Below, in pieces: positions 1 to 64,000 of a stretch of DNA of 64,000 nucleotides (positions are counted from its first letter, which is position 1; each line of letters begins with the position of its first letter). The DNA comes from Agreia sp. Leaf283. GTDB taxonomy: Bacteria; Actinomycetota; Actinomycetes; Actinomycetales; Microbacteriaceae. The notes below the pieces were generated by a model. It did no database searches, was not told where the DNA came from, and saw nothing but the letters and a program-made list of their open reading frames with translations. A program made the translations under genes and the position numbers. The stretch is from NCBI RefSeq assembly GCF_001422485.1, contig NZ_LMNF01000001.1, forward strand, positions 1,773,402-1,837,401, given 5' to 3'.

Positions 1-2
1 AC

Positions 3-917
3 GACGCCCGTCTGTCGGTGCTTGCGGCGGAGGTGAATCCGAAGCAGCTCGAGAAGAAGGCCCGCCACGAGGTCGAACTCGCCCAACCGTCCACCGCGGT
101 CGAACGTGCGGAGAAAGCAGCGGGGACGCGACGGATCTATGTCGATCCGGCAGCGGACGGCATGGCCCAACTCACCCTGCTCGCCCCAGCGCCGGAGATC
201 CACGCGATCGCAGACCGCGCCGTCCGATTGGCCGCCGGGTTGAAGACGGCCGGTGACCCGCGCAGCATGGGACACCTGAAAGTCGACGTCCTCACCGACC
301 TGCTCCTCAACGGAGAACCGTCGATCCCTGGAGCTACCCGGGGTATTCGAGGCAGGGTGCATGTCATGGTTCCCGCGATGACACTCCTGGGCGTGGGTGA
401 CGAGGCGGCGATCCTTCGCGGTTACGGACCCATCGACCCCGCCACCGCCGCCCAGTTGACCGCGGATGCGACGTCGTGGCGGCGGATCCTCACCGACCCG
501 ATCACGGGACGTATCCTCGCCACCGACCCGCGGGACTACCGGCCCACCGCAGCGATGATCGACCATGCCCGACTCGTCCACCCGGAATGTGTATTCCCGG
601 GGTGCACGGTTCCATCCGAGCAGGCGGATATGGATCACACCGAGGACCACGCCTATGGCGGGGGCACGATCCCGGAGAACCTCGCACCCCTGAGCGCCGG
701 ACATCATCGGGCGAAGCACCACACCAGGTGGCAGTTCATCCAGAACGGAGACGACACCCTGACGGCGACGTCACCCGCCGGGCACATCTACACGGTCCGG
801 CCGGAAGGCAAGATGCGGCCCGCACCACGAGCTCTCATCAAAGCCGCAGCGGCAGCCGCTGCGGGAGCCGCGACCACGATCACGGATGAGGAGGACCTCG
901 ACGACTGCCCCTTCTAA
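3..917 (+). CDS. DUF222/13E12-family HNH endonuclease-like protein, 5' end outside window
   Basis: The reading frame is open to the left edge, so the gene begins upstream; the GTG at 18 is only an internal codon. The visible part ends like the DUF222 (13E12 repeat) proteins that are multicopy in Microbacteriaceae and mycobacteria. The C-terminal third holds an HNH nuclease module: a CVFPGC cysteine pair, then DMDHTEDH, then NLAPLSAGHHRAKHH, giving the expected Cys/His ligands and catalytic His. The family is assumed to be nucleases linked to mobile DNA, but no cellular role is established. An alanine-rich stretch and an acidic tail close the protein. Directly downstream lies a tandem repeat array, a setting that fits these genes being recombination-prone. 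Confidence 0.85.
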   Translation, partial: DARLSVLAAEVNPKQLEKKARHEVELAQPSTAVERAEKAAGTRRIYVDPAADGMAQLTLLAPAPEIHAIADRAVRLAAGLKTAGDPRSMGHLKVDVLTDLLLNGEPSIPGATRGIRGRVHVMVPAMTLLGVGDEAAILRGYGPIDPATAAQLTADATSWRRILTDPITGRILATDPRDYRPTAAMIDHARLVHPECVFPGCTVPSEQADMDHTEDHAYGGGTIPENLAPLSAGHHRAKHHTRWQFIQNGDDTLTATSPAGHIYTVRPEGKMRPAPRALIKAAAAAAAGAATTITDEEDLDDCPF

Positions 918-930
918 CCCGTCACCATGG

Positions 931-1300
931 GTCTCGATACGGCCGCAAGCGGCCTACTCGACCAACGCAGGAGGGACGAGAACAGCCGCCCCGTTCCACG
1001 AGGCTGCCGAAGAGCAGCCTGCACGACCAACGCAGGGAGCACGAGAACAGCGGCACCGTTCCCTGAGCTTGTCGAAGGGAGGCCCACTCGACCAGCGCGG
1101 GAAGTATGACCGCGGCGTTCCCTGAGCTTGTCGAAGGGCAGCCCACTCGACCAACGCAGGGGCACGAGAACAGCCGCACGTTCCCTGAGCTTGTCGAAGG
1201 GCAGCCTGCTCGACCAACGCAGGGGGCACGAGAACAGCGGCACCGTTCCCTGAGCTTGTCGAAGGGCGGCCTGCTCGATCAACGCAGGAGAGACGAGAGC
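931..1300. repeat. Tandem array of about 64-bp units built from two REP-like motifs
   Basis: The array opens with GTCTCGATAC followed by the palindrome GGCCGCAAGCGGCC and TACTCGACC. After that the unit CTCGACCAACGCAGG...GAGAACAG...GTTC recurs with starts near 957, 1022, 1087, 1146, 1209 and 1274, so spacing is 59 to 65 bases. Four units carry an exact CCTGAGCTTGTCGAAGGG core (1061-1079, 1120-1138, 1183-1201, 1248-1266, counting the leading C); the first unit has a diverged version. Reading frames across it are repeat translations, not genes. The rest of the gap, about 1301-1590, shows no gene that I can support. Confidence 0.85.
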
Positions 1301-1594
1301 ACCTCCTCCGAGCGCCGACTTTTCAACGCGCCCGAAAACCAGACTGCGCCGCCCCCTCAGTGGCCGCACCCCTGCGTCCATCAAAGGAATGCGCATGCGC
1401 CTGCATCTATGGGGGAGCGAGGTGTGCCCCCTGCGCCTACCGAGGGGCGGCGAGTAGGACGAGCTCGGAGTTTCGAGAGGCAAGAGGCAACGGGCGTCGG
1501 GAGTTCGCTAGTGCAGGATGTGACCGGTGAGCCCGGGTAGCCGGCACGGCCCTCGCGGAGTGCGTGGAGCAGGCCAGGTGCCTGGCACGCGGAA

Positions 1595-1658
1595 AGGCCC
1601 GGCACCCGGCCGCCACGACGCCCGTGCGGGCGATTCGTGGGGCGCGGGTGCCGGGCCT
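1595..1658 (-). terminator. Rho-independent-type terminator of the liv operon
   Basis: A 14-base arm at 1595-1608 (AGGCCCGGCACCCG) pairs perfectly with 1645-1658, enclosing a 36-base loop that has its own internal pairing. It begins 18 bases past the livF stop on the minus strand and is followed in that direction by TTTCC, a short T run. Confidence 0.7.
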
Positions 1659-1675
1659 CAGCGTGGAGCGACGGG

Positions 1676-2446
1676 TCAGCCGCCCACCGTGGGCGTCGAG
1701 GTGGTGACCTCGTTCGTGGTGGCGAGGGTTCCGAGGTAGAGCTCGATGACCTTGGGATCGTTCATCAGGTCGCGCCCTGGGCCCTCGTACGCGTCCTTGC
1801 CCTGGTCGAGCACGTACCCGCGGTCGCAGATCTGCAGCGCGCGCCGGGCGTTCTGCTCGACGATCATGATCGAGACGCCGGCGCGGTTGATGCGCTGCAC
1901 GTTCACGAACGTCTCGTCCTGGCGCATGGGGGAGAGGCCGGCACTCGGCTCGTCGAGGAGCAGCATGCTCGGGTCCATCATCAGGGCTCGAGACATGGCC
2001 ACCATCTGCCGTTCTCCACCGGAGAGGGAGCCGGCACGCTGCTTGAGGCGCTTCGACAGCTCGGGGAAGAGATCCTCGACGAAGGCCAGGCGCGTCTTGA
2101 AGAGCTTCGGCTTCTGGTACATGCCCATCTCGAGGTTCTCCTCGATAGTGAGCGAAGGGAAGACGTTGTTGTTCTGCGGCACGAAGCCCACGCCCTTCGA
2201 CACCAGCTTGTCGGCCTTCAGACCCGTGATGTCCTCGCCGTTCAGCTCGACGGTGCCGCTGCGGATGTTCACGAGGCCGAAGATGGCCTTCAGCAGCGTG
2301 GACTTGCCCGCGCCGTTCGGGCCGATGATGCCGACGAGTTCGCCGCGCTTCACGTAGACGTTCGACCCGTTCAGAATGTTGACGCCCGGAACGTAGCCGG
2401 CGAAGAGCTCCTTGGTGACAAGGACGTGATCGGTGTCGGTGCTCAC
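1676..2446 (-). CDS. livF: Branched-chain amino acid-type ABC transporter ATPase LivF
   Basis: This is one of the two cytoplasmic ATPases of a HAAT-family importer for branched-chain amino acids or a related substrate. The 256-residue protein has Walker A GPNGAGKST, signature LSGGERQMVAMSRAL, Walker B LLLDEPSAGLSP and the LivF-type ending near YLG. I start it at the GTG at 2446, which overlaps the livG stop by four bases (GTGA) and gives the normal family length; a longer open frame upstream is a livG shadow. It is the last gene of the minus-strand livH-livM-livG-livF operon and is followed by a hairpin terminator. Which amino acid is transported cannot be read from the ATPase. Confidence 0.93.
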   Translation of the reverse strand: MSTDTDHVLVTKELFAGYVPGVNILNGSNVYVKRGELVGIIGPNGAGKSTLLKAIFGLVNIRSGTVELNGEDITGLKADKLVSKGVGFVPQNNNVFPSLTIEENLEMGMYQKPKLFKTRLAFVEDLFPELSKRLKQRAGSLSGGERQMVAMSRALMMDPSMLLLDEPSAGLSPMRQDETFVNVQRINRAGVSIMIVEQNARRALQICDRGYVLDQGKDAYEGPGRDLMNDPKVIELYLGTLATTNEVTTSTPTVGG

Positions 2447-3444
2447 TTCTTCTCCTCTGTATCGACCGGTGTCGACGGGGCGTCGGCGGTCGGTGCGGAC
2501 TCGTGGCCGGGCACGGCGATGCCGGCGGCCTCCGCATCCTGCTCGACCTCGTTGCGGATCAAATCGGACTGCATCTCCTCCGCCACCTCGAGCTGGCCCT
2601 CGATGGTGCCGAGGTCGGTGGCGTGGTGGGCTCCGAGGTAGGCGTCGATGACGGCGGGGTCGGACATGACGGTCGAGGGCGGACCCTCGGCGACGACCTT
2701 GCCCTCGGCCATCACGATCACCCAGTCGGCGATCGTGTTGACCATGTGCATGTCGTGCTCGACGAAGAGCACGGTCATGCCCTCGTCTTTCAGATTGACG
2801 ATGTGACCGAGCAGCGACTGCGTCAACGCCGGGTTGACGCCGGCCATCGGCTCGTCGAGCATCACGAGTTCGGGGCTCGACATGAGCGCGCGTGCCATCT
2901 CGAGCAGCTTCTTCTGGCCGCCGGACAGGCTCGACGCGTAGTCGTCTTTCTTGGTGTCGAGCTTGAACTTGGCCAGCAGCTGCATGGCGCGTTCGGTGAT
3001 CTCGTCCTCCTTCGCCTTCCACAGGGGCTTGAAGAGCGAGACGAAGATGTTCTCACCGCCCTGCTTCGTGGCGCCGAGACGCATGTTCTCGAGCACGGTC
3101 ATGCCGCTGAGCGCCTTGGTGAGCTGGAAGGTACGGACCATTCCCATGCGCGAGACCTTGAACGCCGGCACGCCGGCCAGGCTCTTGCCCTTGAAGGTCC
3201 AGTTGCCGGTGTTCGGCTTGTCGAACCCGGTGAGCAGGTTGAAGAACGTGGTCTTGCCGGCCCCGTTCGGGCCGATGAGAGCCGTGATCGAGCCGCGCGG
3301 GATCTCGAGGTGGGCGACGTCGACCGCGGTGAGGCCGCCGAAGCGGCGGCTGACCGCGTGCGCGACGACGATCGGGTCCTTCTTCTTGACGCCCGGAACG
3401 ATCACATCGTCTGTGATATCGGATACGAGAGTTTTTTCAGGCAA
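2443..3444 (-). CDS. livG: Branched-chain amino acid-type ABC transporter ATPase LivG with acidic C-terminal tail
   Basis: The second ATPase of the importer shows Walker A GPNGAGKTT, signature LSGGQKKLLEMARAL and Walker B VMLDEPMAGVNP, with the LivG-type insert between Walker A and the signature. The core ends near YLGAHH; about 70 further residues, rich in Glu, Asp, Ala and Pro, make the protein 333 residues against roughly 255 for the family. The tail has no recognisable domain and probably lies free in the cytoplasm. The start overlaps the end of livM by eight bases and its stop overlaps the livF start, so the four genes are translationally coupled. Confidence 0.93.
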   Translation of the reverse strand: MPEKTLVSDITDDVIVPGVKKKDPIVVAHAVSRRFGGLTAVDVAHLEIPRGSITALIGPNGAGKTTFFNLLTGFDKPNTGNWTFKGKSLAGVPAFKVSRMGMVRTFQLTKALSGMTVLENMRLGATKQGGENIFVSLFKPLWKAKEDEITERAMQLLAKFKLDTKKDDYASSLSGGQKKLLEMARALMSSPELVMLDEPMAGVNPALTQSLLGHIVNLKDEGMTVLFVEHDMHMVNTIADWVIVMAEGKVVAEGPPSTVMSDPAVIDAYLGAHHATDLGTIEGQLEVAEEMQSDLIRNEVEQDAEAAGIAVPGHESAPTADAPSTPVDTEEKK

Positions 3445-4414
3445 AGTGCAGATCCTTCTTCTTGCCGAAGATTCCTTGCGGACGGAATATCACGAGGAGC
3501 ATCAGGGCGACACCGACGATGATGAATCGGATCGGACCGGTCTGCGTGGTCGTGAGCGGGAGGACTCCGGCCTCGATGCCGAGGCTGAGGAGTCCGTCGG
3601 TGAGCGACAGCGTGACCCAGAAGATGATGGAACCCACCACAGGGCCGAACACGGTCGCCGCGCCACCGAGCAGCATGATCGTGTACAGGAAGAACGTGAG
3701 CTGCGTGCCGTAGTTGTCGGGTTGGAGCGACCGGGGGAGGATGAACACGACTCCGGCCAGACCTCCGAGCACGCCACCCAGGATGAGCGCCTGGATCTTG
3801 TACGAGAACACGTTCTTTCCGAGCGAGCGCACCGCGTCTTCGTCTTCTCGGATGCCCATGATGACGCGTCCCCAGGGGCTGCGCATGAGCAGGAAGACGA
3901 GGAGGCAGGCGAGCGCGACCAGGCCCCAGCCGACGATGCGGATCCACCACTGGTCCTGGTTGTAGACCAGGGGAGTGCCCATCAGACCGAAGCGGCCCTC
4001 GGGAAGCGGGTTGACGGCGTTGAACGCGCGGGCCGCACCGTTGATGCCTTCCGAGCCGCCGGTGACGTCGGAGAACTCCGGCGTCTTGACCGACAATCGG
4101 ATGATCTCGGCGGCGGCGATGGTCACGATGCTCAGATAGTCCGCCCTGAGTCTCAGGGTGGGTATTCCGAGGATCAGCGCGAAGATGGTGGCCGCCACGA
4201 TCGCCGCGAGGAACGATCCCCAGAGCGGCCAGCTGTAGATCACCGAGGTGATGGCGAACGCGTAGCCGCCGACGGCCATGAATCCCGCCTGCCCGAAGTT
4301 GAGCAGTCCGGTGAAGCCGAAGTGGATGACGAGGCCGATGGTGGCCAGGGCGTAGGCCGCCACGGTGGGGTCGAATATCTGCCCGATTGCGAGCCAGATG
4401 AAATTGCCGTTCAT
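3437..4414 (-). CDS. livM: Branched-chain amino acid-type ABC transporter permease LivM
   Basis: This 325-residue polytopic protein is one of the two membrane subunits. It has the family motif GLLNFGQAGFMAVGGYAFA near residues 35-55, multiple hydrophobic helices, and the coupling segment with GIREDEDAVRSLGKNV that contacts the ATPases. The C-terminus IFRPQGIFGKKKDL is the usual family ending. The start lies 11 bases after the livH stop and the end overlaps livG, consistent with one transcript. No substrate-binding protein gene is present in this window. Confidence 0.92.
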   Translation of the reverse strand: MNGNFIWLAIGQIFDPTVAAYALATIGLVIHFGFTGLLNFGQAGFMAVGGYAFAITSVIYSWPLWGSFLAAIVAATIFALILGIPTLRLRADYLSIVTIAAAEIIRLSVKTPEFSDVTGGSEGINGAARAFNAVNPLPEGRFGLMGTPLVYNQDQWWIRIVGWGLVALACLLVFLLMRSPWGRVIMGIREDEDAVRSLGKNVFSYKIQALILGGVLGGLAGVVFILPRSLQPDNYGTQLTFFLYTIMLLGGAATVFGPVVGSIIFWVTLSLTDGLLSLGIEAGVLPLTTTQTGPIRFIIVGVALMLLVIFRPQGIFGKKKDLHFA

Positions 4415-4425
4415 AAGGACCTTCC

Positions 4426-5847
4426 CTAGCCGACGCGCTCTTTGCGGCCCAGGATGCCCTGGGGCCTGACGAGCAGAATGATGATCATGAGCACGAGCGG
4501 GGCGACGAATTTGAGGTTCTCAGGGATCCACAGTGTCGACAGGTTCATGATGAGGCCGATGACCACGGCTCCGACGAGGGCTCCGTAGGCCGAGCCCAGG
4601 CCACCGAGAGTGATCGCCGCGAAGATGAGCAGCAGGATCGAGGCGCCGGTGTCCCAGCGCAGCGACTGGTAGTACCCCACGTAGACGCCGGCGAGGGCGG
4701 CCAGGGCTCCCGAGCCGACCCAGACGACGCGGATGACCCGCTCGACGTTGATGCCCGAAGCGGATGCGAGGGCCCGGTTGTCGGATACGGCGCGCATGGC
4801 CTTGCCGATCTTGGTCTTCGTGAGCACGAGGGCCACACCGAGGATGACGACGATGGCGATGATCGCTCCGGCGACGTCGGTGAACTTGAGGCTCACCGAG
4901 CCGATCACGAGGAACGGCTTGGTGCTGTTGGGCAGCGTGAGCCGGTCGGGTCCGAAGAGGAGCACGAAGACGTAGCGCAGAGCGAGCGAGAGGCCGATGG
5001 TGACGATCATCATCGGGATCAGGCCCAGGCCGCGCTTGCGCAGGGGGCGCCAGATTCCGGCATCCTGCGCCCACCCGAACAGGCCGCCCAGCACCATCGC
5101 CGCGGGAATCGCGATGACGGCGGGGAGCCCGATGATTCCGGAGAACAGGTAGGCCATCAGGGCACCGAACGTCACCAGCTCGCCGTGGGCGAAGTTGTTC
5201 AGGCCTGTCGTTCCGTAGATAAGAGAGGCGCCGATCGCCGCGAGGGCGATGAGCAGGCCGAAGATGAGGCCCGTGACCAGCTGGGGCCAGAACCGCAGCC
5301 AGAAGGTGTCGGCCGTGACCGGCGCGGTCGTGGTCGTCGTTCCGGCCTCGCCGTCTGCGCCGGGCGTCGGCGTGGATGTCGCCGTGTCGGAGGGAGCAGC
5401 GACGGCTCCCTTCGCGTTGTCGGGAGACAGGAAGAAGATCGCGGGCACCTCTGTATTGCCGGCGAACACCTCGACCTCTGCGGGGTTGCTCGACGGACGC
5501 GGGTAGCCGGTCTCGACCGGAAGTGCGTCTTCGTCGATCGTCACCGTATAGGTGCCGGGCTCGCTCACGGGGATGACGGCCTTTCCGTCTTCGCCGGTGA
5601 CCGCCGTCTCCGTGCCGCCGTCGCCCTCGACCGTTATGGAAACGTTTGCGACGCCGACTTTGTCGGCATCGGAGCGTACCCAGGCGAGGATCGACTGCTC
5701 GGTCGTGGTGGACGTGGAAACGGTCGTCTCAGCAGCTGATGCGCCGAGGGCGGATCCTCCGAGGACGACGGATAGACAGAGAACGACCGACGCGATGAGC
5801 ATCGCGATCAATCGAGCCGACTGCCCGGGTCTTATGCCAGCGAGCAA
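4426..5847 (-). CDS. livH: LivH-type permease with added signal peptide and exported Ig-like domain
   Basis: Residues about 183-473 form a normal LivH permease (GTTGLNNFAHGELVTFGALMAYLF, ending VRPQGILGRKERVG). Ahead of it are roughly 180 extra residues: a hydrophobic signal segment (about 12-38) ending in an AxA-like site, a Thr-rich stretch, a beta-rich segment with TGEDGKAVIPVSEPGTYTV that resembles carboxypeptidase-regulatory/Ig-like folds (about 52-143), and a Thr/Pro/Ala linker. I start at TTG 5847, not the upstream in-frame GTG at 5871, because a perfect AGGAGGT lies six bases before the TTG. The extra domain should face outside and could help dock a binding protein or the cell wall; that is inference. 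It heads the operon and is divergent from guaB. Confidence 0.9.
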   Translation of the reverse strand: MLAGIRPGQSARLIAMLIASVVLCLSVVLGGSALGASAAETTVSTSTTTEQSILAWVRSDADKVGVANVSITVEGDGGTETAVTGEDGKAVIPVSEPGTYTVTIDEDALPVETGYPRPSSNPAEVEVFAGNTEVPAIFFLSPDNAKGAVAAPSDTATSTPTPGADGEAGTTTTTAPVTADTFWLRFWPQLVTGLIFGLLIALAAIGASLIYGTTGLNNFAHGELVTFGALMAYLFSGIIGLPAVIAIPAAMVLGGLFGWAQDAGIWRPLRKRGLGLIPMMIVTIGLSLALRYVFVLLFGPDRLTLPNSTKPFLVIGSVSLKFTDVAGAIIAIVVILGVALVLTKTKIGKAMRAVSDNRALASASGINVERVIRVVWVGSGALAALAGVYVGYYQSLRWDTGASILLLIFAAITLGGLGSAYGALVGAVVIGLIMNLSTLWIPENLKFVAPLVLMIIILLVRPQGILGRKERVG

Positions 5848-5853
5848 GGGTGC

Positions 5854-5860
5854 ACCTCCT
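5854..5860 (-). promoter_or_regulatory. Shine-Dalgarno site fixing a TTG start for livH
   Basis: On the minus strand AGGAGGT is followed by a six-base spacer and TTG. The alternative in-frame GTG (5871-5869) lies upstream of this site and has no such sequence before it. Confidence 0.8.
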
Positions 5861-6013
5861 GTGGGAAGCACGGGCGGACCCGGGCTCCGTTATCTATGGT
5901 CGAGCGACGTTGCTAGAACATAGCGCCCCATTGTTGCCTCCATGTTTCGACACGGAAAGGAATGCCTGCGACGCGCAGGTACTTTCTTACACCGGAATAA
6001 CGCGCGCACCTAA

Positions 6014-7561
<1,548 letters not shown>

Positions 7562-7603
7562 ACGACGCCTACGGGCGGAACGAGTGACCGGTAGGGTTGT
7601 CGG

Positions 7604-8728
7604 GTGAGTATGGATATCGAAATCGGCCGCAACAAGCGAGGCCGTCGCGTCTACGCATTCGACGACATCGCGGTTGTGCCCTCGAGGCGCACGCGTGACC
7701 CGCAGGACGTGTCGATCAACTGGACGATCGACGCCTATCACTTCGGCATGCCCGTGCTGGCGGCGCCCATGGACTCCGTGGTCTCGCCGGCCACGGCCAT
7801 CCGTATGGGGCAGCTCGGCGGACTCGGCGTTCTCGACCTCGAGGGCGTCTGGACGCGCTACGAGAACCCGGAGCCGATCCTCGAGGAGATCCGCACGGTC
7901 GATGCCGCGTCGGCGACGGCGCGCATGCGTGAGATCTACGCAGAGCCCATCAAGCCCGAACTCGTCACCGCACGCCTCGCGGAGATCCGCGCTGCGGGCG
8001 TCACCGTGGCCGCGGCCCTGTCGCCGCAGCGCACGCAGGAGCTGTACGAGACGGTGGTCGCCGCTGGAGTCGACCTGTTCGTGATCCGCGGCACGACCGT
8101 GTCGGCCGAGCACGTCTCCAAGAGCACCGAGCCGCTGAACCTCAAGAAGTTCATCTACGAGCTCGACGTCCCCGTCATCGTCGGAGGCGCCGCGACCTAC
8201 ACGGCCGCCCTGCACCTCATGCGCACGGGCGCGGCCGGAGTGCTCGTCGGTTTCGGCGGGGGAGCCGCCTCGACCACCCGCGCGACCCTCGGCATCCACG
8301 CACCCATGGCCACGGCTGTCGCCGATGTCGCCGGCGCACGCCGCGACTACATGGACGAGTCGGGCGGGCGCTACGTGCACGTCATCGCCGACGGCGGCCT
8401 CGGCACATCCGGCGACATCGTGAAGGCCATCTCGGTCGGCGCCGACGCTGTGATGCTCGGCACCGCGCTGGCTCGGGCCACCGACGCACCCGGCGGCGGA
8501 TACCACTGGGGCAGCGAGGCTCACCACACGCAGCTTCCCCGCGGCAACCGCGTGCATGTCGGCCAGGTCGCGCCGCTCGAGGAGATCCTCAACGGCCCGT
8601 CGCCCGTCGCAGACGGAACGGCCAACCTCATGGGAGCGCTTCGACGCTCGATGGCGACCACGGGGTACTCCGACCTCAAGGAATTCCAGCGCATCGACGT
8701 CGTCGTGGCCCCGTACCTGACCCACTAG
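7604..8728 (+). CDS. guaB3: GuaB3-family IMP dehydrogenase-like protein
   Basis: This 374-residue TIM-barrel protein belongs to the GuaB3 group, a paralogue common in actinobacteria and cyanobacteria that lacks CBS domains. It keeps the barrel start YAFDDIAVVPSRRTRDP, the substrate-site segment FGMPVLAAPMDSVVSP, and the phosphate loop GGLGTSGDIVKAISVGADAVMLG, but does not have the GSICTTR catalytic loop seen in its neighbour. Cyanobacterial GuaB3 has been reported to act as a GMP reductase; whether the actinobacterial branch does the same is not settled. The GTG at 7604 is followed two codons later by ATG 7610, which is an equally possible start. Confidence 0.9.
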   Translation: MSMDIEIGRNKRGRRVYAFDDIAVVPSRRTRDPQDVSINWTIDAYHFGMPVLAAPMDSVVSPATAIRMGQLGGLGVLDLEGVWTRYENPEPILEEIRTVDAASATARMREIYAEPIKPELVTARLAEIRAAGVTVAAALSPQRTQELYETVVAAGVDLFVIRGTTVSAEHVSKSTEPLNLKKFIYELDVPVIVGGAATYTAALHLMRTGAAGVLVGFGGGAASTTRATLGIHAPMATAVADVAGARRDYMDESGGRYVHVIADGGLGTSGDIVKAISVGADAVMLGTALARATDAPGGGYHWGSEAHHTQLPRGNRVHVGQVAPLEEILNGPSPVADGTANLMGALRRSMATTGYSDLKEFQRIDVVVAPYLTH

Positions 8729-8809
8729 TCATCGCCTCCGGGTCGCTGTTTATCAACCCGTCCCGGGTACACTGAGGCCACCGATTCTCTATGACGAGGA
8801 GGCCTGAAA

Positions 8810-10540
8810 ATGGTTGAAGCGAACAGTGTGTCCAGGTCTACGAAGCTGGGCCCCGAAGAGCGTGAAGCCGCGATCGAGGCGCTGAAGACCAAAGAACTCG
8901 ACATCCTGGTCGTGGGCGGAGGCATCGTCGGCGCAGGCGCAGCACTCGATGCGGCTACCCGAGGGCTCCGCGTCGGAATCGTCGAGGCCCGCGACTGGTC
9001 GAGCGGAACGAGTTCGCGCTCGTCGAAGCTGGTGCACGGCGGCGTCCGCTACCTCGAGCAGCTCAACTTCCGCCTCGTCCGCGAGGCCCTGATCGAGCGC
9101 GGCCTCCTGCTGCAGCGCATCGCCCCGCACCTCGTCAAGCCGGTGCGCTTCCTCATCCCGCTCAAGCGGCGCTTCATCGACCGGTTCTACATCGGCGCCG
9201 GCATGGTGCTGTACGACCTCTTCTCCTACACCGGAGGCCGCCCGCCCGGCGTTCCCCACCACCGTCACTTGACCCGCGGCCAGGTGCAGCGCGCGATCCC
9301 GAGCATGGCCCACGACGCGCTCATCGGCGGCATCACGTACTACGACGCGCAGGTCGACGACGCGCGCTACGGCGCATCCGTCGTGCGCACCGCGTCGTTC
9401 TACGGAGCCCACGCTGCGAGCCGGGTGCGCGTCGAGGGATTCATCAAGGTCGGCCAGCGGGTCGTCGGCGTTCACGCCCACGACCTGCAGACCGGTGAGA
9501 AGTTCGAGATCCGCGCGAAGCAGGTCGTGAACGCCACGGGCGTCTGGACCGACGACACCCAGGCCATGGTCGGCGAACGCGGACAGTTCAAGGTGCGGGC
9601 GTCGAAGGGCATCCACCTGGTCGTGCCGCGCGACCGGTTCCAGTCCTCCATGGGCCTGCTCCTGCGCACCGAGAAGAGCGTGCTCTTCGTCATCCCGTGG
9701 GGCCGGCACTGGCTCGTGGGAACCACGGACACCGACTGGCACCTCGACAAGGCTCACCCCGCCGCGACCGCGGCCGACATCGACTATGTGCTCGAGCACG
9801 TCAACACGGTGCTGAACGTGCCCCTCACCCGCGACGACGTCGAGGGCGTCTACGCGGGCCTTCGTCCGCTGCTCGCCGGAGAGAGCGACCAGACGTCGAA
9901 GCTGTCGCGCGAGCACCTCGTCGCTCACTCGGTTCCCGGTCTCGTCGTGATCGCGGGCGGCAAGTGGACCACCTACCGGGTCATGGCCAAAGACGCCATC
10001 GATGCGGCGGTCTCGGCTCTCGACGGCAAGATCGCCGGCAGCGTCACCGAAGACATCGCCCTGCTCGGCGCCGAGGGCTATCAGGCTGCGTGGAACAAGC
10101 GCAGCAAGATCGCCCGCAGGTTCGGCGTGCACACCGTGCGCATCGAGCACCTGCTCAATCGCTTCGGAACCCTGACCGACGAACTGCTCGATCTGATCTC
10201 GGCCAACCCGGAGCTCGCCGAACCCCTGCCCGGGGCCGACGACTACCTCGCGGCAGAGGTCGTCTACGCCGCCAGCCATGAGGGAGCCCTGCACCTCGAA
10301 GACGTGCTGGCCCGCCGCACGCGCATCTCGATCGAGGCGTGGGACAGGGGGGTCTCCGCGGCTCCCGTCGCGGCGCGCCTCATGGCCGGCGTGCTCGGCT
10401 GGGACGAGGCCCGGATCGAGCGGGAGGTCGCGAACTACCTGCGTCGAGTGGCGGCTGAGCGTGCGAGCCAGGAGCAGCCCGACGACGAATCGGCCGATCG
10501 CATCCGGCTCGAGGCGCCCGACATCGCGGCGCAGGCGTAG
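8810..10540 (+). CDS. glpD: Aerobic glycerol-3-phosphate dehydrogenase
   Basis: GlpD oxidises glycerol-3-phosphate to dihydroxyacetone phosphate at the membrane and passes electrons to quinone through FAD. The 576-residue protein shows the dinucleotide fold VVGGGIVGAGAALDAATRG at about residues 30-50, the family segment GTSSRSSKLVHGGVRYLEQ, GTTDTDWHLD mid-protein and GGKWTTYRVMAKDAI near residue 385, then the helical C-terminal domain. AGGAGG stands ahead of the ATG. The gene is isolated from glpF/glpK here. A glycerophosphodiester phosphodiesterase that could supply substrate lies at 17.5 kb. Confidence 0.95.
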   Translation: MVEANSVSRSTKLGPEEREAAIEALKTKELDILVVGGGIVGAGAALDAATRGLRVGIVEARDWSSGTSSRSSKLVHGGVRYLEQLNFRLVREALIERGLLLQRIAPHLVKPVRFLIPLKRRFIDRFYIGAGMVLYDLFSYTGGRPPGVPHHRHLTRGQVQRAIPSMAHDALIGGITYYDAQVDDARYGASVVRTASFYGAHAASRVRVEGFIKVGQRVVGVHAHDLQTGEKFEIRAKQVVNATGVWTDDTQAMVGERGQFKVRASKGIHLVVPRDRFQSSMGLLLRTEKSVLFVIPWGRHWLVGTTDTDWHLDKAHPAATAADIDYVLEHVNTVLNVPLTRDDVEGVYAGLRPLLAGESDQTSKLSREHLVAHSVPGLVVIAGGKWTTYRVMAKDAIDAAVSALDGKIAGSVTEDIALLGAEGYQAAWNKRSKIARRFGVHTVRIEHLLNRFGTLTDELLDLISANPELAEPLPGADDYLAAEVVYAASHEGALHLEDVLARRTRISIEAWDRGVSAAPVAARLMAGVLGWDEARIEREVANYLRRVAAERASQEQPDDESADRIRLEAPDIAAQA

Positions 10541-10543
10541 GCG

Positions 10544-10560
10544 CCCTTCGACAGGCTCAG
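10544..10560. repeat. Solitary copy of the CCTGAGC-TGTCGAAGG repeat
   Basis: CCCTTCGACAGGCTCAG is the reverse complement, with one change, of the core repeated four times at 1.06-1.27 kb. It sits in the glpD-khtT gap. This motif looks dispersed in the genome. Confidence 0.65.
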
Positions 10561-10639
10561 AGAACGGACGTCCCCGTTCCCCGCGCGGGTAGAATGGAGT
10601 CTTACGCCCGCCCGATGCAGATACCCGAGGAGTTCAGTC

Positions 10640-11173
10640 ATGGTCGATGTCCGACGGGTCAAGCTTCCCGGGGTGGGGGTGCTGCACACCTTCATCACCG
10701 CCGACGGCGGCAAGGTCGGAGTCATCGCCCATCGATCGGGGCACAGCGACCTCATCACGTTCTCCGATGAAGACAACACCTCCGATGCGGCCAAGGTCTC
10801 CCTGCGCCTGAGCGAAGACGAGGCCCGCACGCTCGCAGAGCTGCTCGGCGGCACCCAGATCACCGAGTCGCTCACGGCCCTCGACCAGATCCCCGGACTG
10901 AGCATCGACTGGTTCACTGTCGACTACGAGGACCACATCGCCGGGCAGCCGCTCGGCAACACGGCCGAGCGCGACATCGTGGGACTCACCGTCGTGGCCG
11001 TCGTGCGCGGGGAGTCGGCGAACCCGGCTCCCGCACCCGACTTCAAGGTGTTCCCCGGAGACACGCTCGTCGTGGCCGGGTCTCCCGAGAAGGTCGCGAA
11101 GGCCTTCAACTTCTTCCGTACGGGCGAGATGCGCGCCAAGACCGGCGCCGTCGACGGTTCCGCCGGGCGTTAG
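10640..11173 (+). CDS. TrkA-C (RCK_C) regulatory subunit of a cation/proton antiporter, KhtT-like
   Basis: This 177-residue soluble protein has an N-terminal region (VDVRRVKLPGVGVLHTFITADGGKVGVIAH) typical of KhtT-like subunits and a TrkA-C domain at about residues 85-160 with FKVFPGDTLVVAGSPEKV. Such subunits gate a partner potassium (or ammonium)/proton antiporter in response to a nucleotide or pH. The next gene, four bases downstream, encodes the matching membrane antiporter, so the pair is almost certainly one complex. GAGGAG precedes the ATG. It carries no full Rossmann RCK_N domain. Confidence 0.88.
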   Translation: MVDVRRVKLPGVGVLHTFITADGGKVGVIAHRSGHSDLITFSDEDNTSDAAKVSLRLSEDEARTLAELLGGTQITESLTALDQIPGLSIDWFTVDYEDHIAGQPLGNTAERDIVGLTVVAVVRGESANPAPAPDFKVFPGDTLVVAGSPEKVAKAFNFFRTGEMRAKTGAVDGSAGR

Positions 11174-11176
11174 GCG

Positions 11177-12604
11177 ATGCACTTCGGCCCCGATCTCCTC
11201 ATCCTGGGCGCCCTGTTCGTCATCGCATACGTCCTGGGCAGGCTCGGCAAGACCATCGGCCTGCCCGCGATCCCGATCTACATGGCTGTCGGTCTGCTGG
11301 CGAGCCCCAACTTCCACTTCTTCCCGCTCGAATTCGTGCACACCGAGTACATCGAGCTCATGGCCGTGTTCGGGCTCGTGCTGCTGCTGTTCAACCTGGG
11401 GCTCGAGTTCGATCAGGACGAATTCTTCTCGAACGCCGGAAAGCTGATCATCTCGGGCGGATCGTACATCGCCCTGAACATGGGCGCCGGGTTCGCCTTC
11501 GGCTTCATGCTCGGCTGGGGAACGCGCGAGGCGCTCATCGTCGCGGGCATCACCGCCACCAGCTCGAGCGCCATCGTCACGAAGCTCCTCATCGAGCTCA
11601 AGCGCCTGGCCAATCCCGAGACACCCATGATCCTCGGCGTCACCGTCGTCGAAGACATCTTCATCGCCATCTACCTGGCGATCGTGTCGGTCGTCCTGTC
11701 GGGCGAGACCGAGATCTGGCCCGTCGTCGGCAAGCTCGCCGTCGCGTTCCTCTTCCTCATCGTGATGTTCTCGGTGGCCCGCTGGGGCGGGCGCTTCGTG
11801 TCGCGGCTGTTCCGCACCAAAGACGACGAGCTCTTCACGATCCTGTTCTTCGGCCTGGCCATCATGTTCGGCGGCATCGGCGAGATCCTGGGCGTGACGG
11901 ATGCGATCGGCGCGTTCCTGATCGGCCTCGTCTTGGGCGCCACCCGGTACCGCAACCGCATCGAGCAGATCGCCATCCCGCTGCGCGACGTGTTCGGCGC
12001 CTTCTTCTTCCTCAACTTCGGCCTGGGGCTCGACCCCACGAAGTTCGCACCCGTGATCCTGCCGGTGCTCGGGGCCGTGCTGATGACCGTCGTTCTGAAC
12101 GCCGGTGCGGGTCAGTTCGTGGCCTGGCTCAACAAGCTCGGTCCCCGGGCCGGCATCAACGCGAGCGTGATCCTGCAGAACAGGGGCGAGTTCGCGCTCA
12201 TTCTCGCGACCCTGTCGTTGTCTGCGGGGCTCGACGAACGCATCCAGCCCTTCGCCGGACTCTATGTTCTGATCATGGCGATCATGGGCCCGATCCTCGC
12301 CGCGAACTCCGAGAGGATCGCGAACGTGATCCTGCGCCCGACGCGAGCGGCGAAGGCGGCCGATGCGCAGAAGCATCGCGATCCGCTCCTCGACGAGGGG
12401 ATCGCGCTCGTCGCCGCGGCGACGGCGGGTCAAGACGTCTCGCTTCCCCGCGCCGACGACGACTCGGAGCCGACGCTCAGCACGACTCCGCGCGCCGAGA
12501 CGGCTCAGCAGGAGTCGGATGCGGGCGATGTCGATGCCCTCGTCGAGCAGGCCATGCGCCAGTCCGACGACTTCGGGGTTCGAGAGAGAGACAGCGAATA
12601 TTGA
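11177..12604 (+). CDS. CPA2-type cation/proton antiporter membrane subunit, KhtU/Kef-like
   Basis: This 475-residue protein has about a dozen hydrophobic segments up to residue 395, typical of the Na/H exchanger fold. Family landmarks include LGRLGKTIGLPAIPIYMAVGLL, FNLGLEFDQDEF, ITATSSSAIVTKLL and TDAIGAFLIGLVLG. The last 80 or so residues are hydrophilic and predicted cytoplasmic. It probably exports potassium or another monovalent cation in exchange for protons under control of the preceding KhtT-like subunit. Its stop overlaps the TTG start of the SURF1 gene. Confidence 0.9.
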   Translation: MHFGPDLLILGALFVIAYVLGRLGKTIGLPAIPIYMAVGLLASPNFHFFPLEFVHTEYIELMAVFGLVLLLFNLGLEFDQDEFFSNAGKLIISGGSYIALNMGAGFAFGFMLGWGTREALIVAGITATSSSAIVTKLLIELKRLANPETPMILGVTVVEDIFIAIYLAIVSVVLSGETEIWPVVGKLAVAFLFLIVMFSVARWGGRFVSRLFRTKDDELFTILFFGLAIMFGGIGEILGVTDAIGAFLIGLVLGATRYRNRIEQIAIPLRDVFGAFFFLNFGLGLDPTKFAPVILPVLGAVLMTVVLNAGAGQFVAWLNKLGPRAGINASVILQNRGEFALILATLSLSAGLDERIQPFAGLYVLIMAIMGPILAANSERIANVILRPTRAAKAADAQKHRDPLLDEGIALVAAATAGQDVSLPRADDDSEPTLSTTPRAETAQQESDAGDVDALVEQAMRQSDDFGVRERDSEY

Positions 12605-13428
12605 CCCTCTTCAGTGTGATGCGGCGGCCGAGATGGATCGCCGCCCTCGTGCTCGCCCTGGCGATCGCGGCGATCTTCGCGGGCCTCGGGCAGTGGCAGC
12701 TCGAGCGGGCCGTCTCCAGCGGACAGGTCGATGACCGACCCACCGAGACGGTGCAGCCGCTGACGTCGGTCGCGTCGCCGCAGCAGCCCGTGCTCGCCGT
12801 CGAGGCTGCGCAGCGCGTCTCCACCTCGGGGACCTTCGAGCCCGCCGACTACGGCATCCTGGCCGACCGACTGAACGGCGGCCGCTCCGGATACTGGGTC
12901 GTCGGGCATCTGGCGGTCGACGAGCCCGGAGCGCCCGCCCTGGCGGTCGCTCTGGGCTGGGCGCCCGACCGCGACACCGCGGTCGCCGCGCGCGACGCCC
13001 TTGCGGCCCAGCCCCGCGCATCCAGCCCCGAGGAGGTCGACGGGCGCTACGTCGACCCCGACGCACCCAATGTCGACGACGCCGAGAAGAGCGAGGGCGG
13101 CCGATACGACCTCACCACCATGAGTCCCGCCGCGTTCGTGAACATCTGGACGGCGCTGTCCGCCTCGACCGACGTCTACGGCGGCTACGTCATCTCCAGC
13201 ACGGCTCCCAACGGCCTCGACGTGATCGACGCCCCCGAGCCCGATCGCTCCGTCGAACTCAACTGGCTCAACATCTTCTACGCGGCCGAATGGGTGATCT
13301 TCGCGGGCTTCGCGGTCTTCCTCTGGTACCGCCTCGCACGCGACGCATGGGAGCGCGAGAAGGAGGAGCTCGAGGAGAGCGAGGCCGACGGACGCGCCCG
13401 GAGCCTCGCCGAGCACGGAATACACTAG
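12601..13428 (+). CDS. SURF1 family protein
   Basis: SURF1 proteins assist cytochrome c oxidase biogenesis. The 275-residue sequence has the layout of the family: an N-terminal membrane helix (about 11-31) followed by GLGQWQLERA, an extracytoplasmic domain with YWVVGHLAV and VALGWAPDRD, and a second helix (NIFYAAEWVIFAGFAVFLWYR, about 219-239) before a charged tail. The TTG at 12601 overlaps the previous stop by four bases; GTG 12616 or ATG 12619 are alternatives. The role in oxidase assembly comes from the family. Confidence 0.88.
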   Translation: MTLFSVMRRPRWIAALVLALAIAAIFAGLGQWQLERAVSSGQVDDRPTETVQPLTSVASPQQPVLAVEAAQRVSTSGTFEPADYGILADRLNGGRSGYWVVGHLAVDEPGAPALAVALGWAPDRDTAVAARDALAAQPRASSPEEVDGRYVDPDAPNVDDAEKSEGGRYDLTTMSPAAFVNIWTALSASTDVYGGYVISSTAPNGLDVIDAPEPDRSVELNWLNIFYAAEWVIFAGFAVFLWYRLARDAWEREKEELEESEADGRARSLAEHGIH

Positions 13429-13432
13429 ACGC

Positions 13433-13885
13433 ATGGCCCTCGAACCCAAACCCCGCGACTTTCCGCGCATTCGAAGCGCGGTCAAGCTCTACCGGGTCTC
13501 CTCGATCATCACCGGTGTGATGCTGCTGCTCCTCTGCCTCGAGGTCGTGCTCAAGTACGTTCCCGCGTTCGGTGTCGAGCTCGAACTGGGCGGACCGCAG
13601 GGCTTCCTGGCGCTGGTGCCGGAGGGCACCGTCACGGCGGTCAACCTGTCCACCGGCATCCTCATCGCCCACGGCTGGTTCTACGTGCTCTACCTGTTCG
13701 CCGACTTCCAGCTCTGGAGCCGGATGCGCTGGCCGTTCTGGAAGTTCGTGCTCATCGCGCTCGGCGGAATCGTGCCGCTGCTCTCCTTCTTCCTCGAGGT
13801 GCGAATCGCCCGCGAAGTGAAGTCCTATCTGGCCGGCCGTGAGGCCGAGCTGTCCGCATCCGCCCCCGTGGAGGTCACCCATTAG
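13433..13885 (+). CDS. DUF3817 integral membrane protein
   Basis: This 150-residue protein has three to four hydrophobic helices and the DUF3817 features: [22 protein letters not shown] at the N-terminus, a central [21 protein letters not shown], and [24 protein letters not shown] near the end. The function is unknown. It is commonly found next to guaA in actinobacteria, and here its stop codon overlaps the probable guaA start, which implies coupled translation. Confidence 0.87.
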
Positions 13886-15470
13886 CACGCCCAGCCCCGA
13901 CAGCCAGTCCCGGCCCGTCCTCGTCGTCGACTTCGGCGCCCAGTACGCGCAGCTCATCGCCAGACGAGTGCGCGAGGCCAGCGTCTACTCGGAGATCGTC
14001 CCCTCGTCGATCACCGCCGAAGAGGTCGCCGCCAAGTCTCCGGTGGGCATCGTGCTCTCCGGCGGGCCGTCGAGCGTGTACGAGCCCGGGTCTCCCGAGC
14101 TCGATCCGGCGATCTTCGACCTCGGCGTTCCCGTCTTCGGAATCTGCTACGGATTCCAGGTCATGGCACGCGCCCTGGGCGGCGAGGTCGCCAACACGGG
14201 CCTCCGCGAGTACGGGTCGACCGACATGGCGATCGCGGGCGAGGGCGGTTCGCTGCTCGTCGGCCAGCCCGAATCCCAGACCGTGTGGATGAGCCACGGC
14301 GATTCCGTCTCGAAGGCGCCCGAGGGCTTCGAGGTCCTGGCCAGCACGTCGTCGACGCCGGTTGCGGCGTTCGGGTCGAAGGAGCGCCGCATGTACGGGG
14401 TGCAGTGGCACCCCGAGGTCAAGCACTCCGAGTTCGGGCAGCGCGTGATCGAGAACTTCCTGCACGACACGGCAGGCATCCCCGCCGACTGGACCAGCAG
14501 CAACGTCATCACCGACCAGGTCGCCCTGATCCGCGAACAGGTCGGCGACGGCAAGGTCATCTGCGGACTGTCGGGAGGAGTCGACTCCGCCGTGGCCGCC
14601 GCGATCGTGCACGAGGCGGTCGGAGACCAGCTCACCTGCGTGTTCGTCGACCACGGCCTCCTGCGCCAGGGTGAGCGCGAACAGGTCGAGGTCGACTACG
14701 TCGCCTCCACCGGTGTGCGCCTCGTCACCATCGATGCCCGTGAGCAGTTCATGGATGCCCTCGCCGGGGTCACCGACCCCGAGCAGAAGCGCAAGATCAT
14801 CGGCCGCGAGTTCATCCGCAGCTTCGAGGCCGCCGCAGAGGCGCTCGTGCTGGAGGCCGCCGCCACCGACGGCGAGCCCGTCAAGTTCCTCGTGCAGGGC
14901 ACCCTCTACCCCGACGTCGTCGAGTCGGGCGGCGGAACGGGCACGGCCAACATCAAGAGTCACCACAACGTCGGCGGCCTTCCCGAAGACCTGCAGTTCG
15001 AACTCGTCGAGCCGTTGCGAGCCCTCTTCAAAGACGAGGTGCGCGCCATCGGCCGCGAGCTCGGGCTTCCCGAAGCCATCGTGGGTCGCCAGCCGTTCCC
15101 CGGCCCCGGCCTGGGCATCCGCATCGTCGGCGAGGTCACCTGGGAGCGACTCGAACTGCTCCGCCAGGCCGACGCCATCGTGCGCGCCGAGCTCACCGCG
15201 GCCGGCCTCGACGACGAGATCTGGCAGTGCCCCGTCGTTCTGCTGGCCGACGTGCGTTCCGTCGGAGTGCAGGGAGACGGCCGCACCTACGGGCATCCGA
15301 TCGTGCTGCGCCCGGTCTCGAGCGAAGACGCGATGACGGCCGACTGGACACGGTTGCCCTACGACCTGCTGGCCCGCATCTCGAACCGCATCACCAACGA
15401 GGTGGCCGGCGTGAACCGCGTCGTGCTCGACGTCACGAGCAAGCCGCCGGGAACTATCGAGTGGGAGTAG
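13881..15470 (+). CDS. guaA: GMP synthase (glutamine-hydrolysing), probable AUU start
   Basis: GuaA converts XMP to GMP. The N-terminal class I amidotransferase has [18 protein letters not shown], nucleophile motif [11 protein letters not shown] and the His-Glu pair GVQWHPEV; the ATP-pyrophosphatase has LSGGVDSAV; the C-terminal dimerisation domain ends IEWE. There is no ATG, GTG or TTG between the DUF3817 stop and the start of the conserved domain. The ATT at 13881 has GGAGGT (13870-13875) five bases upstream, overlaps the preceding TAG, and gives 529 residues, the family length. The alternative GTG at 13839 adds 14 residues ([13 protein letters not shown]) that are the wrong-frame translation of the DUF3817 end and has no ribosome site. 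Identity is certain; the start is inferred. Confidence 0.96.
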
Positions 15471-16587
15471 TTCCCCGCTGAGCCGCACGCGGCCCGCTTC
15501 GTGGCGTCCGCCACGGGCGGCGCAGCGTGAGGCGTGCGAAGAGCCACTCCAGGGGTCCCTGCGAGAACCGGGCGCTCCACGCGGTGGCGAAGACGAGCGA
15601 GCCGACCGCCAGGCACACGAACAGGGTCCATTCGAACGCGTCGTCGTACGGCTCCGGATGCGCCGCCGCAATCAGGGCGATGACGAGAACCTGGGCGGTG
15701 TAGATCGTCAGGGGCATCGATCCGGCCGCGACGAGCGGACGCACCAGCGTGCGGCCCCAACGGCTCGTGAGGGCACCGACCCCGATGACGAGCACGCCGA
15801 TCACGGCGATGGCGAGCCCACCGGAGGAGATCGCCTCCATGGTCGTGTCGGTGTGCGCCCTCACCGGATCTCCGATGGCCGCTGACACGCCGTAGCCGAG
15901 CGCCGCCACGACCGTGCCGCCGATGATCATGATGCGCTGCACAGCCGGTCGTGTCACTCCGAACCGCGCTATCGCGAGGCCGGCCAGCACGTAGGCGAGC
16001 CAGACGGGCGCGGGGTAGTACGCGTCGAGCCACGACAGGGGAACGGACACGGGGTTGTCGGGGGTCACGGGCAGGGGCCCGGTTGCGGACGTCGCGGCAG
16101 TGAGTGCACCGACCACGATCGGGCCGACCAGGGCGCAGAGCAGCGCGAGTGCTGCCAGCACCCAGCGGTTCGTGAAGAGCAGCGGAATGCAGACGAGAAA
16201 GAAGAAGCCGTAGGAGTCGAGGATGATTGCGATGTTCGTGCCCAGCAGCCAGAGCGAGAGCCCCAGGGCGATGAGCAGCAGGGCCCTGATGGCGATCGAC
16301 AGCCGGATGCGCGAGCGCGGTGACCCGGGTGCACGGTCCAGCGGCGCGGGGTGATCGCCCCCGGACATCAGCCCGAGCGAGACGCCCGCGAGGGTGGCGA
16401 AGAGGATGGAGCTGCGGCCGTCGTAGAACGCGTCGCCGTCGCCGGGCAGCGTGTGCGCCGCGAGCATGCCCAGAATGGCGAGCCCGCGCGCCGCATCCAG
16501 GCCCGGGATGCGCGGAGCGCGCCGGGTGGGCACAACGACGGCGGGGCCGCCCCGAAGGACGGCCCCGCCGATGTCGTCGTGAGACAC
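15454..16587 (-). CDS. DUF418/DUF1624-type multi-pass membrane protein
   Basis: The 377-residue protein begins with a [24 protein letters not shown] segment (heparan-alpha-glucosaminide acetyltransferase-like DUF1624 pattern), has about ten hydrophobic segments, and ends with a DUF418 region containing [20 protein letters not shown] and [14 protein letters not shown]. Members are thought to be acyltransferase-like membrane proteins but no substrate is known. The GTG start lies one base after the upstream Bax-inhibitor gene, so the two form an operon. Its 3' end overlaps convergent guaA by 17 bases. Confidence 0.85.
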
Positions 16588-16588
16588 G

Positions 16589-17374
16589 CTAGTTGCGGAA
16601 GATCGCGATGAGGCGGAGCAGTTCGACGTAGAGCCACACGAGCGTGACGGTGAGGCCGAACGCGGCCGACCAGCCGTACTTGCGCGGGGCGCCGGTCTTG
16701 ACGCCGCGCTGCACGAAGTCGAAGTCGAGAACCAGCGAGTACGCCGCGAGGATCACGGCGAAGACACCGATGATGATTCCGAAGATTCCGGCGCGGGCTC
16801 CGAACATGTTGTCTGCGGGGAAGACGCCGGCGATCATGAGCACGAAGTTCAGCAGTGAGAAGACCGCGTAGCCGACCATGGCGATCAGGAAGATCTTGGT
16901 GGCCCGCTTGGATGCGCGGATCTTGCCGTTGGCGAAGAGCGCCAGCGTGGTTCCGAAGACGGCGAGCGTGGCGAGCACGGCCTGCACGACGATGCCCTCG
17001 TACCGGGACTCGAAGAACGCCGAGATACCTCCGACGAAGAGCCCTTCGGCTGCGGCGTAGGCGATGATCAGCGCCGGCGACGGCTCGCGCTTGAAGGAGT
17101 TGACGAGGCCGAGCACAAGGCCGACAATCGCTCCGACGATGAACAGGCCGGGCACGATCCAGCCGACGACGGCGCCGGCCAGCAGCACGGCGAACAGCAG
17201 CGCGGTCTTGACGATGGTGTCGTCGTAGGTCATGCGCGAGGTGTCGGCGGGGGTCGCCGAGGGGCGCTCGTACAGGTCTTGCAGCTGTGTGCTCGACATC
17301 GTGGGCGCAGCATCGGCAGCGCCCTTTCCGTTGAAGACAGGGTTGCGTGTGAACGCGGGGTTCGCCGACGGCAT
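16589..17374 (-). CDS. Bax inhibitor-1/YccA (BI-1-like) membrane protein
   Basis: This 261-residue protein has a hydrophilic N-terminal tail of about 55 residues (SANPAFTRNPVF) followed by seven hydrophobic helices, as in the actinobacterial Bax_inhibitor_1-like family. Landmarks are MTYDDTIVKTALLFAVLLAGAV, ALIIAYAAAEGLFVGGIS and the C-terminal VTLVWLYVELLRLIAIFRN. Related bacterial proteins include pH-gated calcium-leak channels such as BsYetJ; the role here is unproven. It is divergent from the glycerophosphodiesterase gene. Confidence 0.9.
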   Translation of the reverse strand: MPSANPAFTRNPVFNGKGAADAAPTMSSTQLQDLYERPSATPADTSRMTYDDTIVKTALLFAVLLAGAVVGWIVPGLFIVGAIVGLVLGLVNSFKREPSPALIIAYAAAEGLFVGGISAFFESRYEGIVVQAVLATLAVFGTTLALFANGKIRASKRATKIFLIAMVGYAVFSLLNFVLMIAGVFPADNMFGARAGIFGIIIGVFAVILAAYSLVLDFDFVQRGVKTGAPRKYGWSAAFGLTVTLVWLYVELLRLIAIFRN

Positions 17375-17500
17375 GAGTTCCTCTTGTACGTAGGTGGACG
17401 GAGTTCAAATCTACCGGATTCGTGCCTGTCGAGGCCCGTCGGTTGGGCGATTTCGCAGGGTTTCGCGCAGGGCGGAGCCGCAGGAGGCTACCGTGGTGGC

Positions 17501-18550
17501 GTGACCCCAGCCCGCCGCCCCCTCGTGATCGGACATCGAGGCGCCCCCGGATATCGACCCGAGCACACGCGATCGTCGTACGAACTCGCCATCGCCCTGG
17601 GTGCCGATGCCGTGGAACCCGACATCGTGGCATCCCGCGACGGGGTGCTCGTGCTTCGGCACGAGAACGAGATCGGCGGCACCACCGATGTCGCATCGCG
17701 CCCCGAATTCGCCGCCTGGCGCACGACGAAGACGATCGACGGCGCGGCCCTGACCGGCTGGTTCACCGAGGACTTCACGTGGGCAGAACTGTCGACGCTG
17801 CGCGCGCGAGAGCGCCTGCCCTCGATCCGCACCTCCAGCTCGTCGTTCGACGGGCAGTCGCCGATCATGCGTCTGTCCGAGCTGCTGGAGCTGCTCGACA
17901 CGGCCGGCGAGGAGACGGAGCACTCGCTCGGCCTCGTGGCGGAGATCAAGCACGCCGCGTACTTCGATTCCATCGGGCTGCCCCTCGACGAGCTGGTGGC
18001 CGACGAACTGATCCGCAGCGGCTGGAACTCGGGAGACGGGCGGCTCACGGTGGAGTCGTTCGAGAAGACGGTGCTCGACCTGCTGCGGGGTCGAGGCATC
18101 CGCTCGAAGAACGTCTTCCTCCTCGAGGCCGCGGGATCGCCGCCCGATCTGGTCGCCCGGTTCGGTTCGGATGCCGACAGCTACGCGTCGTTCCTCACTC
18201 GCGACGGCATGCGGATGCTCCGCCGTGACGTGGAGGGGATCAGCGTCGACAAGAACATGATCCGGCCCCGACCCGATGCCGACTCGACCCGGGTCTCCTC
18301 GGCGCTGGTCGACGCGGCGCATGAGGCGGGGCTCGAGATCTACTGCTGGACCCTGCGGCCGGAGAACCGGTTCCTCTCGGCCGAGTTCAGGAGGGGAGGC
18401 GGCCCTGCGGCTTTCGGCGACTGGGAGAGCGAGTTCGCGCTGATCCTGGCGACGGGGGTCGACGGGGTGTTCGCCGATCAGGCCGATCTCGCGGTCGCCG
18501 CGCGCGAGGCGGTGTTCCCCGCGCGGGGAACTGTCGGAGGTTCGGCTTAA
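17501..18550 (+). CDS. Glycerophosphodiester phosphodiesterase
   Basis: The 349-residue protein begins directly with the GDPD catalytic motif VIGHRGAPGYRPEHTRSSY, followed by GADAVEPDIVASRDGVLVLRHE, which supplies the catalytic histidines and metal-binding acids. Later family segments are GLVAEIKHA and the closing YCWTLRPEN and GVDGVFADQ. It has no signal peptide, so it probably acts in the cytoplasm, releasing glycerol-3-phosphate from glycerophosphodiesters. I chose the GTG at 17501 because it stands just before the first conserved strand and an AGGAGG lies upstream (17482-17487), though the 13-base spacer is long. The pcrA gene follows 12 bases later. Confidence 0.9.
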   Translation: MTPARRPLVIGHRGAPGYRPEHTRSSYELAIALGADAVEPDIVASRDGVLVLRHENEIGGTTDVASRPEFAAWRTTKTIDGAALTGWFTEDFTWAELSTLRARERLPSIRTSSSSFDGQSPIMRLSELLELLDTAGEETEHSLGLVAEIKHAAYFDSIGLPLDELVADELIRSGWNSGDGRLTVESFEKTVLDLLRGRGIRSKNVFLLEAAGSPPDLVARFGSDADSYASFLTRDGMRMLRRDVEGISVDKNMIRPRPDADSTRVSSALVDAAHEAGLEIYCWTLRPENRFLSAEFRRGGGPAAFGDWESEFALILATGVDGVFADQADLAVAAREAVFPARGTVGGSA

Positions 18551-18562
18551 ACTGGAGGGGAC

Positions 18563-20977
18563 ATGACAAGCCTCTTCGACCTTCCCTCGACCGATCCGGG
18601 CGCGCAGAGCCTGAAGCCCGTCATTCTCGACGGGCAGGGGTCGGGCAACGCCAGCAACGACCTTCTCGACGGGCTGAATCCCGAGCAGCGCGAGGCCGTC
18701 GAATACCGCGGGCCGGCGCTGCTCATCGTGGCCGGCGCCGGTTCGGGCAAGACCCGTGTGCTCACCCATCGCGTGGCCAGCCTGATCGAGAGCCGCGAGG
18801 CGTGGCCGAGCCAGATCCTGGCCATCACGTTCACGAACAAGGCCGCGGCCGAGATGCGCGAGCGAGTCGAGGCCCTCCTGGGCCAGGCGTCGCAGGGCAT
18901 GTGGATCTCGACCTTCCACTCCGCGTGCGTGCGCATCCTGCGCCGCGAGGCCGAGAACTTCGGCTTCACCAAGAGCTTCACGATCTACGATTCCGCCGAC
19001 AGCCGTGTCCTCATCAAGCGCATCATCAAAGAGCTGCAGGCCGATACCTTCGGCTTCACGGTCGGTTCGGTGTCGGCCAAGATCTCGAAGCTCAAGAACG
19101 AACTCGCCGACGTAGAGAGCTACGCCCGCACGGCGAACTTCGCCGATCCACAGGAGGCGCTCTTCGTCGAGATCTTCCGGCAGTACACCCGCAGCCTGCA
19201 GGCGGCCAACGCGTTCGACTTCGACGACCTGATCAGCCAGACGGTGTTCCTGTTCCGCGCCTTCCCGCAGGTGGCCGAGCAGTACCGGCGCCGGTTCCGT
19301 CACATCCTCGTCGACGAGTACCAAGACACGAACCACGCGCAGTATTCGCTCATCCACGAGCTCACCCTGTCGCCGGGCTCCGTCGACCCCGGCCAGCCGC
19401 CCGTGCCCGGCGCCTCCCTCACTGTGGTCGGCGACTCCGACCAGTCGATCTACGCGTTCCGCGGGGCCGACATCCGCAACATCGTCGAGTTCGAGCGAGA
19501 CTACCCCGGCGCCAAGGTCGTGCTCCTCGAACAGAACTACCGCTCCACCCAGAACATCCTGTCCGCGGCCAACGCGGTGATCTCGAACAACTTCGATCGC
19601 AAAGACAAGAAACTCTGGACGGCCATCGGCGACGGCGACAGGATCCTCGGCTACACGGGCTACTCCGGTCACGACGAGGCGCAGTTCATCGCCGACGAGA
19701 TCGCCAAGCTGCACGACGCCGGAACGGCCTACAAAGACATCGCGGTGTTCTACCGCACCAACGCCCAGACGCGAGCGCTCGAAGAGATCTTCATCAGGTC
19801 GGCTCTGCCCTACCGCGTTCTCGGGGGCACCAAGTTCTACGAGCGCGCCGAGATCAAAGACGTGATGGCCTACCTGATCTCGGTCGCCAACCCGCAGGAT
19901 GCGCTCGCACTGCGGCGCATCCTGAACAGCCCGAAGCGCGGAATCGGCCCCGCGACCGAGACCCAGCTGGCCAGCTTCGCCGAGGCGAACGAGATCACCT
20001 ACCGCGAAGCGATGCGCCAGGCGGCCTCGCTCGGCCTGGGGCCCAAGGTCACGACGGCGATCCTGCAGCTGGCAGGCCTGCTCGATGAGGCATCTGCTCT
20101 GATCGAACCCGACCGGGAGCAGGGACCGGCGTCTGTGTTCGACGTACTGGCGCTTCTGCTCGAGAAGAGCGGGTACCTCACGGCGCTGCGTGCCAAACGC
20201 GATCCTCAAGACGAGGCCCGTGCCGAGAACGTCGAGGAGCTCCTGGCGGTGACCAAGGAGTTCGGAAAGAACAACCCCGACGGCGGGCTCGTCGACTTCC
20301 TCACCGAGGTCTCGCTGGTGGCCGCCGTCGACGACCTCGACGACTCCAGCGGCACGGTCTCGCTGATGACGCTGCACACGGCGAAGGGCCTCGAATTCGA
20401 AGCCGTCTTCCTCACCGGAATCGAGGAGGACCTGCTGCCGCACCGCATGTCGGCCAACGAACCGGGCGGCCCCGCCGAAGAGCGTCGGCTGTTCTATGTG
20501 GGCATCACGCGTGCGCGCAAGCGTCTCTACCTCTCGCTCGCCATGACCCGCGCGCAGTACGGCGAGACCGCTGTGGCCATGCCCAGCCGCTATCTCCAGG
20601 AGATCCCCGCCGAGCTCATCGAATGGGTGCAGTCGCCCGGTATGGCCACATCGAGGGGCGGAACCCAGCCGCGCGCGCTCAACGCGAACCGCTCGTCGCG
20701 CCAGGGCTGGGGATCGTCGGATTCCGGCGGATCGAGCGACTTCCCTGCTCTTCCTCCGCGGCCGAAGGCGGAGTGGGCCAACACGATCACCAACAAGGTG
20801 CGCGACAACGGCGACCTCGAACTCGCCGCCGGGGATCGCATCCGGCACAGTGATTTCGGCGAGGGCCGGGTGAACCAGGTCACGGGCGAGGGCACGAAGC
20901 GAGTGGCTCACGTGATGTTCGAGAAGGCGGGCGCCAAGAAGCTGCTCATCAAGATCGCCCCGATCGAAAAGATTTAG
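18563..20977 (+). CDS. pcrA: ATP-dependent DNA helicase PcrA/UvrD family
   Basis: PcrA is a superfamily 1A 3'-5' helicase used in repair and replication restart. The 804-residue protein shows the motifs in order: Q motif LNPEQREAVEY, Walker A AGAGSGKTR, TFTNKAAAEMRERV, DEYQDTNHAQ, GDSDQSIYAFRGAD, EQNYRSTQNI, TLHTAKGLEFEAVF and VGITRARKRLYL. The C-terminus carries the PcrA Tudor-like region (AGDRIRHSDFGEGRV) known in PcrA to contact RNA polymerase. GGAGGGG precedes the ATG. Confidence 0.95.
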   Translation: MTSLFDLPSTDPGAQSLKPVILDGQGSGNASNDLLDGLNPEQREAVEYRGPALLIVAGAGSGKTRVLTHRVASLIESREAWPSQILAITFTNKAAAEMRERVEALLGQASQGMWISTFHSACVRILRREAENFGFTKSFTIYDSADSRVLIKRIIKELQADTFGFTVGSVSAKISKLKNELADVESYARTANFADPQEALFVEIFRQYTRSLQAANAFDFDDLISQTVFLFRAFPQVAEQYRRRFRHILVDEYQDTNHAQYSLIHELTLSPGSVDPGQPPVPGASLTVVGDSDQSIYAFRGADIRNIVEFERDYPGAKVVLLEQNYRSTQNILSAANAVISNNFDRKDKKLWTAIGDGDRILGYTGYSGHDEAQFIADEIAKLHDAGTAYKDIAVFYRTNAQTRALEEIFIRSALPYRVLGGTKFYERAEIKDVMAYLISVANPQDALALRRILNSPKRGIGPATETQLASFAEANEITYREAMRQAASLGLGPKVTTAILQLAGLLDEASALIEPDREQGPASVFDVLALLLEKSGYLTALRAKRDPQDEARAENVEELLAVTKEFGKNNPDGGLVDFLTEVSLVAAVDDLDDSSGTVSLMTLHTAKGLEFEAVFLTGIEEDLLPHRMSANEPGGPAEERRLFYVGITRARKRLYLSLAMTRAQYGETAVAMPSRYLQEIPAELIEWVQSPGMATSRGGTQPRALNANRSSRQGWGSSDSGGSSDFPALPPRPKAEWANTITNKVRDNGDLELAAGDRIRHSDFGEGRVNQVTGEGTKRVAHVMFEKAGAKKLLIKIAPIEKI

Positions 20978-21023
20978 GGCAGAGAAGACCCAGCGCAGAG
21001 AAGATTCAGCGCAGAGAAGATCT
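20976..21023. repeat. Short 16-bp tandem repeat, about three copies
   Basis: AGCGCAGAGAAGATTC at 20992-21007 and AGCGCAGAGAAGATCT at 21008-21023 are preceded by a diverged copy. The run fills the whole gap between the convergent pcrA and MpaB-like genes. Confidence 0.8.
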
Positions 21024-21822
21024 AGCCGGGCACACCGCGGAGCGCGCGATCGCGGGCGAGGTGGCGCAGCGCGCGCGGCAGGCGGGGATACACCAGGCGC
21101 GTGATCGTGATCAGGCCGGTGAAGAGGCGGCGTCGCGTCGGCGTCCACGGCAGGTCGAAGGCCTCGCGAACAGCGGGCGGAAGGAGCCCTGCGGTAGCGA
21201 GCCGGGCAACGGGCATGGCCGCCCTCAGCCAGAGGGACCCCACGGCCGGATGGAGCAGCGCCTGGGCGACCCGCCGGGTCGACGCATTCGTGGTCAGCGA
21301 ATCGAGCTCATGCGACCAGTACTCGCGGAACGCCGCCCGGTCGGCGGGCCAGAGCTCGCGGGGCACCTGGAGCGCCGTGCCGAGAACGGCGTAGTCCTGG
21401 TAGATCTGCTCGGCGGATCGCTCGTCGAGCGGGCCGTAGATGCGCTCGTACATGTCGATCGCCGAGTCGTACAGGGTGGCCGCGACCCACAGCTGGAGTT
21501 GCGGGTCGAAGGCCGAATAGGAGGGGCTGCCATCGGTCGGCGCCGAGCGCACGGGCGCGTGCGCGCGGGACACGGACCGCACGACGGACTGCAGCTGGGC
21601 CGGGCTGCCGTAGACGACCGTGTAGACGTACTGCAGGGTGCGCACCAGACGGTCGAGGGGTCGCGACGCGAAGTCGCTGTGCTCGGCGACCCCTCGACCG
21701 ACGCCCGGATTCGCGAGTTGGAGCAGGATGGCTCGGCCGCCGGCCGCGACGAGCACCGACTCCGCTGCGATGTCGCCGATGCGCAGCAGGGCCGGGCCGC
21801 CTGGGTCTTCGGTTGCGGCCAC
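21022..21822 (-). CDS. MpaB/DUF2236-type oxygenase family protein
   Basis: This 266-residue protein matches the DUF2236 (rubber oxygenase Lcp / mycophenolate MpaB) family. It has RAILLQLANPGVGRGVAEHSDF near residue 30, RTLQYVYTVVYG, RAHAPVRS with the family His, and LWVAATLYDSAIDMYERIYG, which supplies further helices around the haem site. The C-terminal part has PWTPTRRRLFTGL. These proteins are b-type haem oxygenases of mostly unknown substrate. The start is a GTG. It sits alone, convergent with pcrA. Confidence 0.85.
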   Translation of the reverse strand: MAATEDPGGPALLRIGDIAAESVLVAAGGRAILLQLANPGVGRGVAEHSDFASRPLDRLVRTLQYVYTVVYGSPAQLQSVVRSVSRAHAPVRSAPTDGSPSYSAFDPQLQLWVAATLYDSAIDMYERIYGPLDERSAEQIYQDYAVLGTALQVPRELWPADRAAFREYWSHELDSLTTNASTRRVAQALLHPAVGSLWLRAAMPVARLATAGLLPPAVREAFDLPWTPTRRRLFTGLITITRLVYPRLPRALRHLARDRALRGVPG

Positions 21823-21877
21823 GGGGTACCTCTCGCTCGTCGGGTGCGGCGCGGGATGTGAGAGGAACCCCGCCGGT

Positions 21878-23434
21878 TCAGTTCAGTGCCGGCACCGTGT
21901 GCTTCAGCGTGAGCCGACGACGCCACAGTACCCCGACACCGAGCAGCGCTCCGAGAACCAGGGCGGAGCCCGAGACCAGGAGGAGCCCGGGTGCCGTGGT
22001 GCTGCCCGTCTCGGCGAGACTCTGCACTGCGGCCGGCGCGGGGGGAGTGCTCAGCTCTGCCGGGGCCGGAGGCGCAGCGACGACGGTGACTTCGCTGGCT
22101 GTGCCGAAGGGCGACTGCCAGGGCAGGATGCGTGCCCCGCCCTGATCCGCCGGAGTTCGGGAGCCGTCGATGCGTTCGACCCAGACGTAGTACCCGGGGC
22201 CGGGAAGCGTGCACTCGGGTGTGCGGTAGGTGCCCGGACCGGTGTCGACCCGCACCTCCACCGTGCAGACGACGGGCGCATCGGCCGGCGCGTGCTCTGC
22301 GAGCTGGATGGGCTCGGCGAACGGACCGAGCAGCGAGCTCTCGACGACGACGGGAATGGGAAGCATGCCGTTCTCGTCGACGGCGGGAACGGAGCCGGCC
22401 GCCGGGGGAGTCGAGGGCCGGTAGAGGCCCCACCCCGAGAGCACGTCCGAGTCGGTCGCCGGGGTCAGCGCGGACACCACCAGTTCGTCGCTGATCGCTT
22501 GGCCCGTGCCGGCGACGCTCGCGCTCGTCTGCGTGGCGACCACGGGCTGGAAGCCTTTCGTCGACGGGACCGTCGCGGTGGTCGTGGCGATGCCCGAGGC
22601 CGAACCCTGCCTGGCGACGAGAACCTGCTGCACATCGTCTGCGGCCCGGCCGGCAGTGAACGCCGACCCGTAGGGAAGGTGCTCGTAGCCGACGGTGGCC
22701 ACGACCCGGGAGCTCGGCGTCTGACCGGTGGTCTCTATGGACTCGACGTCGCCGTTCGACACCGTGCGCTCGGACGAGCCGTCGTCGAAGACGGCACCCG
22801 ACAGCCTCATGGTTGCGGTGTGACTGCCGGGGCTCAACACGGTCGGCCCCGTCGAGAGGAAGTCGACGGTGAGGCTGCTCGTGACGGTCAGGCGACCCTC
22901 GCCGTCTGCCTCGGTCAGAGCGACCGAGGAGGACACGCTTCTGGATGCTCCCATCGGGCCGTCGGCCGTCGCGAGAAGCTGACGGCTGCGATCGAGCACG
23001 GCCTGGGCCGCTGCACCGGCCCGCTGCGCGTAGTACTCGGGAGCTCGACCGTTCAGCCCCGCGATGGTCCACGTGGCGAGCTGCCCCGCGGCGGCCTCGG
23101 AGGGGTCTGCCGACGAGGCCGAGGTGCGTGAGATGTAGGCGAGGCGGGCGAGGTCGTCGGTGGTGAACCTGCCGAGCTGTGCCGCGTCGACGAAGGCGTA
23201 GTCGTGGCCGGTCGGGGCCTTCTTGCCTGCCTCGAGGCAGAACACGAGCGATGAGTCGTCGAGCCGGTAGGAGCCGATCCAGGCGACGCCGTCGTCGGCG
23301 AGATGGCCGACCCCGTGGCCCGTGGAGACGGCGGCGGTGGCCGGTGGGGCGCCGGCCAGGAGGAGGCCGAGGGTCGCGGTGACGGTGGTGAGTGCGGTGA
23401 GAAGGGCGGATGTGCGCCGACGGTGTTGTGTCAT
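21878..23434 (-). CDS. Secreted, sortase-type (LAETG) surface protein with a thioester-domain-like N-terminus
   Basis: The 518-residue protein has a signal peptide (about 1-35, ending PPATAA), a large extracellular region and a cell-wall sorting signal: LAETG at residues 473-477, a hydrophobic helix and WRRR. Near the N-terminus FCLEAGK (Cys66) is followed about 52 residues later by GQLATW (Gln118). This Cys-Gln pairing, with the Q-x-A-x-W context, is the signature of bacterial thioester domains, which form internal Cys-Gln bonds to attach covalently to targets. The middle is Thr/Ser/Val-rich, beta-like and unrecognised. I start at ATG 23434 (GAAGG eight bases upstream) and not at the GTG three codons earlier. 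No sortase gene is adjacent. The thioester assignment is inference from motif spacing. Confidence 0.8.
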   Translation of the reverse strand: MTQHRRRTSALLTALTTVTATLGLLLAGAPPATAAVSTGHGVGHLADDGVAWIGSYRLDDSSLVFCLEAGKKAPTGHDYAFVDAAQLGRFTTDDLARLAYISRTSASSADPSEAAAGQLATWTIAGLNGRAPEYYAQRAGAAAQAVLDRSRQLLATADGPMGASRSVSSSVALTEADGEGRLTVTSSLTVDFLSTGPTVLSPGSHTATMRLSGAVFDDGSSERTVSNGDVESIETTGQTPSSRVVATVGYEHLPYGSAFTAGRAADDVQQVLVARQGSASGIATTTATVPSTKGFQPVVATQTSASVAGTGQAISDELVVSALTPATDSDVLSGWGLYRPSTPPAAGSVPAVDENGMLPIPVVVESSLLGPFAEPIQLAEHAPADAPVVCTVEVRVDTGPGTYRTPECTLPGPGYYVWVERIDGSRTPADQGGARILPWQSPFGTASEVTVVAAPPAPAELSTPPAPAAVQSLAETGSTTAPGLLLVSGSALVLGALLGVGVLWRRRLTLKHTVPALN

Positions 23435-23683
23435 GCCCCTCACCTTCGCGGGCCACGAAGGGCGGGAGGAGCGTGGACGCCGACGCCGTGGACTTCCTGG
23501 CCCGACCGAGTGCTGTGGAGGAGCGCCCGCTCGAGCGCCCGCACGTGCGCGTCTTCTGCGGGCGGTAAGGTTTCAGGTGGCGAAAGTCTGCGGCGGAGCA
23601 GTCAAATCTGTCGGCCGCAGCTCGCAGGAGCACTCAGAAGCCGCGCACCAACCCCCGTGCCGGCTGAGACCTAAGCGGATTGG

Positions 23684-24853
23684 ATGAGCGTGGATCTGTT
23701 CGAATACCAGGCACGAGACCTGTTTGAAAGCTACGGGGTTCCGGTTCTTCCGGGTATCGTCGCGGACACCCCCGATGAGGTGCGTGCCGCGGCCGAGAAG
23801 CTCGGTGGCGTGACCGTCGTCAAGGCGCAGGTCAAGGTCGGTGGCCGCGGAAAGGCCGGCGGCGTCAAGGTCGCAAAGGACCCCCAGGCGGCGTTCGAGG
23901 CGGCAGAGTCGATTCTCGGCCTCGACATCAAGGGCCACGTGGTGAAGCGCGTCATGGTCGCGGGCGGTGCGCGCATCGCAGAGGAGTTCTACTTCTCCGT
24001 GCTCCTCGACCGGGCGAACCGCTCCTACCTGTCGCTGACCAGCTACGAGGGCGGCATGGAGATCGAGCAGCTCGCCGTCGAGCGCCCCGAGGCGCTCGCG
24101 CGCATCGAGGTCGATCCCATCGCCGGCATCGACCTGGAGACGGCGAAGTCCATCGCCGTGGCAGCGAAGTTCCCCGCGGAGCTCGTCGACAAGGTCGCCC
24201 CTGTCTTCGTGAAGCTCTGGGAGGTCTACAAGGGCGAGGACGCGACGCTCGTCGAGGTCAACCCGCTCGTGCTCACCGAGGAGGGCGACATCATCGCCCT
24301 CGACGGCAAGGTGACGCTCGACGAGAACGCCGGATTCCGGCACCCGAACCACGAGGCGCTCGAAGACAAGGATGCGGCCGACCCGCTCGAGGCCAAGGCC
24401 AAGGCGGCCGACCTCAACTACGTGAAGCTCGACGGCGAGGTCGGGGTCATCGGCAACGGTGCCGGCCTCGTGATGTCGACACTCGACGTGGTCTCCTACG
24501 CGGGCGAGAAGTACAACGGCGTGAAGCCGGCCAACTTCCTCGACATCGGCGGCGGAGCATCGGCAGCGGTCATGGCCGCGGGCCTCGACGTGATCCTCGG
24601 CGACGAGCAGGTCAAGAGCGTCTTCGTCAACGTCTTCGGCGGCATCACCGCGTGCGACGCCGTGGCCAACGGAATTCTCGGCGCCCTCGAGGTGCTCGGC
24701 GACTCCGCGACCAAGCCGCTCGTGGTGCGCCTCGACGGCAACAAGGTCGAGGAGGGCCGCGCCATCCTCGCCGCCGCGAACCACCCGCTGGTCACCCTGG
24801 CGACCACCATGGACGAGGGCGCCGACAAGGCCGCCGAGCTCGCCTCCCTCTGA
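23684..24853 (+). CDS. sucC: Succinate-CoA ligase (ADP-forming), beta subunit
   Basis: SucC pairs with SucD to interconvert succinyl-CoA and succinate with ATP formation in the TCA cycle. The 389-residue protein has an ATP-grasp fold beginning [22 protein letters not shown], the [20 protein letters not shown] nucleotide site, [20 protein letters not shown] metal site and the CoA-ligase domain with [12 protein letters not shown]. sucD follows 36 bases downstream. The 250-base upstream gap contains no further gene. Confidence 0.96.
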
Positions 24854-24889
24854 CGATTTCCTCGCGACGAAGTAAGGACCACAACAAGA

Positions 24890-25777
24890 ATGTCGATTTT
24901 CCTCAACAAGGACTCCAAGGTCATCGTGCAGGGCATCACCGGAGGTGAGGGCACCAAGCACACCGCGCTGATGCTGGCCGCCGGCACGAAGATCGTGGGC
25001 GGCGTGAACGCACGCAAGGCGGGAACGACCGTCACCCACGGCGAGCTCGAACTGCCCGTCTTCGGCACGGTGGCCGAGGCCATCTCCACCACGGGCGCCG
25101 ACGTGTCGATCGCCTTCGTTCCGCCGGCCTTCGCGAAAGACGCCATCATCGAGGCGATCGACGCGGAGATCCCGCTGCTGGTCGTCATCACCGAGGGCAT
25201 CCCCGTCGGCGACGCGGCGGAGGCCTGGGCGTACGCCAAGCAGAAGGGCAACAAGACCCGCATCATCGGGCCGAACTGCCCCGGCATCATCACGCCAGGC
25301 GAGTCCCTCGTCGGCATCACTCCCGCGAACATCACGGGCAAGGGCCCGATCGGCCTCGTCTCCAAGTCGGGAACGCTGACCTACCAGATGATGTTCGAGC
25401 TGCGCGACCTGGGCTTCTCGACCGCCATCGGAATCGGCGGCGACCCCATCATCGGCACCACGCACATCGACGCGCTCGCAGCCTTCGAGGCAGACCCCGA
25501 GACGAAGGCGATCGTGATGATCGGCGAGATTGGCGGAGACGCCGAGGAGCGTGCGGCCGACTACATCAAGGCCCACGTCACGAAGCCCGTCGTCGGCTAC
25601 GTGGCCGGGTTCACGGCTCCCGAGGGCAAGACGATGGGCCACGCGGGCGCGATCGTCTCCGGCAGCGCCGGCACGGCCCAGGCCAAGAAGGAGGCCCTCG
25701 AGGCGGCCGGCGTTCGCGTCGGCAAGACCCCGAGCGAGACCGCGGCCCTGCTGCGCGAGGTCTACGCGGCGCTCTGA
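24890..25777 (+). CDS. sucD: Succinate-CoA ligase, alpha subunit
   Basis: The 295-residue protein has the CoA-binding Rossmann start [22 protein letters not shown], the segment [14 protein letters not shown], and the phosphohistidine loop [19 protein letters not shown] whose His is transiently phosphorylated. It follows sucC on the same transcript, with a strong hairpin just after its stop. Confidence 0.96.
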
Positions 25778-25792
25778 CACCTGCACGACCTG

Positions 25793-25831
25793 CGGCGGGC
25801 ATCCTCTTCTCTATGATGAGGATGCCCGCCG
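25793..25831 (+). terminator. Terminator hairpin after sucCD
   Basis: CGGCGGGCATCCTC (25793-25806) pairs exactly with 25818-25831 around an 11-base loop. A second small hairpin (CGTCTG/CAGACG) follows. There is no long T run. Confidence 0.75.
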
Positions 25832-25880
25832 TTCGTCTGCCTGAAGACAGACGACGGGGTCACGTCAGAAGGGGGTTTCG

Positions 25881-26420
25881 ATGTCCGAGTCTCTGGGGGC
25901 CGACCCCGTCGAGCAGCCGATGCCGTCGCCTGGCCGGTGGCAACGCATCCGCCACGCACTGGTGACGCCCGAGCTGATCTACGGAACGATCATCAGCTCG
26001 GCGGTCATCGCCGTCGCCGAAGACGACGACACCGATCTCGACGTGTTCGTCGTGACCTTCGTGACGATGCTCGTGTTCTGGGCCGCCCACGTGTTCGCGG
26101 TGGCCGTGGCCAACCACGGCATGCGCGACGGCCGTGTGATCGGAATCGGCGAGGCGTTCCGCGGCGGCGTGCACCATTCGGTGGGCCTTCTCTACGCGTC
26201 GATCATCCCGCTCCTGTTCCTCGTGCTGGGCACGATCGGTGTGCTCGACGAGGACACCGCGTATCTCGTCGCGCTCGTCGTGGGCATGGTCGTGCTGGGA
26301 ATCCTGGGATGGATGGCGTTCGCCGACAGGGGGAGCCCGTGGCCTGTGAGGCTGCTCGGCGGAGTCGGAACGGCTCTCTTCGGATTGGTGATCGTCGCCT
26401 TCAAGGCCTTACTCCACTAG
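25881..26420 (+). CDS. Small multi-pass membrane protein of unknown function
   Basis: This 179-residue protein has a hydrophilic start, then about five hydrophobic segments: IYGTIISSAVIAVAE, a longer one around VTFVTMLVFWAAHVFAVAVA, LLYASIIPLLFLVLGTIGVL, AYLVALVVGMVVLGILGWMAF and a last near LFGLVIVAFKALL. An acidic EDDDTDLD loop lies between the first two. I do not recognise a family with certainty. AGAAGGGGG precedes the ATG. It stands between the sucD terminator and the DUF6350 gene. Confidence 0.8.
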   Translation: MSESLGADPVEQPMPSPGRWQRIRHALVTPELIYGTIISSAVIAVAEDDDTDLDVFVVTFVTMLVFWAAHVFAVAVANHGMRDGRVIGIGEAFRGGVHHSVGLLYASIIPLLFLVLGTIGVLDEDTAYLVALVVGMVVLGILGWMAFADRGSPWPVRLLGGVGTALFGLVIVAFKALLH

Positions 26421-26472
26421 ACCGGCGGGGTGACAGGTCACCCCTCGCGTCAGGGGGTACGCTCGGCACGGC

Positions 26473-27792
26473 ATGAATCGACCATTTACCGCATTTCTCG
26501 CGTTCCTCGACGCGCTCCTCGTCGGAGCCCTCGGCCTCGGAATCCTCCTGGTGCCGCTGACGATCCTCTGGCTGACCCAGTTCGAGCTCGCCGTCGACTA
26601 CGGCGCGTTCTGGAGGGTCGCCGCCAACGTGTGGCTCCTCGGCAACGGGGTCGACCTGCTCGTCACGATCGATCCGACCCTCGCGCTGCAGCTCGCCCTC
26701 GAGGGCGCCGGTGTGCCGTTCGAGATCGGGTTCGCGCCCCTGGGGGTCGCGGTGCTGACGGTGCTTCTCGGCTGGAGGTCCGGTCGACGGCTCGCCGACT
26801 CGGAGCATCGCGTGCTGGGTGCGGGCGTGGGCATTCTGACCGTCGCCGTGATCGGATGGCTGGTCGCCCTCGGGGCCGGCTCCGACAGTGCCCGTCCGTC
26901 GGTTCTGCAGGCGCTGGTCTTTCCCGCCGCCATCTACGCCATCGGCATGGCGACGAGCCTCTTCTCGCGCTCCGATGTCGAGGTCGGAGACGATCCCGCG
27001 GACCAGGCCGTCGACATCCTCGCCCGAAGCCTTCGTGCGATCGTCGCCGGAGTTCCGGTTCCGGTGAGGACGGTGGTGGCGCTGGCCGCGCGCGGGGGAG
27101 CCCTCGTGGTGGCCGGCGTGGTGGCCGTCGCGGCCGTCGTCGTATTCGTGCTCGTGCTGGGGCACTACGGCGAGATCATCTCGTTGTACGAGTCGCTCCA
27201 ATCGGGTCTCGTCGGCGGCATCGCCCTGACCGTCGGGCAGCTCTCTCTCATCCCCAACCTCGTCGTCTGGGCCGCATCGTGGCTCGTCGGGCCGGGCTTC
27301 GCGCTCGGGTCGGGCAGCCTCGTCTCGCCGCTGGGAACCCAGGTCGGCCTGCTTCCCGCCCTTCCGCTTCTCGGTGCGCTGCCCCAGGGGGCGCCCGCGC
27401 TCGGGTATGCGGTGGTGGTGGTTCCCGTGGTGATCGGATTCGTCGTGGGCGTTCTGCTGAAGCCGAGGCTGACCGCGGGTGGAGCCGCAGCCTCTCCTCT
27501 GATCCTCGTGTTGTCGGGCCTGGGAGTCGGCGTCGTCGGCGCGAGCATCCTCGCTCTCCTCGCCCTCTGGTCGGGCGGCGCCGCGGGCCCGGGTCGTCTG
27601 GTGGACGTCGGGCCGGATCCCGCGGCCGTCTGGCTCTGGTCGGCCGTCGAACTCGGCCCGAGCGCCGTGCTCGGCCTCACCGTCGGCCTCACACGACGCC
27701 TCTTCTCGCGCTCGCCGGAGCTCGCAGACGTCGACGCCGATGCCGGGTCGGCCCCGGTCGCGGGCCCGACGCCCGATGCCAATAAACTGTGA
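26473..27792 (+). CDS. DUF6350 family multi-pass membrane protein
   Basis: The 439-residue protein has about ten to twelve hydrophobic helices and matches what I know as DUF6350, an actinobacterial membrane family that sits directly before purN/purH. Recognisable points are [24 protein letters not shown] at the N-terminus and a mid-protein [32 protein letters not shown]. Its function is unknown. The stop overlaps the purN GTG start by four bases. Confidence 0.82.
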
Positions 27793-28388
27793 CGGTGCTG
27801 TCGCTCGTCGTACTCATCTCCGGCGGAGGGTCCAACCTCCGCGCCCTCCTCGACGCGCAGTCCGACGCCGACTTCCCGGCACGGATCGTGGCCGTCGGGG
27901 CAGACAATGATGCGGCCGGCCTCGCCCACGCCGAGGAGTTCGGAATCCCCACGTTCACGGTGCCGCCGACGTCGTTCGAATCGCGGGCGGCCTGGGGCGA
28001 CGAGCTGCTTGAGCAGATCCAGGTCTGGAACCCCGACCTCGTGGTCTGCGCCGGCTTCATGCGCATCCTGCCGCCGCGCGTCGTCGCGGCCCTGTCTCCG
28101 CAGCTGATCAACACGCATCCCGCTCTTCTTCCCGCCTTCCCTGGCGCCCATGCCGTGCGCGATGCCCTGGCCGCGGGGGTCTCGCAGACGGGCGTCACCG
28201 TGCACATCGTCGACGAGGGCGTCGACACCGGTCCTGTGATCGTGCAGGAGGCCGTCGCGATCGAGCCCGGCGACACCGAATCCGAACTTCACGAACGAAT
28301 CAAGACGATCGAGCGCCGCCTCCTCACCCAGGCCGTGCTCGACATCGCGAACAGCAGAGTCAACCTCAGGGAGCTAGCCAAAGCATGA
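27789..28388 (+). CDS. purN: Phosphoribosylglycinamide formyltransferase
   Basis: PurN transfers the formyl group of 10-formyl-tetrahydrofolate to GAR in purine synthesis. The 199-residue protein has the GAR-binding loop [13 protein letters not shown], the AGFMRIL folate-site segment and the catalytic region [15 protein letters not shown] with [14 protein letters not shown]. The GTG start overlaps the DUF6350 stop and its own stop overlaps the purH ATG, so the three genes are translationally coupled. Confidence 0.95.
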
Positions 28389-29992
28389 GCGGTCCAATCC
28401 ACGATCCGAACCTCTACACCCACCGCGATGTCGTGCGCATCGAACGGGCACTGATCTCGGTGAGCGACAAGACCGGGCTCCTCGAGCTCGCCGCGGCGCT
28501 CGCCGAAGCGGGAGTCGAGATCGTGTCGACCGGTTCGACAGCCCAGACCATCGCCGACGCGGGCTATGCCGTCACCGAGGTGAGCCAGGTCACGGGGTTC
28601 CCCGAGTCGCTCGACGGCCGCGTCAAGACCCTGCACCCCGCCGTGCACGCGGGAATCCTCGCCGATCTCCGGCTCGAGTCGCACAGGGCGCAGCTCGACG
28701 AGCTCGGCATCCGGCCCTTCCAGCTGGTCGTGGTCAACCTCTACCCGTTCCGCGAGACGGTCGCGTCGGGTGCCGAGGGCTCCGCTGTGATCGAGCAGAT
28801 CGACATCGGCGGCCCCGCCCTGGTGCGTGCCTCGGCCAAGAACCACGCCAACGTCGCTATCGCCGTATCGCCCTCGAGCTATGCCGAGATCATCGCGTCG
28901 CTGCCCGAGGGCACCTCGCTAGGCGCACGCCGGGCCCTTGCCGCCTCGGCGTTCGCCCACACGGCCGCCTACGACACGGCCGTGGCCGCGTGGTTCGCCG
29001 ACACGGCAACGGATGGCGAGGCCTCCGAGACGGCGGGCTTCGGCGACGCCCTCACGATCGAGGGCACGCTGTCGGCGACCCTCCGCTACGGCGAGAACTC
29101 GCACCAGCCGGCGGCGCTCTACGTGCGCGAGAACGGCCGCGGCATCGCCCAGGCCGAACAGCTGCACGGCAAGGACATGTCGTACAACAACTACGTCGAC
29201 GCCGATGCCGCCGTGCGCGCCGCGTTCGACTTCGACGAGCCCGCCGTGGCCATCATCAAGCACGCCAACCCCTGCGGCATCGCCGTCGCCCAGCCGTCCG
29301 ACGCCGACGCCATCGCGGGTGCGCACGCCAGGGCGCACGCCTGCGACCCCGTCTCGGCCTTCGGCGGCGTCATCGCCTCCAACCGAACGGTCACGCGTGC
29401 GATGGCCGAGGGTGTCGCCGAGGTCTTCACCGAGGTGCTCGTGGCCCCGGACTTCGAGCCCGAGGCCCTCGAGATCCTGCAGATCAAGAAGAACCTGCGG
29501 CTGCTCAAGCTGCCCGCGGGGTTCCAGCGCGACGAGACCGAGGTCCGACAGGTGAGCGGCGGATTCCTCGCCCAGAAGCCCGACGGTTTCGTCGGCTTCA
29601 GCTCGGTGAAGTGGCAGCGGGTCGCCGGCAAGCACGTCGACGACGCCACCCTGGCCGACCTCGAGTTCGCGTGGAAGGCGTGCCGGGCGGTCAAGTCCAA
29701 CGCCATCCTGCTCGCCTCGGGCGGTGCCTCCGTCGGCGTCGGAATGGGCCAGGTCAACCGGGTCGACTCGTGCCACCTCGCCGTCACCCGGGCGGGAGAC
29801 CGCGCCGCGGGGTCGGTCGCCGCATCCGATGCGTTCTTCCCGTTCGCAGACGGGCTCCAGGTTCTGATCGACGCCGGCGTGACCGCCGTCGTGCAGCCGG
29901 GTGGTTCGGTTCGCGACGCCGAGGTGATCGAGGCCGCGCAGGCGGCCGGCGTCACCATGTACTTCACAGGCGAACGTCACTTCTTCCACTAG
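28385..29992 (+). CDS. purH: Bifunctional AICAR formyltransferase/IMP cyclohydrolase
   Basis: PurH does the last two steps to IMP. The N-terminal cyclohydrolase (about 1-200) has [28 protein letters not shown] and [15 protein letters not shown]; the AICAR transformylase follows with [13 protein letters not shown], the catalytic region [37 protein letters not shown] and the ending [11 protein letters not shown]. The length of 535 residues is normal. It starts within the purN stop (ATGA). Its own stop overlaps an AGGAG that serves the next gene. Confidence 0.96.
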
Positions 29993-30003
29993 GAGTACCC
30001 GTC

Positions 30004-31245
30004 GTGCGTACAGAAACCGGGGCTAGGGTCGCACCCATGCACTTCCTCCGCCCGAGACCCCTGATCGCCTCGGCGGTCGCGGCCCTGCTGGTGGCGGCGA
30101 TCACCCACCTGGCGACGATGCTCTCGTTCTTCGTCGGCAACGATCCGCAGTCGATCGTGCTGCTCCAGATCAACAACTTCTTCGTGCCGTCGACACTCGT
30201 GCTGCTCGTCCTGGTGTTCGTCTTCTCCCTCGCCACCAGGGTCACGCGCTGGTACACGGCGGCCATCGCGGGTCTCGTGTCCGGTGCGATCGCGGCCGTC
30301 GTGGGCACGGGCATCCAGACGCTCGTGCAGGGCAACGCCCTCGACGGCCCGGTGATCGCCTACGTTCTCAGCACCCTGGGAAACATCAACCTGATCTTTG
30401 TCCTCACAGCGACCGTCGCCACCGCGACGCTGGGCCGCCGTGTCTACGGTGCCCTGAGCCACTCGGAGGCGCCCCCACGGAACGTGGCCGGCACCGTGCT
30501 CGTGCGTCGGCCGTCCGACAACCTCGCCGACGGAATCGTCACCCATCTCGAGCGCACAGAGGTCGACTCCGACCTCGCGGACACGCAGTGGGAGTCGTAC
30601 GTCGCCGCGCTGATCGGGGCGGGCTGGAAGCCGGTCGAGGTCGAGCGCGCGACCGATCTGGCCGACTCCGTCTTCGTCGAGGATTCCGTCGTGATGTTCG
30701 GGCGCCTCGCCGTGCTCGCGAGTCCGGCGGCGCCGACCCGGGTCGCCGAGATCGACGAGGTCGAGAAGAGCGTTCGATCGCTCGGTCTCGACGTGACCCG
30801 CATCGTGCAGCCCGGCACCCTCGACGGCGGCGACGTCCTGAAGATCGAGAAGCGCGTCTATGTGGGCCGCGGCGGCCGCACGAACGCGGAGGGCATCCGG
30901 CAGCTGCGGCATATCCTGAGCCCGCTCGGCTACACCGTGATCGCCGTTCCGATCTCGAAGGTGCTGCACCTGAAGAGCGCGGTCACGGCCCTGCCCGACG
31001 GCACGGTCATCGGATATCCGCCGGTGGTCGACGATCCCAAGATCTTCGACCGCTTCCTCGCCGTGCCCGAGGAGGCCGGCGCGCACGTCGTCATTCTCGC
31101 CGACGACACGGTGCTGATGTCGTCGGCGGCACCGGAGTCGGCGCAGCTCATCGAGAGCCTGGGCTACCGGGTGATCGCCGTCGACATCTCGGAGTTCGAG
31201 AAGCTCGAGGCCTGCGTCACGTGCCTCTCGGTGCGGGTGCGCTGA
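30004..31245 (+). CDS. Dimethylargininase (DDAH) domain fused behind a four-helix membrane domain
   Basis: The C-terminal half (about 160-413) is an arginine-deiminase-superfamily hydrolase of the DDAH type: RRPSDNLADGIVTHLERTEVD, GTLDGGDVLKIEKRVYVG, the catalytic His segment HLKSAVTALPDG and the nucleophile segment EACVTCLSV near the C-terminus (Cys407). DDAH enzymes convert methylated arginine to citrulline plus methylamine. Ahead of it, four hydrophobic helices occupy about residues 20-145, a part absent from stand-alone DDAH. I start at GTG 30004 (AGGAG eight bases upstream, overlapping the purH stop); ATG 30037 is a plausible shorter start. Catalytic identity is firm at family level, but the true substrate and the reason for membrane anchoring are not known. 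Confidence 0.85.
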   Translation: MRTETGARVAPMHFLRPRPLIASAVAALLVAAITHLATMLSFFVGNDPQSIVLLQINNFFVPSTLVLLVLVFVFSLATRVTRWYTAAIAGLVSGAIAAVVGTGIQTLVQGNALDGPVIAYVLSTLGNINLIFVLTATVATATLGRRVYGALSHSEAPPRNVAGTVLVRRPSDNLADGIVTHLERTEVDSDLADTQWESYVAALIGAGWKPVEVERATDLADSVFVEDSVVMFGRLAVLASPAAPTRVAEIDEVEKSVRSLGLDVTRIVQPGTLDGGDVLKIEKRVYVGRGGRTNAEGIRQLRHILSPLGYTVIAVPISKVLHLKSAVTALPDGTVIGYPPVVDDPKIFDRFLAVPEEAGAHVVILADDTVLMSSAAPESAQLIESLGYRVIAVDISEFEKLEACVTCLSVRVR

Positions 31246-31358
31246 CCGCCTGCGGCGCGGCGCCGACCTCGCGTTGCGTGTGGGCACGAGTCGGGAGTAG
31301 CCTATAAGGCTGCCCGGTTCCGGGTGGAACTCCCGCCTTCTGTTCTCGAGGTCTTTCC

Positions 31359-33161
31359 GTGTCAACGCCCGCGCCCCCGTCCACCCTCGCCTCCCTCGGG
31401 AGGCTGTACCGCTACGCGAAGCCGGCCATGCCGCGCATCTACGTGGCGATCGTGGCCTCCTTGCTGGCGAGTCTCGTGGCGCTGGCCATCCCGCAGGTGC
31501 TGCAGTGGCTCATCGACGGGCCGCTCACCGGCACCGACGTGTCGCTCGTGTGGTTCTCGGTCGGCCTCGTCCTGGCGCTCGGAGTCGCCGAGGCGGGGCT
31601 CATCGCGCTGCGCCGCTGGCTCGTGCTGACTCCCGGAACGCACGTCGAGGCGCACATGCGCAACAGCCTGTACCGGCAGCTGCAGCGCCTGCCTGTCGCG
31701 TTCCACGACCGGTGGCCGAGCGGCCAGCTGCTGTCGCGCGCCATCGGCGACCTCAACCTGATCCGACGCTGGATGGCGTTCGGCTTCGTGATCCTCATCG
31801 TGAACACGCTGACGCTCGTGGTCGGATTCATCATCCTGGTCTCGCTCAACTGGATCCTGGGCTCGATCTTCGTCGTCGCCTCCATTCCGGTGCTCATCTA
31901 CGGCTACGCATTCGAGAAGCGCTACTCCAGGGCAGCCCGCCGCGGCCAGGACCAGCAGGGCGACCTGGCCACGGCCGTCGAGGAGAGCGTCCACGGCATC
32001 CGCGTATTGAAGGCGTTCGGTCGCGGTTCGCACGCGCTCAAGCGCTTCGAGACGCAGGCCGAGCAGCTGCAGGGCACCGAGCTGGAGAAGGCGCGTGCTG
32101 TGGCCGGCATCTGGCTCTGGCTCCTCCTCGTGCCCGACGTCGCCTTCGCCGTCGCGCTCGTGGTCGGGGTCTGGCTGGCGCAGTCCGGCCAGTCGAGTGT
32201 GGGGGAGCTGGTGGCGTTCTTCGCCACCGGCACGGTGCTGCTGTTCCCGATCCAGTCGATGGGCTACTTCCTCGCCATGACGATCGACGCCAAGACAGCG
32301 ACAAACAGGTTCTTCGAGGTCATGGACGAGGTCAACACCATCGTCGACCCGGCGAACCCGAAGACCATCGCCCGGCCCCGGGGCAGGCTCGTCTTCTCCG
32401 ACGCGCACTTCCGCTACCAGGATTCGCCCGAGCGGTTCCCCGACCTGCTCGACGGCATCGACCTCGTGATCGAGCCGGGCGAGACCATGGCGCTCGTGGG
32501 CCTCACGGGCTCCGGCAAGACCACGCTGACCGCTCTCCCGACGCGCCTCTACGACGTGACCGGCGGCTCCGTCTCGCTCGACGGCGTCGATGTGCGCGAC
32601 CTCGCCCTCGACGAGCTCCGCACGCACATCGCGATGGCCTTCGAAGACGCCACCCTGTTCTCGGCGACGGTCCGCGAGAACGTGCTGCTGGGCCGACCGG
32701 ATGCGACGGAGGCCGAGCTCGCCGAGGCGCTCGACGTGGCACAGGCGCAGTTCGTCCACGACCTCCCGAACGGACTCGACACCCGCGTGGGCGAAGAGGG
32801 GCTGAGCCTGTCGGGAGGGCAGCGACAGCGTCTGGCGCTCGCTCGCGCCGTCGCGGCCCGCCCGTCGGTGCTGGTGCTCGACGACCCCCTGTCCGCCCTC
32901 GACGTGACGACCGAGCAGCTGGTCGAGGCGGCGCTTCGACGCGTGCTCGCGTCGACCACGGCGCTCATCGTGGCGCACCGCCCCTCGACCGTGTCGCTCG
33001 CCGATCGCGTGGCGCTGATGCAAGACGGCAGGATCACCGCGGTGGGCACGCACAGCGAGCTCATCGCGAACAACGAGCACTACCGTTTCGTGATCTCCAG
33101 CCTCGACGACCAGACGTCGAGCCCATCCCCCGTACCCGCCGCAAGGGAGAGCCCCTCATGA
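31359..33161 (+). CDS. Heterodimeric ABC exporter half with degenerate ATPase site
   Basis: This 600-residue protein has six transmembrane helices (about 30-310) and an ATPase domain with Walker [10 protein letters not shown] and a canonical [15 protein letters not shown] signature. Walker B reads [12 protein letters not shown], so the catalytic Glu is replaced by Asp. The next gene has the complementary pattern, as in heterodimeric exporters of the BmrCD or TM287/288 type where only one of two ATP sites is hydrolytic. The GTG start is the first good initiator after the DDAH gene. Its stop overlaps the next start (ATGA). Substrate unknown; peptides or drugs are typical. Confidence 0.9.
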
Positions 33162-34975
33162 GCAGCCAGTCCAGCGTCACCGGTACGAGTGGCGAAGAGC
33201 GCGACGACTTCTCACGCGCCGAGAGCCGTCAGATCCGCGCCCGCAGCATGCGCCTTCTGGGGTCGCTGCTCGCGCCGCTGAAGGCGCGCCTCGTCGTCGG
33301 CATCGTCGTGATCGTCGTGTCGACGGCCGCCCAGGTGGCGGGCCCGGCCCTGATCGCCTTCGGCATCGACCGGGGCCTGCCCGCGCTGATGCAGAACGAC
33401 TGGATGCCGCTGGCTCTCGCGGGTGGCGCGTACCTGGCGACGGGCATCGTGGGTGCGGCCCTGGTCGCCTGGTTCACGGTTCTCTCCGCACGCATCAGCC
33501 AGGCCGTGCTCCTCGACCTGCGTCGTCGCGTGTTCCTCCAGACGCAGCGACTCAGCCTGGAATTCCACGAGAGCTACACCTCGGGGCGCATCATCTCGCG
33601 CCAGACGAGCGACCTCGATTCGATCCGTGAGCTGCTCGACTCGGGTATCAACAACCTCGTGCAGGGCGTGCTGTACATGGTCTTCGTCGGAGTGGCGCTG
33701 CTGCTCGTCGACCCGCTGAGCGCGGCCGTGCTGGTCGTCTCACTGATTCCGCTCGCCATCCTCACGAGATGGTTCCAACTGCGCTCGCAGCGTGTGTTCC
33801 GGCAGACGCGAACGGCCTCGGCGAACGTAATCGTCAAGTTCGTCGAGACCATGACCGGCATCCGCGCGGTGAAGGCGTTCCGCACCGAGAAGCGGAACGA
33901 GGGCGACTTCGGCGACCTCGTCGAGGACTACCGTCGCGTGAACGCGCGGGTCATCAGCCTCTTCGGCATCTACAACCCCGGGCTCGTGCTCATCGGCAAC
34001 GTGACCGTCGCGGTCGTGCTGCTCGTGGGCGGTCTGCGTGTGTTCGACGGACAGCTCGCCGTCGGCGCGCTCCTGGCGGTGGTTCTCTACACGCGTCGAT
34101 TCTTCGACCCGATGGAGGACATGGCCATGTTCTACAACTCCTACCAGTCCGCGGCCGCCGCCCTCGAGAAGATCTCCGGTGTGCTCGAGGAGCGTCCGAG
34201 CGTTCCCGATCCGACGCGTCCGATCGACCTGTGGACCTCGAAGGGGCACGTGCGCTTCTCCGATGTGGAATTCGCCTACTCCGGCGACCGGGTCATCCTT
34301 CCGACGTTCGACCTCGACATTCCCGCCGGCCAGACCATCGCGCTGGTGGGGTCGACGGGCGCCGGAAAGTCGACCCTCGCGAAGCTGGTCTCGCGCTTCT
34401 ACGACCCCTCCACCGGCGAGGTGTCCCTCGACGGTGTCGACCTGCGGGCCCTGCACCCGAAAGACCTGCGCAGGGCCATCGTGATGGTCACGCAGGAGGC
34501 CTACCTGTTCTCTGGCACGGTCGCCGACAACATCGCTATCGGCAAGCCCGAGGCGACGTTCGACGAGATCAGGGCCGCGGCGCGAGCCGTCGGGGCCGAC
34601 GCGTTCATCCAGGGCCTGCCCAATGGCTATGAAACCGATGTGAACAAGCGGGGAGGGCGTGTCTCGGCCGGTCAGCGGCAGCTGATCTCGTTCGCGCGGG
34701 CGTTCCTGGCAGACCCTGCGGTGCTCATTCTCGACGAAGCCACGGCGTCGCTCGACATACCGAGCGAGCGGCTCGTGCAGGACGCGCTGCAGACCCTGCT
34801 CGCCGACCGCACCGCGATCATCATCGCGCACAGGCTGTCGACGGTCGCGATCGCCGACAGGGTGCTCGTGATGGAGCACGGCCGTATCGTCGAGGACGGC
34901 ACGCCTGTGGAGCTCATCGCGGGAACGGGTCGTTTCGCGACCCTGCACGCGTCGTGGCGGGATTCGCTCGCCTGA
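33158..34975 (+). CDS. Heterodimeric ABC exporter half with catalytic Glu and altered signature
   Basis: The 605-residue partner has a hydrophilic N-terminal 40 residues, six transmembrane helices, and an ATPase with Walker [10 protein letters not shown] and Walker [13 protein letters not shown] keeping the catalytic Glu. Its signature is [15 protein letters not shown], which differs from LSGGQ. Combined with the first half, the hydrolytic site would use this Walker A/B with the intact signature of the partner, and the degenerate site would use the opposite pair. The gene starts inside the stop of its partner. Confidence 0.9.
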
Positions 34976-34987
34976 TCGGGTGAGGGC

Positions 34988-35392
34988 TTACGGAGTCCAG
35001 GCGTAGATCGTCTGCCCGACGACGTAGACGTGCCACGTGCCCGAGCAGGTGATCGCTGCGTCCGTGGGGATGGACTCCACCCACCACGTGTCGTCGAGGG
35101 CCGGGCTGCTGGCGCTGGCGCACGCCTCGCCGATCGGCGCGGCGAGCGGAGCGGGGATGCTGTAGCCGAGGATCTTGGTGTCGTCGGCCGTGTCGGTCTT
35201 GATGCGGATCGTGGTGGCATCGGCCTGCACGAAGTCGGGCAGGGCGACGGTGCTCTTCGCCCCGGCCGCTTCGGGCTGGGTGGCGTAGATCGCACTCTCG
35301 ATGGGCGGGTTGATCGCGTTCGCCAGGGTGCATCCGGAGAGGAGGGCGGTCATGGCGAGGATGGGGGCGGCAACAAGCAGGCGACGCTTCAC
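34988..35392 (-). CDS. Small putative lipoprotein
   Basis: The 134-residue protein has a lipoprotein signal: KRRLLVAAPILAMTALLSGC, with the lipobox LLSGC placing the lipidated Cys at residue 21. The mature part contains two Cys (in GEACAS and ITCSG) that may pair, and ends HVYVVGQTIYAWTP. I recognise no family. It is last in a minus-strand run after the GNAT and alkyltransferase-like genes, and convergent with the ABC exporter. Confidence 0.8.
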   Translation of the reverse strand: MKRRLLVAAPILAMTALLSGCTLANAINPPIESAIYATQPEAAGAKSTVALPDFVQADATTIRIKTDTADDTKILGYSIPAPLAAPIGEACASASSPALDDTWWVESIPTDAAITCSGTWHVYVVGQTIYAWTP

Positions 35393-35412
35393 TGCTGCTC
35401 CTTTTCATTGGC

Positions 35413-35760
35413 TTACTGGGCTGTGTTCGGGGGTTCCGTTGGAATCCACCGTGCTACAGCGTAGTCGACGCGGTACCCCGAGCCTGTCGACGTGCGCACG
35501 AGCGGTGTGCCCTCGGCGACATAGTGTTCATGAGCCCGGGCCTCGTTTCCCGTCGGCGGATGTCCGCCGGCCCGCAGTACGCGCCACCAGGGGTGACCGG
35601 ATCCGGACTGCCGCATCACCGTGCCGACAGCCCGGGAGGCCCGAGATCCGAGCATGGCGGCGACATCGCCATAGCTGAGCACCCTGCCCGGAGGTATCGA
35701 GTCGACGAGATCGAGCACGTCGAGGGCGAACTCGTGGCCCGAGGAGGGCGACCCTGCCAT
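35413..35760 (-). CDS. Alkyltransferase-like (ATL) protein, MGMT fold without active cysteine
   Basis: The 115-residue protein has the DNA-binding fold of O6-alkylguanine alkyltransferases: DLVDSIPPGRVLSYGDVAAMLG and the arginine-finger helix region SRAVGTVMRQSG. The active-site PCHR is replaced by PWWR, so it cannot accept alkyl groups. ATL proteins bind O6-alkylguanine lesions and hand them to nucleotide excision repair. It begins 10 bases after the upstream GNAT gene. Confidence 0.9.
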   Translation of the reverse strand: MAGSPSSGHEFALDVLDLVDSIPPGRVLSYGDVAAMLGSRASRAVGTVMRQSGSGHPWWRVLRAGGHPPTGNEARAHEHYVAEGTPLVRTSTGSGYRVDYAVARWIPTEPPNTAQ

Positions 35761-35770
35761 CGAGGACGGC

Positions 35771-36223
35771 TCAGAGAGAGAGGGCGGCGATGGTCTCGCC
35801 GTACTGGGTCTCTCCGATGCTCGAGAAGCCCAGACGATAGAAGAACGCCTCCGGGCCGTCTTCGCCCGGTTCGAACATGACGGTGATGCGGTCGTAGCCG
35901 CGCGAGCGGGCCTCGTCGGCCAGAGACAGCACGGCGAAGCGTCCGACGCCCCTGCCCTGAGCGGTGGCGGCCACGTTGATGCTCCAGATGCAGCCCTTGA
36001 ACTCCTCGTGATCGCTCTCGGGATCGAAGTTGCCCTGGATGAACCCGACCACCTCGTCGTCGTCGAGAACCACGCGGGGCCATGCCGTGACCGGGTTGAC
36101 GTAGGCCTCGGCGATGGAGTGGGAGACGGGAGCCACGTACTGCTCCTGGCCCGGCTTGAGCGTGAGCGAGTTCGCCGCCACGATGTTGCTCGCCGACAGC
36201 TCGACCAGTCTCAGTTCACCCAT
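35771..36223 (-). CDS. GNAT family N-acetyltransferase
   Basis: The 150-residue protein has a GNAT core with the acetyl-CoA site WSINVAATAQGRGVGRFAVLSLADEA (about residues 80-105) and the C-terminal EAFFYRLGFSSIGE. The N-terminal VAPVSHSIAEAYVNP resembles spermine/spermidine acetyltransferases of the BltD kind, so a polyamine-like acceptor is possible but unproven. It is divergent from icd across a 133-base gap that holds a long palindrome. Confidence 0.85.
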   Translation of the reverse strand: MGELRLVELSASNIVAANSLTLKPGQEQYVAPVSHSIAEAYVNPVTAWPRVVLDDDEVVGFIQGNFDPESDHEEFKGCIWSINVAATAQGRGVGRFAVLSLADEARSRGYDRITVMFEPGEDGPEAFFYRLGFSSIGETQYGETIAALSL

Positions 36224-36279
36224 GGGCCAAGGCTAGCCCGCCGCGCTCGCCCCCGCCACTTTCATCTCCATGATGAGAT

Positions 36280-36303
36280 ATATATCTCGACGTCGAGATA
36301 TAT
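36280..36303. promoter_or_regulatory. Perfect 24-bp palindrome upstream of icd, candidate operator
   Basis: The half-site ATATATCTCGAC (36280-36291) is followed without a spacer by its exact reverse complement. It lies 53 bases before the icd TTG and in the divergent gap with the GNAT gene. The size and symmetry suit a dimeric repressor; which protein binds is unknown. Confidence 0.65.
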
Positions 36304-36356
36304 TGGTGAGCGGCTAAGCTGATGAACAGTCCGTCAAACACGCGAAGGAGTGGCCG

Positions 36357-37571
36357 TTGTCCAAGATCAAGGTTGAAGGAACCGTCGTCGAACTCGACGG
36401 AGACGAGATGACACGAATCATCTGGCAGGCGATCAAGGACACCCTGATCCACCCCTACCTCGACATCGATCTCGAGTATTACGACCTCGGCATCGAGAAT
36501 CGCGACGCGACCGACGACCAGGTCACGATCGACGCGGCCCACGCCATCCAGAAGCACGGCGTCGGCGTGAAGTGCGCCACGATCACGCCCGACGAGGCGC
36601 GCGTCGAAGAGTTCGGCCTCAAGAAGATGTGGAAGTCGCCGAACGGCACGATCCGCAACATCCTCGGCGGCGTCATCTTCCGCGAGCCCATCATCATCTC
36701 CAACATCCCCCGTCTGGTGCCCGGGTGGAACAAGCCGATCATCATCGGCCGCCACGCGTTCGGCGACCAGTACCGCGCGACCGACTTCGTCTTCAAGGGC
36801 AAGGGCAAGCTCACGGTCGAGTTCACGCCCGAAGACGGCTCCGAGCCGATGAAGTTCGAGGTCTACGACGCGCCCGACGACGGCATCGCCCAGGTGCAGT
36901 ACAACCAGGACGCGTCGATCCGCGACTTCGCGCGCTCGAGCCTCAACTACGGCCTGACGCGCAACTACCCGGTCTACCTCTCGACGAAGAACACGATCCT
37001 CAAGGCATACGACGGTCGCTTCAAAGACATCTTCGAAGAGATCTTCCAGGCCGAGTTCAAAGAGAAGTTCGACGCGGCCGGCCTCACCTACGAGCACCGC
37101 CTCATCGACGACATGGTCGCCTCGGCCATGAAGTGGGAGGGCGGCTACGTCTGGGCCTGCAAGAACTACGACGGAGACGTGCAGAGCGACACCGTGGCCC
37201 AGGGCTTCGGTTCGCTGGGTCTGATGACGAGCGTGCTGAGCGTTCCGGACGGCTCGGTCGTCGAGGCCGAGGCCGCGCACGGCACGGTCACCCGGCACTA
37301 CCGCATGCACCAGCAGGGCAAGCCCACGTCGACGAACCCCATCGCCTCGATCTACGCGTGGACCCGCGGGCTCTCGCACCGTGCCAAGCTCGACGACAAC
37401 CCCGCCCTGGCGCAGTTCGCCGAGACGCTCGAAGACGTCGTCATCAAGAGCGTCGAAGCGGGGCACATGACGAAGGACCTCGCGCTGCTGGTCGGCCCGG
37501 AGCAGAAGTGGGAGACCACGGAGGAGTTCCTCGACACGCTCGACAAGAACCTGGCCGCACGTCTGGCATAG
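36357..37571 (+). CDS. icd: NADP-dependent isocitrate dehydrogenase
   Basis: This 404-residue enzyme is the dimeric, eukaryote-like subfamily II type, not the large monomeric form found in several other actinobacteria. It has [38 protein letters not shown] for substrate binding, [13 protein letters not shown], the metal-binding segment [15 protein letters not shown] and the nucleotide site [17 protein letters not shown]. It oxidises isocitrate to 2-oxoglutarate with NADP. The start is TTG with AAGGAG upstream (36344-36349). A perfect palindrome precedes it and a strong terminator follows. Confidence 0.96.
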
Positions 37572-37588
37572 TCCCGACGTCGCGTCAG

Positions 37589-37629
37589 AACGGCGCCCCG
37601 CCTCCGAACCTCGGAGGCGGGGCGCCGTT
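37589..37629 (+). terminator. Strong hairpin terminator after icd
   Basis: A perfect 19-base arm (37589-37607, AACGGCGCCCCGCCTCCGA) pairs with 37611-37629 around the loop ACC, followed by TCTCATTGTT. Confidence 0.85.
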
Positions 37630-37686
37630 CTCATTGTTACGACCTCGTAAACATCGACGCCGGCGACCGGAAACGTCTTGTTCTTT

Positions 37687-37713
37687 GTTTGTTCGTAAGC
37701 TTTACTAACAAAC
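37687..37713. promoter_or_regulatory. ROK-type operator abutting the regulator start
   Basis: An imperfect 27-base inverted repeat reads GTTTGTTCGTAA, then GCT, then TTACTAACAAAC, with the outer GTTTGTT/AACAAAC arms nearly exact. It resembles NagC/Mlc-type ROK sites (AT-rich arms around a TTTAC/GTAAA core). It ends at the base before the ATG of the ROK gene, so binding would block transcription start and suggests a leaderless or very short leader mRNA. Confidence 0.7.
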
Positions 37714-38910
37714 ATGACTGCATCGGAAGTGCAGCGAGGCTCTTCCCGTTCCGCATCGGCGTACCCGCCGCGCATCGCACAGGGCCTTGCTCAGGGGAGG
37801 GCCCTGCGGCCCAACGGCAAGATCGTTCCGGGCGACGCCCGGGGCCACAACCTCTCGCTCGTGCTCCAGACCCTCTATCGCTCGGGCACACAGAGTCGTG
37901 CGGACATCGCGCGGGTGACCGGACTCACCCGGGTGACCGTCTCGGCCCTGGTCACCGAGCTCATGGCCGACGGTCTCGTGGTCGAGCTGGGGCAGCGGGA
38001 GGACGTGCGGCCGGGAAAGCCGGCCACGCTGATCGACCTGAACCGCGCCGGTTTCCAGATCGTCGGCCTCGACCTGTCTGAGCACGCCGTCTTCCGCGGA
38101 GCCGTTCTCGACCTCGACGGAAACATCCTGGCGCGCGCCGAGGTGGCCCTCGAGCACAGGGTCGGCGAGGCCGCGTTGGCCCTCGTCATCGATCTCACCC
38201 GTCGACTCGTCTCGGCCTCGACCGCGCCCCTGCTCGGCATCGGCGTGGGCTCGCCCGGCGTCGTCGACCTGGGCGGCGTCGTTCTCACCGCGCCGAACCT
38301 GGGCTGGGTCGACGTCGCCCTCCAGCAGACGCTCGCCGACGAGTTCGGGGTCGGCGTGATCGTGGCGAACGACGCGAACGCGGCGGTTCTGGCCGAGCAC
38401 AGCTTCGGCGACGCCGACAGCGACGCGATGCTCGTGAAGGTCGGCCACGGTGTCGGCGCAGGGCTCCTGCTCGGCGGCACGCCCCTCTTCGGATCGCGCT
38501 TCGCCGCGGGCGAGATCGGCCACGTCGTCGTCGGCACCGACGGGGGAGCCACCTGCGTGTGCGGCAAGGTGGGGTGCCTCGAGACGTGGCTGAGCATCCC
38601 GAACCTCACGGCGAAACTGGCCGGCAGCGAACCGGCCGATCGAGACGCCGTGCTGGTCGAGGCCGGACAGCGCCTCGGCATCGCGCTGGCCCCGGTGGTC
38701 GGCGCACTCAATCTGAGCGAGATCATCCTCAGTGGCCCCACAGGACTTCTCGACGGTGTGCTCGCCCAGGCGACCGTCGAGACCCTCCGCAGCAGGACGA
38801 TGGCCGAGTTCCACGGCTTTCTCACGCTGCGGATGACCGCGCTCGGGCAGGACATCGTTCTGCGCGGCGCGGCCGTCATGGTTCTCTCCGACTCCCTCGG
38901 GGTGTCGTAG
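37714..38910 (+). CDS. ROK family transcriptional regulator of the amino-sugar operon
   Basis: The 398-residue protein has an N-terminal winged helix (LYRSGTQSRADIARVTGLTRVTVSALV, about residues 50-90) and a ROK sugar-binding domain with GVGSPGVVDLGG and the zinc-type motif CVCGKVGCLE. Regulators of this type (NagC, Mlc, XylR) are released by sugars or sugar phosphates. The operator at its own start, and the transporter and nag genes directly downstream, point to autoregulation of the whole block by N-acetylglucosamine or a derivative. The ligand is inferred from context. Confidence 0.9.
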   Translation: MTASEVQRGSSRSASAYPPRIAQGLAQGRALRPNGKIVPGDARGHNLSLVLQTLYRSGTQSRADIARVTGLTRVTVSALVTELMADGLVVELGQREDVRPGKPATLIDLNRAGFQIVGLDLSEHAVFRGAVLDLDGNILARAEVALEHRVGEAALALVIDLTRRLVSASTAPLLGIGVGSPGVVDLGGVVLTAPNLGWVDVALQQTLADEFGVGVIVANDANAAVLAEHSFGDADSDAMLVKVGHGVGAGLLLGGTPLFGSRFAAGEIGHVVVGTDGGATCVCGKVGCLETWLSIPNLTAKLAGSEPADRDAVLVEAGQRLGIALAPVVGALNLSEIILSGPTGLLDGVLAQATVETLRSRTMAEFHGFLTLRMTALGQDIVLRGAAVMVLSDSLGVS

Positions 38911-38990
38911 AGCGGCCCTGCACCACCCACGGTCGTCGGTGCCCACCGCAGGCCGCGCATTCACATCAGCCCTAGGAAAAGGACAAGACA

Positions 38991-40265
38991 ATGAGGAAGA
39001 AGATACTCGCCGCCGTCGGCATCGGCATTGCCGCGGCTCTGGCGCTCTCCGGATGCTCCGGCTCGTCGAGCGGATCGGACGACGGCGCCGAGGGGGCCGA
39101 CATCCGCGTCTGGCTCGTCGGAACGGATACTCCCGACGAGGCCCGCGACTACCTGAAGACGACGTTCGAGGCGGAGAACCCGGGCTCGACGCTCACGATC
39201 GAGGAGCAGGCCTGGACCGGCCTGGTCGACAAGCTCACGACGAATCTTTCGGGCAGCGACAGCCCCGACGTGGTCGAGGTGGGCAACACCCAGGCGGCCG
39301 CTTTCACCTCGGCGGGCGCCTTCCTCGACCTCAGCGACAAGTACGAGGAGCTCGGCGGCGACGACCTGCTCCCCGGGTTCGTCGAGGCGGGCTCGTACGA
39401 CGGCAGCTTCTACGCCGCCCCGTACTATTCGGGCGCCCGACTGGTCTTCTACAAGAAAGACCTGTACGCCGCGGCCGGCCTCAGCGTGCCGACCACCCTC
39501 GAGGAGTACGTGGCCAACGGCAAGGCGCTCGCGGCGGCCAACCCGGGCGTCTCGGGCATCTACTTCCCGGGCCAGGACTGGTACAACGCCCTTCCCTACA
39601 TCTGGGAGGCCGGCGGAGACATCGCGGTGAAGGACGGCGACTCGTGGAAGGCATCGCTGTCGAGCCCCGAATCGATCGCGGGCCTCGAGATGATCCAGGA
39701 CGTGATGACGACCGCGTCCAGTGCTCCGAAGGACGGCAATGAGACCAGTCCTGAGGTGCCGTTCTGCGCCGGTGAGGTCGCACAGCTCTCGGCCCCCAGC
39801 TGGGTCAGGTGGTCCATCCTCGCTCCGCTCGACGCCGAGGCGCCGGGCTGCCCCGACCAGGAGAGCAACCTGGGCGTGTTCGCGCTGCCGGGTGCCGACG
39901 GCGGCGCAGCGAAGGTCTTCGCCGGGGGATCGAACATCGCGGTGGCCGCCAAGAGCGCCCACCCCGAGCTCGCCACCGCCGCCCTCGAGATCATGCTGAG
40001 CGACGAGTACCAGACGATCCTCGGCAAGACCGGCCTCGTGCCGGCGAAGGTGTCGCTCGCCGACACCGTCGGGACCGACGAGGTCGCCCAGGCCATCGCA
40101 TCCGCCGCGGCCAACGCGAAGCTCACGCCCGCCAGCCCGAAGTGGGCCGACGTGGAGGCGGCCGGCGTTCTGCAGGACTTCTTCGTGAAGATCGGCCAGG
40201 GCGGAGACGTGACCGAGCTGGCGACCGAGGCCGACAAGAAGATCGACGACATCCTCGCCGGCTAG
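38991..40265 (+). CDS. Sugar ABC transporter substrate-binding lipoprotein (CUT1 family)
   Basis: The 424-residue lipoprotein has a signal with lipobox LSGC (Cys near residue 23) and then a Ser/Gly linker. The mature part is a family-1 solute-binding protein: IRVWLVGTDTPDEARDYLKTTFEAE, SGSDSPDVVEVGNTQAAAF, GSFYAAPYYSGARLVFYKKDLYAAAGL and a C-terminal FAGGSNIAVAAKSA. It captures a sugar outside and delivers it to the two permeases encoded next. Neighbouring genes indicate an N-acetylglucosamine-containing substrate such as chitobiose or a cell-wall fragment. No ATPase gene is present, so a shared MsiK/UgpC-type ATPase elsewhere is expected. Confidence 0.92.
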   Translation: MRKKILAAVGIGIAAALALSGCSGSSSGSDDGAEGADIRVWLVGTDTPDEARDYLKTTFEAENPGSTLTIEEQAWTGLVDKLTTNLSGSDSPDVVEVGNTQAAAFTSAGAFLDLSDKYEELGGDDLLPGFVEAGSYDGSFYAAPYYSGARLVFYKKDLYAAAGLSVPTTLEEYVANGKALAAANPGVSGIYFPGQDWYNALPYIWEAGGDIAVKDGDSWKASLSSPESIAGLEMIQDVMTTASSAPKDGNETSPEVPFCAGEVAQLSAPSWVRWSILAPLDAEAPGCPDQESNLGVFALPGADGGAAKVFAGGSNIAVAAKSAHPELATAALEIMLSDEYQTILGKTGLVPAKVSLADTVGTDEVAQAIASAAANAKLTPASPKWADVEAAGVLQDFFVKIGQGGDVTELATEADKKIDDILAG

Positions 40266-40278
40266 GCGCTGACGACAG

Positions 40279-40314
40279 TGGTGGTGGTCGACGCGGCAAC
40301 GTCGGCCACCACCA
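40279..40314 (+). terminator. Intercistronic hairpin between binding protein and permease genes
   Basis: A 14-base stem (40279-40292 with 40301-40314, one G-U pair, TGGTGGTGGTCGAC arm) encloses an 8-base loop and lies 14 bases after the stop of the binding-protein gene. With no T run it is more likely an RNA stabiliser or partial attenuator than a full stop; such hairpins often raise binding-protein output over permeases. Confidence 0.6.
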
Positions 40315-40387
40315 GCCCAATGCAGGTGATCGCCCTAGGAAAAGGGAAGCATCACAGCACCCTCCGATCGTAGTAGGAGCAGCACAT

Positions 40388-41383
40388 ATGTCGACCCACA
40401 GCCCGGCCCTCGAGGTCGCGCCCGGAGGTACCGACGGATCGCGCCAGGTGGCGCCCGTCCCGCCGGAATCCCCGCGCCCGGTGCGCAGACGACCACGGTC
40501 GGCGCGGATGGCCCCGGCGATCCTCCTGATCCCCGCGTCGCTCATCCTGATCGTGGTGATCGGGTACCCGCTGCTGCAGCTGGTGATCATGTCGTTCCAG
40601 GAGTTCGGCCGCGAGCAGGTCTTCGGCAAGCCGGCGCCGTTCGTCGGCCTCGACAACTACGTGCGGGTGCTCACCGACTCGCAGTTCTGGGCGGTGCTGG
40701 GGCGCAGCGTCGCGTTCGCCGCCGTGAACGTGGTGGTCACGATGCTGATCGGCACGCTCATCGCGCTTCTGCTCACCCGGCTCAACAAGGGGTTCAAGCT
40801 GCTGGTCTCTGTCGGGCTGCTGCTCGCGTGGGCCATGCCGGCGCTCACCGCCGTGATCGTGTGGGGGTGGATGTTCGACACGCAGTACGGCGTCGTGAAC
40901 TACGTTCTCGGCATGATCACCGGGCAGGACCTGCACGGCAATTCGTGGCTCAGCAATCCGCTGAGCTTCTTCCTGGTGGCGACGATCATCATCACGTGGC
41001 AGTCGGTGCCCTTCGTGGCCTTCACGATCTATGCGGGTCTCACCCAGGTGCCGGAGGAGGTGCTCGAGGCCGCCCAGCTCGACGGCGCGAACGGGCCGAA
41101 ACGCTTCTTCCTGGTGACCTTCCCCTACCTCAGGTCGATCTTCCTCGTGGTGACCGTGCTGCAGGTGATCTGGGACCTGCGGGTGTTCACCCAGATCTAC
41201 GCCCTTCAGGGCATCGGCGGAGTCCGCGAGCAGACGTCGACCCTGGGCGTGTACATCTACCAGACGTCGCTCGGCACGGGCGACTACGGCGCCGGCGGGG
41301 CCATCGCCGTGATCATGGTGATCATCATGATGGCCATCTCCCTGTACTACGTACGCCAGAGCATCAAGGACGAAGACCTGTGA
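40388..41383 (+). CDS. Sugar ABC transporter permease, MalF type
   Basis: This 331-residue protein has a hydrophilic N-terminal 45 residues rich in Pro/Arg, then six transmembrane helices. The cytoplasmic EAA loop reads EEVLEAAQLDGANGPKRFFLVTFPYL, which docks on the ATPase. The family ending YVRQSIKDEDL is present. The ATG at 40388 was chosen because longer open frames upstream are shadows of the binding-protein gene. The stop overlaps the next permease start. Confidence 0.92.
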   Translation: MSTHSPALEVAPGGTDGSRQVAPVPPESPRPVRRRPRSARMAPAILLIPASLILIVVIGYPLLQLVIMSFQEFGREQVFGKPAPFVGLDNYVRVLTDSQFWAVLGRSVAFAAVNVVVTMLIGTLIALLLTRLNKGFKLLVSVGLLLAWAMPALTAVIVWGWMFDTQYGVVNYVLGMITGQDLHGNSWLSNPLSFFLVATIIITWQSVPFVAFTIYAGLTQVPEEVLEAAQLDGANGPKRFFLVTFPYLRSIFLVVTVLQVIWDLRVFTQIYALQGIGGVREQTSTLGVYIYQTSLGTGDYGAGGAIAVIMVIIMMAISLYYVRQSIKDEDL

Positions 41384-42222
41384 CCCGTAAACATTTGAAC
41401 AGCGCCGCGCTCGGTGCGGCGGCCGTGATCGTCTTCGTCTTCTCGGTCTTCCCGGTCTACTGGATGATCAACACCTCCCTGCAGCCCAACAACCAGATCC
41501 GCACGGTCGTGCCCAACTTCGTGCCCGCGAACTTCACGCTGCGCAACTACGAGACGGTGCTCTTCGACACCACGAGATCCGACTTCATGCCGGCGCTCGG
41601 CAACTCGCTGATGGTGACCATCTCGACCGTGGTGATCGCCCTGGTCTTCGCGTTCCTGGCGTCGCTCGCGGTCACGCGGTTCCGTTTCCGCAGCCGCAAG
41701 GGATTCATCCTGGCGATCCTCATCATCCAGATGATCCCGGCCGAGGCCATGATCGTGTCGACCTATCGGGTGCTCGACAGCTGGAGCCTGCTCAACACGA
41801 TCGCGGGCCTGACCCTCGTCTACGTCGCCACCGTGCTGCCGTTCACGATCTGGACCCTGCGGGGCTTCGTCAACGGTATTCCGATCGACCTCGAGGAGGC
41901 GGCGATGATCGACGGATGCTCGCGCACGGGTGCGTTCTGGAAGATCACCTTCCCTCTGCTTGCGCCGGGCCTCGTCGCCACCGGCGTCTTCGGCTTCATC
42001 CAGGCGTGGAACGAGTTCCTGCTCGCCCTCGTCGTGAACTCCCGGCCGGAGATGATGACGCTCCCCGTGTGGCTGCGCACGTTCCAGGTCGCGACCGGAA
42101 CCACCAACTGGGCGGCCATCATGGCGGGCTCGACGTTGATGGCGATTCCCGTGGTAATTTTCTTCCTCGTCGTGCAGGGTCGCATGACCGGCGGGCTCGT
42201 CAGCGGGGCGGTGAAGGGATGA
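41380..42222 (+). CDS. Sugar ABC transporter permease, MalG type
   Basis: The 280-residue partner permease has six helices, the N-terminal VFPVYWMINTSLQPN pattern and the EAA loop IDLEEAAMIDGCSRTGAFWKITFPLL. It ends in a helix and FFLVVQGRMTGGLVSGAVKG, typical of CUT1 MalG-like subunits. It starts with GTG overlapping the previous stop (GTGA) and its own stop overlaps the GH3 gene, so the cluster is tightly coupled. Confidence 0.92.
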   Translation: MTRKHLNSAALGAAAVIVFVFSVFPVYWMINTSLQPNNQIRTVVPNFVPANFTLRNYETVLFDTTRSDFMPALGNSLMVTISTVVIALVFAFLASLAVTRFRFRSRKGFILAILIIQMIPAEAMIVSTYRVLDSWSLLNTIAGLTLVYVATVLPFTIWTLRGFVNGIPIDLEEAAMIDGCSRTGAFWKITFPLLAPGLVATGVFGFIQAWNEFLLALVVNSRPEMMTLPVWLRTFQVATGTTNWAAIMAGSTLMAIPVVIFFLVVQGRMTGGLVSGAVKG

Positions 42223-43700
42223 CGCGCCACGAGATCCTGGGCACGCTCCTTCCCGGATTCGCCGGCACCGAGCTGCCCGACTGGCTGCGTGCGCTGCTGG
42301 CCGACGGCCTCGCCGGCGTGTGCCTGTTCGGCGAGAACGTCTCCTCGCGCGATCAGCTCCGTCGGCTGACCGACGACATCCGGTCGGCCAATCCGACCGC
42401 GCTCATCGCCATCGACGAAGAGGGCGGAGACGTGACGCGCCTCTACGCCGACACCGGCTCGCCCTTCGCCGGCAACGCGCTGCTGGGCCGCATCGACGAC
42501 ATCGAGCTCACCCGATCGGTGGGGGAGAGGGTCGGCGCCGAGCTCCGCGCTGCAGGCGTCAACCTCGATTTCGCTCCGGATGTCGACATCAATTCGAACC
42601 CGGACAATCCGGTCATCGGTGTGCGCAGCTTCGGCGCCGCAGCCGAGCTGGTATCGAGGCACGGCGCCGCATGGACGCGGGGACTGCAGTCCCAGGGCGT
42701 CGCCGCCAGCATCAAGCACTTCCCCGGTCACGGAGACACGAGCCAGGACTCCCACCTCGCCCTTCCCGTGATCGACGTGTCGCTCGACGAGCTGCGCACG
42801 CGCGAGTTGGAGCCGTTCCGAGCGGCGATCGCTGCGGGTGCGGCGACGGTGATGACGAGCCACATTCTGCTTCCCCGGATCGATGCGCAGAACCCGGCGA
42901 CCTTCTCGGCGGCGATCCTCGACGGCATCCTGCGCCAGGAGCTGGGCTTCTCGGGCGTCGTCGTCTCGGACGCGCTCGACATGGCCGGCGCGAGCGCCGA
43001 GACAGGAATCCCCGTCGCGGCGGCGCGTGCCATCCAGGCCGGCTGCGACCTGCTCTGCATCGGCACGCGGAACACCGCCGCACAGCTGGAGCAGATCGTC
43101 GCCGGCATGATCGAGGCCGTCGATCGGGGCGAGCTCGACGAGCGCCGGCTCTCGGATGCCTCGGGCCGGGTGCGCGATCTCGCCGGCTCGGTCGTCGTGG
43201 TGCCGGATGCACCCGGGCACGTCCCCGACGCTCCGCTCGCACATCCCGCGCTCGCACATACTTCACTCACCGACGCGTTCGACGTCTCGGCGGCGGCGGA
43301 ACGCTTCCTGGCCTCATCGAGGCACGCCCTCGTGCTGCGGATCGAGACGGAGGCGAACATCGCCGTCGGGGACTCTCCGTGGGGACCGTTCGGCACCGGC
43401 CAGGCCGTCGATGCGATCAGGATCGACAGAGACGGGCCGGCGGCTGCCCGCGGCCTCGACCCGGATCGAGCGATCGTCGTGATCGGCCGTGACAACCATC
43501 GCCGCCCCTGGGTCGTCGATCTGGTCGACGATCTGCGCCTGCAACACGCATCCGTGCTCGTCGTCGACATGGGGTGGCCCGGCGACGATCGGAGATACGC
43601 CGACATCGCGACCTTCGGCGGATCTCGCCTCGTGAGCGCAGCCCTCGCCGATATGCTCGAGCGGGCCACCGCAGCACCACTGAACGGAGAGACCCGATGA
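42219..43700 (+). CDS. Glycoside hydrolase family 3 beta-N-acetylhexosaminidase, NagZ-like
   Basis: The 493-residue enzyme has the GH3 barrel with LIAIDEEGGDVTRLY, NLDFAPDVDINSNPDNPVIGVRSFG and the NagZ-specific loop KHFPGHGDTSQDSH that provides the catalytic Asp-His pair; SDALDMAGA contains the nucleophile region. Such enzymes cut terminal beta-N-acetylglucosamine from chitobiose or peptidoglycan fragments. It has no signal peptide, so it works in the cytoplasm on imported oligosaccharides. A C-terminal extension of about 150 residues beyond the barrel is longer than in compact NagZ. It overlaps its neighbours by four bases on both sides. Confidence 0.9.
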   Translation: MTRHEILGTLLPGFAGTELPDWLRALLADGLAGVCLFGENVSSRDQLRRLTDDIRSANPTALIAIDEEGGDVTRLYADTGSPFAGNALLGRIDDIELTRSVGERVGAELRAAGVNLDFAPDVDINSNPDNPVIGVRSFGAAAELVSRHGAAWTRGLQSQGVAASIKHFPGHGDTSQDSHLALPVIDVSLDELRTRELEPFRAAIAAGAATVMTSHILLPRIDAQNPATFSAAILDGILRQELGFSGVVVSDALDMAGASAETGIPVAAARAIQAGCDLLCIGTRNTAAQLEQIVAGMIEAVDRGELDERRLSDASGRVRDLAGSVVVVPDAPGHVPDAPLAHPALAHTSLTDAFDVSAAAERFLASSRHALVLRIETEANIAVGDSPWGPFGTGQAVDAIRIDRDGPAAARGLDPDRAIVVIGRDNHRRPWVVDLVDDLRLQHASVLVVDMGWPGDDRRYADIATFGGSRLVSAALADMLERATAAPLNGETR

Positions 43701-44632
43701 GGCTCGGACTAGACATCGGCGGCACCAAGACCGACGCCGTGGCCATCGACGAGCGGGGCGACATCGTCGCCCGCCTGCGCATACCGACCGGCTTCGGGCC
43801 CGACGCCGTCGTCGACACGGCTGTCTCGGCTCTCGAGCAGCTGGCTCAGCTCACCGCCATCCCGCTGTCGGCGTTCCCGAGCATCGGCATCGGCATCCCG
43901 GGCACCGTCGACACGGAGGTGGGCATCGTGTCGCACGCGGTCAACCTGGGCGTCGACGAACTCGAGCTCGCGCGAGACCTCAGGCTGCGGCTGGGCGTGG
44001 CCGTGCAGGTCGAGAACGACGTCAAGGCCGCGGCGCTCGGGGCCTTCAGGCTGCTCTTCCCGCCGGACGGCGGCGGCGATCGACACTCCATGGCCTACCT
44101 GAACCTGGGCACCGGCCTGGCGGCCGGTCTCGTTCTGGGAGGCGAGCTGTGGCGCGGGTCGCGGGGCACCGCGGGCGAGATCGGCCACATACCGGTCGAC
44201 CCGACGGGGGCCCTGTGCCCGTGCGGCCAGCGCGGCTGCCTCGAGACGGTGGCATCCGGATCGGCGATCGCCCGCCAGTGGCCGAGCGACGACGCCCTGC
44301 CCGTGCTCTCCCTGCTCGCGGCCGCCCAGGCCGGCGACCCGGGCGCCGTCGCCATCCATCGCTCGCTCGTCGAGAACGTCGCCGCGGCCGTGCGCATCCT
44401 GGTGCTCACCGTCGACGTCGAGGCCGTCGTGATCGGGGGAGGGCTCAGCCACCTCGGCGATCCTCTGCTCGACGACATCCGCGCAGTGCTCGGGGGCTGG
44501 GCCCTCGACTCGCCGTTCCTCGCCTCGCTCGAGCTGCCCGGCCGCGTGCAGTTCGTGCCCGACGACTTTCCTGTGGCCGCCGTCGGGGCCGCCCTGGTCG
44601 GACGTCCGCTCGCGCTCGCCGAGGAGGTGTGA
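43697..44632 (+). CDS. ROK family sugar kinase, probable N-acetylglucosamine kinase
   Basis: The 311-residue protein has the ATP-binding start RLGLDIGGTKTDAVAIDE, the substrate segment with VENDVKAAALG, the zinc motif CPCGQRGCLE and a C-terminal VVIGGGLSHLGDPLL. It has no helix-turn-helix, so it is an enzyme and not a regulator. Placement between GH3 and NagB argues for phosphorylation of N-acetylglucosamine released by the hydrolase; glucokinase activity cannot be excluded. It begins inside the GH3 stop and ends one base before nagB. Confidence 0.88.
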   Translation: MRLGLDIGGTKTDAVAIDERGDIVARLRIPTGFGPDAVVDTAVSALEQLAQLTAIPLSAFPSIGIGIPGTVDTEVGIVSHAVNLGVDELELARDLRLRLGVAVQVENDVKAAALGAFRLLFPPDGGGDRHSMAYLNLGTGLAAGLVLGGELWRGSRGTAGEIGHIPVDPTGALCPCGQRGCLETVASGSAIARQWPSDDALPVLSLLAAAQAGDPGAVAIHRSLVENVAAAVRILVLTVDVEAVVIGGGLSHLGDPLLDDIRAVLGGWALDSPFLASLELPGRVQFVPDDFPVAAVGAALVGRPLALAEEV

Positions 44633-44633
44633 C

Positions 44634-45419
44634 ATGGCCGAGATCGTGATCGTCGACTCGGTCGAGACAGCCGGCGAGGTCGCGGCCGATGCGGTGCAGC
44701 GACTCGTCGCCGAGCGCAAGGACGCGGTGCTGGGACTCGCCACGGGGTCGACGCCCGTGCCCCTCTACCGCGCGCTCGAACGTCGGGTGGCGTCGGGTGG
44801 GCTCGACCTCTCGAAGCTCCGAGGCTTCGCGCTCGACGAGTACGTCGGACTGCCGGAGGGCCATGAGCAGAGCTATGCCTCGGTGATCCGGCGCGAGGTC
44901 GTCGAGCCGCTGCGACTCGACCCGAGCTCGGTGCACGTTCCCGACGGGCGTCCGCAGCAGATCGAGACGGCCGGCGCCCGCTATGAGGCGCAGCTTCGGG
45001 AGGCCGGCGGGATCGACCTCCAGATCCTCGGCCTCGGAACCGACGGACACATCGGCTTCAACGAGCCGGGATCGTCGTTCGCCTCGCTCACCCGCGTGAA
45101 GACCCTCACCGAGCAGACGCGCCGCGACAACGCGCGCTTCTTCGCGTCGCCCGACGAGGTGCCGATGCACTGCATCACACAGGGGGTCGGCACCATCCTG
45201 CGAGCCCGGCACCTGTTGCTGCTGGCCTTCGGGGATGGCAAGGCCGAAGCGCTCGCGGCCGCGGTCGAGGGACCGCTCACTGCGAGCGTGCCCGGCTCAG
45301 CGATCCAACTGCATGAGAGGGTGACCGTCGTCGTCGACGAGGCGGCGGCATCCCGCCTCGCCCGCGCCGACTACTACCGCTACGCGTGGGCCAACAAGCC
45401 GGCCTGGCAGGGCGTCTGA
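44634..45419 (+). CDS. nagB: Glucosamine-6-phosphate deaminase
   Basis: NagB isomerises and deaminates glucosamine-6-phosphate to fructose-6-phosphate and ammonia. The 261-residue protein has GLATGSTPVPLYRALERRV, FALDEYVGLPEGHEQSYASVI with the catalytic Asp, and GLGTDGHIGFNEPGSSF. It is the last plus-strand gene of the block; convergent nagA provides its substrate. Confidence 0.95.
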   Translation: MAEIVIVDSVETAGEVAADAVQRLVAERKDAVLGLATGSTPVPLYRALERRVASGGLDLSKLRGFALDEYVGLPEGHEQSYASVIRREVVEPLRLDPSSVHVPDGRPQQIETAGARYEAQLREAGGIDLQILGLGTDGHIGFNEPGSSFASLTRVKTLTEQTRRDNARFFASPDEVPMHCITQGVGTILRARHLLLLAFGDGKAEALAAAVEGPLTASVPGSAIQLHERVTVVVDEAAASRLARADYYRYAWANKPAWQGV

Positions 45420-45447
45420 GGCCGGTCTCCCGGCGCGACCAACCGCC

Positions 45448-46596
45448 CTAGGCGAGCCTCTCGCCATCGGCGAAGACGTCGGTCGCGTGCCAGCCGGCGT
45501 CGAGCAGCACCGCGTCGGCGGCGTAGCCCGTGCTCAGGTACCCGAGCCGCTCGTCGAGGCCGAGCGCGCGGGCGGGACTCGCCGTGAGTGCGCGCACGGC
45601 CAGCACGGGATCGATGTTCGCGCGTTCGATCGCGGTGCGCAGCGCGGTGTCGAGGGTGAGGGTCGACCCGGCGAGGGTCTGCGTGCCGCTCAGCATGGCC
45701 TCGCCCTCGACGACCGTCACGTCGAGAGAGCCCAGCCGGTACTCCCCGTCGTGGGATGCGGCGGCGGCCATGGCGTCGGAGACCAGGAGAACGCGCTGCG
45801 GCGCGGCCACGAAGCAGAGGCGTGCGACATCGGGATGCACGTGCACCCCGTCGAGGATGAGTTCGAGCGCGACTCTAGGGTCGTCGAACGCCGCCACGAC
45901 AGGGCCGGGCGCGCGGTGGTGGATTCCGGGCATGGCGTTGAACGCGTGCGTCAGCACCGTCGCGCCGCGGTCGAACGCCTGCCTCGTGAGCTCGAGTCCG
46001 GCATCAGTGTGCCCGACGGCCACGACGACCCCGGCGGCCACGAAGCGGTCGATCGCGTCGAGGGCGCCGGGCAGTTCGGGCGCGATCGTGATCTGCCTCA
46101 GGGTGCCGCCGGATGCCTCCAGCAGCATCTCGACGGCGGCCGGGTCGGGGTGCACCAGATGATCGGGGTCGTGCGCGCCACGGTGCAGGGGCGACAGGAA
46201 CGGGCCCTCGAGGTGCGACCCGAGCACGAGCGGGTCGCGCCCGGCCAGCTGCGCCACCTGCCGGAGGCTCGCGACGAGGTCGTGGAGCGGATTCGAGACC
46301 AGGCTCAGCACAGATCGGGTGGTGCCGTGCGCGCGATGCGCGTCGAGGGCGATGCGCATGGCGTCGGGGCCGTCGTCGAAGGATGCGCCGCCACCGCCGT
46401 GGCCGTGCACGTCGACGAAGCCCGGGGTCACCCACCTGCCGCGGGCGTCGACGCGTTCCTCCGCAGGAATGGACGGGGCCAGCGCCTGCCAGGCCGAGCC
46501 GGTGCCCGTCGCTGCGATGGTGTCGCCGGCGAAGACCATCCAGAAGTCGTCGAGGATGCCGTCGGCGTCGAGCTTGCGCGCGCCGTGCAGCAGCAT
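45448..46596 (-). CDS. nagA: N-acetylglucosamine-6-phosphate deacetylase
   Basis: NagA removes the acetyl group of GlcNAc-6-phosphate, giving GlcN-6-P for NagB. The 382-residue amidohydrolase has GFVDVHGHGGGGASFDD, SHLEGPFLSPLHRGAH with the metal-binding Glu, VAVGHTDAG, LTHAFNAMPGIHHR and the catalytic Asp region LLVSDAMAAA. The ATG at 46596 shares one base with the upstream DUF2568 stop. It faces nagB tail to tail instead of being in the same operon, so it may be expressed separately. Confidence 0.94.
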   Translation of the reverse strand: MLLHGARKLDADGILDDFWMVFAGDTIAATGTGSAWQALAPSIPAEERVDARGRWVTPGFVDVHGHGGGGASFDDGPDAMRIALDAHRAHGTTRSVLSLVSNPLHDLVASLRQVAQLAGRDPLVLGSHLEGPFLSPLHRGAHDPDHLVHPDPAAVEMLLEASGGTLRQITIAPELPGALDAIDRFVAAGVVVAVGHTDAGLELTRQAFDRGATVLTHAFNAMPGIHHRAPGPVVAAFDDPRVALELILDGVHVHPDVARLCFVAAPQRVLLVSDAMAAAASHDGEYRLGSLDVTVVEGEAMLSGTQTLAGSTLTLDTALRTAIERANIDPVLAVRALTASPARALGLDERLGYLSTGYAADAVLLDAGWHATDVFADGERLA

Positions 46597-46958
46597 CAGC
46601 GGAGCTCTTTGCGCCCGGAGATGACCCCGCTGACCGCGGCGGCGACGCCGAAGACCACCGCGACGATGGGCTGTCCGAGCATGAGCCAGGCCAGCGCGGC
46701 GGACCCCATGATGAGGATCTCGATGAGCGCCTTGCCGAAGGCATCGAGCCGCACGACGGCGCGCGGAGACCGGAAGAGAGCCCACAGCAGGATGGCGAAC
46801 AGGGGCGTCGCGACGCAGAGCACCACGTTGAGCCACGGGCCGGGCCAGGCCAGGAATCCCCAGATGCCGAGGCTGACGAAGGCGAACAGTTCGAGGATGA
46901 ACCGGATCACCTCGGCTATGCCGATCCGGTCGGGAGCTGTCTCTGTCTGCTGAGTCAC
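46596..46958 (-). CDS. DUF2568 (YrdB-like) small membrane protein
   Basis: The 120-residue protein has four hydrophobic helices and matches the DUF2568 pattern: VIRFILELFAFVSLGIWGF, then LFAILLWALFRSPRAVV and ALIEILIMGSAALAWLMLG. The function is unknown. It lies between purU and nagA and its stop touches the nagA start, so it may be co-transcribed with nagA. Confidence 0.82.
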   Translation of the reverse strand: MTQQTETAPDRIGIAEVIRFILELFAFVSLGIWGFLAWPGPWLNVVLCVATPLFAILLWALFRSPRAVVRLDAFGKALIEILIMGSAALAWLMLGQPIVAVVFGVAAAVSGVISGRKELR

Positions 46959-46979
46959 GGTTCCAGCGTACCGACCGCG

Positions 46980-47831
46980 TCAGCGGAAGATGATCGTGCG
47001 GGCGCCGTCTTGGAGCACTCGATGCTCCGAGAACCACTTGACGGCCTGGGTGAGGGTGCGGCTCTCCTCGTCCTGGCCGATGGAGACGAGCTCCGAAGCG
47101 GTGCGGGAGTGGTCGACGCGCACGACGTTCTGCTCGATGATGGGCCCCTCGTCGAGGTCGCTCGTCACGAAGTGGGCGGTGGCTCCGATGAGCTTCACCC
47201 CGCGGGCGTGGGCCTGCTTGTAGGGGTTCGCGCCCTTGAAGCCGGGCAGGAACGAGTGGTGGATGTTGATGGCCCGCCCGGCGAGCGCGGCGCAGAGTTC
47301 GGGCGACAGGATCTGCATGTATCGCGCCAGCACCACGAGCTCGATGTCGTTCTGCTCCACCACCTCGAGCACGCGACGTTCGAACGCGGCCTTGCTCGCG
47401 GCATCCGTCACCGGAAGGGACTCGAAGGCCACCCCGTAGAACCCGGCGAGCTCGGCGAGCACCGTGTGGTTGCTCAGCACGAGCGGGATGTCGACGGAGA
47501 GCTGGCCGGCGCGCTGGCGGAACAGCAGATCGTTGAGGCAGTGCGCAGCCGTTGAGCCGAGGACAAGGGTGCGCAGGGGGCGGCCGACGACGTCGAGCTG
47601 CCAGTCCATGTCGTAGCGCTCGATCACCGGGGCCAGGGCCTGCTCGAAGACGGAGCGATCGGACTCGGACTCGACCTGGAGGCGCATGAAGAACCGGCCC
47701 GTGTCGGCGCTCGAGAACTGCTGGCTCTCGGTGATGTTGCCGCCGGATGAGACCACCGCGCCGCTCACGGCGTGCACGATCCCGGGGAGGTCGGCGCAGA
47801 CGAAGGTCAATACCCAGTGGGAACTCGTCAA
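46980..47831 (-). CDS. purU: Formyltetrahydrofolate deformylase
   Basis: PurU hydrolyses 10-formyl-tetrahydrofolate to formate and tetrahydrofolate, balancing the one-carbon pool. The 283-residue protein has an N-terminal ACT domain (WVLTFVCADLPGIVHAVSGAV), then a formyl-transferase-like domain with LARYMQIL and the catalytic segment INIHHSFLPGFKGANPYKQAH and GPIIEQ. The start is TTG 47831 with AGAGG eight bases upstream. It fits the one-carbon gene set further right (glyA, folD). Confidence 0.93.
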   Translation of the reverse strand: MTSSHWVLTFVCADLPGIVHAVSGAVVSSGGNITESQQFSSADTGRFFMRLQVESESDRSVFEQALAPVIERYDMDWQLDVVGRPLRTLVLGSTAAHCLNDLLFRQRAGQLSVDIPLVLSNHTVLAELAGFYGVAFESLPVTDAASKAAFERRVLEVVEQNDIELVVLARYMQILSPELCAALAGRAINIHHSFLPGFKGANPYKQAHARGVKLIGATAHFVTSDLDEGPIIEQNVVRVDHSRTASELVSIGQDEESRTLTQAVKWFSEHRVLQDGARTIIFR

Positions 47832-48047
47832 CGCTCTCGCCTCTTCTCTTGGCTTCTGCCTCCCGATACACTAGCGGGTGGCCGACGGATATCGTTCGGC
47901 CCCGGGCATGCACGACGTCGTCATCGGTTCCTGAGGTCTGGTGCCCGTCGTGCGGCGTCGTCCGACTCTTCCGATGCCGCCCTCGTCAGGTTGGCGTGAC
48001 GCCGCCTCTGTTCGCCTTCTTTCGTTAGTTTGGTTCGTTCTTTCTCC

Positions 48048-49292
48048 GTGACTCAGCCGTTCACCTCTCCCATCGCCGTCGTCCCGACCGGAGCCCCCGG
48101 ACGTCCCTTCCCCTGGGGCGGCCTGCTCGTGCTCGCCTCGGCCGTGTTCCTCTCGGTCACCGCCGAAATGCTTCCCACGGGCCTCCTGCCGGAGATGAGC
48201 GCGGAGCTCGGGGTCGGCCAGTCGCAGATCGGGCTGCTCGTCTCGGTCTTCGCCTTCGCGGTCGTGCTCACGAGCATCCCTCTCTCGCGGCTGACACGCA
48301 GCGTCTCTCGGCACCGCCTGATCGTTCTCGTGCTCATCGTCGTCTCGCTCTCGAGCGCGGTCACCGCCATCGCGCCGAGCTTCGAGATCCTCGTGGGAGC
48401 GCGCATCGTGGGCGGCATGGCGCACGGGCTGTTCTGGGCAGTGATGGGCGCCTATTCGGGCTATCTCGTGCCGAAGGAGCAGCTCGGCCGAGCCGTCGCC
48501 ATCACCACCGGTGGAGGCACGCTCGCCTTCGTGCTCGGCGTTCCCCTCGGCACCGTGCTCGGGCAGGCCGTCGGGTGGCGGAGCGCGTTCGGGGCCATCG
48601 CGGTGCTGTGCATCGTGGGCGCGGCCCTGATGCTTTGGCTGTTGCCCCGGGTGGAGCGCCCGGCCAAGTCCGATGCGCCGGCGGAACGGCATCCGTCGGG
48701 CCGACGCAAGCTCGATGCATCGGTGCCCGCCGTCGCCCTGCTCTGCCTGCTGGCCGCCGTCATCATGATCGGTCATTACGCCTTCTACACCTTCATCGCG
48801 CCCTATCTCATCGGGGAGCTGGGTGTGGATTCCGGCGACGTGGGACTGCTGCTGGCGATCTACGGCATCGCCGGCGCGGGCGGCCTGCTGCTCGCCGGAA
48901 CGGTGTTCGGTCGGCATCCCACGCTCGGCGTGGTGATCGGTGTCGCCGTCACCGCGATCTCGGTGACCGTCATGGCCCTGTTCGCGGCCAACCCGATGAT
49001 CGCCATCCCGGCGTTCGTGCTGTGGGGACTCGTCTTCGGAACCCTGCCGCCGCTCCTCGGCGCCCGGCTGCTGCATGTCGCATCGGTCGACATCCGCGAT
49101 ACGGCGAGTGCGTTCTATTCGACGTCGTTCAATGTCGGCATCGGCGGGGGAGCCCTCGTGGGCGCGGCCCTGCTCGACGGGTTCGGTCTGACGTCGCTTC
49201 CGGTGGCGTACCTGATCACCCTGGCGCTCGCGGGCGTGCTGCTGGTGGCGGCCGAGCTGAACTCGCGCCGCCGCAGCGCGCGCGTCAGCTGA
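48048..49292 (+). CDS. MFS transporter, DHA1-type efflux permease
   Basis: The 414-residue protein has twelve hydrophobic helices and the DHA1 sequence style: TAEMLPTGLLPEMSAELGVGQSQIGLLVSVFAFAVVL in the first helices (AraJ/PbuE-like), the motif A-like loop IPLSRLTRSVSRHRL and RIVGGMAHGLFWAVMG. A substrate cannot be assigned. I start at GTG 48048; TTG 48030 is possible and neither has a good ribosome site. Its end overlaps the convergent sigma factor gene by eight bases. Confidence 0.88.
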   Translation: MTQPFTSPIAVVPTGAPGRPFPWGGLLVLASAVFLSVTAEMLPTGLLPEMSAELGVGQSQIGLLVSVFAFAVVLTSIPLSRLTRSVSRHRLIVLVLIVVSLSSAVTAIAPSFEILVGARIVGGMAHGLFWAVMGAYSGYLVPKEQLGRAVAITTGGGTLAFVLGVPLGTVLGQAVGWRSAFGAIAVLCIVGAALMLWLLPRVERPAKSDAPAERHPSGRRKLDASVPAVALLCLLAAVIMIGHYAFYTFIAPYLIGELGVDSGDVGLLLAIYGIAGAGGLLLAGTVFGRHPTLGVVIGVAVTAISVTVMALFAANPMIAIPAFVLWGLVFGTLPPLLGARLLHVASVDIRDTASAFYSTSFNVGIGGGALVGAALLDGFGLTSLPVAYLITLALAGVLLVAAELNSRRRSARVS

Positions 49293-51258
49293 TCGCGTAG
49301 GAGATGAGTCGGGTCAGACCGTATCGGCCGGAATCAGGGTCGTAGTACCGCATGCCGAGTTCGATCGGCCCGGTCACCTCGGAGCCGTAGACCTGCGACC
49401 ACATTCCGCTGTCGTCGAGCACGTGGATGTCACCGCGAACCTCGCCGTTCACGATGCGCTGGATGCTGGCGCCGGGCACTCCGGATATGGAGAGTTCGTA
49501 GGTGTCGGCGACCGGGATCGAAGCTCCCTCGAGGGGATTCTGGATCGTGGGAGCCTCGAGGACCACGAGGTGCTGGGGAGCGCTCGGGTCTGATGCGACC
49601 CCGTCGACGACCTGTCGAACGACGACCTCGCGACCGGCGGGGTCGCCGGAGATGCTGGAGCCGAAGTCGGAGATCGACCAGGTACCGTCGTCGGCCGCTG
49701 TCGTGGACACCAGGGTATTGCCGTCGGCATCGAGGATCTCTATCGATGACAGCGGTTCGGCGATGCCGCTGAACACCGGGAAGGTGAGCTGGTCGGCAGC
49801 CTGCTCGACGATCACGGTGGGAGCCGCGGGGGTGGGTTCGGGGTCGACCGGAGGTTCGGTGGGCGGGGTCGTGGGCGGGGTGGGATCGACGGGGGGCGTG
49901 GTCGGCACGACGACCGGCGGTGTCGACGGCTCAGCGGAGGTCGACGGTTCTGCCGGTGTGCTCGGGCCGGGGGCGTCGCTCGGCGACGGATCCGGTGCGA
50001 CGGCGGGTTTCGTGGGGCTGCCGGGCGTGCCGGGACGCGTCGGTTCGGGCTCGGCCTCTGGCGCGGGTGCCGTGGTCGGCGCAGGCGGCGTGGCCGGGGC
50101 CGGGGCGGGATCGGCGACGACGGCCTTGTCGGAATCGCTGGAGGAGTCGCCGGGATCGGCTGTGGAGGAGTCGGGTGAGACGTCGGCGGAGGACGCCTCG
50201 TCTGCCGGGGTGGCGAACAGCCCGGGGCCGAGGGTGACGGCCGCGACCACGGCGGCGGCGAGAGCGAGGGCTCCGACGGCCGAGCCGACGATGCCGGCCG
50301 CGCCGATGCCGGATGCGGCCGCACCCGTCGTGCCTCCGACGCTCGACGATGTGCTGCCGACAATCGATGACGTGGATCCGTTAGCACTCGCGGCGGAGGA
50401 GCCCGAGGTGAGGTCGGCCGGCATCGTCGCGGCCGCCACCAGCCCGCCTGCCGTGCCGCTGCCCGCCTGCATCCACGAGAGGAACCCGGCGGCGCCGGAG
50501 ACACCGGCCGCGAGGGGAAGCAGCACGAGGGCGAGGCGGGAACCGACCTGGCGTGCTTCGTCGGCGACGATGGTGCACGAGGTGCATCCGGCGAGGTGAT
50601 CGCGGACCCTCTTGGACTCGCGCGCGCCGAGCGTGCCCCGGGTGAACGAGCCGAGGCGCTCGATGGCGGCCGCGCACTCGGGATCTGTCGTGCGCCGGAG
50701 GTGCGCCTGGATCCACGCCTGACGCAGGCCCTCTCGTGCGCGGTAGGTGAGCGCCGAGACCGCGTTGGCCTTCATGCCGAGGAGCGGGGCGATCTCCGCA
50801 GACGAGAGCTGCTCGACCTCGCTGTACCACAGGGCCTCCTGCCAGCGCGTGGGGAGGCTGCGGAATGCGTTGACCGTGAGGCTCTTGTCGAGCGCGGCGA
50901 GGGAGGCGTCTTCTTCTGTCGAGGGGTCGGCGATCAGGTCGAGGTCTTCGCTGGCGTCGGCGCTCTTGGCGCGCGCCCACTGCATCGACACGTTGCGGAT
51001 GGTGGTGAAGAGGTAGGGGCGGAAGGCCGTGGTGGGACCGCCGCCTGCGGAGATCGCCTGGAAGACGCGGGCGAAGGCCTCGGAGAGGAGATCGTCGGCA
51101 TCGAAGCGGTGGCTGCGTGCCACGGCTCGACCGGCGTTGGAGTGGCGGACCCACAGTTCGCCGAACGCAGCGGAGTTGCCGGCTCGAGTGAACTCGACGA
51201 GTTCCATGTCTGAGGCGTCGGCGTGCGGCCGGGCGGGTGGTTCGAGGTGGGCGGCCAT
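49285..51258 (-). CDS. ECF sigma factor fused to zinc-finger, transmembrane, Pro-rich and Ig-like regions
   Basis: A 657-residue single chain. Residues about 17-100 are sigma region 2 (DADDLLSEAFARVFQ) and about 128-187 region 4 (LSSAEIAPLLGMKANAVSALTYRAREGLRQAW). Next is an anti-sigma-type zinc finger (HLAGCTSC; His221, Cys225, Cys228), a hydrophobic segment (about 240-262), a Gly/Ser/Thr stretch, a second hydrophobic segment (about 320-348), a Pro/Thr/Glu-rich region of roughly 130 residues, and two beta-type Ig-like segments to the end. ECF groups with fused zinc finger and membrane parts are known (such as ECF53). The sensor-type end presumably monitors the envelope, but two membrane helices would return it to the cytoplasm, so one may not span. 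ATG 51258 has AGGAG 10 bases upstream; the GTG at 51267 sits too close to it. Confidence 0.9.
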   Translation of the reverse strand: MAAHLEPPARPHADASDMELVEFTRAGNSAAFGELWVRHSNAGRAVARSHRFDADDLLSEAFARVFQAISAGGGPTTAFRPYLFTTIRNVSMQWARAKSADASEDLDLIADPSTEEDASLAALDKSLTVNAFRSLPTRWQEALWYSEVEQLSSAEIAPLLGMKANAVSALTYRAREGLRQAWIQAHLRRTTDPECAAAIERLGSFTRGTLGARESKRVRDHLAGCTSCTIVADEARQVGSRLALVLLPLAAGVSGAAGFLSWMQAGSGTAGGLVAAATMPADLTSGSSAASANGSTSSIVGSTSSSVGGTTGAAASGIGAAGIVGSAVGALALAAAVVAAVTLGPGLFATPADEASSADVSPDSSTADPGDSSSDSDKAVVADPAPAPATPPAPTTAPAPEAEPEPTRPGTPGSPTKPAVAPDPSPSDAPGPSTPAEPSTSAEPSTPPVVVPTTPPVDPTPPTTPPTEPPVDPEPTPAAPTVIVEQAADQLTFPVFSGIAEPLSSIEILDADGNTLVSTTAADDGTWSISDFGSSISGDPAGREVVVRQVVDGVASDPSAPQHLVVLEAPTIQNPLEGASIPVADTYELSISGVPGASIQRIVNGEVRGDIHVLDDSGMWSQVYGSEVTGPIELGMRYYDPDSGRYGLTRLISYAIS

Positions 51259-51402
51259 ACGGCGCACACTCCTTTATTAAAAGGGGAATTCAGGACGGTA
51301 CTACGGGGTCCCCATTCCCCCCTCACATAAAGAGACATGCGAGGACAGCGTCTATGACGCCACTTGTGCAAGAAATCATAGCGGATGCCTCATGTAGGCT
51401 TC

Positions 51403-51478
51403 CTTATGTCGCAACTGGCGTTCAGATGGTCACCATCGGGAAGCGACTGACACGAATTCGGCCGCGCGCCTGGGTCGA
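51403..51478 (+). ncRNA. ZTP (pfl) riboswitch upstream of glyA-folD
   Basis: The conserved elements appear in order: GTCGCAACTGGCG (51408-51420), a hairpin GATGG-TCA-CCATC (51425-51437), GGGAAGCGAC (51438-51447) whose GCGAC pairs with the opening GTCGC, and after a linker CCGCGCGCCTGGG (51462-51474), the 3' pseudoknot strand. This is the pfl-motif architecture that senses ZTP/ZMP, the signal of 10-formyl-folate shortage, and glyA and folD are classic targets. A later segment GCGCGGC (51506-51512) can pair with GCCGCGC (51461-51467) inside the aptamer, giving a possible switch that exposes or hides the downstream region. Confidence 0.85.
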
Positions 51479-51547
51479 TCCGGATACCGCATCACCCCGT
51501 CGTCCGCGCGGCGACACATTCCGTTTCTGTCATGTTAGGAGCCAGTC

Positions 51548-52831
51548 TTGTCTGATAACACGCCATCCAAGTTCAACGAACCCCTCCAGACCGTCGATCC
51601 CGAGATCTACGCCGTGCTCGAGAAGGAGCTGGGTCGCCAGCGCGACACGCTCGAGATGATCGCGAGTGAGAACTTCGTTCCTCGCGCGGTGCTGCAGTCG
51701 CAGGGCTCCGTGCTCACCAACAAGTACGCGGAGGGCTACCCGGGGCGTCGGTACTACGGCGGATGCGAGTTCGTCGACATAGCCGAAGAACTGGCCATCG
51801 CCCGTGCGAAGAGCCTCTTCAACGCCGAGTACGCGAACGTGCAGCCGCACTCCGGAGCCACCGCCAACGCAGCCGTTCTGTCTGCGATCGCCACCCCGGG
51901 CGACACCATCCTCGGGCTCGAACTGAGCCACGGCGGACACCTGACCCACGGCATGAAGCTGAACTTCTCGGGCAAGCTCTACAACGCCGTCTCCTACGGC
52001 GTCGACCCGGAGACGTTCCTCGTCGACATGAACGTCGTGCGCGACAAGGCGCTCGAGCACCGCCCGCAGGTCATCATCGCTGGATGGTCGGCCTACCCCC
52101 GTCACCTCGACTTCGCCGCGTTCCGGGCCATCGCCGACGAGGTGGGCGCCAAGCTCTGGGTCGACATGGCCCACTTCGCCGGGCTGGTCGCCGCGGGCCT
52201 GCACCCGTCGCCCGTGCCCTTCGCCGACGTCGTGTCGTCGACCGTGCACAAGACCATCGGCGGTCCCCGTTCCGGCTTCATCATCAGCCGCGACACCGAG
52301 CTGGCGAAGAAGCTCAACTCGAACGTGTTCCCCGGCCAGCAGGGCGGTCCGCTCATGCACGTCATCGCCGCCAAGGCCACGGCGTTCAAGCTCGCTGCCG
52401 AGCCCGAGTTCCGCGACCGCCAGCAGCGCACCATCGACGGCGCCCGCATCGTCGCCGACCGCCTGACCGCCGAGGACTCGCGCGCCGGCGGCGTCGACGT
52501 GCTCACGGGCGGCACCGAGGTGCACCTCGTGCTCGCCGACCTGCGCAACTCGCCCCTCGACGGGCAGCAGGCCGAAGACGTGCTGCACGAGGTGGGCATC
52601 ACGGTCAACCGCAACTCCGTTCCCTTCGACCCCCGCCCGCCGATGGTCACGTCCGGCCTCCGCATCGGAACGCCCGCGCTGGCGACACGGGGCTTCGGCG
52701 ACGTCGAGTTCACCGAGGTGGCCGACATCATCGCCGAGGCCTTGAAGCCCGGAGCCGACACCGCGTCGCTCCGCACGCGCGTGACCGCACTCACCGAGGC
52801 GTTCCCGCTCTACCCCGGGCTCGTGCAGTGA
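51548..52831 (+). CDS. glyA: Serine hydroxymethyltransferase
   Basis: GlyA interconverts serine and glycine, loading one-carbon units on tetrahydrofolate. The 427-residue PLP enzyme has [49 protein letters not shown] and the PLP-lysine segment [14 protein letters not shown]. The start is TTG with AGGAG six bases upstream, following the ZTP riboswitch. Its stop overlaps folD by four bases. Confidence 0.96.
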
Positions 52832-53712
52832 CGGCCGTCGTCCTCGACGGCGTCGCCACCGCGGCCGCCATCAAGGCAGAGCTGGCCCAGCGCGTCGTAG
52901 AGCTGAAGAAGCAGGGCATCCACCCGGGCCTCGGAACGCTGCTGGTCGGCGACGATCCCGCATCCCGTTCCTACGTCGCGGGCAAGCACCGCGACTGCGC
53001 CGAGGTCGGCATCGAGTCGATCCGCGTCGACCTGCCGGCCACGGCCAGCGAGCAGGACGTGCGCGACGCCATCGAGGCGCTCAACGCCGATCCGCTCGTC
53101 ACGGGCTACATCGTGCAGCTCCCGTTGCCGAACGGCATCGACGAGAACGCGATGCTCGAACTCATCGATCCGGCCAAAGACGCAGACGGGCTGCACCCGA
53201 CGAACCTCGGGCGCCTGGTGCTCACGGTCGATCCCTCGGCGAGTTCCGGTCGTCCCGCGCCGCTTCCGTGCACCCCCGCCGGCATCGTCGAGATCCTGCG
53301 CCGCTACGAGGTGCCGCTCAGCGGCAGTCACGTCGTGATCGTGGGCCGCGGGCTCACCGTCGGTCGCCCCCTCGGGCTGCTGCTCACCCGCAAGGGCATC
53401 GACGCGACCGTCACGCTCACCCATTCCCGCACCCGCGATCTCGAGGCCGAGGTGCGCCGCGCCGACATCGTGATCGCTGCCGTCGGAGTTCCCGGCCTCA
53501 TCAAGCCCGAGTGGGTCAAGCCGGGCGCCGCGGTGCTCGACGTGGGAATCACGCGCGTCGTCGACGAGGAGACCGGCAAGGCGAGGCTGAAGGGCGACGT
53601 CGATCCTGCCGTCGCCGAGGTCGCCGGGTTCCTGTCGCCGGTACCCGGCGGAGTAGGGCCGATGACCCGCGCCCTGCTGGTACAGAACGTGGTCGACGCC
53701 GCGACTCCGTAG
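52828..53712 (+). CDS. folD: Bifunctional methylene-THF dehydrogenase/methenyl-THF cyclohydrolase
   Basis: FolD converts methylene- to 10-formyl-tetrahydrofolate. The 294-residue protein has [20 protein letters not shown] with the catalytic Lys, [46 protein letters not shown], the NADP site [17 protein letters not shown] and the ending [17 protein letters not shown]. It begins with GTG in the glyA stop (GTGA), so both are under the ZTP riboswitch. Confidence 0.95.
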
Positions 53713-53755
53713 GTCGAGGCGAAAGAGCACGACCCCACCAATGAAGGAGGAACGC

Positions 53756-53893
53756 ATGACGCACGAACATCCCAAGCCTCACGATCCGGGCAAGAAGACG
53801 GTCGCTGAGAAAGAGGACAACGTCCTCGAGGAGATCGAGGAGTCGCTTCCCACCGATCCGGAACCGACCGACGGGTCTGCGCCCGCCGCCTGA
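53756..53893 (+). CDS. 45-residue highly charged small protein
   Basis: A strong AAGGAGGA ends five bases before the ATG. The peptide starts MTHEHPKPHDPGKKTV, continues with an acidic stretch (EKEDNVLEEIEES) and ends in Pro/Thr/Ala. It has no Cys and no hydrophobic segment and is probably disordered. It follows folD by 43 bases and ends seven bases before a large hairpin, so it is the last gene of the glyA-folD transcript. I recognise no family; the ribosome site, codon use and terminator placement support it being real. Confidence 0.7.
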   Translation: MTHEHPKPHDPGKKTVAEKEDNVLEEIEESLPTDPEPTDGSAPAA

Positions 53894-53900
53894 CCGGCAC

Positions 53901-53943
53901 GTCGCCCGGCCCTGAGGCATCCGGATGCCTCAGGCCGGGCGAC
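53901..53943 (+). terminator. Long hairpin ending the glyA-folD transcript
   Basis: GTCGCCCGGCC and TGAGGCATCC (53901-53922, one bulged C) pair with 53923-53943, giving about 21 base pairs with almost no loop. No T run follows. Confidence 0.7.
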
Positions 53944-53959
53944 ACCGTAGGCTTATGCC

Positions 53960-54877
53960 GTGACAGCAGCGACAGGCACCCAGTTCTCCGTGGAGTTCGG
54001 CGATTCCCGGGCCACGATCACCGAGCTGGCCGCGGGTCTCCGGGGCCTCGTGCTCGACGGAGTCGAGGTCGTGCGGGAGTACCCCGAGTCGTCGTTGCCG
54101 CCGATGGGCCAGGGCATCGTCCTCGTTCCGTGGCCGAATCGCATCGCGAAGGCCGCCTGGGTGCTCGATGGAAAATCTCAGCAGCTCGACGTGACAGAGC
54201 CGTCGACCGGCAATGCCACGCACGGCCTGCTGCGCAACACGGCCTACACCGTGGCAGAGCAGGGCGATGGTTTCCTCACCCTGCATGCCCGCGTCTTCCC
54301 CCAGCACGGCTACCCCTTCCTGCTCGACACGTCGGTGAGCTACGAACTGAGCGAGGCCGGTCTGACCGTCACCCACGCCATCACGAACGAGTCGGATGCT
54401 CCGGCGCCGGTCGCGGTCGGCGCGCACCCGTATTTCGTCGTGGGCTCGGTGCCCGCGGAGGACCTGACTCTCACCATCGCCGCGGAGACCACCTACGACT
54501 ACGACGACGCATTCATCCCCACCGCCGAGGTCGGCGTCGAGGAGGCGGGACTCGACCTGCGCGCCGGGCGCCGTCTCTCCGATGTCGACCTCAACCACGC
54601 GTTCGGAACCCTGACGGGAACCGGCGGGCAGAACGTGCACTCCCTCGTCGCCCCCGACGGCCGCCGCGTCGAATTGTGGACGGATGCGAACTTCGCCTGG
54701 GTGCAGGCCTACAACCCCCGAGCCTTCCCCTTCGAGACGGGCACGGGCATGGCCATCGCCCTCGAGCCGATGACCGCCCCGGCTAACGCGTTCAACACGG
54801 GGCAGGGCGTGCGCTGGCTCGAACCGGGCACGTCGTGGATGCTCAGCTGGGGCGTGCGGTACCGCCCGGCCTCCTAG
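53960..54877 (+). CDS. Aldose 1-epimerase family protein
   Basis: The 305-residue protein has the galactose mutarotase-like fold: GQGIVLVPWPNRIAKAAW, the catalytic His in ATHGLLRNTAY, a second His in GAHPYF and the Glu region IALEPMTAPANAFN near the C-terminus. It interconverts alpha and beta anomers of an aldose or acts as a hexose-6-phosphate mutarotase; which sugar is unclear. It starts with GTG 17 bases after the preceding terminator. Confidence 0.9.
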   Translation: MTAATGTQFSVEFGDSRATITELAAGLRGLVLDGVEVVREYPESSLPPMGQGIVLVPWPNRIAKAAWVLDGKSQQLDVTEPSTGNATHGLLRNTAYTVAEQGDGFLTLHARVFPQHGYPFLLDTSVSYELSEAGLTVTHAITNESDAPAPVAVGAHPYFVVGSVPAEDLTLTIAAETTYDYDDAFIPTAEVGVEEAGLDLRAGRRLSDVDLNHAFGTLTGTGGQNVHSLVAPDGRRVELWTDANFAWVQAYNPRAFPFETGTGMAIALEPMTAPANAFNTGQGVRWLEPGTSWMLSWGVRYRPAS

Positions 54878-54990
54878 CGGCCACGATCAGCCCCGCCTGT
54901 AGCGTGCCTGCGGTGAGGCGTAAACCCCTTGTTCGGGGGCGAGGCGTTGCATAGCCTGACGACATAACAACTCTGGAATGGAGTGGATCA

Positions 54991-55248
54991 ATGTCTCTGC
55001 TATTCGACAGCGTGCCCTCGACGACGACCGCACCCGAATCGATCTCGCCCGACCGTGCGGCGCCGCGCCTCCGCTGGGAACTCGTCTTCGACGGCGTCTG
55101 GCTCGCTCGTCACGACGGGCGATTCGCCGGCATGGTGCAGGGCACCCCGGGCGACTCGATGAAGCTCACCGACGCCCGTGGCAACCTGTGCGGACTCTAC
55201 GCATCGCTCGACGACGCGAAAGCAGCTCTGATCGACCGCTCGCACTGA
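54991..55248 (+). CDS. Small hypothetical protein (85 residues)
   Basis: A GGAGTGG lies upstream of the ATG. The sequence has a disordered N-terminus (Ser/Thr/Pro, about 1-25) and a small folded part: LRWELVFDGVWLARHDGRFAGMVQ, then GNLCGLYASLDDAKAALIDRSH. This pattern recurs in short Microbacteriaceae proteins, but no function is known. It stands alone between the epimerase and DUF7882 genes. Confidence 0.75.
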   Translation: MSLLFDSVPSTTTAPESISPDRAAPRLRWELVFDGVWLARHDGRFAGMVQGTPGDSMKLTDARGNLCGLYASLDDAKAALIDRSH

Positions 55249-55285
55249 TGCGGCATCGGTGCTGCATCGCACACCGTCCTCACTT

Positions 55286-55291
55286 TTGACA
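55286..55291 (+). promoter_or_regulatory. Possible -35 element ahead of the DUF7882 gene
   Basis: TTGACA is a perfect consensus hexamer in the 140-base gap. No strong -10 hexamer stands 16-18 bases downstream (TCACAT is the best), so this is weak. Confidence 0.3.
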
Positions 55292-55390
55292 ACCCCGAAC
55301 CCAAAAGCTCACATTTAGGGGTAGGTTCACTGGGGAGCTCACGTGGAATTAGATCGCGTGGGCCCTTTGTGAGGAATGGACGATTTTCAT

Positions 55391-55714
55391 ATGGGCAGAC
55401 TGATCTACGGCACCGGTGACACCGACGTCGAATTCGAGGATCGGCTGCTCGCTCACCTCAAGGTCGTCATCTCGACGAAGCTGCGGCGCAACGAGGCGTT
55501 CATGCTGTCGTGGGAGCACGGCACCGAAGAGGGAAGCGGACGCAGCACCATCTGGATCCACCCCTCGATCCCGCTCCACTTCCGCTTCTACGGCAACAAG
55601 TCGCCGGCGCTCAACCGGGTGTGGATCGAAGACCTGATGCTCGCGGCAAACAGCACGGGCGGTCTCAGGCCGGTTCCCGAACCCGACGAGCACTCCGAGC
55701 CCGGCAACTCATAG
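55391..55714 (+). CDS. DUF7882 family protein
   Basis: The 107-residue protein begins MGRLIYGTGDTDVEFEDRLLAHLKVVISTKLRRNEAFMLSW, the form of a family seen across Microbacteriaceae and often mislabelled as an ATP-dependent DNA ligase. It has no ligase motif. I chose the ATG at 55391 because relatives begin MGxLIYG; ATG 55376 lies directly against a GAGGA and is less likely. The 3' end overlaps the convergent EI24 gene by six bases. Confidence 0.82.
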   Translation: MGRLIYGTGDTDVEFEDRLLAHLKVVISTKLRRNEAFMLSWEHGTEEGSGRSTIWIHPSIPLHFRFYGNKSPALNRVWIEDLMLAANSTGGLRPVPEPDEHSEPGNS

Positions 55715-56503
55715 CGCCGGTCCCGGAACACCTTCCGGCTGATCGGTGAGGGCCTCGCGCGACAGCAGGGTTGCGCCGGCCACGGCCGCCGGCATGACGA
55801 ACACGGCGCCGAACGGAATCAGGAAGACGAGATAGCTCGCCACGCCGAATCCGAGCGCCGTGGGCCGGATGGCGGCAAGCGCCCGTCGACGATCCTTCAG
55901 GGAGCGAGCGCGGGCGTCGAACGCCTTGCCGGTGAGTTCGAGCGCGAGGAACCACCCGGCGACCGCAGCCCCGGCGATCGGCACGACGGTCTGGCCGACG
56001 ATCGGGATGAAGCCCAGAACGAAGAGGCCGAGCCCGATCGCCGCGGTGGCGACGAGGATTCGCATGGCGTCGAGGATGCCCCGCCGCACGGACGGCCAGA
56101 ACGGCACCTCGATCTCGTTCTGGATGCCGCCGAGCCGGTTCTCGACGTTCCGCCAGATCTTCTCGTAGAAGGGGTCGCCGACGGCGAGGGTGATGGCCGT
56201 GTAGGTGTAGACCACCAGGAGAGAGCCCAGCCCCACGAACGCGATGATGGCGGCGATCCTCACGGCCGTTCGCCAGCCCTCGGGCCACTCGTCGGCGAAG
56301 GGGGTCGCCCACTCCGCCAGGGCGGGCGCGTTGACGAAGAGCACGATGAGCGCCGCGAGATACACGGCGGCGACGATGAGCGCGGGGAGCGCACCGAAGA
56401 GCATCAGGCGGGGATCGCTTCCCCACATCTTCAGGCCGCGTCCGAGATAGGCCGTTCCATCGAAGAATCGGCGGACGACGCTTCGGGCGGGTGCGGGCGG
56501 CAT
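55709..56503 (-). CDS. EI24/CysZ-like membrane protein
   Basis: The 264-residue protein has four to six hydrophobic segments and the EI24 pattern: FFDGTAYLGRGLKMWGSDPRLMLFGALPALIV at the start, FYEKIWRNVENRLGG in the loop, and FVLGFIPIVGQTVVPIAGAAVAGWFLALELTGKA. CysZ relatives transport sulfate; no cysteine-pathway gene lies nearby, so the substrate is open. Confidence 0.85.
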   Translation of the reverse strand: MPPAPARSVVRRFFDGTAYLGRGLKMWGSDPRLMLFGALPALIVAAVYLAALIVLFVNAPALAEWATPFADEWPEGWRTAVRIAAIIAFVGLGSLLVVYTYTAITLAVGDPFYEKIWRNVENRLGGIQNEIEVPFWPSVRRGILDAMRILVATAAIGLGLFVLGFIPIVGQTVVPIAGAAVAGWFLALELTGKAFDARARSLKDRRRALAAIRPTALGFGVASYLVFLIPFGAVFVMPAAVAGATLLSREALTDQPEGVPGPAL

Positions 56504-56620
56504 GGGTCCTCATCGTACGGGTGGGGCGCCCCGGAGCGAAAGTCCGTCAGGCTGTTACCTCAGTAATGCCGTCATCACAATGCCCGGGTCTCCGGGCAGT
56601 CGATGAGGGACTCTAGACAG

Positions 56621-56950
56621 ATGAAAAGGATGAGCTACGCAGGCGGAACCTTCGTCACAAGCGACGAAGTGGCCGATGCGCTCGTGCACTTCGTCGCCAC
56701 CGTTCCCCGCAATCGTCGCAACCAGGTGGTCGTCGTGCCCGGGTTCAGCGCCGAAGGAGAGTCGACGCCGGTGGCTCTCGTTCTCGGCCCTGCCAGCCAG
56801 ATTCTGAGTCAACACGAGGCCGTTTCCTATGTCGAGCCCGAGACCCACGGCGTGGCCGACGAGGTGCGACGGCAGGCGAGCTCGCACGAGAACACCGCCC
56901 GCATCGAGAGCTCGGACGGCAAGGCGAGCCTCGACTACGACGTCTTCTGA
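56621..56950 (+). CDS. Hypothetical protein (109 residues)
   Basis: The sequence runs MKRMSYAGGTFVTSDEVADALVHFVATVP, then a beta-rich NQVVVVPGFSAEGESTPVALVLGPASQILS and an acidic C-terminus. It has no signal, membrane helix or Cys. Start choice is unclear: ATGs at 56603, 56621 and 56630 are in frame and none has a convincing ribosome site. It resembles short conserved Microbacteriaceae proteins; function unknown. It converges with the MarP gene. Confidence 0.7.
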   Translation: MKRMSYAGGTFVTSDEVADALVHFVATVPRNRRNQVVVVPGFSAEGESTPVALVLGPASQILSQHEAVSYVEPETHGVADEVRRQASSHENTARIESSDGKASLDYDVF

Positions 56951-56967
56951 AGAACAGGCCGACGGGA

Positions 56968-58134
56968 TCAGTCGGCGCAGTCTCCGGTGCTCACCGGGGC
57001 TGAGAGGCCGGGTGCCTGCGCGGCCACAGGCGACAACTCCTGCATGGTGAGCGCGTAGCCGACGTTGTCGACGGTGCTCGCCTTGGCGAACACCACACCG
57101 GCGACCTGGCCGTCGACCGTCAGGAGCGGCCCACCGGAGTTGCCGGGCTCGATGTCGGCGGCCAGCGTGTAGGCATCCCGGGTCGTTCCGGCGGCACCGT
57201 CGGTGATGAGCTGTAGAGGGCCCGCCGCCAGAACCTCGGCGCCCGCGATCGAGAACGGCCCCCCGAAGGGATAGCCGGCGACGACGGCGGTGCTCGCCGG
57301 CGCGAGAGTGTCGGCCAGCTGGATCGCGTCGGCGGGCAGCCCGTCGACCGCGATCACGGCGAGGTCCGCCGCCGGATCGAAGTAGACGATCCGGCCCGAG
57401 CGCGGAGACTGCCCGGGAACCTCGACCACGGGCTCGGAGATGCCCGCGACGACGTGCGAGTTCGTGACCACCCTGTCGGCGGCCACGGCGAAGCCGCTTC
57501 CCGACATCGTGACCCCGCATTCGTACGCCGTTCCGGTGATGCGCACCACGGACTGGGCGGCCGCGGTGAGCGCCGGGTTGTCGGTGCTGATCGTCGGGAT
57601 CGAGGGAGCCGTGCTCGGCGCGCCGAGCGCGTCGATGACCCAGGGCGCGCCGTCGGTCACGGCGGCGGTGCGCAGCTGGGCCAGGAGGCTGGTCACCTGC
57701 GGGGGCACGAGGCCGTCGAGGGTCTTCAGGATCGACGACGACGCGACGGCCTGGGTGAGGGGCGCGACACCGAGGGTCGAGATACCGGATGCGACGGTCA
57801 CGACCACGAGGACGGCCGCGATTCCGCTGCCCACGAGCCCGAGAAGACGGTCGACGAACCCGAGTTTCGCCTTGGCGACGCCGCGGCCGAGCGCCCGACC
57901 GATCGTGGCCCCCAGCAGGTAGCCGATGGTCACGAGCACGAAGGCGGTGCCGATGACGCCGGCGATCCTCCACTCCGGCTCGGGAATCCACGCGACGACC
58001 TGCGGGATCGCGAAGTAAGCGCCGATGCCTCCGGCGATGACGCCGACGAGGCCGAGGAGCGATCGCACGAGTCCCATGCGGTAGCCGGCGACGGCGCCCG
58101 CGAGCAGCACGATGATGACGATCACGTCGATCAT
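56968..58134 (-). CDS. MarP-type membrane-anchored serine protease (CvpA-like plus trypsin-like)
   Basis: The 388-residue protein has four N-terminal helices in a CvpA-like domain (IDVIVIIVLLAGAVAGYRMGLVRSLLGL onward, about 1-120), then an exported chymotrypsin-fold protease with the triad in VTNSHVVAG (His), DPAADLAVIAV (Asp) and IEPGNSGGPLL (Ser). This is the architecture of mycobacterial MarP (Rv3671c), needed for acid and oxidative stress survival. Two Cys (ECGV and TGDCAD) could form the regulatory disulphide known in MarP. The ATG overlaps the DUF4241 stop. Confidence 0.9.
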   Translation of the reverse strand: MIDVIVIIVLLAGAVAGYRMGLVRSLLGLVGVIAGGIGAYFAIPQVVAWIPEPEWRIAGVIGTAFVLVTIGYLLGATIGRALGRGVAKAKLGFVDRLLGLVGSGIAAVLVVVTVASGISTLGVAPLTQAVASSSILKTLDGLVPPQVTSLLAQLRTAAVTDGAPWVIDALGAPSTAPSIPTISTDNPALTAAAQSVVRITGTAYECGVTMSGSGFAVAADRVVTNSHVVAGISEPVVEVPGQSPRSGRIVYFDPAADLAVIAVDGLPADAIQLADTLAPASTAVVAGYPFGGPFSIAGAEVLAAGPLQLITDGAAGTTRDAYTLAADIEPGNSGGPLLTVDGQVAGVVFAKASTVDNVGYALTMQELSPVAAQAPGLSAPVSTGDCAD

Positions 58135-58850
58135 CGGAGTGCCCTCTTCACTCGTGCGAGCCAGCCGGTCGCCTGCGGCTCCGGATCGGCGTCGGGCGGG
58201 GAGCCGACCACCTGCAGGTCGATGTGCACGCCGGTGAGCCGGCCGTCGGCATCCAGGGTCTGGAGAACGGGGTAGAAGCCGTCGCCCCAGCCCGAGTGGG
58301 CGAGGATCACGTTCTCGCCCGAGCGGGCCAGCGGCATCTCGATGTTCGCGGTGCCCGCGCGAAGCGGCGCGTCGGAGTCCATGATGTCGAACCACGAGCC
58401 GGGCTCGCCGGTGTCGAACACCTCGTCGTACCAGCTGTCGCCGTCGTTCGGCATCGACGCCTCCACCGCGTCGGCATCGAAGAAGGCGACGGTTCCGGCA
58501 TCGACGGCCACGCCGAAGAAGGAGCCGGGCTCGGGAGGGCCGTCGGGACCGGGCACCGGCTCGACCGACGCGGTCGGAACATTCGAGACGACCAGCGAGA
58601 GATAGGCCTCGCGCAGGTGCGAGCCGTCGCGCTGGGTCGACACGTCGGCGATCGTCACCGCGACCCGGTGGTCGCCCGGCGGGATGCGCACGGTGATCGG
58701 TCGGTCGAGGGCGACGAACGGGTCGGCGGCCCCGAGAGTGCCCGAGGGAACGCGGAGCACGCCGAGCTCGTGCACGGTGAGCTCTCCCGCGGCCCCCGTG
58801 ACGAGGGGGGCGTCGCCGGGAACGAGGGCGAAGAAGTCGGAGAGGCGCAC
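58131..58850 (-). CDS. DUF4241 family protein
   Basis: The 239-residue protein has the DUF4241 pattern: RIPPGDHRVAVTIADV, FFGVAVDAGTVAFFDADAV and HSGWGDGFYPVLQTLDADGRL. The family is cytoplasmic with no known function, sometimes linked to contact-dependent toxin immunity sets. Here it is coupled to the MarP gene by a four-base overlap. Confidence 0.83.
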   Translation of the reverse strand: MRLSDFFALVPGDAPLVTGAAGELTVHELGVLRVPSGTLGAADPFVALDRPITVRIPPGDHRVAVTIADVSTQRDGSHLREAYLSLVVSNVPTASVEPVPGPDGPPEPGSFFGVAVDAGTVAFFDADAVEASMPNDGDSWYDEVFDTGEPGSWFDIMDSDAPLRAGTANIEMPLARSGENVILAHSGWGDGFYPVLQTLDADGRLTGVHIDLQVVGSPPDADPEPQATGWLARVKRALR

Positions 58851-58880
58851 GAAGCAATGATGCCAGCAGGCGCCGGTGCG

Positions 58881-59768
58881 CTACCTGGAGATCAGTAGAT
58901 CGCTGAAGCGGAATCCGCCGCGGGGCGGGAGGGCCGCCCGGATCTGCTCTGCCGAGAAGTCGAGTCGGGGGCGCAGTTCGGCGGGCAGCTCGGCGGTCGG
59001 GGGAGCGGCGACGGAGACACCTTCCGCCAGCATCGTGGCCTGGGCCTTCGCGATCAGCGGAACCTTCATGGTCCACTCCGTGAGCTGGGCGACCGCTCGG
59101 ATCGCCCAGACCGGTGCGGGAACGATCACGACCCGTCGCCCCACCAGCGTCGAGACGCGCCGCACCGCCTCGCTCAGCAGCAATTCCTCGTGCCCGGTCA
59201 CCGCATGGGTCGCGTTCGGCAGGCGCCCCTCGAGGGATGCGACAAGCACGTCGACCATCTCGCTCACGGGGATCGGGCGGATGCTCTTCTCGCGCAGCCC
59301 CACGGTCGCGAAGAGCGGGAGGGTCTGCACCGAGTGGCTGAGGTGATCGACCAGGTGGTCGCCGTGGCCGTAGATCATGCCGGCCTTGAGGATCGTGAAC
59401 TCGAGTCCCGATGCGCGGACTATCTCCTCCGCGGCCCACTTCGACTCGTGATAGGCCGACCCGCAGCCGGGCCGCGCACGCAGGAAGCTGAGCATCACGA
59501 TGCGGGGAACACCCGCGCGCTTGGCCGCCTCGATCACCGCCCGGGTGCCTTCGATGTGTACCTTGTCGTACGTCTGGTCGCCGATCTCGCGGTTGATGCC
59601 CGCGCAGTGCGCAACGGCGTCGCAACCGTCGAACGCGGCGGCCAGGGCGTCGACGTCGGTGATGTCGGTGCCCGTTCGCCGCGAGACGAGCGCGACCTCG
59701 CCGGCGGCGTATCGCTCGGCCAGGTGACGGCCGACAAAACCGGCGCCGCCGGTGATGGCGATCTTCAT
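58881..59768 (-). CDS. NAD(P)H-binding epimerase/NDUFA9-like protein
   Basis: The 295-residue protein is an atypical short-chain dehydrogenase: Rossmann start KIAITGGAGFVGRHLAERYAAG, CDAVAHCAGINREIG, and SAYHESKWAAEEIVRASG holding the Tyr/Lys-like region. The later part with ILKAGMIYGHGDHLVDHL fits the NDUFA9-like group that binds nucleotide but has uncertain chemistry. It is the last clearly chromosomal gene before the tRNA-Lys fragment at 59.8 kb. Confidence 0.87.
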   Translation of the reverse strand: MKIAITGGAGFVGRHLAERYAAGEVALVSRRTGTDITDVDALAAAFDGCDAVAHCAGINREIGDQTYDKVHIEGTRAVIEAAKRAGVPRIVMLSFLRARPGCGSAYHESKWAAEEIVRASGLEFTILKAGMIYGHGDHLVDHLSHSVQTLPLFATVGLREKSIRPIPVSEMVDVLVASLEGRLPNATHAVTGHEELLLSEAVRRVSTLVGRRVVIVPAPVWAIRAVAQLTEWTMKVPLIAKAQATMLAEGVSVAAPPTAELPAELRPRLDFSAEQIRAALPPRGGFRFSDLLISR

Positions 59769-59815
59769 GTGTCTCCTCCGCGACTCTCACTGCTGTTCGC
59801 AGAGGCGGCGGATGC

Positions 59816-59864
59816 GGTGGGCCCCGCCGGGCTCGAACCGGCGACCCGCGGATTAAAAGTCCGA
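59816..59864 (-). other. tRNA-Lys(TTT) 3' half, probable attachment site
   Basis: On the minus strand the anticodon arm CGGACTTTTAATCCG (anticodon TTT) is followed by a variable loop, a T arm GCCGG-TTCGAGC-CCGGC, the acceptor 3' strand GGGGCCC, discriminator A and CC. The expected 5' half (acceptor GGGCCCC and a D arm) is absent upstream, where unrelated sequence begins. A 3' half starting at the anticodon arm is the usual duplicate left by a tRNA-targeting integrase. Confidence 0.78.
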
Positions 59865-59967
59865 ACTCCACCTCAGTGAAACACTAGCAAATATGGCGAC
59901 TCCCGCATGGTTCCGGCCTTCCGTATCACCTGGGCATCTCTTCAATCTCGGGAATACTGCGCCGATT

Positions 59968-59996
59968 GTGGGCAGGGCGTGGGCAAGTAGTGGGCA
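59968..59996. repeat. Three GTGGGCA repeats phased at 11 bp
   Basis: GTGGGCA occurs at 59968, 59979 and 59990, spaced exactly one helical turn. They lie about 105-130 bases inside the element from the tRNA fragment, where arm-type integrase or excisionase sites are commonly found. Confidence 0.6.
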
Positions 59997-60034
59997 GTCG
60001 GGCCGGTGTCGGTGGCCCGCGAGAGTCTGTGGCC

Positions 60035-60169
60035 ATGACTGAACCGAAGCCCACACGCGAGCAGTGCATCGCTGAGGCCGCCGCTGTTCTCGCTGCCGCC
60101 TGCGACCGCATCCAACTCGAACGGCTCGCTTCCGCGGCACGAACTCGAGCAGGTGCCCCGAATGACTGA
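60035..60169 (+). CDS. 44-residue protein, first of two tandem paralogues
   Basis: The peptide starts MTEPKPTREQCIAEAAAVLA and continues AACDRIQLERLAS, with a predicted amphipathic helix, then a basic tail. The following gene encodes a clear paralogue (shared PTRE-x-C-x-AEAAAV-x-AAACDR pattern), which supports both as real coding genes. The Cys pair at equal spacing (11 and 24) is conserved between the two. No family recognised. The start is the first ATG that keeps the paralogous alignment. Confidence 0.7.
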   Translation: MTEPKPTREQCIAEAAAVLAAACDRIQLERLASAARTRAGAPND

Positions 60170-60314
60170 AGAAAGGCCCACACGTGAACTGTGCCTTGCC
60201 GAGGCTGCCGCGGTGTTCGCCGCTGCGTGCGACCGCATGGACCTCGAAGCGATCGTCGCCGCCCATCTCAGAGTCCCCGTTATGGGGGACGCCGAGCATG
60301 CTGACGATTCGTAG
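60162..60314 (+). CDS. 50-residue protein, second tandem paralogue
   Basis: The ATG lies inside the end of the previous gene, an eight-base overlap. It begins MTEERPTRELCLAEAAAVFA and continues AACDRMDLEAIVAA, matching its neighbour, then has a different tail (HLRVPVMGDAEHADDS). The Cys pair is kept at the same spacing. The overlap implies coupled translation. The function is unknown; a small DNA- or protein-binding role would suit a mobile element but is only a guess. Confidence 0.7.
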   Translation: MTEERPTRELCLAEAAAVFAAACDRMDLEAIVAAHLRVPVMGDAEHADDS

Positions 60315-60323
60315 TCTTGGGGC

Positions 60324-60605
60324 ATGAGCCAAACCCCGCTAGAGCAGCCCGTTGCGAAGCCTACGACGGCGCTGGTTGTCATCGGCGTGATCCTGGCTGT
60401 GTTGGGCGCCCTCAACGGGGTCGCAGGCCTCGTCTGGATTGCCGTCTTCTACCTAAGTCAGGCCCGGGCGCCGCTCCCCGACGTCGGGGGCGTCAACCTT
60501 GTGATCGGCGGAGTGCTGTTCCTCGTAGGCATCGTATTCGCCGTGGTCGCGATCGTGATTCTCATCACAGCATCGCGTCGACGCCGTAGTCGAGCGGCCA
60601 TCTAG
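60324..60605 (+). CDS. Small two-helix membrane protein
   Basis: The 93-residue protein has a hydrophilic start, a hydrophobic segment (about 18-45), a short loop with ARAPLPDVGG and a second hydrophobic segment (about 58-83), followed by a basic SRRRRSRAAI tail consistent with a cytoplasmic C-terminus. No family is recognised. The next gene, a lipoprotein, begins five bases after its stop, so the pair is likely co-expressed. Confidence 0.72.
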   Translation: MSQTPLEQPVAKPTTALVVIGVILAVLGALNGVAGLVWIAVFYLSQARAPLPDVGGVNLVIGGVLFLVGIVFAVVAIVILITASRRRRSRAAI

Positions 60606-60609
60606 CCCC

Positions 60610-61368
60610 TTGCGAAGAATTCAGCTGCTCACAGCAGTCATAGGCCTGACTGTTCTTCTGGCCGGGTGCGCGAGCTCACCCGAGCCGACGTCGACGGCCG
60701 TTGCGAAACCAAGCTCTACTACAACGCGCACCGCGACCCCGACTCCCAAGCCCACGTACGTGCCAGAGCCATACACCTACTCGTTCACCTGTCACGACGC
60801 GGAGTTCAAGGCGTATGAATTCGTCGACTACCGGGCCGCCTGGGACTCCCCAACGCCGTTGGTGGGCTGCGACGGCGTGCAGGCGGGAGGCTCGTTCTAC
60901 AGCGACACGCAGAAGGCAGCCTCAGCTGCGGCTGGTCAGAAAGACCTCTCGTCGTTGGTGTACCTCTATGGGACCTGCGCCTCGTTGCACACTTCCGTTT
61001 ACGGTTCACTGCCCTCGTATTCGGCAAACCAGGTTGCGGAGCTCACGGGCGTATTCATGCTCTGCCCCGACCAGCCGGGTGCCGCGGCCGTGCAGGCGAA
61101 GTTAGGGGTTGCTGTCGCGCTGGACGCTGAGCGTGAGTCCGGCAATAGGTTCGGCGCCGGCATTAGACGCGTCGGCGTCGATATTCAGCCCGGGACGTTC
61201 GTTTCTGAGGGCAACATCACAAACTGCTACTGGGAGCGACTCGACAGCGCCGGCAACATCATCGACAACAACTTTCTGACCCAGGCCCTGCGCGTTGAGG
61301 TTGTCCTCGAGGCCGGCGACTTCTCGTTTAGTTCTGACGGCTGCGGCGAATGGGTGCGCGTCGGCTGA
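60610..61368 (+). CDS. Putative lipoprotein of the element
   Basis: The 252-residue protein has a lipoprotein signal RRIQLLTAVIGLTVLLAGC with the lipidated Cys at residue 20, then a Thr/Pro/Ser linker. The middle contains several Cys (TCHD, VGCDG, GTCAS, FMLCPD) that may pair outside the cell. The last 75 residues (FGAGIRRVGVDIQPGTFVSEG then NCYWERLD and ending SSDGCGEWVRVG) form a small domain found repeatedly in actinobacterial lipoproteins and phage-borne surface proteins, of unknown role. The start is TTG, without an obvious ribosome site. It is coupled to the membrane protein before it. Confidence 0.78.
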   Translation: MRRIQLLTAVIGLTVLLAGCASSPEPTSTAVAKPSSTTTRTATPTPKPTYVPEPYTYSFTCHDAEFKAYEFVDYRAAWDSPTPLVGCDGVQAGGSFYSDTQKAASAAAGQKDLSSLVYLYGTCASLHTSVYGSLPSYSANQVAELTGVFMLCPDQPGAAAVQAKLGVAVALDAERESGNRFGAGIRRVGVDIQPGTFVSEGNITNCYWERLDSAGNIIDNNFLTQALRVEVVLEAGDFSFSSDGCGEWVRVG

Positions 61369-61496
61369 CCAAATCCGTTTCGGACCCGGGCTGAGGACCC
61401 ACGACATTAACGGCTCGGGGCCCAAGATTTGCGCGCGACACGCCGTGCGGATTCGATGGTCGTTAAATATTTCTCATCCGCATTCGGTGCACGATG

Positions 61497-61505
61497 TTAT
61501 CCACA
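61497..61505 (+). promoter_or_regulatory. Consensus DnaA box
   Basis: TTATCCACA matches the bacterial DnaA box exactly. A near-match in inverted orientation lies 38 bases downstream. Confidence 0.55.
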
Positions 61506-61681
61506 AGGAGTGTGATGAGTGCCCGAATCTCGGGATTTTTCCTGTGGAGAAATGGTTGAAAAGCCTGGGGACAAAGGGCGGTTTCCTGGGGAGAGTTACA
61601 CGGGCGTAATTCGCCGCAGTTGTGCGCCTGTGTTTTGTCGCGGGTCATCGGTACGATTGCCATACCGAAGCCTGCTCAGAC

Positions 61682-61710
61682 AAAAGCCCCGACCTGGGGC
61701 CGGGGCTTTT
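61682..61710. terminator. Bidirectional Rho-independent terminator
   Basis: AAAAGCCCCG pairs perfectly with CGGGGCTTTT around a nine-base loop, giving T tracts on both strands. It may end transcription from the lipoprotein side and from the minus-strand zinc-ribbon gene. Confidence 0.8.
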
Positions 61711-61927
61711 AGTTCAGTCCGCAATTACTAATCGAGCGCCAACTCGATCTGACCCAGAAGGACCCAATGTCCAGACCCCGAGCCGCGTTTTCGCGTTTCC
61801 CCAACAGTAATTCATTCGTTAGGCGTGCCGCAATTTCGCCCGGCGTGTCGCAGTTGCGCAATTCGCAAAACTCGTTTTCTCCCCCGCGGTCACTGGCCCC
61901 GGATGGACCACTGGAAGCTGTGAGGCT

Positions 61928-62143
61928 TTAGAGCTCATGGCCGCAATCGACGCAGCGCATCGTGCCCACGTAGGCACTGACCCGCCCTTCGGCGTCGAGT
62001 TGTACGGCGCCAGGAACGTCTCGCCCGTTCGCGGCAGTCCGTACGGGCTGAAACCACACCGACCCGCAGGTGCACACAGTCTCGTTGCTCGGAGTCGTGG
62101 ACCTCCTGGTCGACGTGAACGCAAGCACAGCCATTTTCATCAC
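61928..62143 (-). CDS. Small zinc-ribbon-like protein (71 residues)
   Basis: The peptide carries two cysteine pairs, CTCGSVWF (Cys24 and Cys26) and RCVDCGHEL (Cys64 and Cys67), separated by a short beta-like stretch with QLDAEGRVSAYVGT. This C-x-C...C-x2-C layout with glycine after each pair suggests a zinc-binding ribbon; phage genomes carry many such small proteins. It has no good ribosome site, and overlapping frames exist on both strands, so I rely on the motif and the divergent position to the next gene. Confidence 0.6.
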   Translation of the reverse strand: MMKMAVLAFTSTRRSTTPSNETVCTCGSVWFQPVRTAANGRDVPGAVQLDAEGRVSAYVGTMRCVDCGHEL

Positions 62144-62169
62144 TTTCTAACGCATCGGAGTAAAACGCC

Positions 62170-62367
62170 ATGGCAAGTCACCACAGGCCCAAGGGGCCGA
62201 ACGAAACCTGGAAGACGGGGCAGCGCGTCCCGTGGACCGGGAACTGGTCCGACCAGTACGGAGACGTGTATCGGTTCGAAGCCGGTCACACGTTCCCGCC
62301 GTGCATTGACCGTAAGGGTGAATGTGCATTCCGGAGTCTCGTAGTTAGCGCCGCTGCAACGGCCTAG
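62170..62367 (+). CDS. YjzC-like small protein (65 residues)
   Basis: The sequence PKGPNETWKTGQRVPWTGNW then DQYGDVYRFEAGHTFPPC and IDRKGECAFRSLV fits the YjzC-like group: a TGQ-x-VP turn, an EAG-x-x-FPPC segment and a C-terminal strand. These are short proteins of unknown function, found in chromosomes and mobile elements. GGAG stands nine bases ahead of the ATG. Confidence 0.75.
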   Translation: MASHHRPKGPNETWKTGQRVPWTGNWSDQYGDVYRFEAGHTFPPCIDRKGECAFRSLVVSAAATA

Positions 62368-62570
62368 TTTCTAGATGCTGGGTGACGAGGGCGTGGGCTG
62401 AGGCCTGCGCCCTCGTTGCGTTCGAGAGGGGCTCCACGTACTGTCCATGCACGACGGGATACGACAAGAATGCAGCGGCGCCGACAGAACTGCAAGTCCC
62501 CCATTTGCGGCGCGACCTCGAGCGCCAGGGGGCTCTGGCCGAGACGGGCCATGCGCAATATGGTGAACGA

Positions 62571-63053
62571 ATGAACAGCGTTGAGGACTTCAAGCTTCTG
62601 GCCCGTCAGTCGTTTCACAAGCCGTGGGACGTCTTCGAGGCGTCGATGGGCGTGCCGTATGCCGTGCGCCCGATGGACTGGGCCCTGGCTTTCGCGCCGT
62701 CCAAGATTCCGGAAATCGCGACGGTGATCGCGGCGTACAACGCCTGGGCCGCCTCGGTGATAGCTCCTGAGTGGACCGAATCGGACTTCGACGAGCCGTG
62801 GCCCGAAGACCGGAAGGTCGACATCTGCAGGTTCATCCTGGAACGCGGGCTGCCGCCGTTCGACGACAGCACGATCACGGGTCCGTCCGTCTTGAAGAAC
62901 TACGAGACGCTCGGCATGGTGCGCGCTGCGATTCTCGCGGCAGGTATTGTTCCGGTTGCCGAGGGCGAGAATCGGCCCTTGAGGCTTCTCGAGCTTGAGC
63001 GGTGGGAGAACATGCTGGCCGATAGAATCGCTGCTGGCGTTCGTCGCTCGTAG
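62571..63053 (+). CDS. Hypothetical 160-residue protein of the element
   Basis: The protein MNSVEDFKLLARQSFHKPWDVF... looks mostly helical and acidic, with several Trp and motifs such as MDWALAFAPSKIPEIATVIAAYN, DEPWPEDRKVDICRFILERGLPPFDD and RLLELERWENMLADRIAAGV. No signal or membrane helix. The frame is open upstream to 62382, but the N-terminal part there is less protein-like, and the ATG at 62571 has GGTGA upstream, so I start there. No family recognised. Confidence 0.7.
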   Translation: MNSVEDFKLLARQSFHKPWDVFEASMGVPYAVRPMDWALAFAPSKIPEIATVIAAYNAWAASVIAPEWTESDFDEPWPEDRKVDICRFILERGLPPFDDSTITGPSVLKNYETLGMVRAAILAAGIVPVAEGENRPLRLLELERWENMLADRIAAGVRRS

Positions 63054-63089
63054 AGGCGCGTCGGCCCGAGAAGACGCCGCTCCTATTGC

Positions 63090-63323
63090 CTAGCTGACCA
63101 TCGGTAGGAAGTAGACCGCCACTGCATGGTCGACGTCGTCGGCAACGCCCAGCAACTCGGGCTTGGTCTTGTCGTATATCTGCGTTACGACCCATGACCC
63201 GCTCTCGGGCGTGAGTACGCCGAGCACGTCGGACAGGTCCGGGTCTGCGTCGGTCCCGCGGATCACGAGGACCTGGCCATTCGTGAAGTTCGTCGTCTGA
63301 ATCTTGCCGTCGTAGATCATCAC
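63090..63323 (-). CDS. Hypothetical 77-residue protein
   Basis: The peptide MMIYDGKIQTTNFTNGQVLVIRG... is beta-rich, acidic, has no Cys, and ends HAVAVYFLPMVS. It is transcribed against its neighbours. The two consecutive ATG codons both lack a clear ribosome site. Its natural-looking composition is the main support; no family recognised. Confidence 0.58.
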   Translation of the reverse strand: MMIYDGKIQTTNFTNGQVLVIRGTDADPDLSDVLGVLTPESGSWVVTQIYDKTKPELLGVADDVDHAVAVYFLPMVS

Positions 63324-63409
63324 CGAACCCTACCGCCGCCTTTGTCGGAGGTGTTGTCTTACGATCAAATACGCGTTGGCCGGGACGCTCCGAACGACAG
63401 GAACACCCT

Positions 63410-63670
63410 ATGAACAAGGTCGGCGACCACACAGCCCTGATGGCCGGCATCGACTTCGTCCCGACAGACCCCTACGCCATCCTGCACATCTACAAGCAGA
63501 TCTGGTGCGTGGCACCGCACGGGAAGATTCTCGGCTGGATACGGTGGGACGAACCAAAGTCGCACGGTCGCATGTTCCACGTCTACTCGCACGGCCTCGA
63601 CGACAAGGGGAAGCGCGTGTGGGTGAAGTCATTCGAGAAGATCGGATTGGCCGCCACATTCATCCGGTAG
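63410..63670 (+). CDS. Hypothetical 86-residue protein
   Basis: The sequence MNKVGDHTALMAGIDFVPTD continues with PYAILHIYKQIWCVAPHGKILGW and WDEPKSHGRMFHVYSHGLDDKGKRVWVKSFEKIG, rich in His, Lys and aromatic residues and apparently a small alpha/beta fold. AGGA precedes the ATG with a nine-base gap. No family recognised. The next 155 bases hold nothing I can support beyond an unconvincing 24-codon frame. Confidence 0.7.
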   Translation: MNKVGDHTALMAGIDFVPTDPYAILHIYKQIWCVAPHGKILGWIRWDEPKSHGRMFHVYSHGLDDKGKRVWVKSFEKIGLAATFIR

Positions 63671-63825
63671 CACGCAGCCGAAATGGCGACCCTCAGCGCC
63701 AGGCTGCAACCCGACACCCACGAGCTCGTCGACGGCAAGCCGGGACGCGTGGTCTGAAAGTAGAGCGGGATGGCGGGCGGCGACGTTCGTGGGGTCGAGG
63801 CCGAAGTCGTCGCTATGCTGCGCTC

Positions 63826-64000
63826 ATGACCCCGAGCAATATTCTCAATCTTGCACTGCTGTTCGTCGCGATGCTGACTGCAGTATTCACGTTCTTGCAG
63901 GCGCGAGAGGCGCGCATCGCTCGTGGGGCGAGTGAGAAAGCTAGAGACGAGGCCGACGAATTCCTGGCTGCTGCCAAGCGTGCGGCTACAGCTGCCGAGG
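63826..64000 (+). CDS. Membrane-anchored coiled-coil-type protein, 3' end outside window
   Basis: The visible 58 residues start MTPSNILNLALLFVAMLTAV, a membrane helix (about 6-26), followed by an Ala/Glu/Lys/Arg-rich helical stretch (QAREARIARGASEKARDEADEF onward) likely to form a coiled coil. The frame is open to the window edge. Family cannot be named from this part. Confidence 0.62.
   Translation, partial: MTPSNILNLALLFVAMLTAVFTFLQAREARIARGASEKARDEADEFLAAAKRAATAAE

Follow-up and report, generated by a model that had tools for sequence, protein, structure and literature searches.

Introduction

That a sigma factor and its anti-sigma part can share one polypeptide is established by the published descriptions of groups ECF52 and ECF53 (PMC5826349, PMC8999054). 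ECF52 is described as exclusive to Actinobacteria, with a proline-rich extension as part of the description, and for its member SCO4117 of Streptomyces coelicolor proteolytic release and positive autoregulation were proposed (PMC5826349, PMC8999054). A knock-out phenotype is reported for SCO4117, and its gene was switched on in a strain whose SCO4117 was truncated to the sigma part; the authors suggest that an uncharacterised protease cuts the sigma part out (PMC5826349). Citing Pinto and Mascher, the same paper mentions that a conformational change of the zinc-finger domain has been proposed instead for ECF52 (PMC5826349). In the description of ECF53, a zinc-finger anti-sigma part is fused to the sigma factor, the transmembrane helices number one or two, and the extension can reach 400 residues (PMC8999054). 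A further case is IutY of Pseudomonas putida (ECF243), in which the sigma factor is fused to a membrane anti-sigma factor and activated by Prc/RseP proteolysis (PMC8999054).

Here we describe a fused sigma factor from an Agreia-type genome of the Microbacteriaceae. Judged by its architecture, it belongs to the ECF52/ECF53 kind, with sigma and anti-sigma parts in a single chain. With ECF52, as described for SCO4117, it shares the ECF sigma domain, the zf-HC2 finger, the transmembrane region, the proline-rich extension and a probably extracytoplasmic end; in the Agreia protein the zinc finger follows region 4, a transmembrane region is predicted from hydropathy, and the proline-rich extension is evident from composition. 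It differs at the C-terminus, which is carbohydrate-binding in ECF52 and Ig-like here. A preliminary description of the locus had named ECF53 as the example. The layout indeed fits the published account of that group (PMC8999054), with which it was compared by description only, but the nearest characterised architecture is that of ECF52. IutY is likewise similar by description, although it is proteobacterial, falls into ECF243 and answers to a siderophore signal.

Results

A single-chain ECF sigma factor with an Ig-like end

The gene lies in a window of 64,000 nucleotides (the whole stretch of DNA analysed) and encodes a single chain of 657 amino acids (Table 1). Its coordinates in the preliminary description were exact; the open frame is on the minus strand, and the plus-strand frame across the same interval is interrupted by stops. 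The AGGAG of the likely ribosome binding site is retained in five aligned Agreia relatives, and a hairpin ahead of the start codon is unremarkable (z -0.60). The gene is flanked by an MFS transporter gene and glyA. With both neighbours identified, no separate anti-sigma gene adjoins it, as had been noted before.

Table 1. Features of the fused sigma gene and its upstream region (positions in the window; residues of the 657-residue protein).
Feature	Position	Strand	Basis and remarks
Fused ECF sigma factor CDS, 657 aa	49285..51258	minus	ATG start at 51258, stop included; ORF calls and orthologues
ECF-type promoter GCGTCATA-N16-(G)TCTCTT	51330..51360	minus	-35 at 51353-51360; -10 TGTCTCT at 51331-51337
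TGAGGG element after promoter	51320-51325	minus	
Likely ribosome binding site AAAGGAG	51269..51275	minus	10 nt ahead of ATG; read directly from sequence
Sigma region 2, residues 31-98	50965..51168	minus	Pfam PF04542; AF2 helices; Foldseek to sigma-E and sigma-W
Sigma region 4, residues 127-184	50707..50880	minus	Pfam PF08281; AF2; Foldseek
ZAS-type anti-sigma domain with C195, H221, C225, C228, residues 193-240	50539..50682	minus	zf-HC2; RslA profile match
H1, conserved hydrophobic helix, residues 241-263	50470..50538	minus	hydropathy, AF2, alignment
Variable Gly/Ala/Ser-rich linker, putatively cytoplasmic, residues 264-318	50305..50469	minus	alignment, charge counts
H2, putative single membrane anchor N-in/C-out, residues 319-345	50224..50304	minus	hydropathy, charge bias
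Pro/Thr/Ser/acidic spacer, residues 353-480	49819..50202	minus	composition
Ig-like domain 1, residues about 483-565	49564..49812	minus	Big_6, AF2 strands, Foldseek
Ig-like domain 2, residues about 571-656	49291..49548	minus	AF2 strands, Foldseek

Pfam recognised Sigma70_r2 (residues 51-98), Sigma70_r4_2 (131-176) and zf-HC2 (195-228) above the cut-offs. Regions 2 and 4 with no further sigma region in Pfam mark the protein as an ECF sigma factor; TIGR02937 scores 65.1 bits (cut-off 42.9), and a PDB profile search gave sigma-E and CnrH as top matches. The finger is of the ZAS type by its HxxxCxxC motif with an upstream cysteine (C195) and by its profile relation to RslA. Residues 184-266, used as a profile, matched the solved anti-sigma chain 3hug_B, taken as RslA from the title of the PDB entry, at E 3.2e-4, and the RsiW and ChrR chains at E 0.021 and 0.07. 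RslA, RsiW and ChrR act in trans as separate proteins, whereas the Agreia domain would act in cis. All 32 members of alignment A1 carry zf-HC2 at E 0.01; H221, C225 and C228 are invariant among them and C195 nearly so.

The spacer had been described as a roughly 130-residue Pro/Thr/Glu-rich stretch. Its 128 residues are indeed rich in proline (40 Pro), but the remainder is of a Thr/Ser/acidic character (17 Thr, 16 Ser, 12 Asp) with just 8 Glu. Nor is a long proline-rich spacer less usual, as had been thought: it is ordinary for such proteins, since the description of ECF52 includes one (PMC5826349, PMC8999054). For the C-terminal end, Big_6 (477-530) was found at 7.7e-5, slightly under the Pfam cut-off. 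An AF2 model of residues 472-657, built with 27 sequences, is all-beta with a mean pLDDT of 93.7, and its best Foldseek matches are the Ig-type adhesin repeats of SiiE and Bap (E 3.8e-9 and 7.1e-9), with a TM of just 0.37 across both Ig domains together. Pfam, hydropathy, AF2 and Foldseek thereby confirm one polypeptide that combines an ECF sigma factor, an anti-sigma finger, a predicted membrane segment, a spacer and an Ig-like end.

The fused layout is conserved while the C-terminal end varies

Relatives of the fused sigma were found in 111 of 299 Microbacteriaceae genomes. A genome was counted as positive from a match at E 1e-30 among no more than eight candidates, so some genomes counted as lacking it may hold weaker relatives. 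Of the eight genomes of the genus, six match at E 1e-20; one of these is G000, and in the remaining five the match runs near full length. Relatives stand at 30 loci of named contigs, the majority in the same domain order; two of these (L017 and L030) end at a contig edge, and L041 has no recognisable Ig end. A frameshift leaving two separate genes in relatives had been named as the alternative to a true fusion. A frameshifted copy does occur once (L076), and four paralogues consist of the sigma part alone (L075 and the second genes in L072-L074), but 89 of 102 family rows passed filters for the fused layout.

A tree built from 74 sigma domains, and rooted only at its midpoint, places 57 rows on one side of a branch with support 100/97, all from fused proteins save the sigma-only L128. 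The opposite side holds nine plain ECFs of the Agreia genome and eight more distant fused rows. Streptomyces-like relatives, one of them scanned for domains, have the same domain order with an NPCBM end. Of 33 Microbacteriaceae rows, 28 form the main branch (support 90/87) and five fall outside it; this branch stands beside the NPCBM branch and not within it, which may set it apart from ECF52. The ricin-lectin members of Streptomyces-like genomes are more divergent, and our guess is that they may represent ECF53. Across the relatives the C-terminal end may be of the Big_6/Big_13, laminin-G, NPCBM or ricin lectin type; the Ig-like end would be a lineage-specific sensor.

The second hydrophobic segment looks like the membrane anchor

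Hydropathy confirmed the two hydrophobic segments described before, H1 at about 238-263 and H2 at about 313-352. Two membrane helices had been taken to place the Ig end in the cytoplasm. Charges around H2 were counted in the 89 of 102 rows that passed filters for length, HxxxCxxC motif and match end; the 13 rows left out are sigma-only, broken or short relatives and the plain ECFs L002 and L003. Net charge is higher in the 20 residues before H2 than in the 20 after it in 85 of these proteins, with four ties and no reverse case, and the bias recurs in 15 of 17 clusters (two ties). Lys/Arg counts are higher before H2 in 35 proteins, tied in 47 and lower in 7; by cluster, the figures are 14, 2 and 1. 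Mean Lys/Arg is alike in the whole linker (1.6) and in the 60 residues after H2 (1.5). The H1-H2 linker of the window protein has no Lys/Arg, so here the bias rests on the acidic side after H2, while several members have Arg-rich linkers.

On these charge patterns H2 looks like the sole crossing helix, N-in/C-out, and since the bias fits such a single anchor, the Ig end is probably outside the cell. The earlier topology, with both segments crossing and a cytoplasmic Ig end, appears highly improbable to us. Each segment does exceed a simple hydropathy threshold, and many members have a short or neutral linker, but the bias at H2 in proteins and clusters alike, the Arg-rich linkers and the extracellular type of the relatives' ends all argue against it.

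H1 and sigma region 2 are conserved to the same degree. P248 and G252 are invariant in the 32 aligned members, an Arg at its start is kept in 29 of them, and the 20 residues after it are poor in charge (means of 0.25 Lys/Arg and 0.52 Asp/Glu). The conserved Arg, the invariant residues and the sparse charges would also suit a helix H1 that crosses the membrane as a site-2-protease substrate, with Pro and Gly as helix breakers and H2 outside or as a second, non-crossing segment. Such an arrangement is very unlikely: H2 exceeds H1 on a summed hydrophobicity scale in 77 of 89 proteins and would need to escape insertion, and in the AF2 model of residues 1-356 (pTM 0.44, H1 and H2 at low confidence) a single residue separates the last finger helix from H1.

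A bipartite promoter motif accompanies the fused sigma gene

What is new in this analysis is a bipartite ECF-type promoter, GCGTCAT(A/G)-N16-(A/G)TCTCT, located 72-102 nt ahead of the fused sigma gene. A search for a conserved -35/-10 pair had been proposed in the preliminary description, and this pair occurs both upstream of the gene itself and elsewhere in the genome. It differs from CSGYN-17-SRHA, the motif proposed for SCO4117 and called theoretical by its own authors (PMC5826349). Of 94 upstream regions, 36 contain CGTCAT(A/G) at 45-140 nt upstream, and each of these 36 has TC at the same offset. Above the 99% level of mononucleotide shuffles lie 48 of the 94, seed sites being scored leave-one-out with near relatives of the left-out site remaining in the model; the 94 include three regions added later (L112-L114) and that of the broken gene L076, whose start is unsure.

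Of the 111 family genomes that have the sigma, 50 contain exact sites, as do 3 of the 188 without it, and a reversed control pattern had no match in any genome listed. When sites at or beside sigma genes were excluded, with linkage judged among the matches listed, the counts were 30 of 111 versus 3 of 188; site G270:C1:587051, which precedes its sigma gene by about 690 nt, was counted as unlinked. Fisher tests on this co-occurrence overstate significance because related genomes are not independent. The sites without a detected sigma are in G046 (83% complete), G051 and G003, where the sigma gene is cleanly gone from the locus and one exact site is followed by a 38-codon ORF and a GNAT gene. 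Exact sites also precede another ECF sigma gene in G224, G083 and G241 (the G224 protein alone was scanned), so cascades are possible.

These last cases, the site retained in G003 and the 61 of 111 sigma-bearing genomes without an exact site would be consistent with another sigma factor reading the promoters, the fused sigma gene being just one of its targets. We consider this quite unlikely. The co-occurrence with the fused sigma across the 299 genomes persists without linked sites, and the motif is missing upstream of all 10 plain sigma genes of the Agreia genome that were scanned (best score 5.2, 99% shuffle level 10.3). The motif was also absent upstream of 11 scanned members of the NPCBM branch, whose start codons are unsure. 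A point against our main reading is that the upstream region of L129, a fused ECF of a different family in the phylum, scores 12.8, above the 10.3 level.

Within the Agreia genome the fused sigma gene itself and small ORFs are candidate targets by their upstream sites, and a sortase-anchored surface protein is a weaker candidate. The small ORFs lie near 1,541,300 and 1,618,900 of G000:C1, the gene for an SdrD-type surface protein lies near 744,900, and an IMPase-family gene near 483,900 is a further candidate. Allowing one mismatch gave 21 matches versus 11 for the control pattern, so single one-mismatch sites are weak alone, the surface-protein site included. The TGAGGG element was itself derived from these sites, which makes its perfect matches partly circular. 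Six of them (L211, L212, L215-L218) were judged spurious; none has TGAGGG and several lie inside frames. The classical ECF promoter GGAA(C/T)-N15-17-CGT was set aside as a family promoter: it matched 9 of 91 upstream regions where 1.6 were expected, four of the nine being alike sites of the related loci L049, L018, L028 and L017, and within Agreia it occurs at the window gene only. No tRNA genes were found near the divergent and downstream promoters in 10 loci scanned.

Discussion

We observed the make-up of the domains and their conservation, the kinship of the protein with the Streptomyces-like NPCBM and ricin types, and a promoter motif that co-occurs with the sigma gene. From these observations we infer inhibition in cis, a topology, a signal, proteolysis and promoter reading by the fused sigma itself. 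The protein is thus likely to be an autoregulated, membrane-tethered single-chain ECF sigma factor, inhibited in cis, with an Ig sensor outside, released by a signal and reading its own and other promoters. The ZAS domain would keep the preceding regions 2 and 4 inactive, and H2 would tether the chain with the sigma part inside. The proline-rich stalk may extend into or through the cell wall and display the two adhesin-type Ig-like domains, where a ligand, surface contact or wall strain could act as the signal that is relayed inwards. Regulated proteolysis in or close to the membrane would be the most likely way of freeing the sigma part, which would then read the GCGTCAT(A/G)-N16-(A/G)TCTCT promoters. 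Because its own promoter would be among them, the response would be amplified; the other targets would be a small gene set, some of it for the cell surface or regulation.

Release might also proceed by reversible opening of the ZAS domain, so that the tethered, full-length sigma transcribes at the membrane. A Pfam scan of the protein found no SEA-type or other cleavage domain, and the zinc-finger conformational change proposed for ECF52 would be of this type. We rate this as rather unlikely, given the excision suggested for SCO4117 and the activation of that gene by its sigma part alone (PMC5826349). The Agreia genome also has a site-2-protease family gene, for which the preliminary description had suggested looking (one PF02163 match), though such genes are near universal and were present in 14 of 14 control genomes.

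A broader reading is tentative and less likely than not. The family may form a Microbacteriaceae-wide surface-sensing switch with a wall-spanning proline-rich stalk and adhesin-type Ig domains outside, in which H1 would be the conserved hydrophobic fourth helix of the anti-sigma domain, acting as a latch and not as a membrane helix. Besides its own gene and sortase-anchored adhesins, the freed sigma could in some lineages drive an Mrp-type antiporter, a further ECF sigma and a transcript that runs antisense to sdhB, with the sensor module swapped between lineages on a constant chassis.

Fused ECF52/ECF53 sigma factors are recurrent in Actinobacteria, and SCO4117 is the only one that the descriptions cited here present as characterised. 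The design is already known from Streptomyces; the Microbacteriaceae branch differs in its sensor and carries a recognisable promoter signal. A single crossing by the second hydrophobic segment would answer the problem that an even number of helices poses in such proteins. Since the motif is conserved at a fixed spacing, the candidate regulon is short and the sensors are naturally swapped, promoter recognition, topology and signal are directly testable in this family.

A conserved family of fused sigma factors

The frame claimed in the preliminary description proved to be a real gene (see table). In its product, Sigma70_r2, Sigma70_r4_2 and zf-HC2 exceed the Pfam cut-off and Big_6 lies marginally under it, while the general ECF superfamily is the sole above-cut-off entry among the 25 NCBIfam matches listed. 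AF2 modeled the Ig part with a pLDDT of 93.7. In Foldseek it matched best to repeats from the adhesin SiiE and from biofilm-associated protein, at a low TM score of 0.37 for both domains together. For residues 1-356 (pLDDT 75.8, pTM 0.44) the model is confident in the sigma and finger helices and not confident in the two hydrophobic segments, H1 and H2.

Features of the fused sigma gene and its product, and perfect longer-pattern sites in the Agreia sp. Leaf283 genome (G000)
Feature	Position	Strand	Details
Fused sigma gene	window 49285-51258	minus	657 codons
Promoter of the gene	window 51330-51360		72-102 nt before start codon; TGAGGG follows
ZMP/ZTP riboswitch	window 51401-51482	+	RF01750, 48 bits, gathering 39
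H1	residues about 241-263		hydrophobic segment
Linker	between H1 and H2		Gly/Ala/Ser
H2	residues about 319-345		hydrophobic segment
Spacer	after H2		128 residues, 40 prolines
Two Ig-like domains	C-terminal to spacer		AF2 model
Site 1			fused sigma gene itself
Site 2			inositol-monophosphatase-family gene
Site 3			93-codon ORF ahead of ABC-transporter gene
Site 4			38-codon ORF ahead of GNAT gene

The three best named relatives are full-length Agreia proteins with 66-82% best-segment identity. With the window protein as query, matches were found in six of eight genus genomes at E 1e-20, G000 counted among them. A profile of residues 10-268 matched 111 of 299 family genomes at 1e-30, the richest of them with at least eight matches (eight being the number scored per genome), and a profile search of phylum genomes gave 29/396 at 1e-25. 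The zinc-finger residues H221, C225 and C228 are invariant among 32 aligned members and C195 is nearly so. The variable parts are the H1-H2 linker and the spacer, and the C-terminal module also differs: Pfam found Big_6 in 9 members and Big_13 in 7 within a first set of 32, and Big_6 in 11, Big_13 in 12 and laminin-G in 3 of a second set of 51, the two sets overlapping in the window protein. Three Streptomyces-like proteins that were scanned end in NPCBM or a ricin-type lectin. The fused sigma family is conserved and real.

Locus, paralogues and broken copies

The window gene lies between glyA-folD on one side and an MFS gene, then purU, on the other. The ZTP riboswitch is in the glyA leader, in the gap that separates glyA from the divergent sigma gene. 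Among the flanks of 102 family rows, many of them short, glyA was matched in at least 23 and purU in at least 12. At two loci (L107, L110) purU comes directly 3' of the sigma gene and runs in the same direction, whereas in Agreia the MFS gene, on the other strand, separates the two.

At L072, L073 and L074 the opposite strand encodes sigma-only paralogues of about 185 aa, no more than a few kilobases from a fused gene; the fused sigma at L072, which was scanned, has a laminin-G end. Another such paralogue (L075 3290-4072, 183 aa) stops short of the finger, and no finger part was seen in other frames directly downstream. Two copies are broken, one by a frameshift between region 4 and the finger (L076 3732-4817), the other by two in-frame stops (L009). 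Distant paralogues at L078, L079 and L080 adjoin large secreted proteins that, by eye, resemble pilin or sortase-type surface proteins.

Charge bias favors a single membrane crossing

The preliminary description noted that two membrane helices would put the Ig end in the cytoplasm, which it called a puzzle. The two hydrophobic segments are there, but the charge bias around H2 favors one crossing rather than two. In the 89 of 102 family rows used for these counts, Lys/Arg average 1.03 in the 20 residues ahead of H2 and 0.21 in the 20 that follow it, and Asp/Glu average 0.13 and 1.87, respectively. Net charge is higher before H2 in 85 rows, equal in 4 and lower in none. Lys/Arg alone are more numerous before H2 in 35 rows, equal in 47 and fewer in 7; by 60% identity clusters, the count is more in 14/17, tied in 2/17 and fewer in 1/17. 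Since Lys/Arg are alike over the whole linker (mean 1.6) and the 60 residues past H2 (1.5), the positive-inside signal is limited to the H2 flanks. H2 also exceeds H1 in membrane propensity in 77 of the 89 rows, on a summed scale. The simplest reading of these sequences would be a single crossing at H2, with the sigma side in and the Ig end out.

Mean column identity of H1 equals that of sigma region 2 (both 0.70), against 0.46 for H2 and 0.30 for the linker, and two H1 residues, P248 and G252, are invariant in 32/32 members. Searched as a profile, residues 184-266 match zinc-finger anti-sigma (ZAS) domains of solved structure, with RslA at 3.2e-4; the match to ChrR is weak (0.07) and extends into the start of H1. 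Given a single crossing at H2, H1 would be a piece of the inhibitory domain.

A two-element promoter motif accompanies many of the sigma genes

The textbook ECF promoter, tried as the upstream signal of the family, was set aside after the upstream-region search. CGTCAT(A/G) was present in 40 of 91 upstream regions, compared with 2.5 expected from mononucleotide shuffles. Alignment of these sites exposed a second element at a fixed distance, giving GCGTCAT(A/G)-N16-(A/G)TCTCT. This supplies the conserved -35/-10 pair that the preliminary description asked for upstream of the gene itself and elsewhere in the genome. All 36 sites positioned 45-140 nt upstream in 94 regions have TC at offset 24-25, although they were chosen by the first element only and the second was not used in the choice. 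Above the 99% shuffle level lay 48 of the 94 regions, 12 of these outside the seed set, whose sites were scored leave-one-out. The motif was not found upstream of the 11 NPCBM-branch members or the 10 plain sigma genes of G000 that were scanned. The upstream region of L129, a fused ECF from another family, scored 12.8 against a level of 10.3.

Exact sites, full matches to the two-element pattern, numbered 99 in 53 of 299 family genomes; the reversed control pattern had no match among the genomes listed. Fifty of the 53 site-bearing genomes have a fused sigma, that is 50/111 genomes with the sigma versus 3/188 without, counted over kindred genomes that are not independent trials. Thirty sites lie at sigma genes, 7 are divergent from one, 16 are just behind one and 46 are elsewhere, the last group in 30/111 sigma-bearing versus 3/188 sigma-less genomes. 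As exact sites are missing from 61 of the 111 genomes with the sigma, promoter specificity may differ between subgroups. In G003 (L284) the sigma gene is gone from the glyA-MFS interval: both flanks align to the edges of gene plus promoter, with about 70 nt between them. This genome retains one promoter site though it lacks a fused sigma, which may mean that the sigma was lost recently or that something else reads this promoter. The sigma gene is apparently gone from the same interval in G007 (L285) too, where a contig end is near by.

Candidate targets

In G000 the two-element pattern gave 3 exact and 18 one-mismatch sites; the control pattern gave 11. A longer pattern, partly circular as TGAGGG and a relaxed base were both taken from the same sites, has four perfect sites (see table); the GNAT protein domain scan was made on the G003 copy. 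The 38-codon ORF (MKKIIRKLGDRR... or similar) was seen between promoter and GNAT gene in G000, G003, G004 and G006 (L210, L240, L241, L242). A weaker G000 site, which departs from the two-element pattern at one position, lies ahead of a gene of 1487 codons for an SdrD-type protein that carries a sortase anchor. A comparable gene in G004 has a similar site, differing from the longer pattern at 3 positions.

Regulators are also preceded by sites: a LuxR-type regulator in G001, G002 and G005 (G002 protein scanned) and, behind exact sites, another ECF sigma gene in G224, G083 and G241 (G224 protein scanned). At L268 (G107) an exact site is followed by a 146-aa frame that looks, by eye, like a membrane-free combination of region 4 and a zinc-finger domain. 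One genus has, in three of its genomes (G091, G203, G247; L071, L092, L093), an Mrp/complex-I-type antiporter gene divergent from the sigma gene; a second promoter copy, facing away from the sigma gene, points to this antiporter gene and leaves a leader of some 380 nt. Sixteen genomes, G028, G030, G039, G043 and G113 among them, have an exact copy shortly downstream of the sigma gene in the same orientation, starting 16-41 nt past the stop codon in L085, L089, L091, L103 and L108. At the two such loci inspected more closely, the opposite strand carries, by eye, sdhA-like frames (both) and an sdhB-like frame (L103), and a transcript from this promoter would therefore be antisense. The promoter behind the sigma gene may thus make an antisense or small RNA.

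Kinship and relation to ECF52

In a sigma-domain tree of 74 rows, including 9 plain ECFs of G000, a branch with support 100/97 sets apart 57 rows from fused proteins, among which L128 alone is sigma-only in the sequence used. The other side holds the 9 plain ECFs and 8 more distant fused rows; 7 of the latter form one subgroup (98/92) and L136 groups with plain ECFs. Most Microbacteriaceae rows (28 of 33) fall in one main branch (support 90/87), which has the NPCBM branch (11) and the ricin branch (4) as neighbors; the other 5 Microbacteriaceae rows fall outside it, their placement there not settled by the tree.

PMC5826349 describes ECF52, from Actinobacteria only, as a sigma part with a zinc finger, a transmembrane region, a Pro-rich extension and a carbohydrate-binding domain. 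Proteolysis is expected to release ECF48, ECF52 and ECF53, according to PMC8999054. ECF52 and the window protein have the Pro-rich extension in common, but the C-terminus is a carbohydrate-binding domain in the former and an Ig-like sensor in the latter. Because the ECF52 description already includes a Pro-rich extension and a carbohydrate-binding end, the spacer, initially called less usual, is typical and it is the sensor that differs. Among the matches listed in open-licence PMC literature, the scope of this search, no study of the Microbacteriaceae branch was found. The principle was already established, as the first account held, and the design as such is not new; what is added to it are the Ig sensor, a promoter signature with a candidate regulon, and the one-crossing reading.
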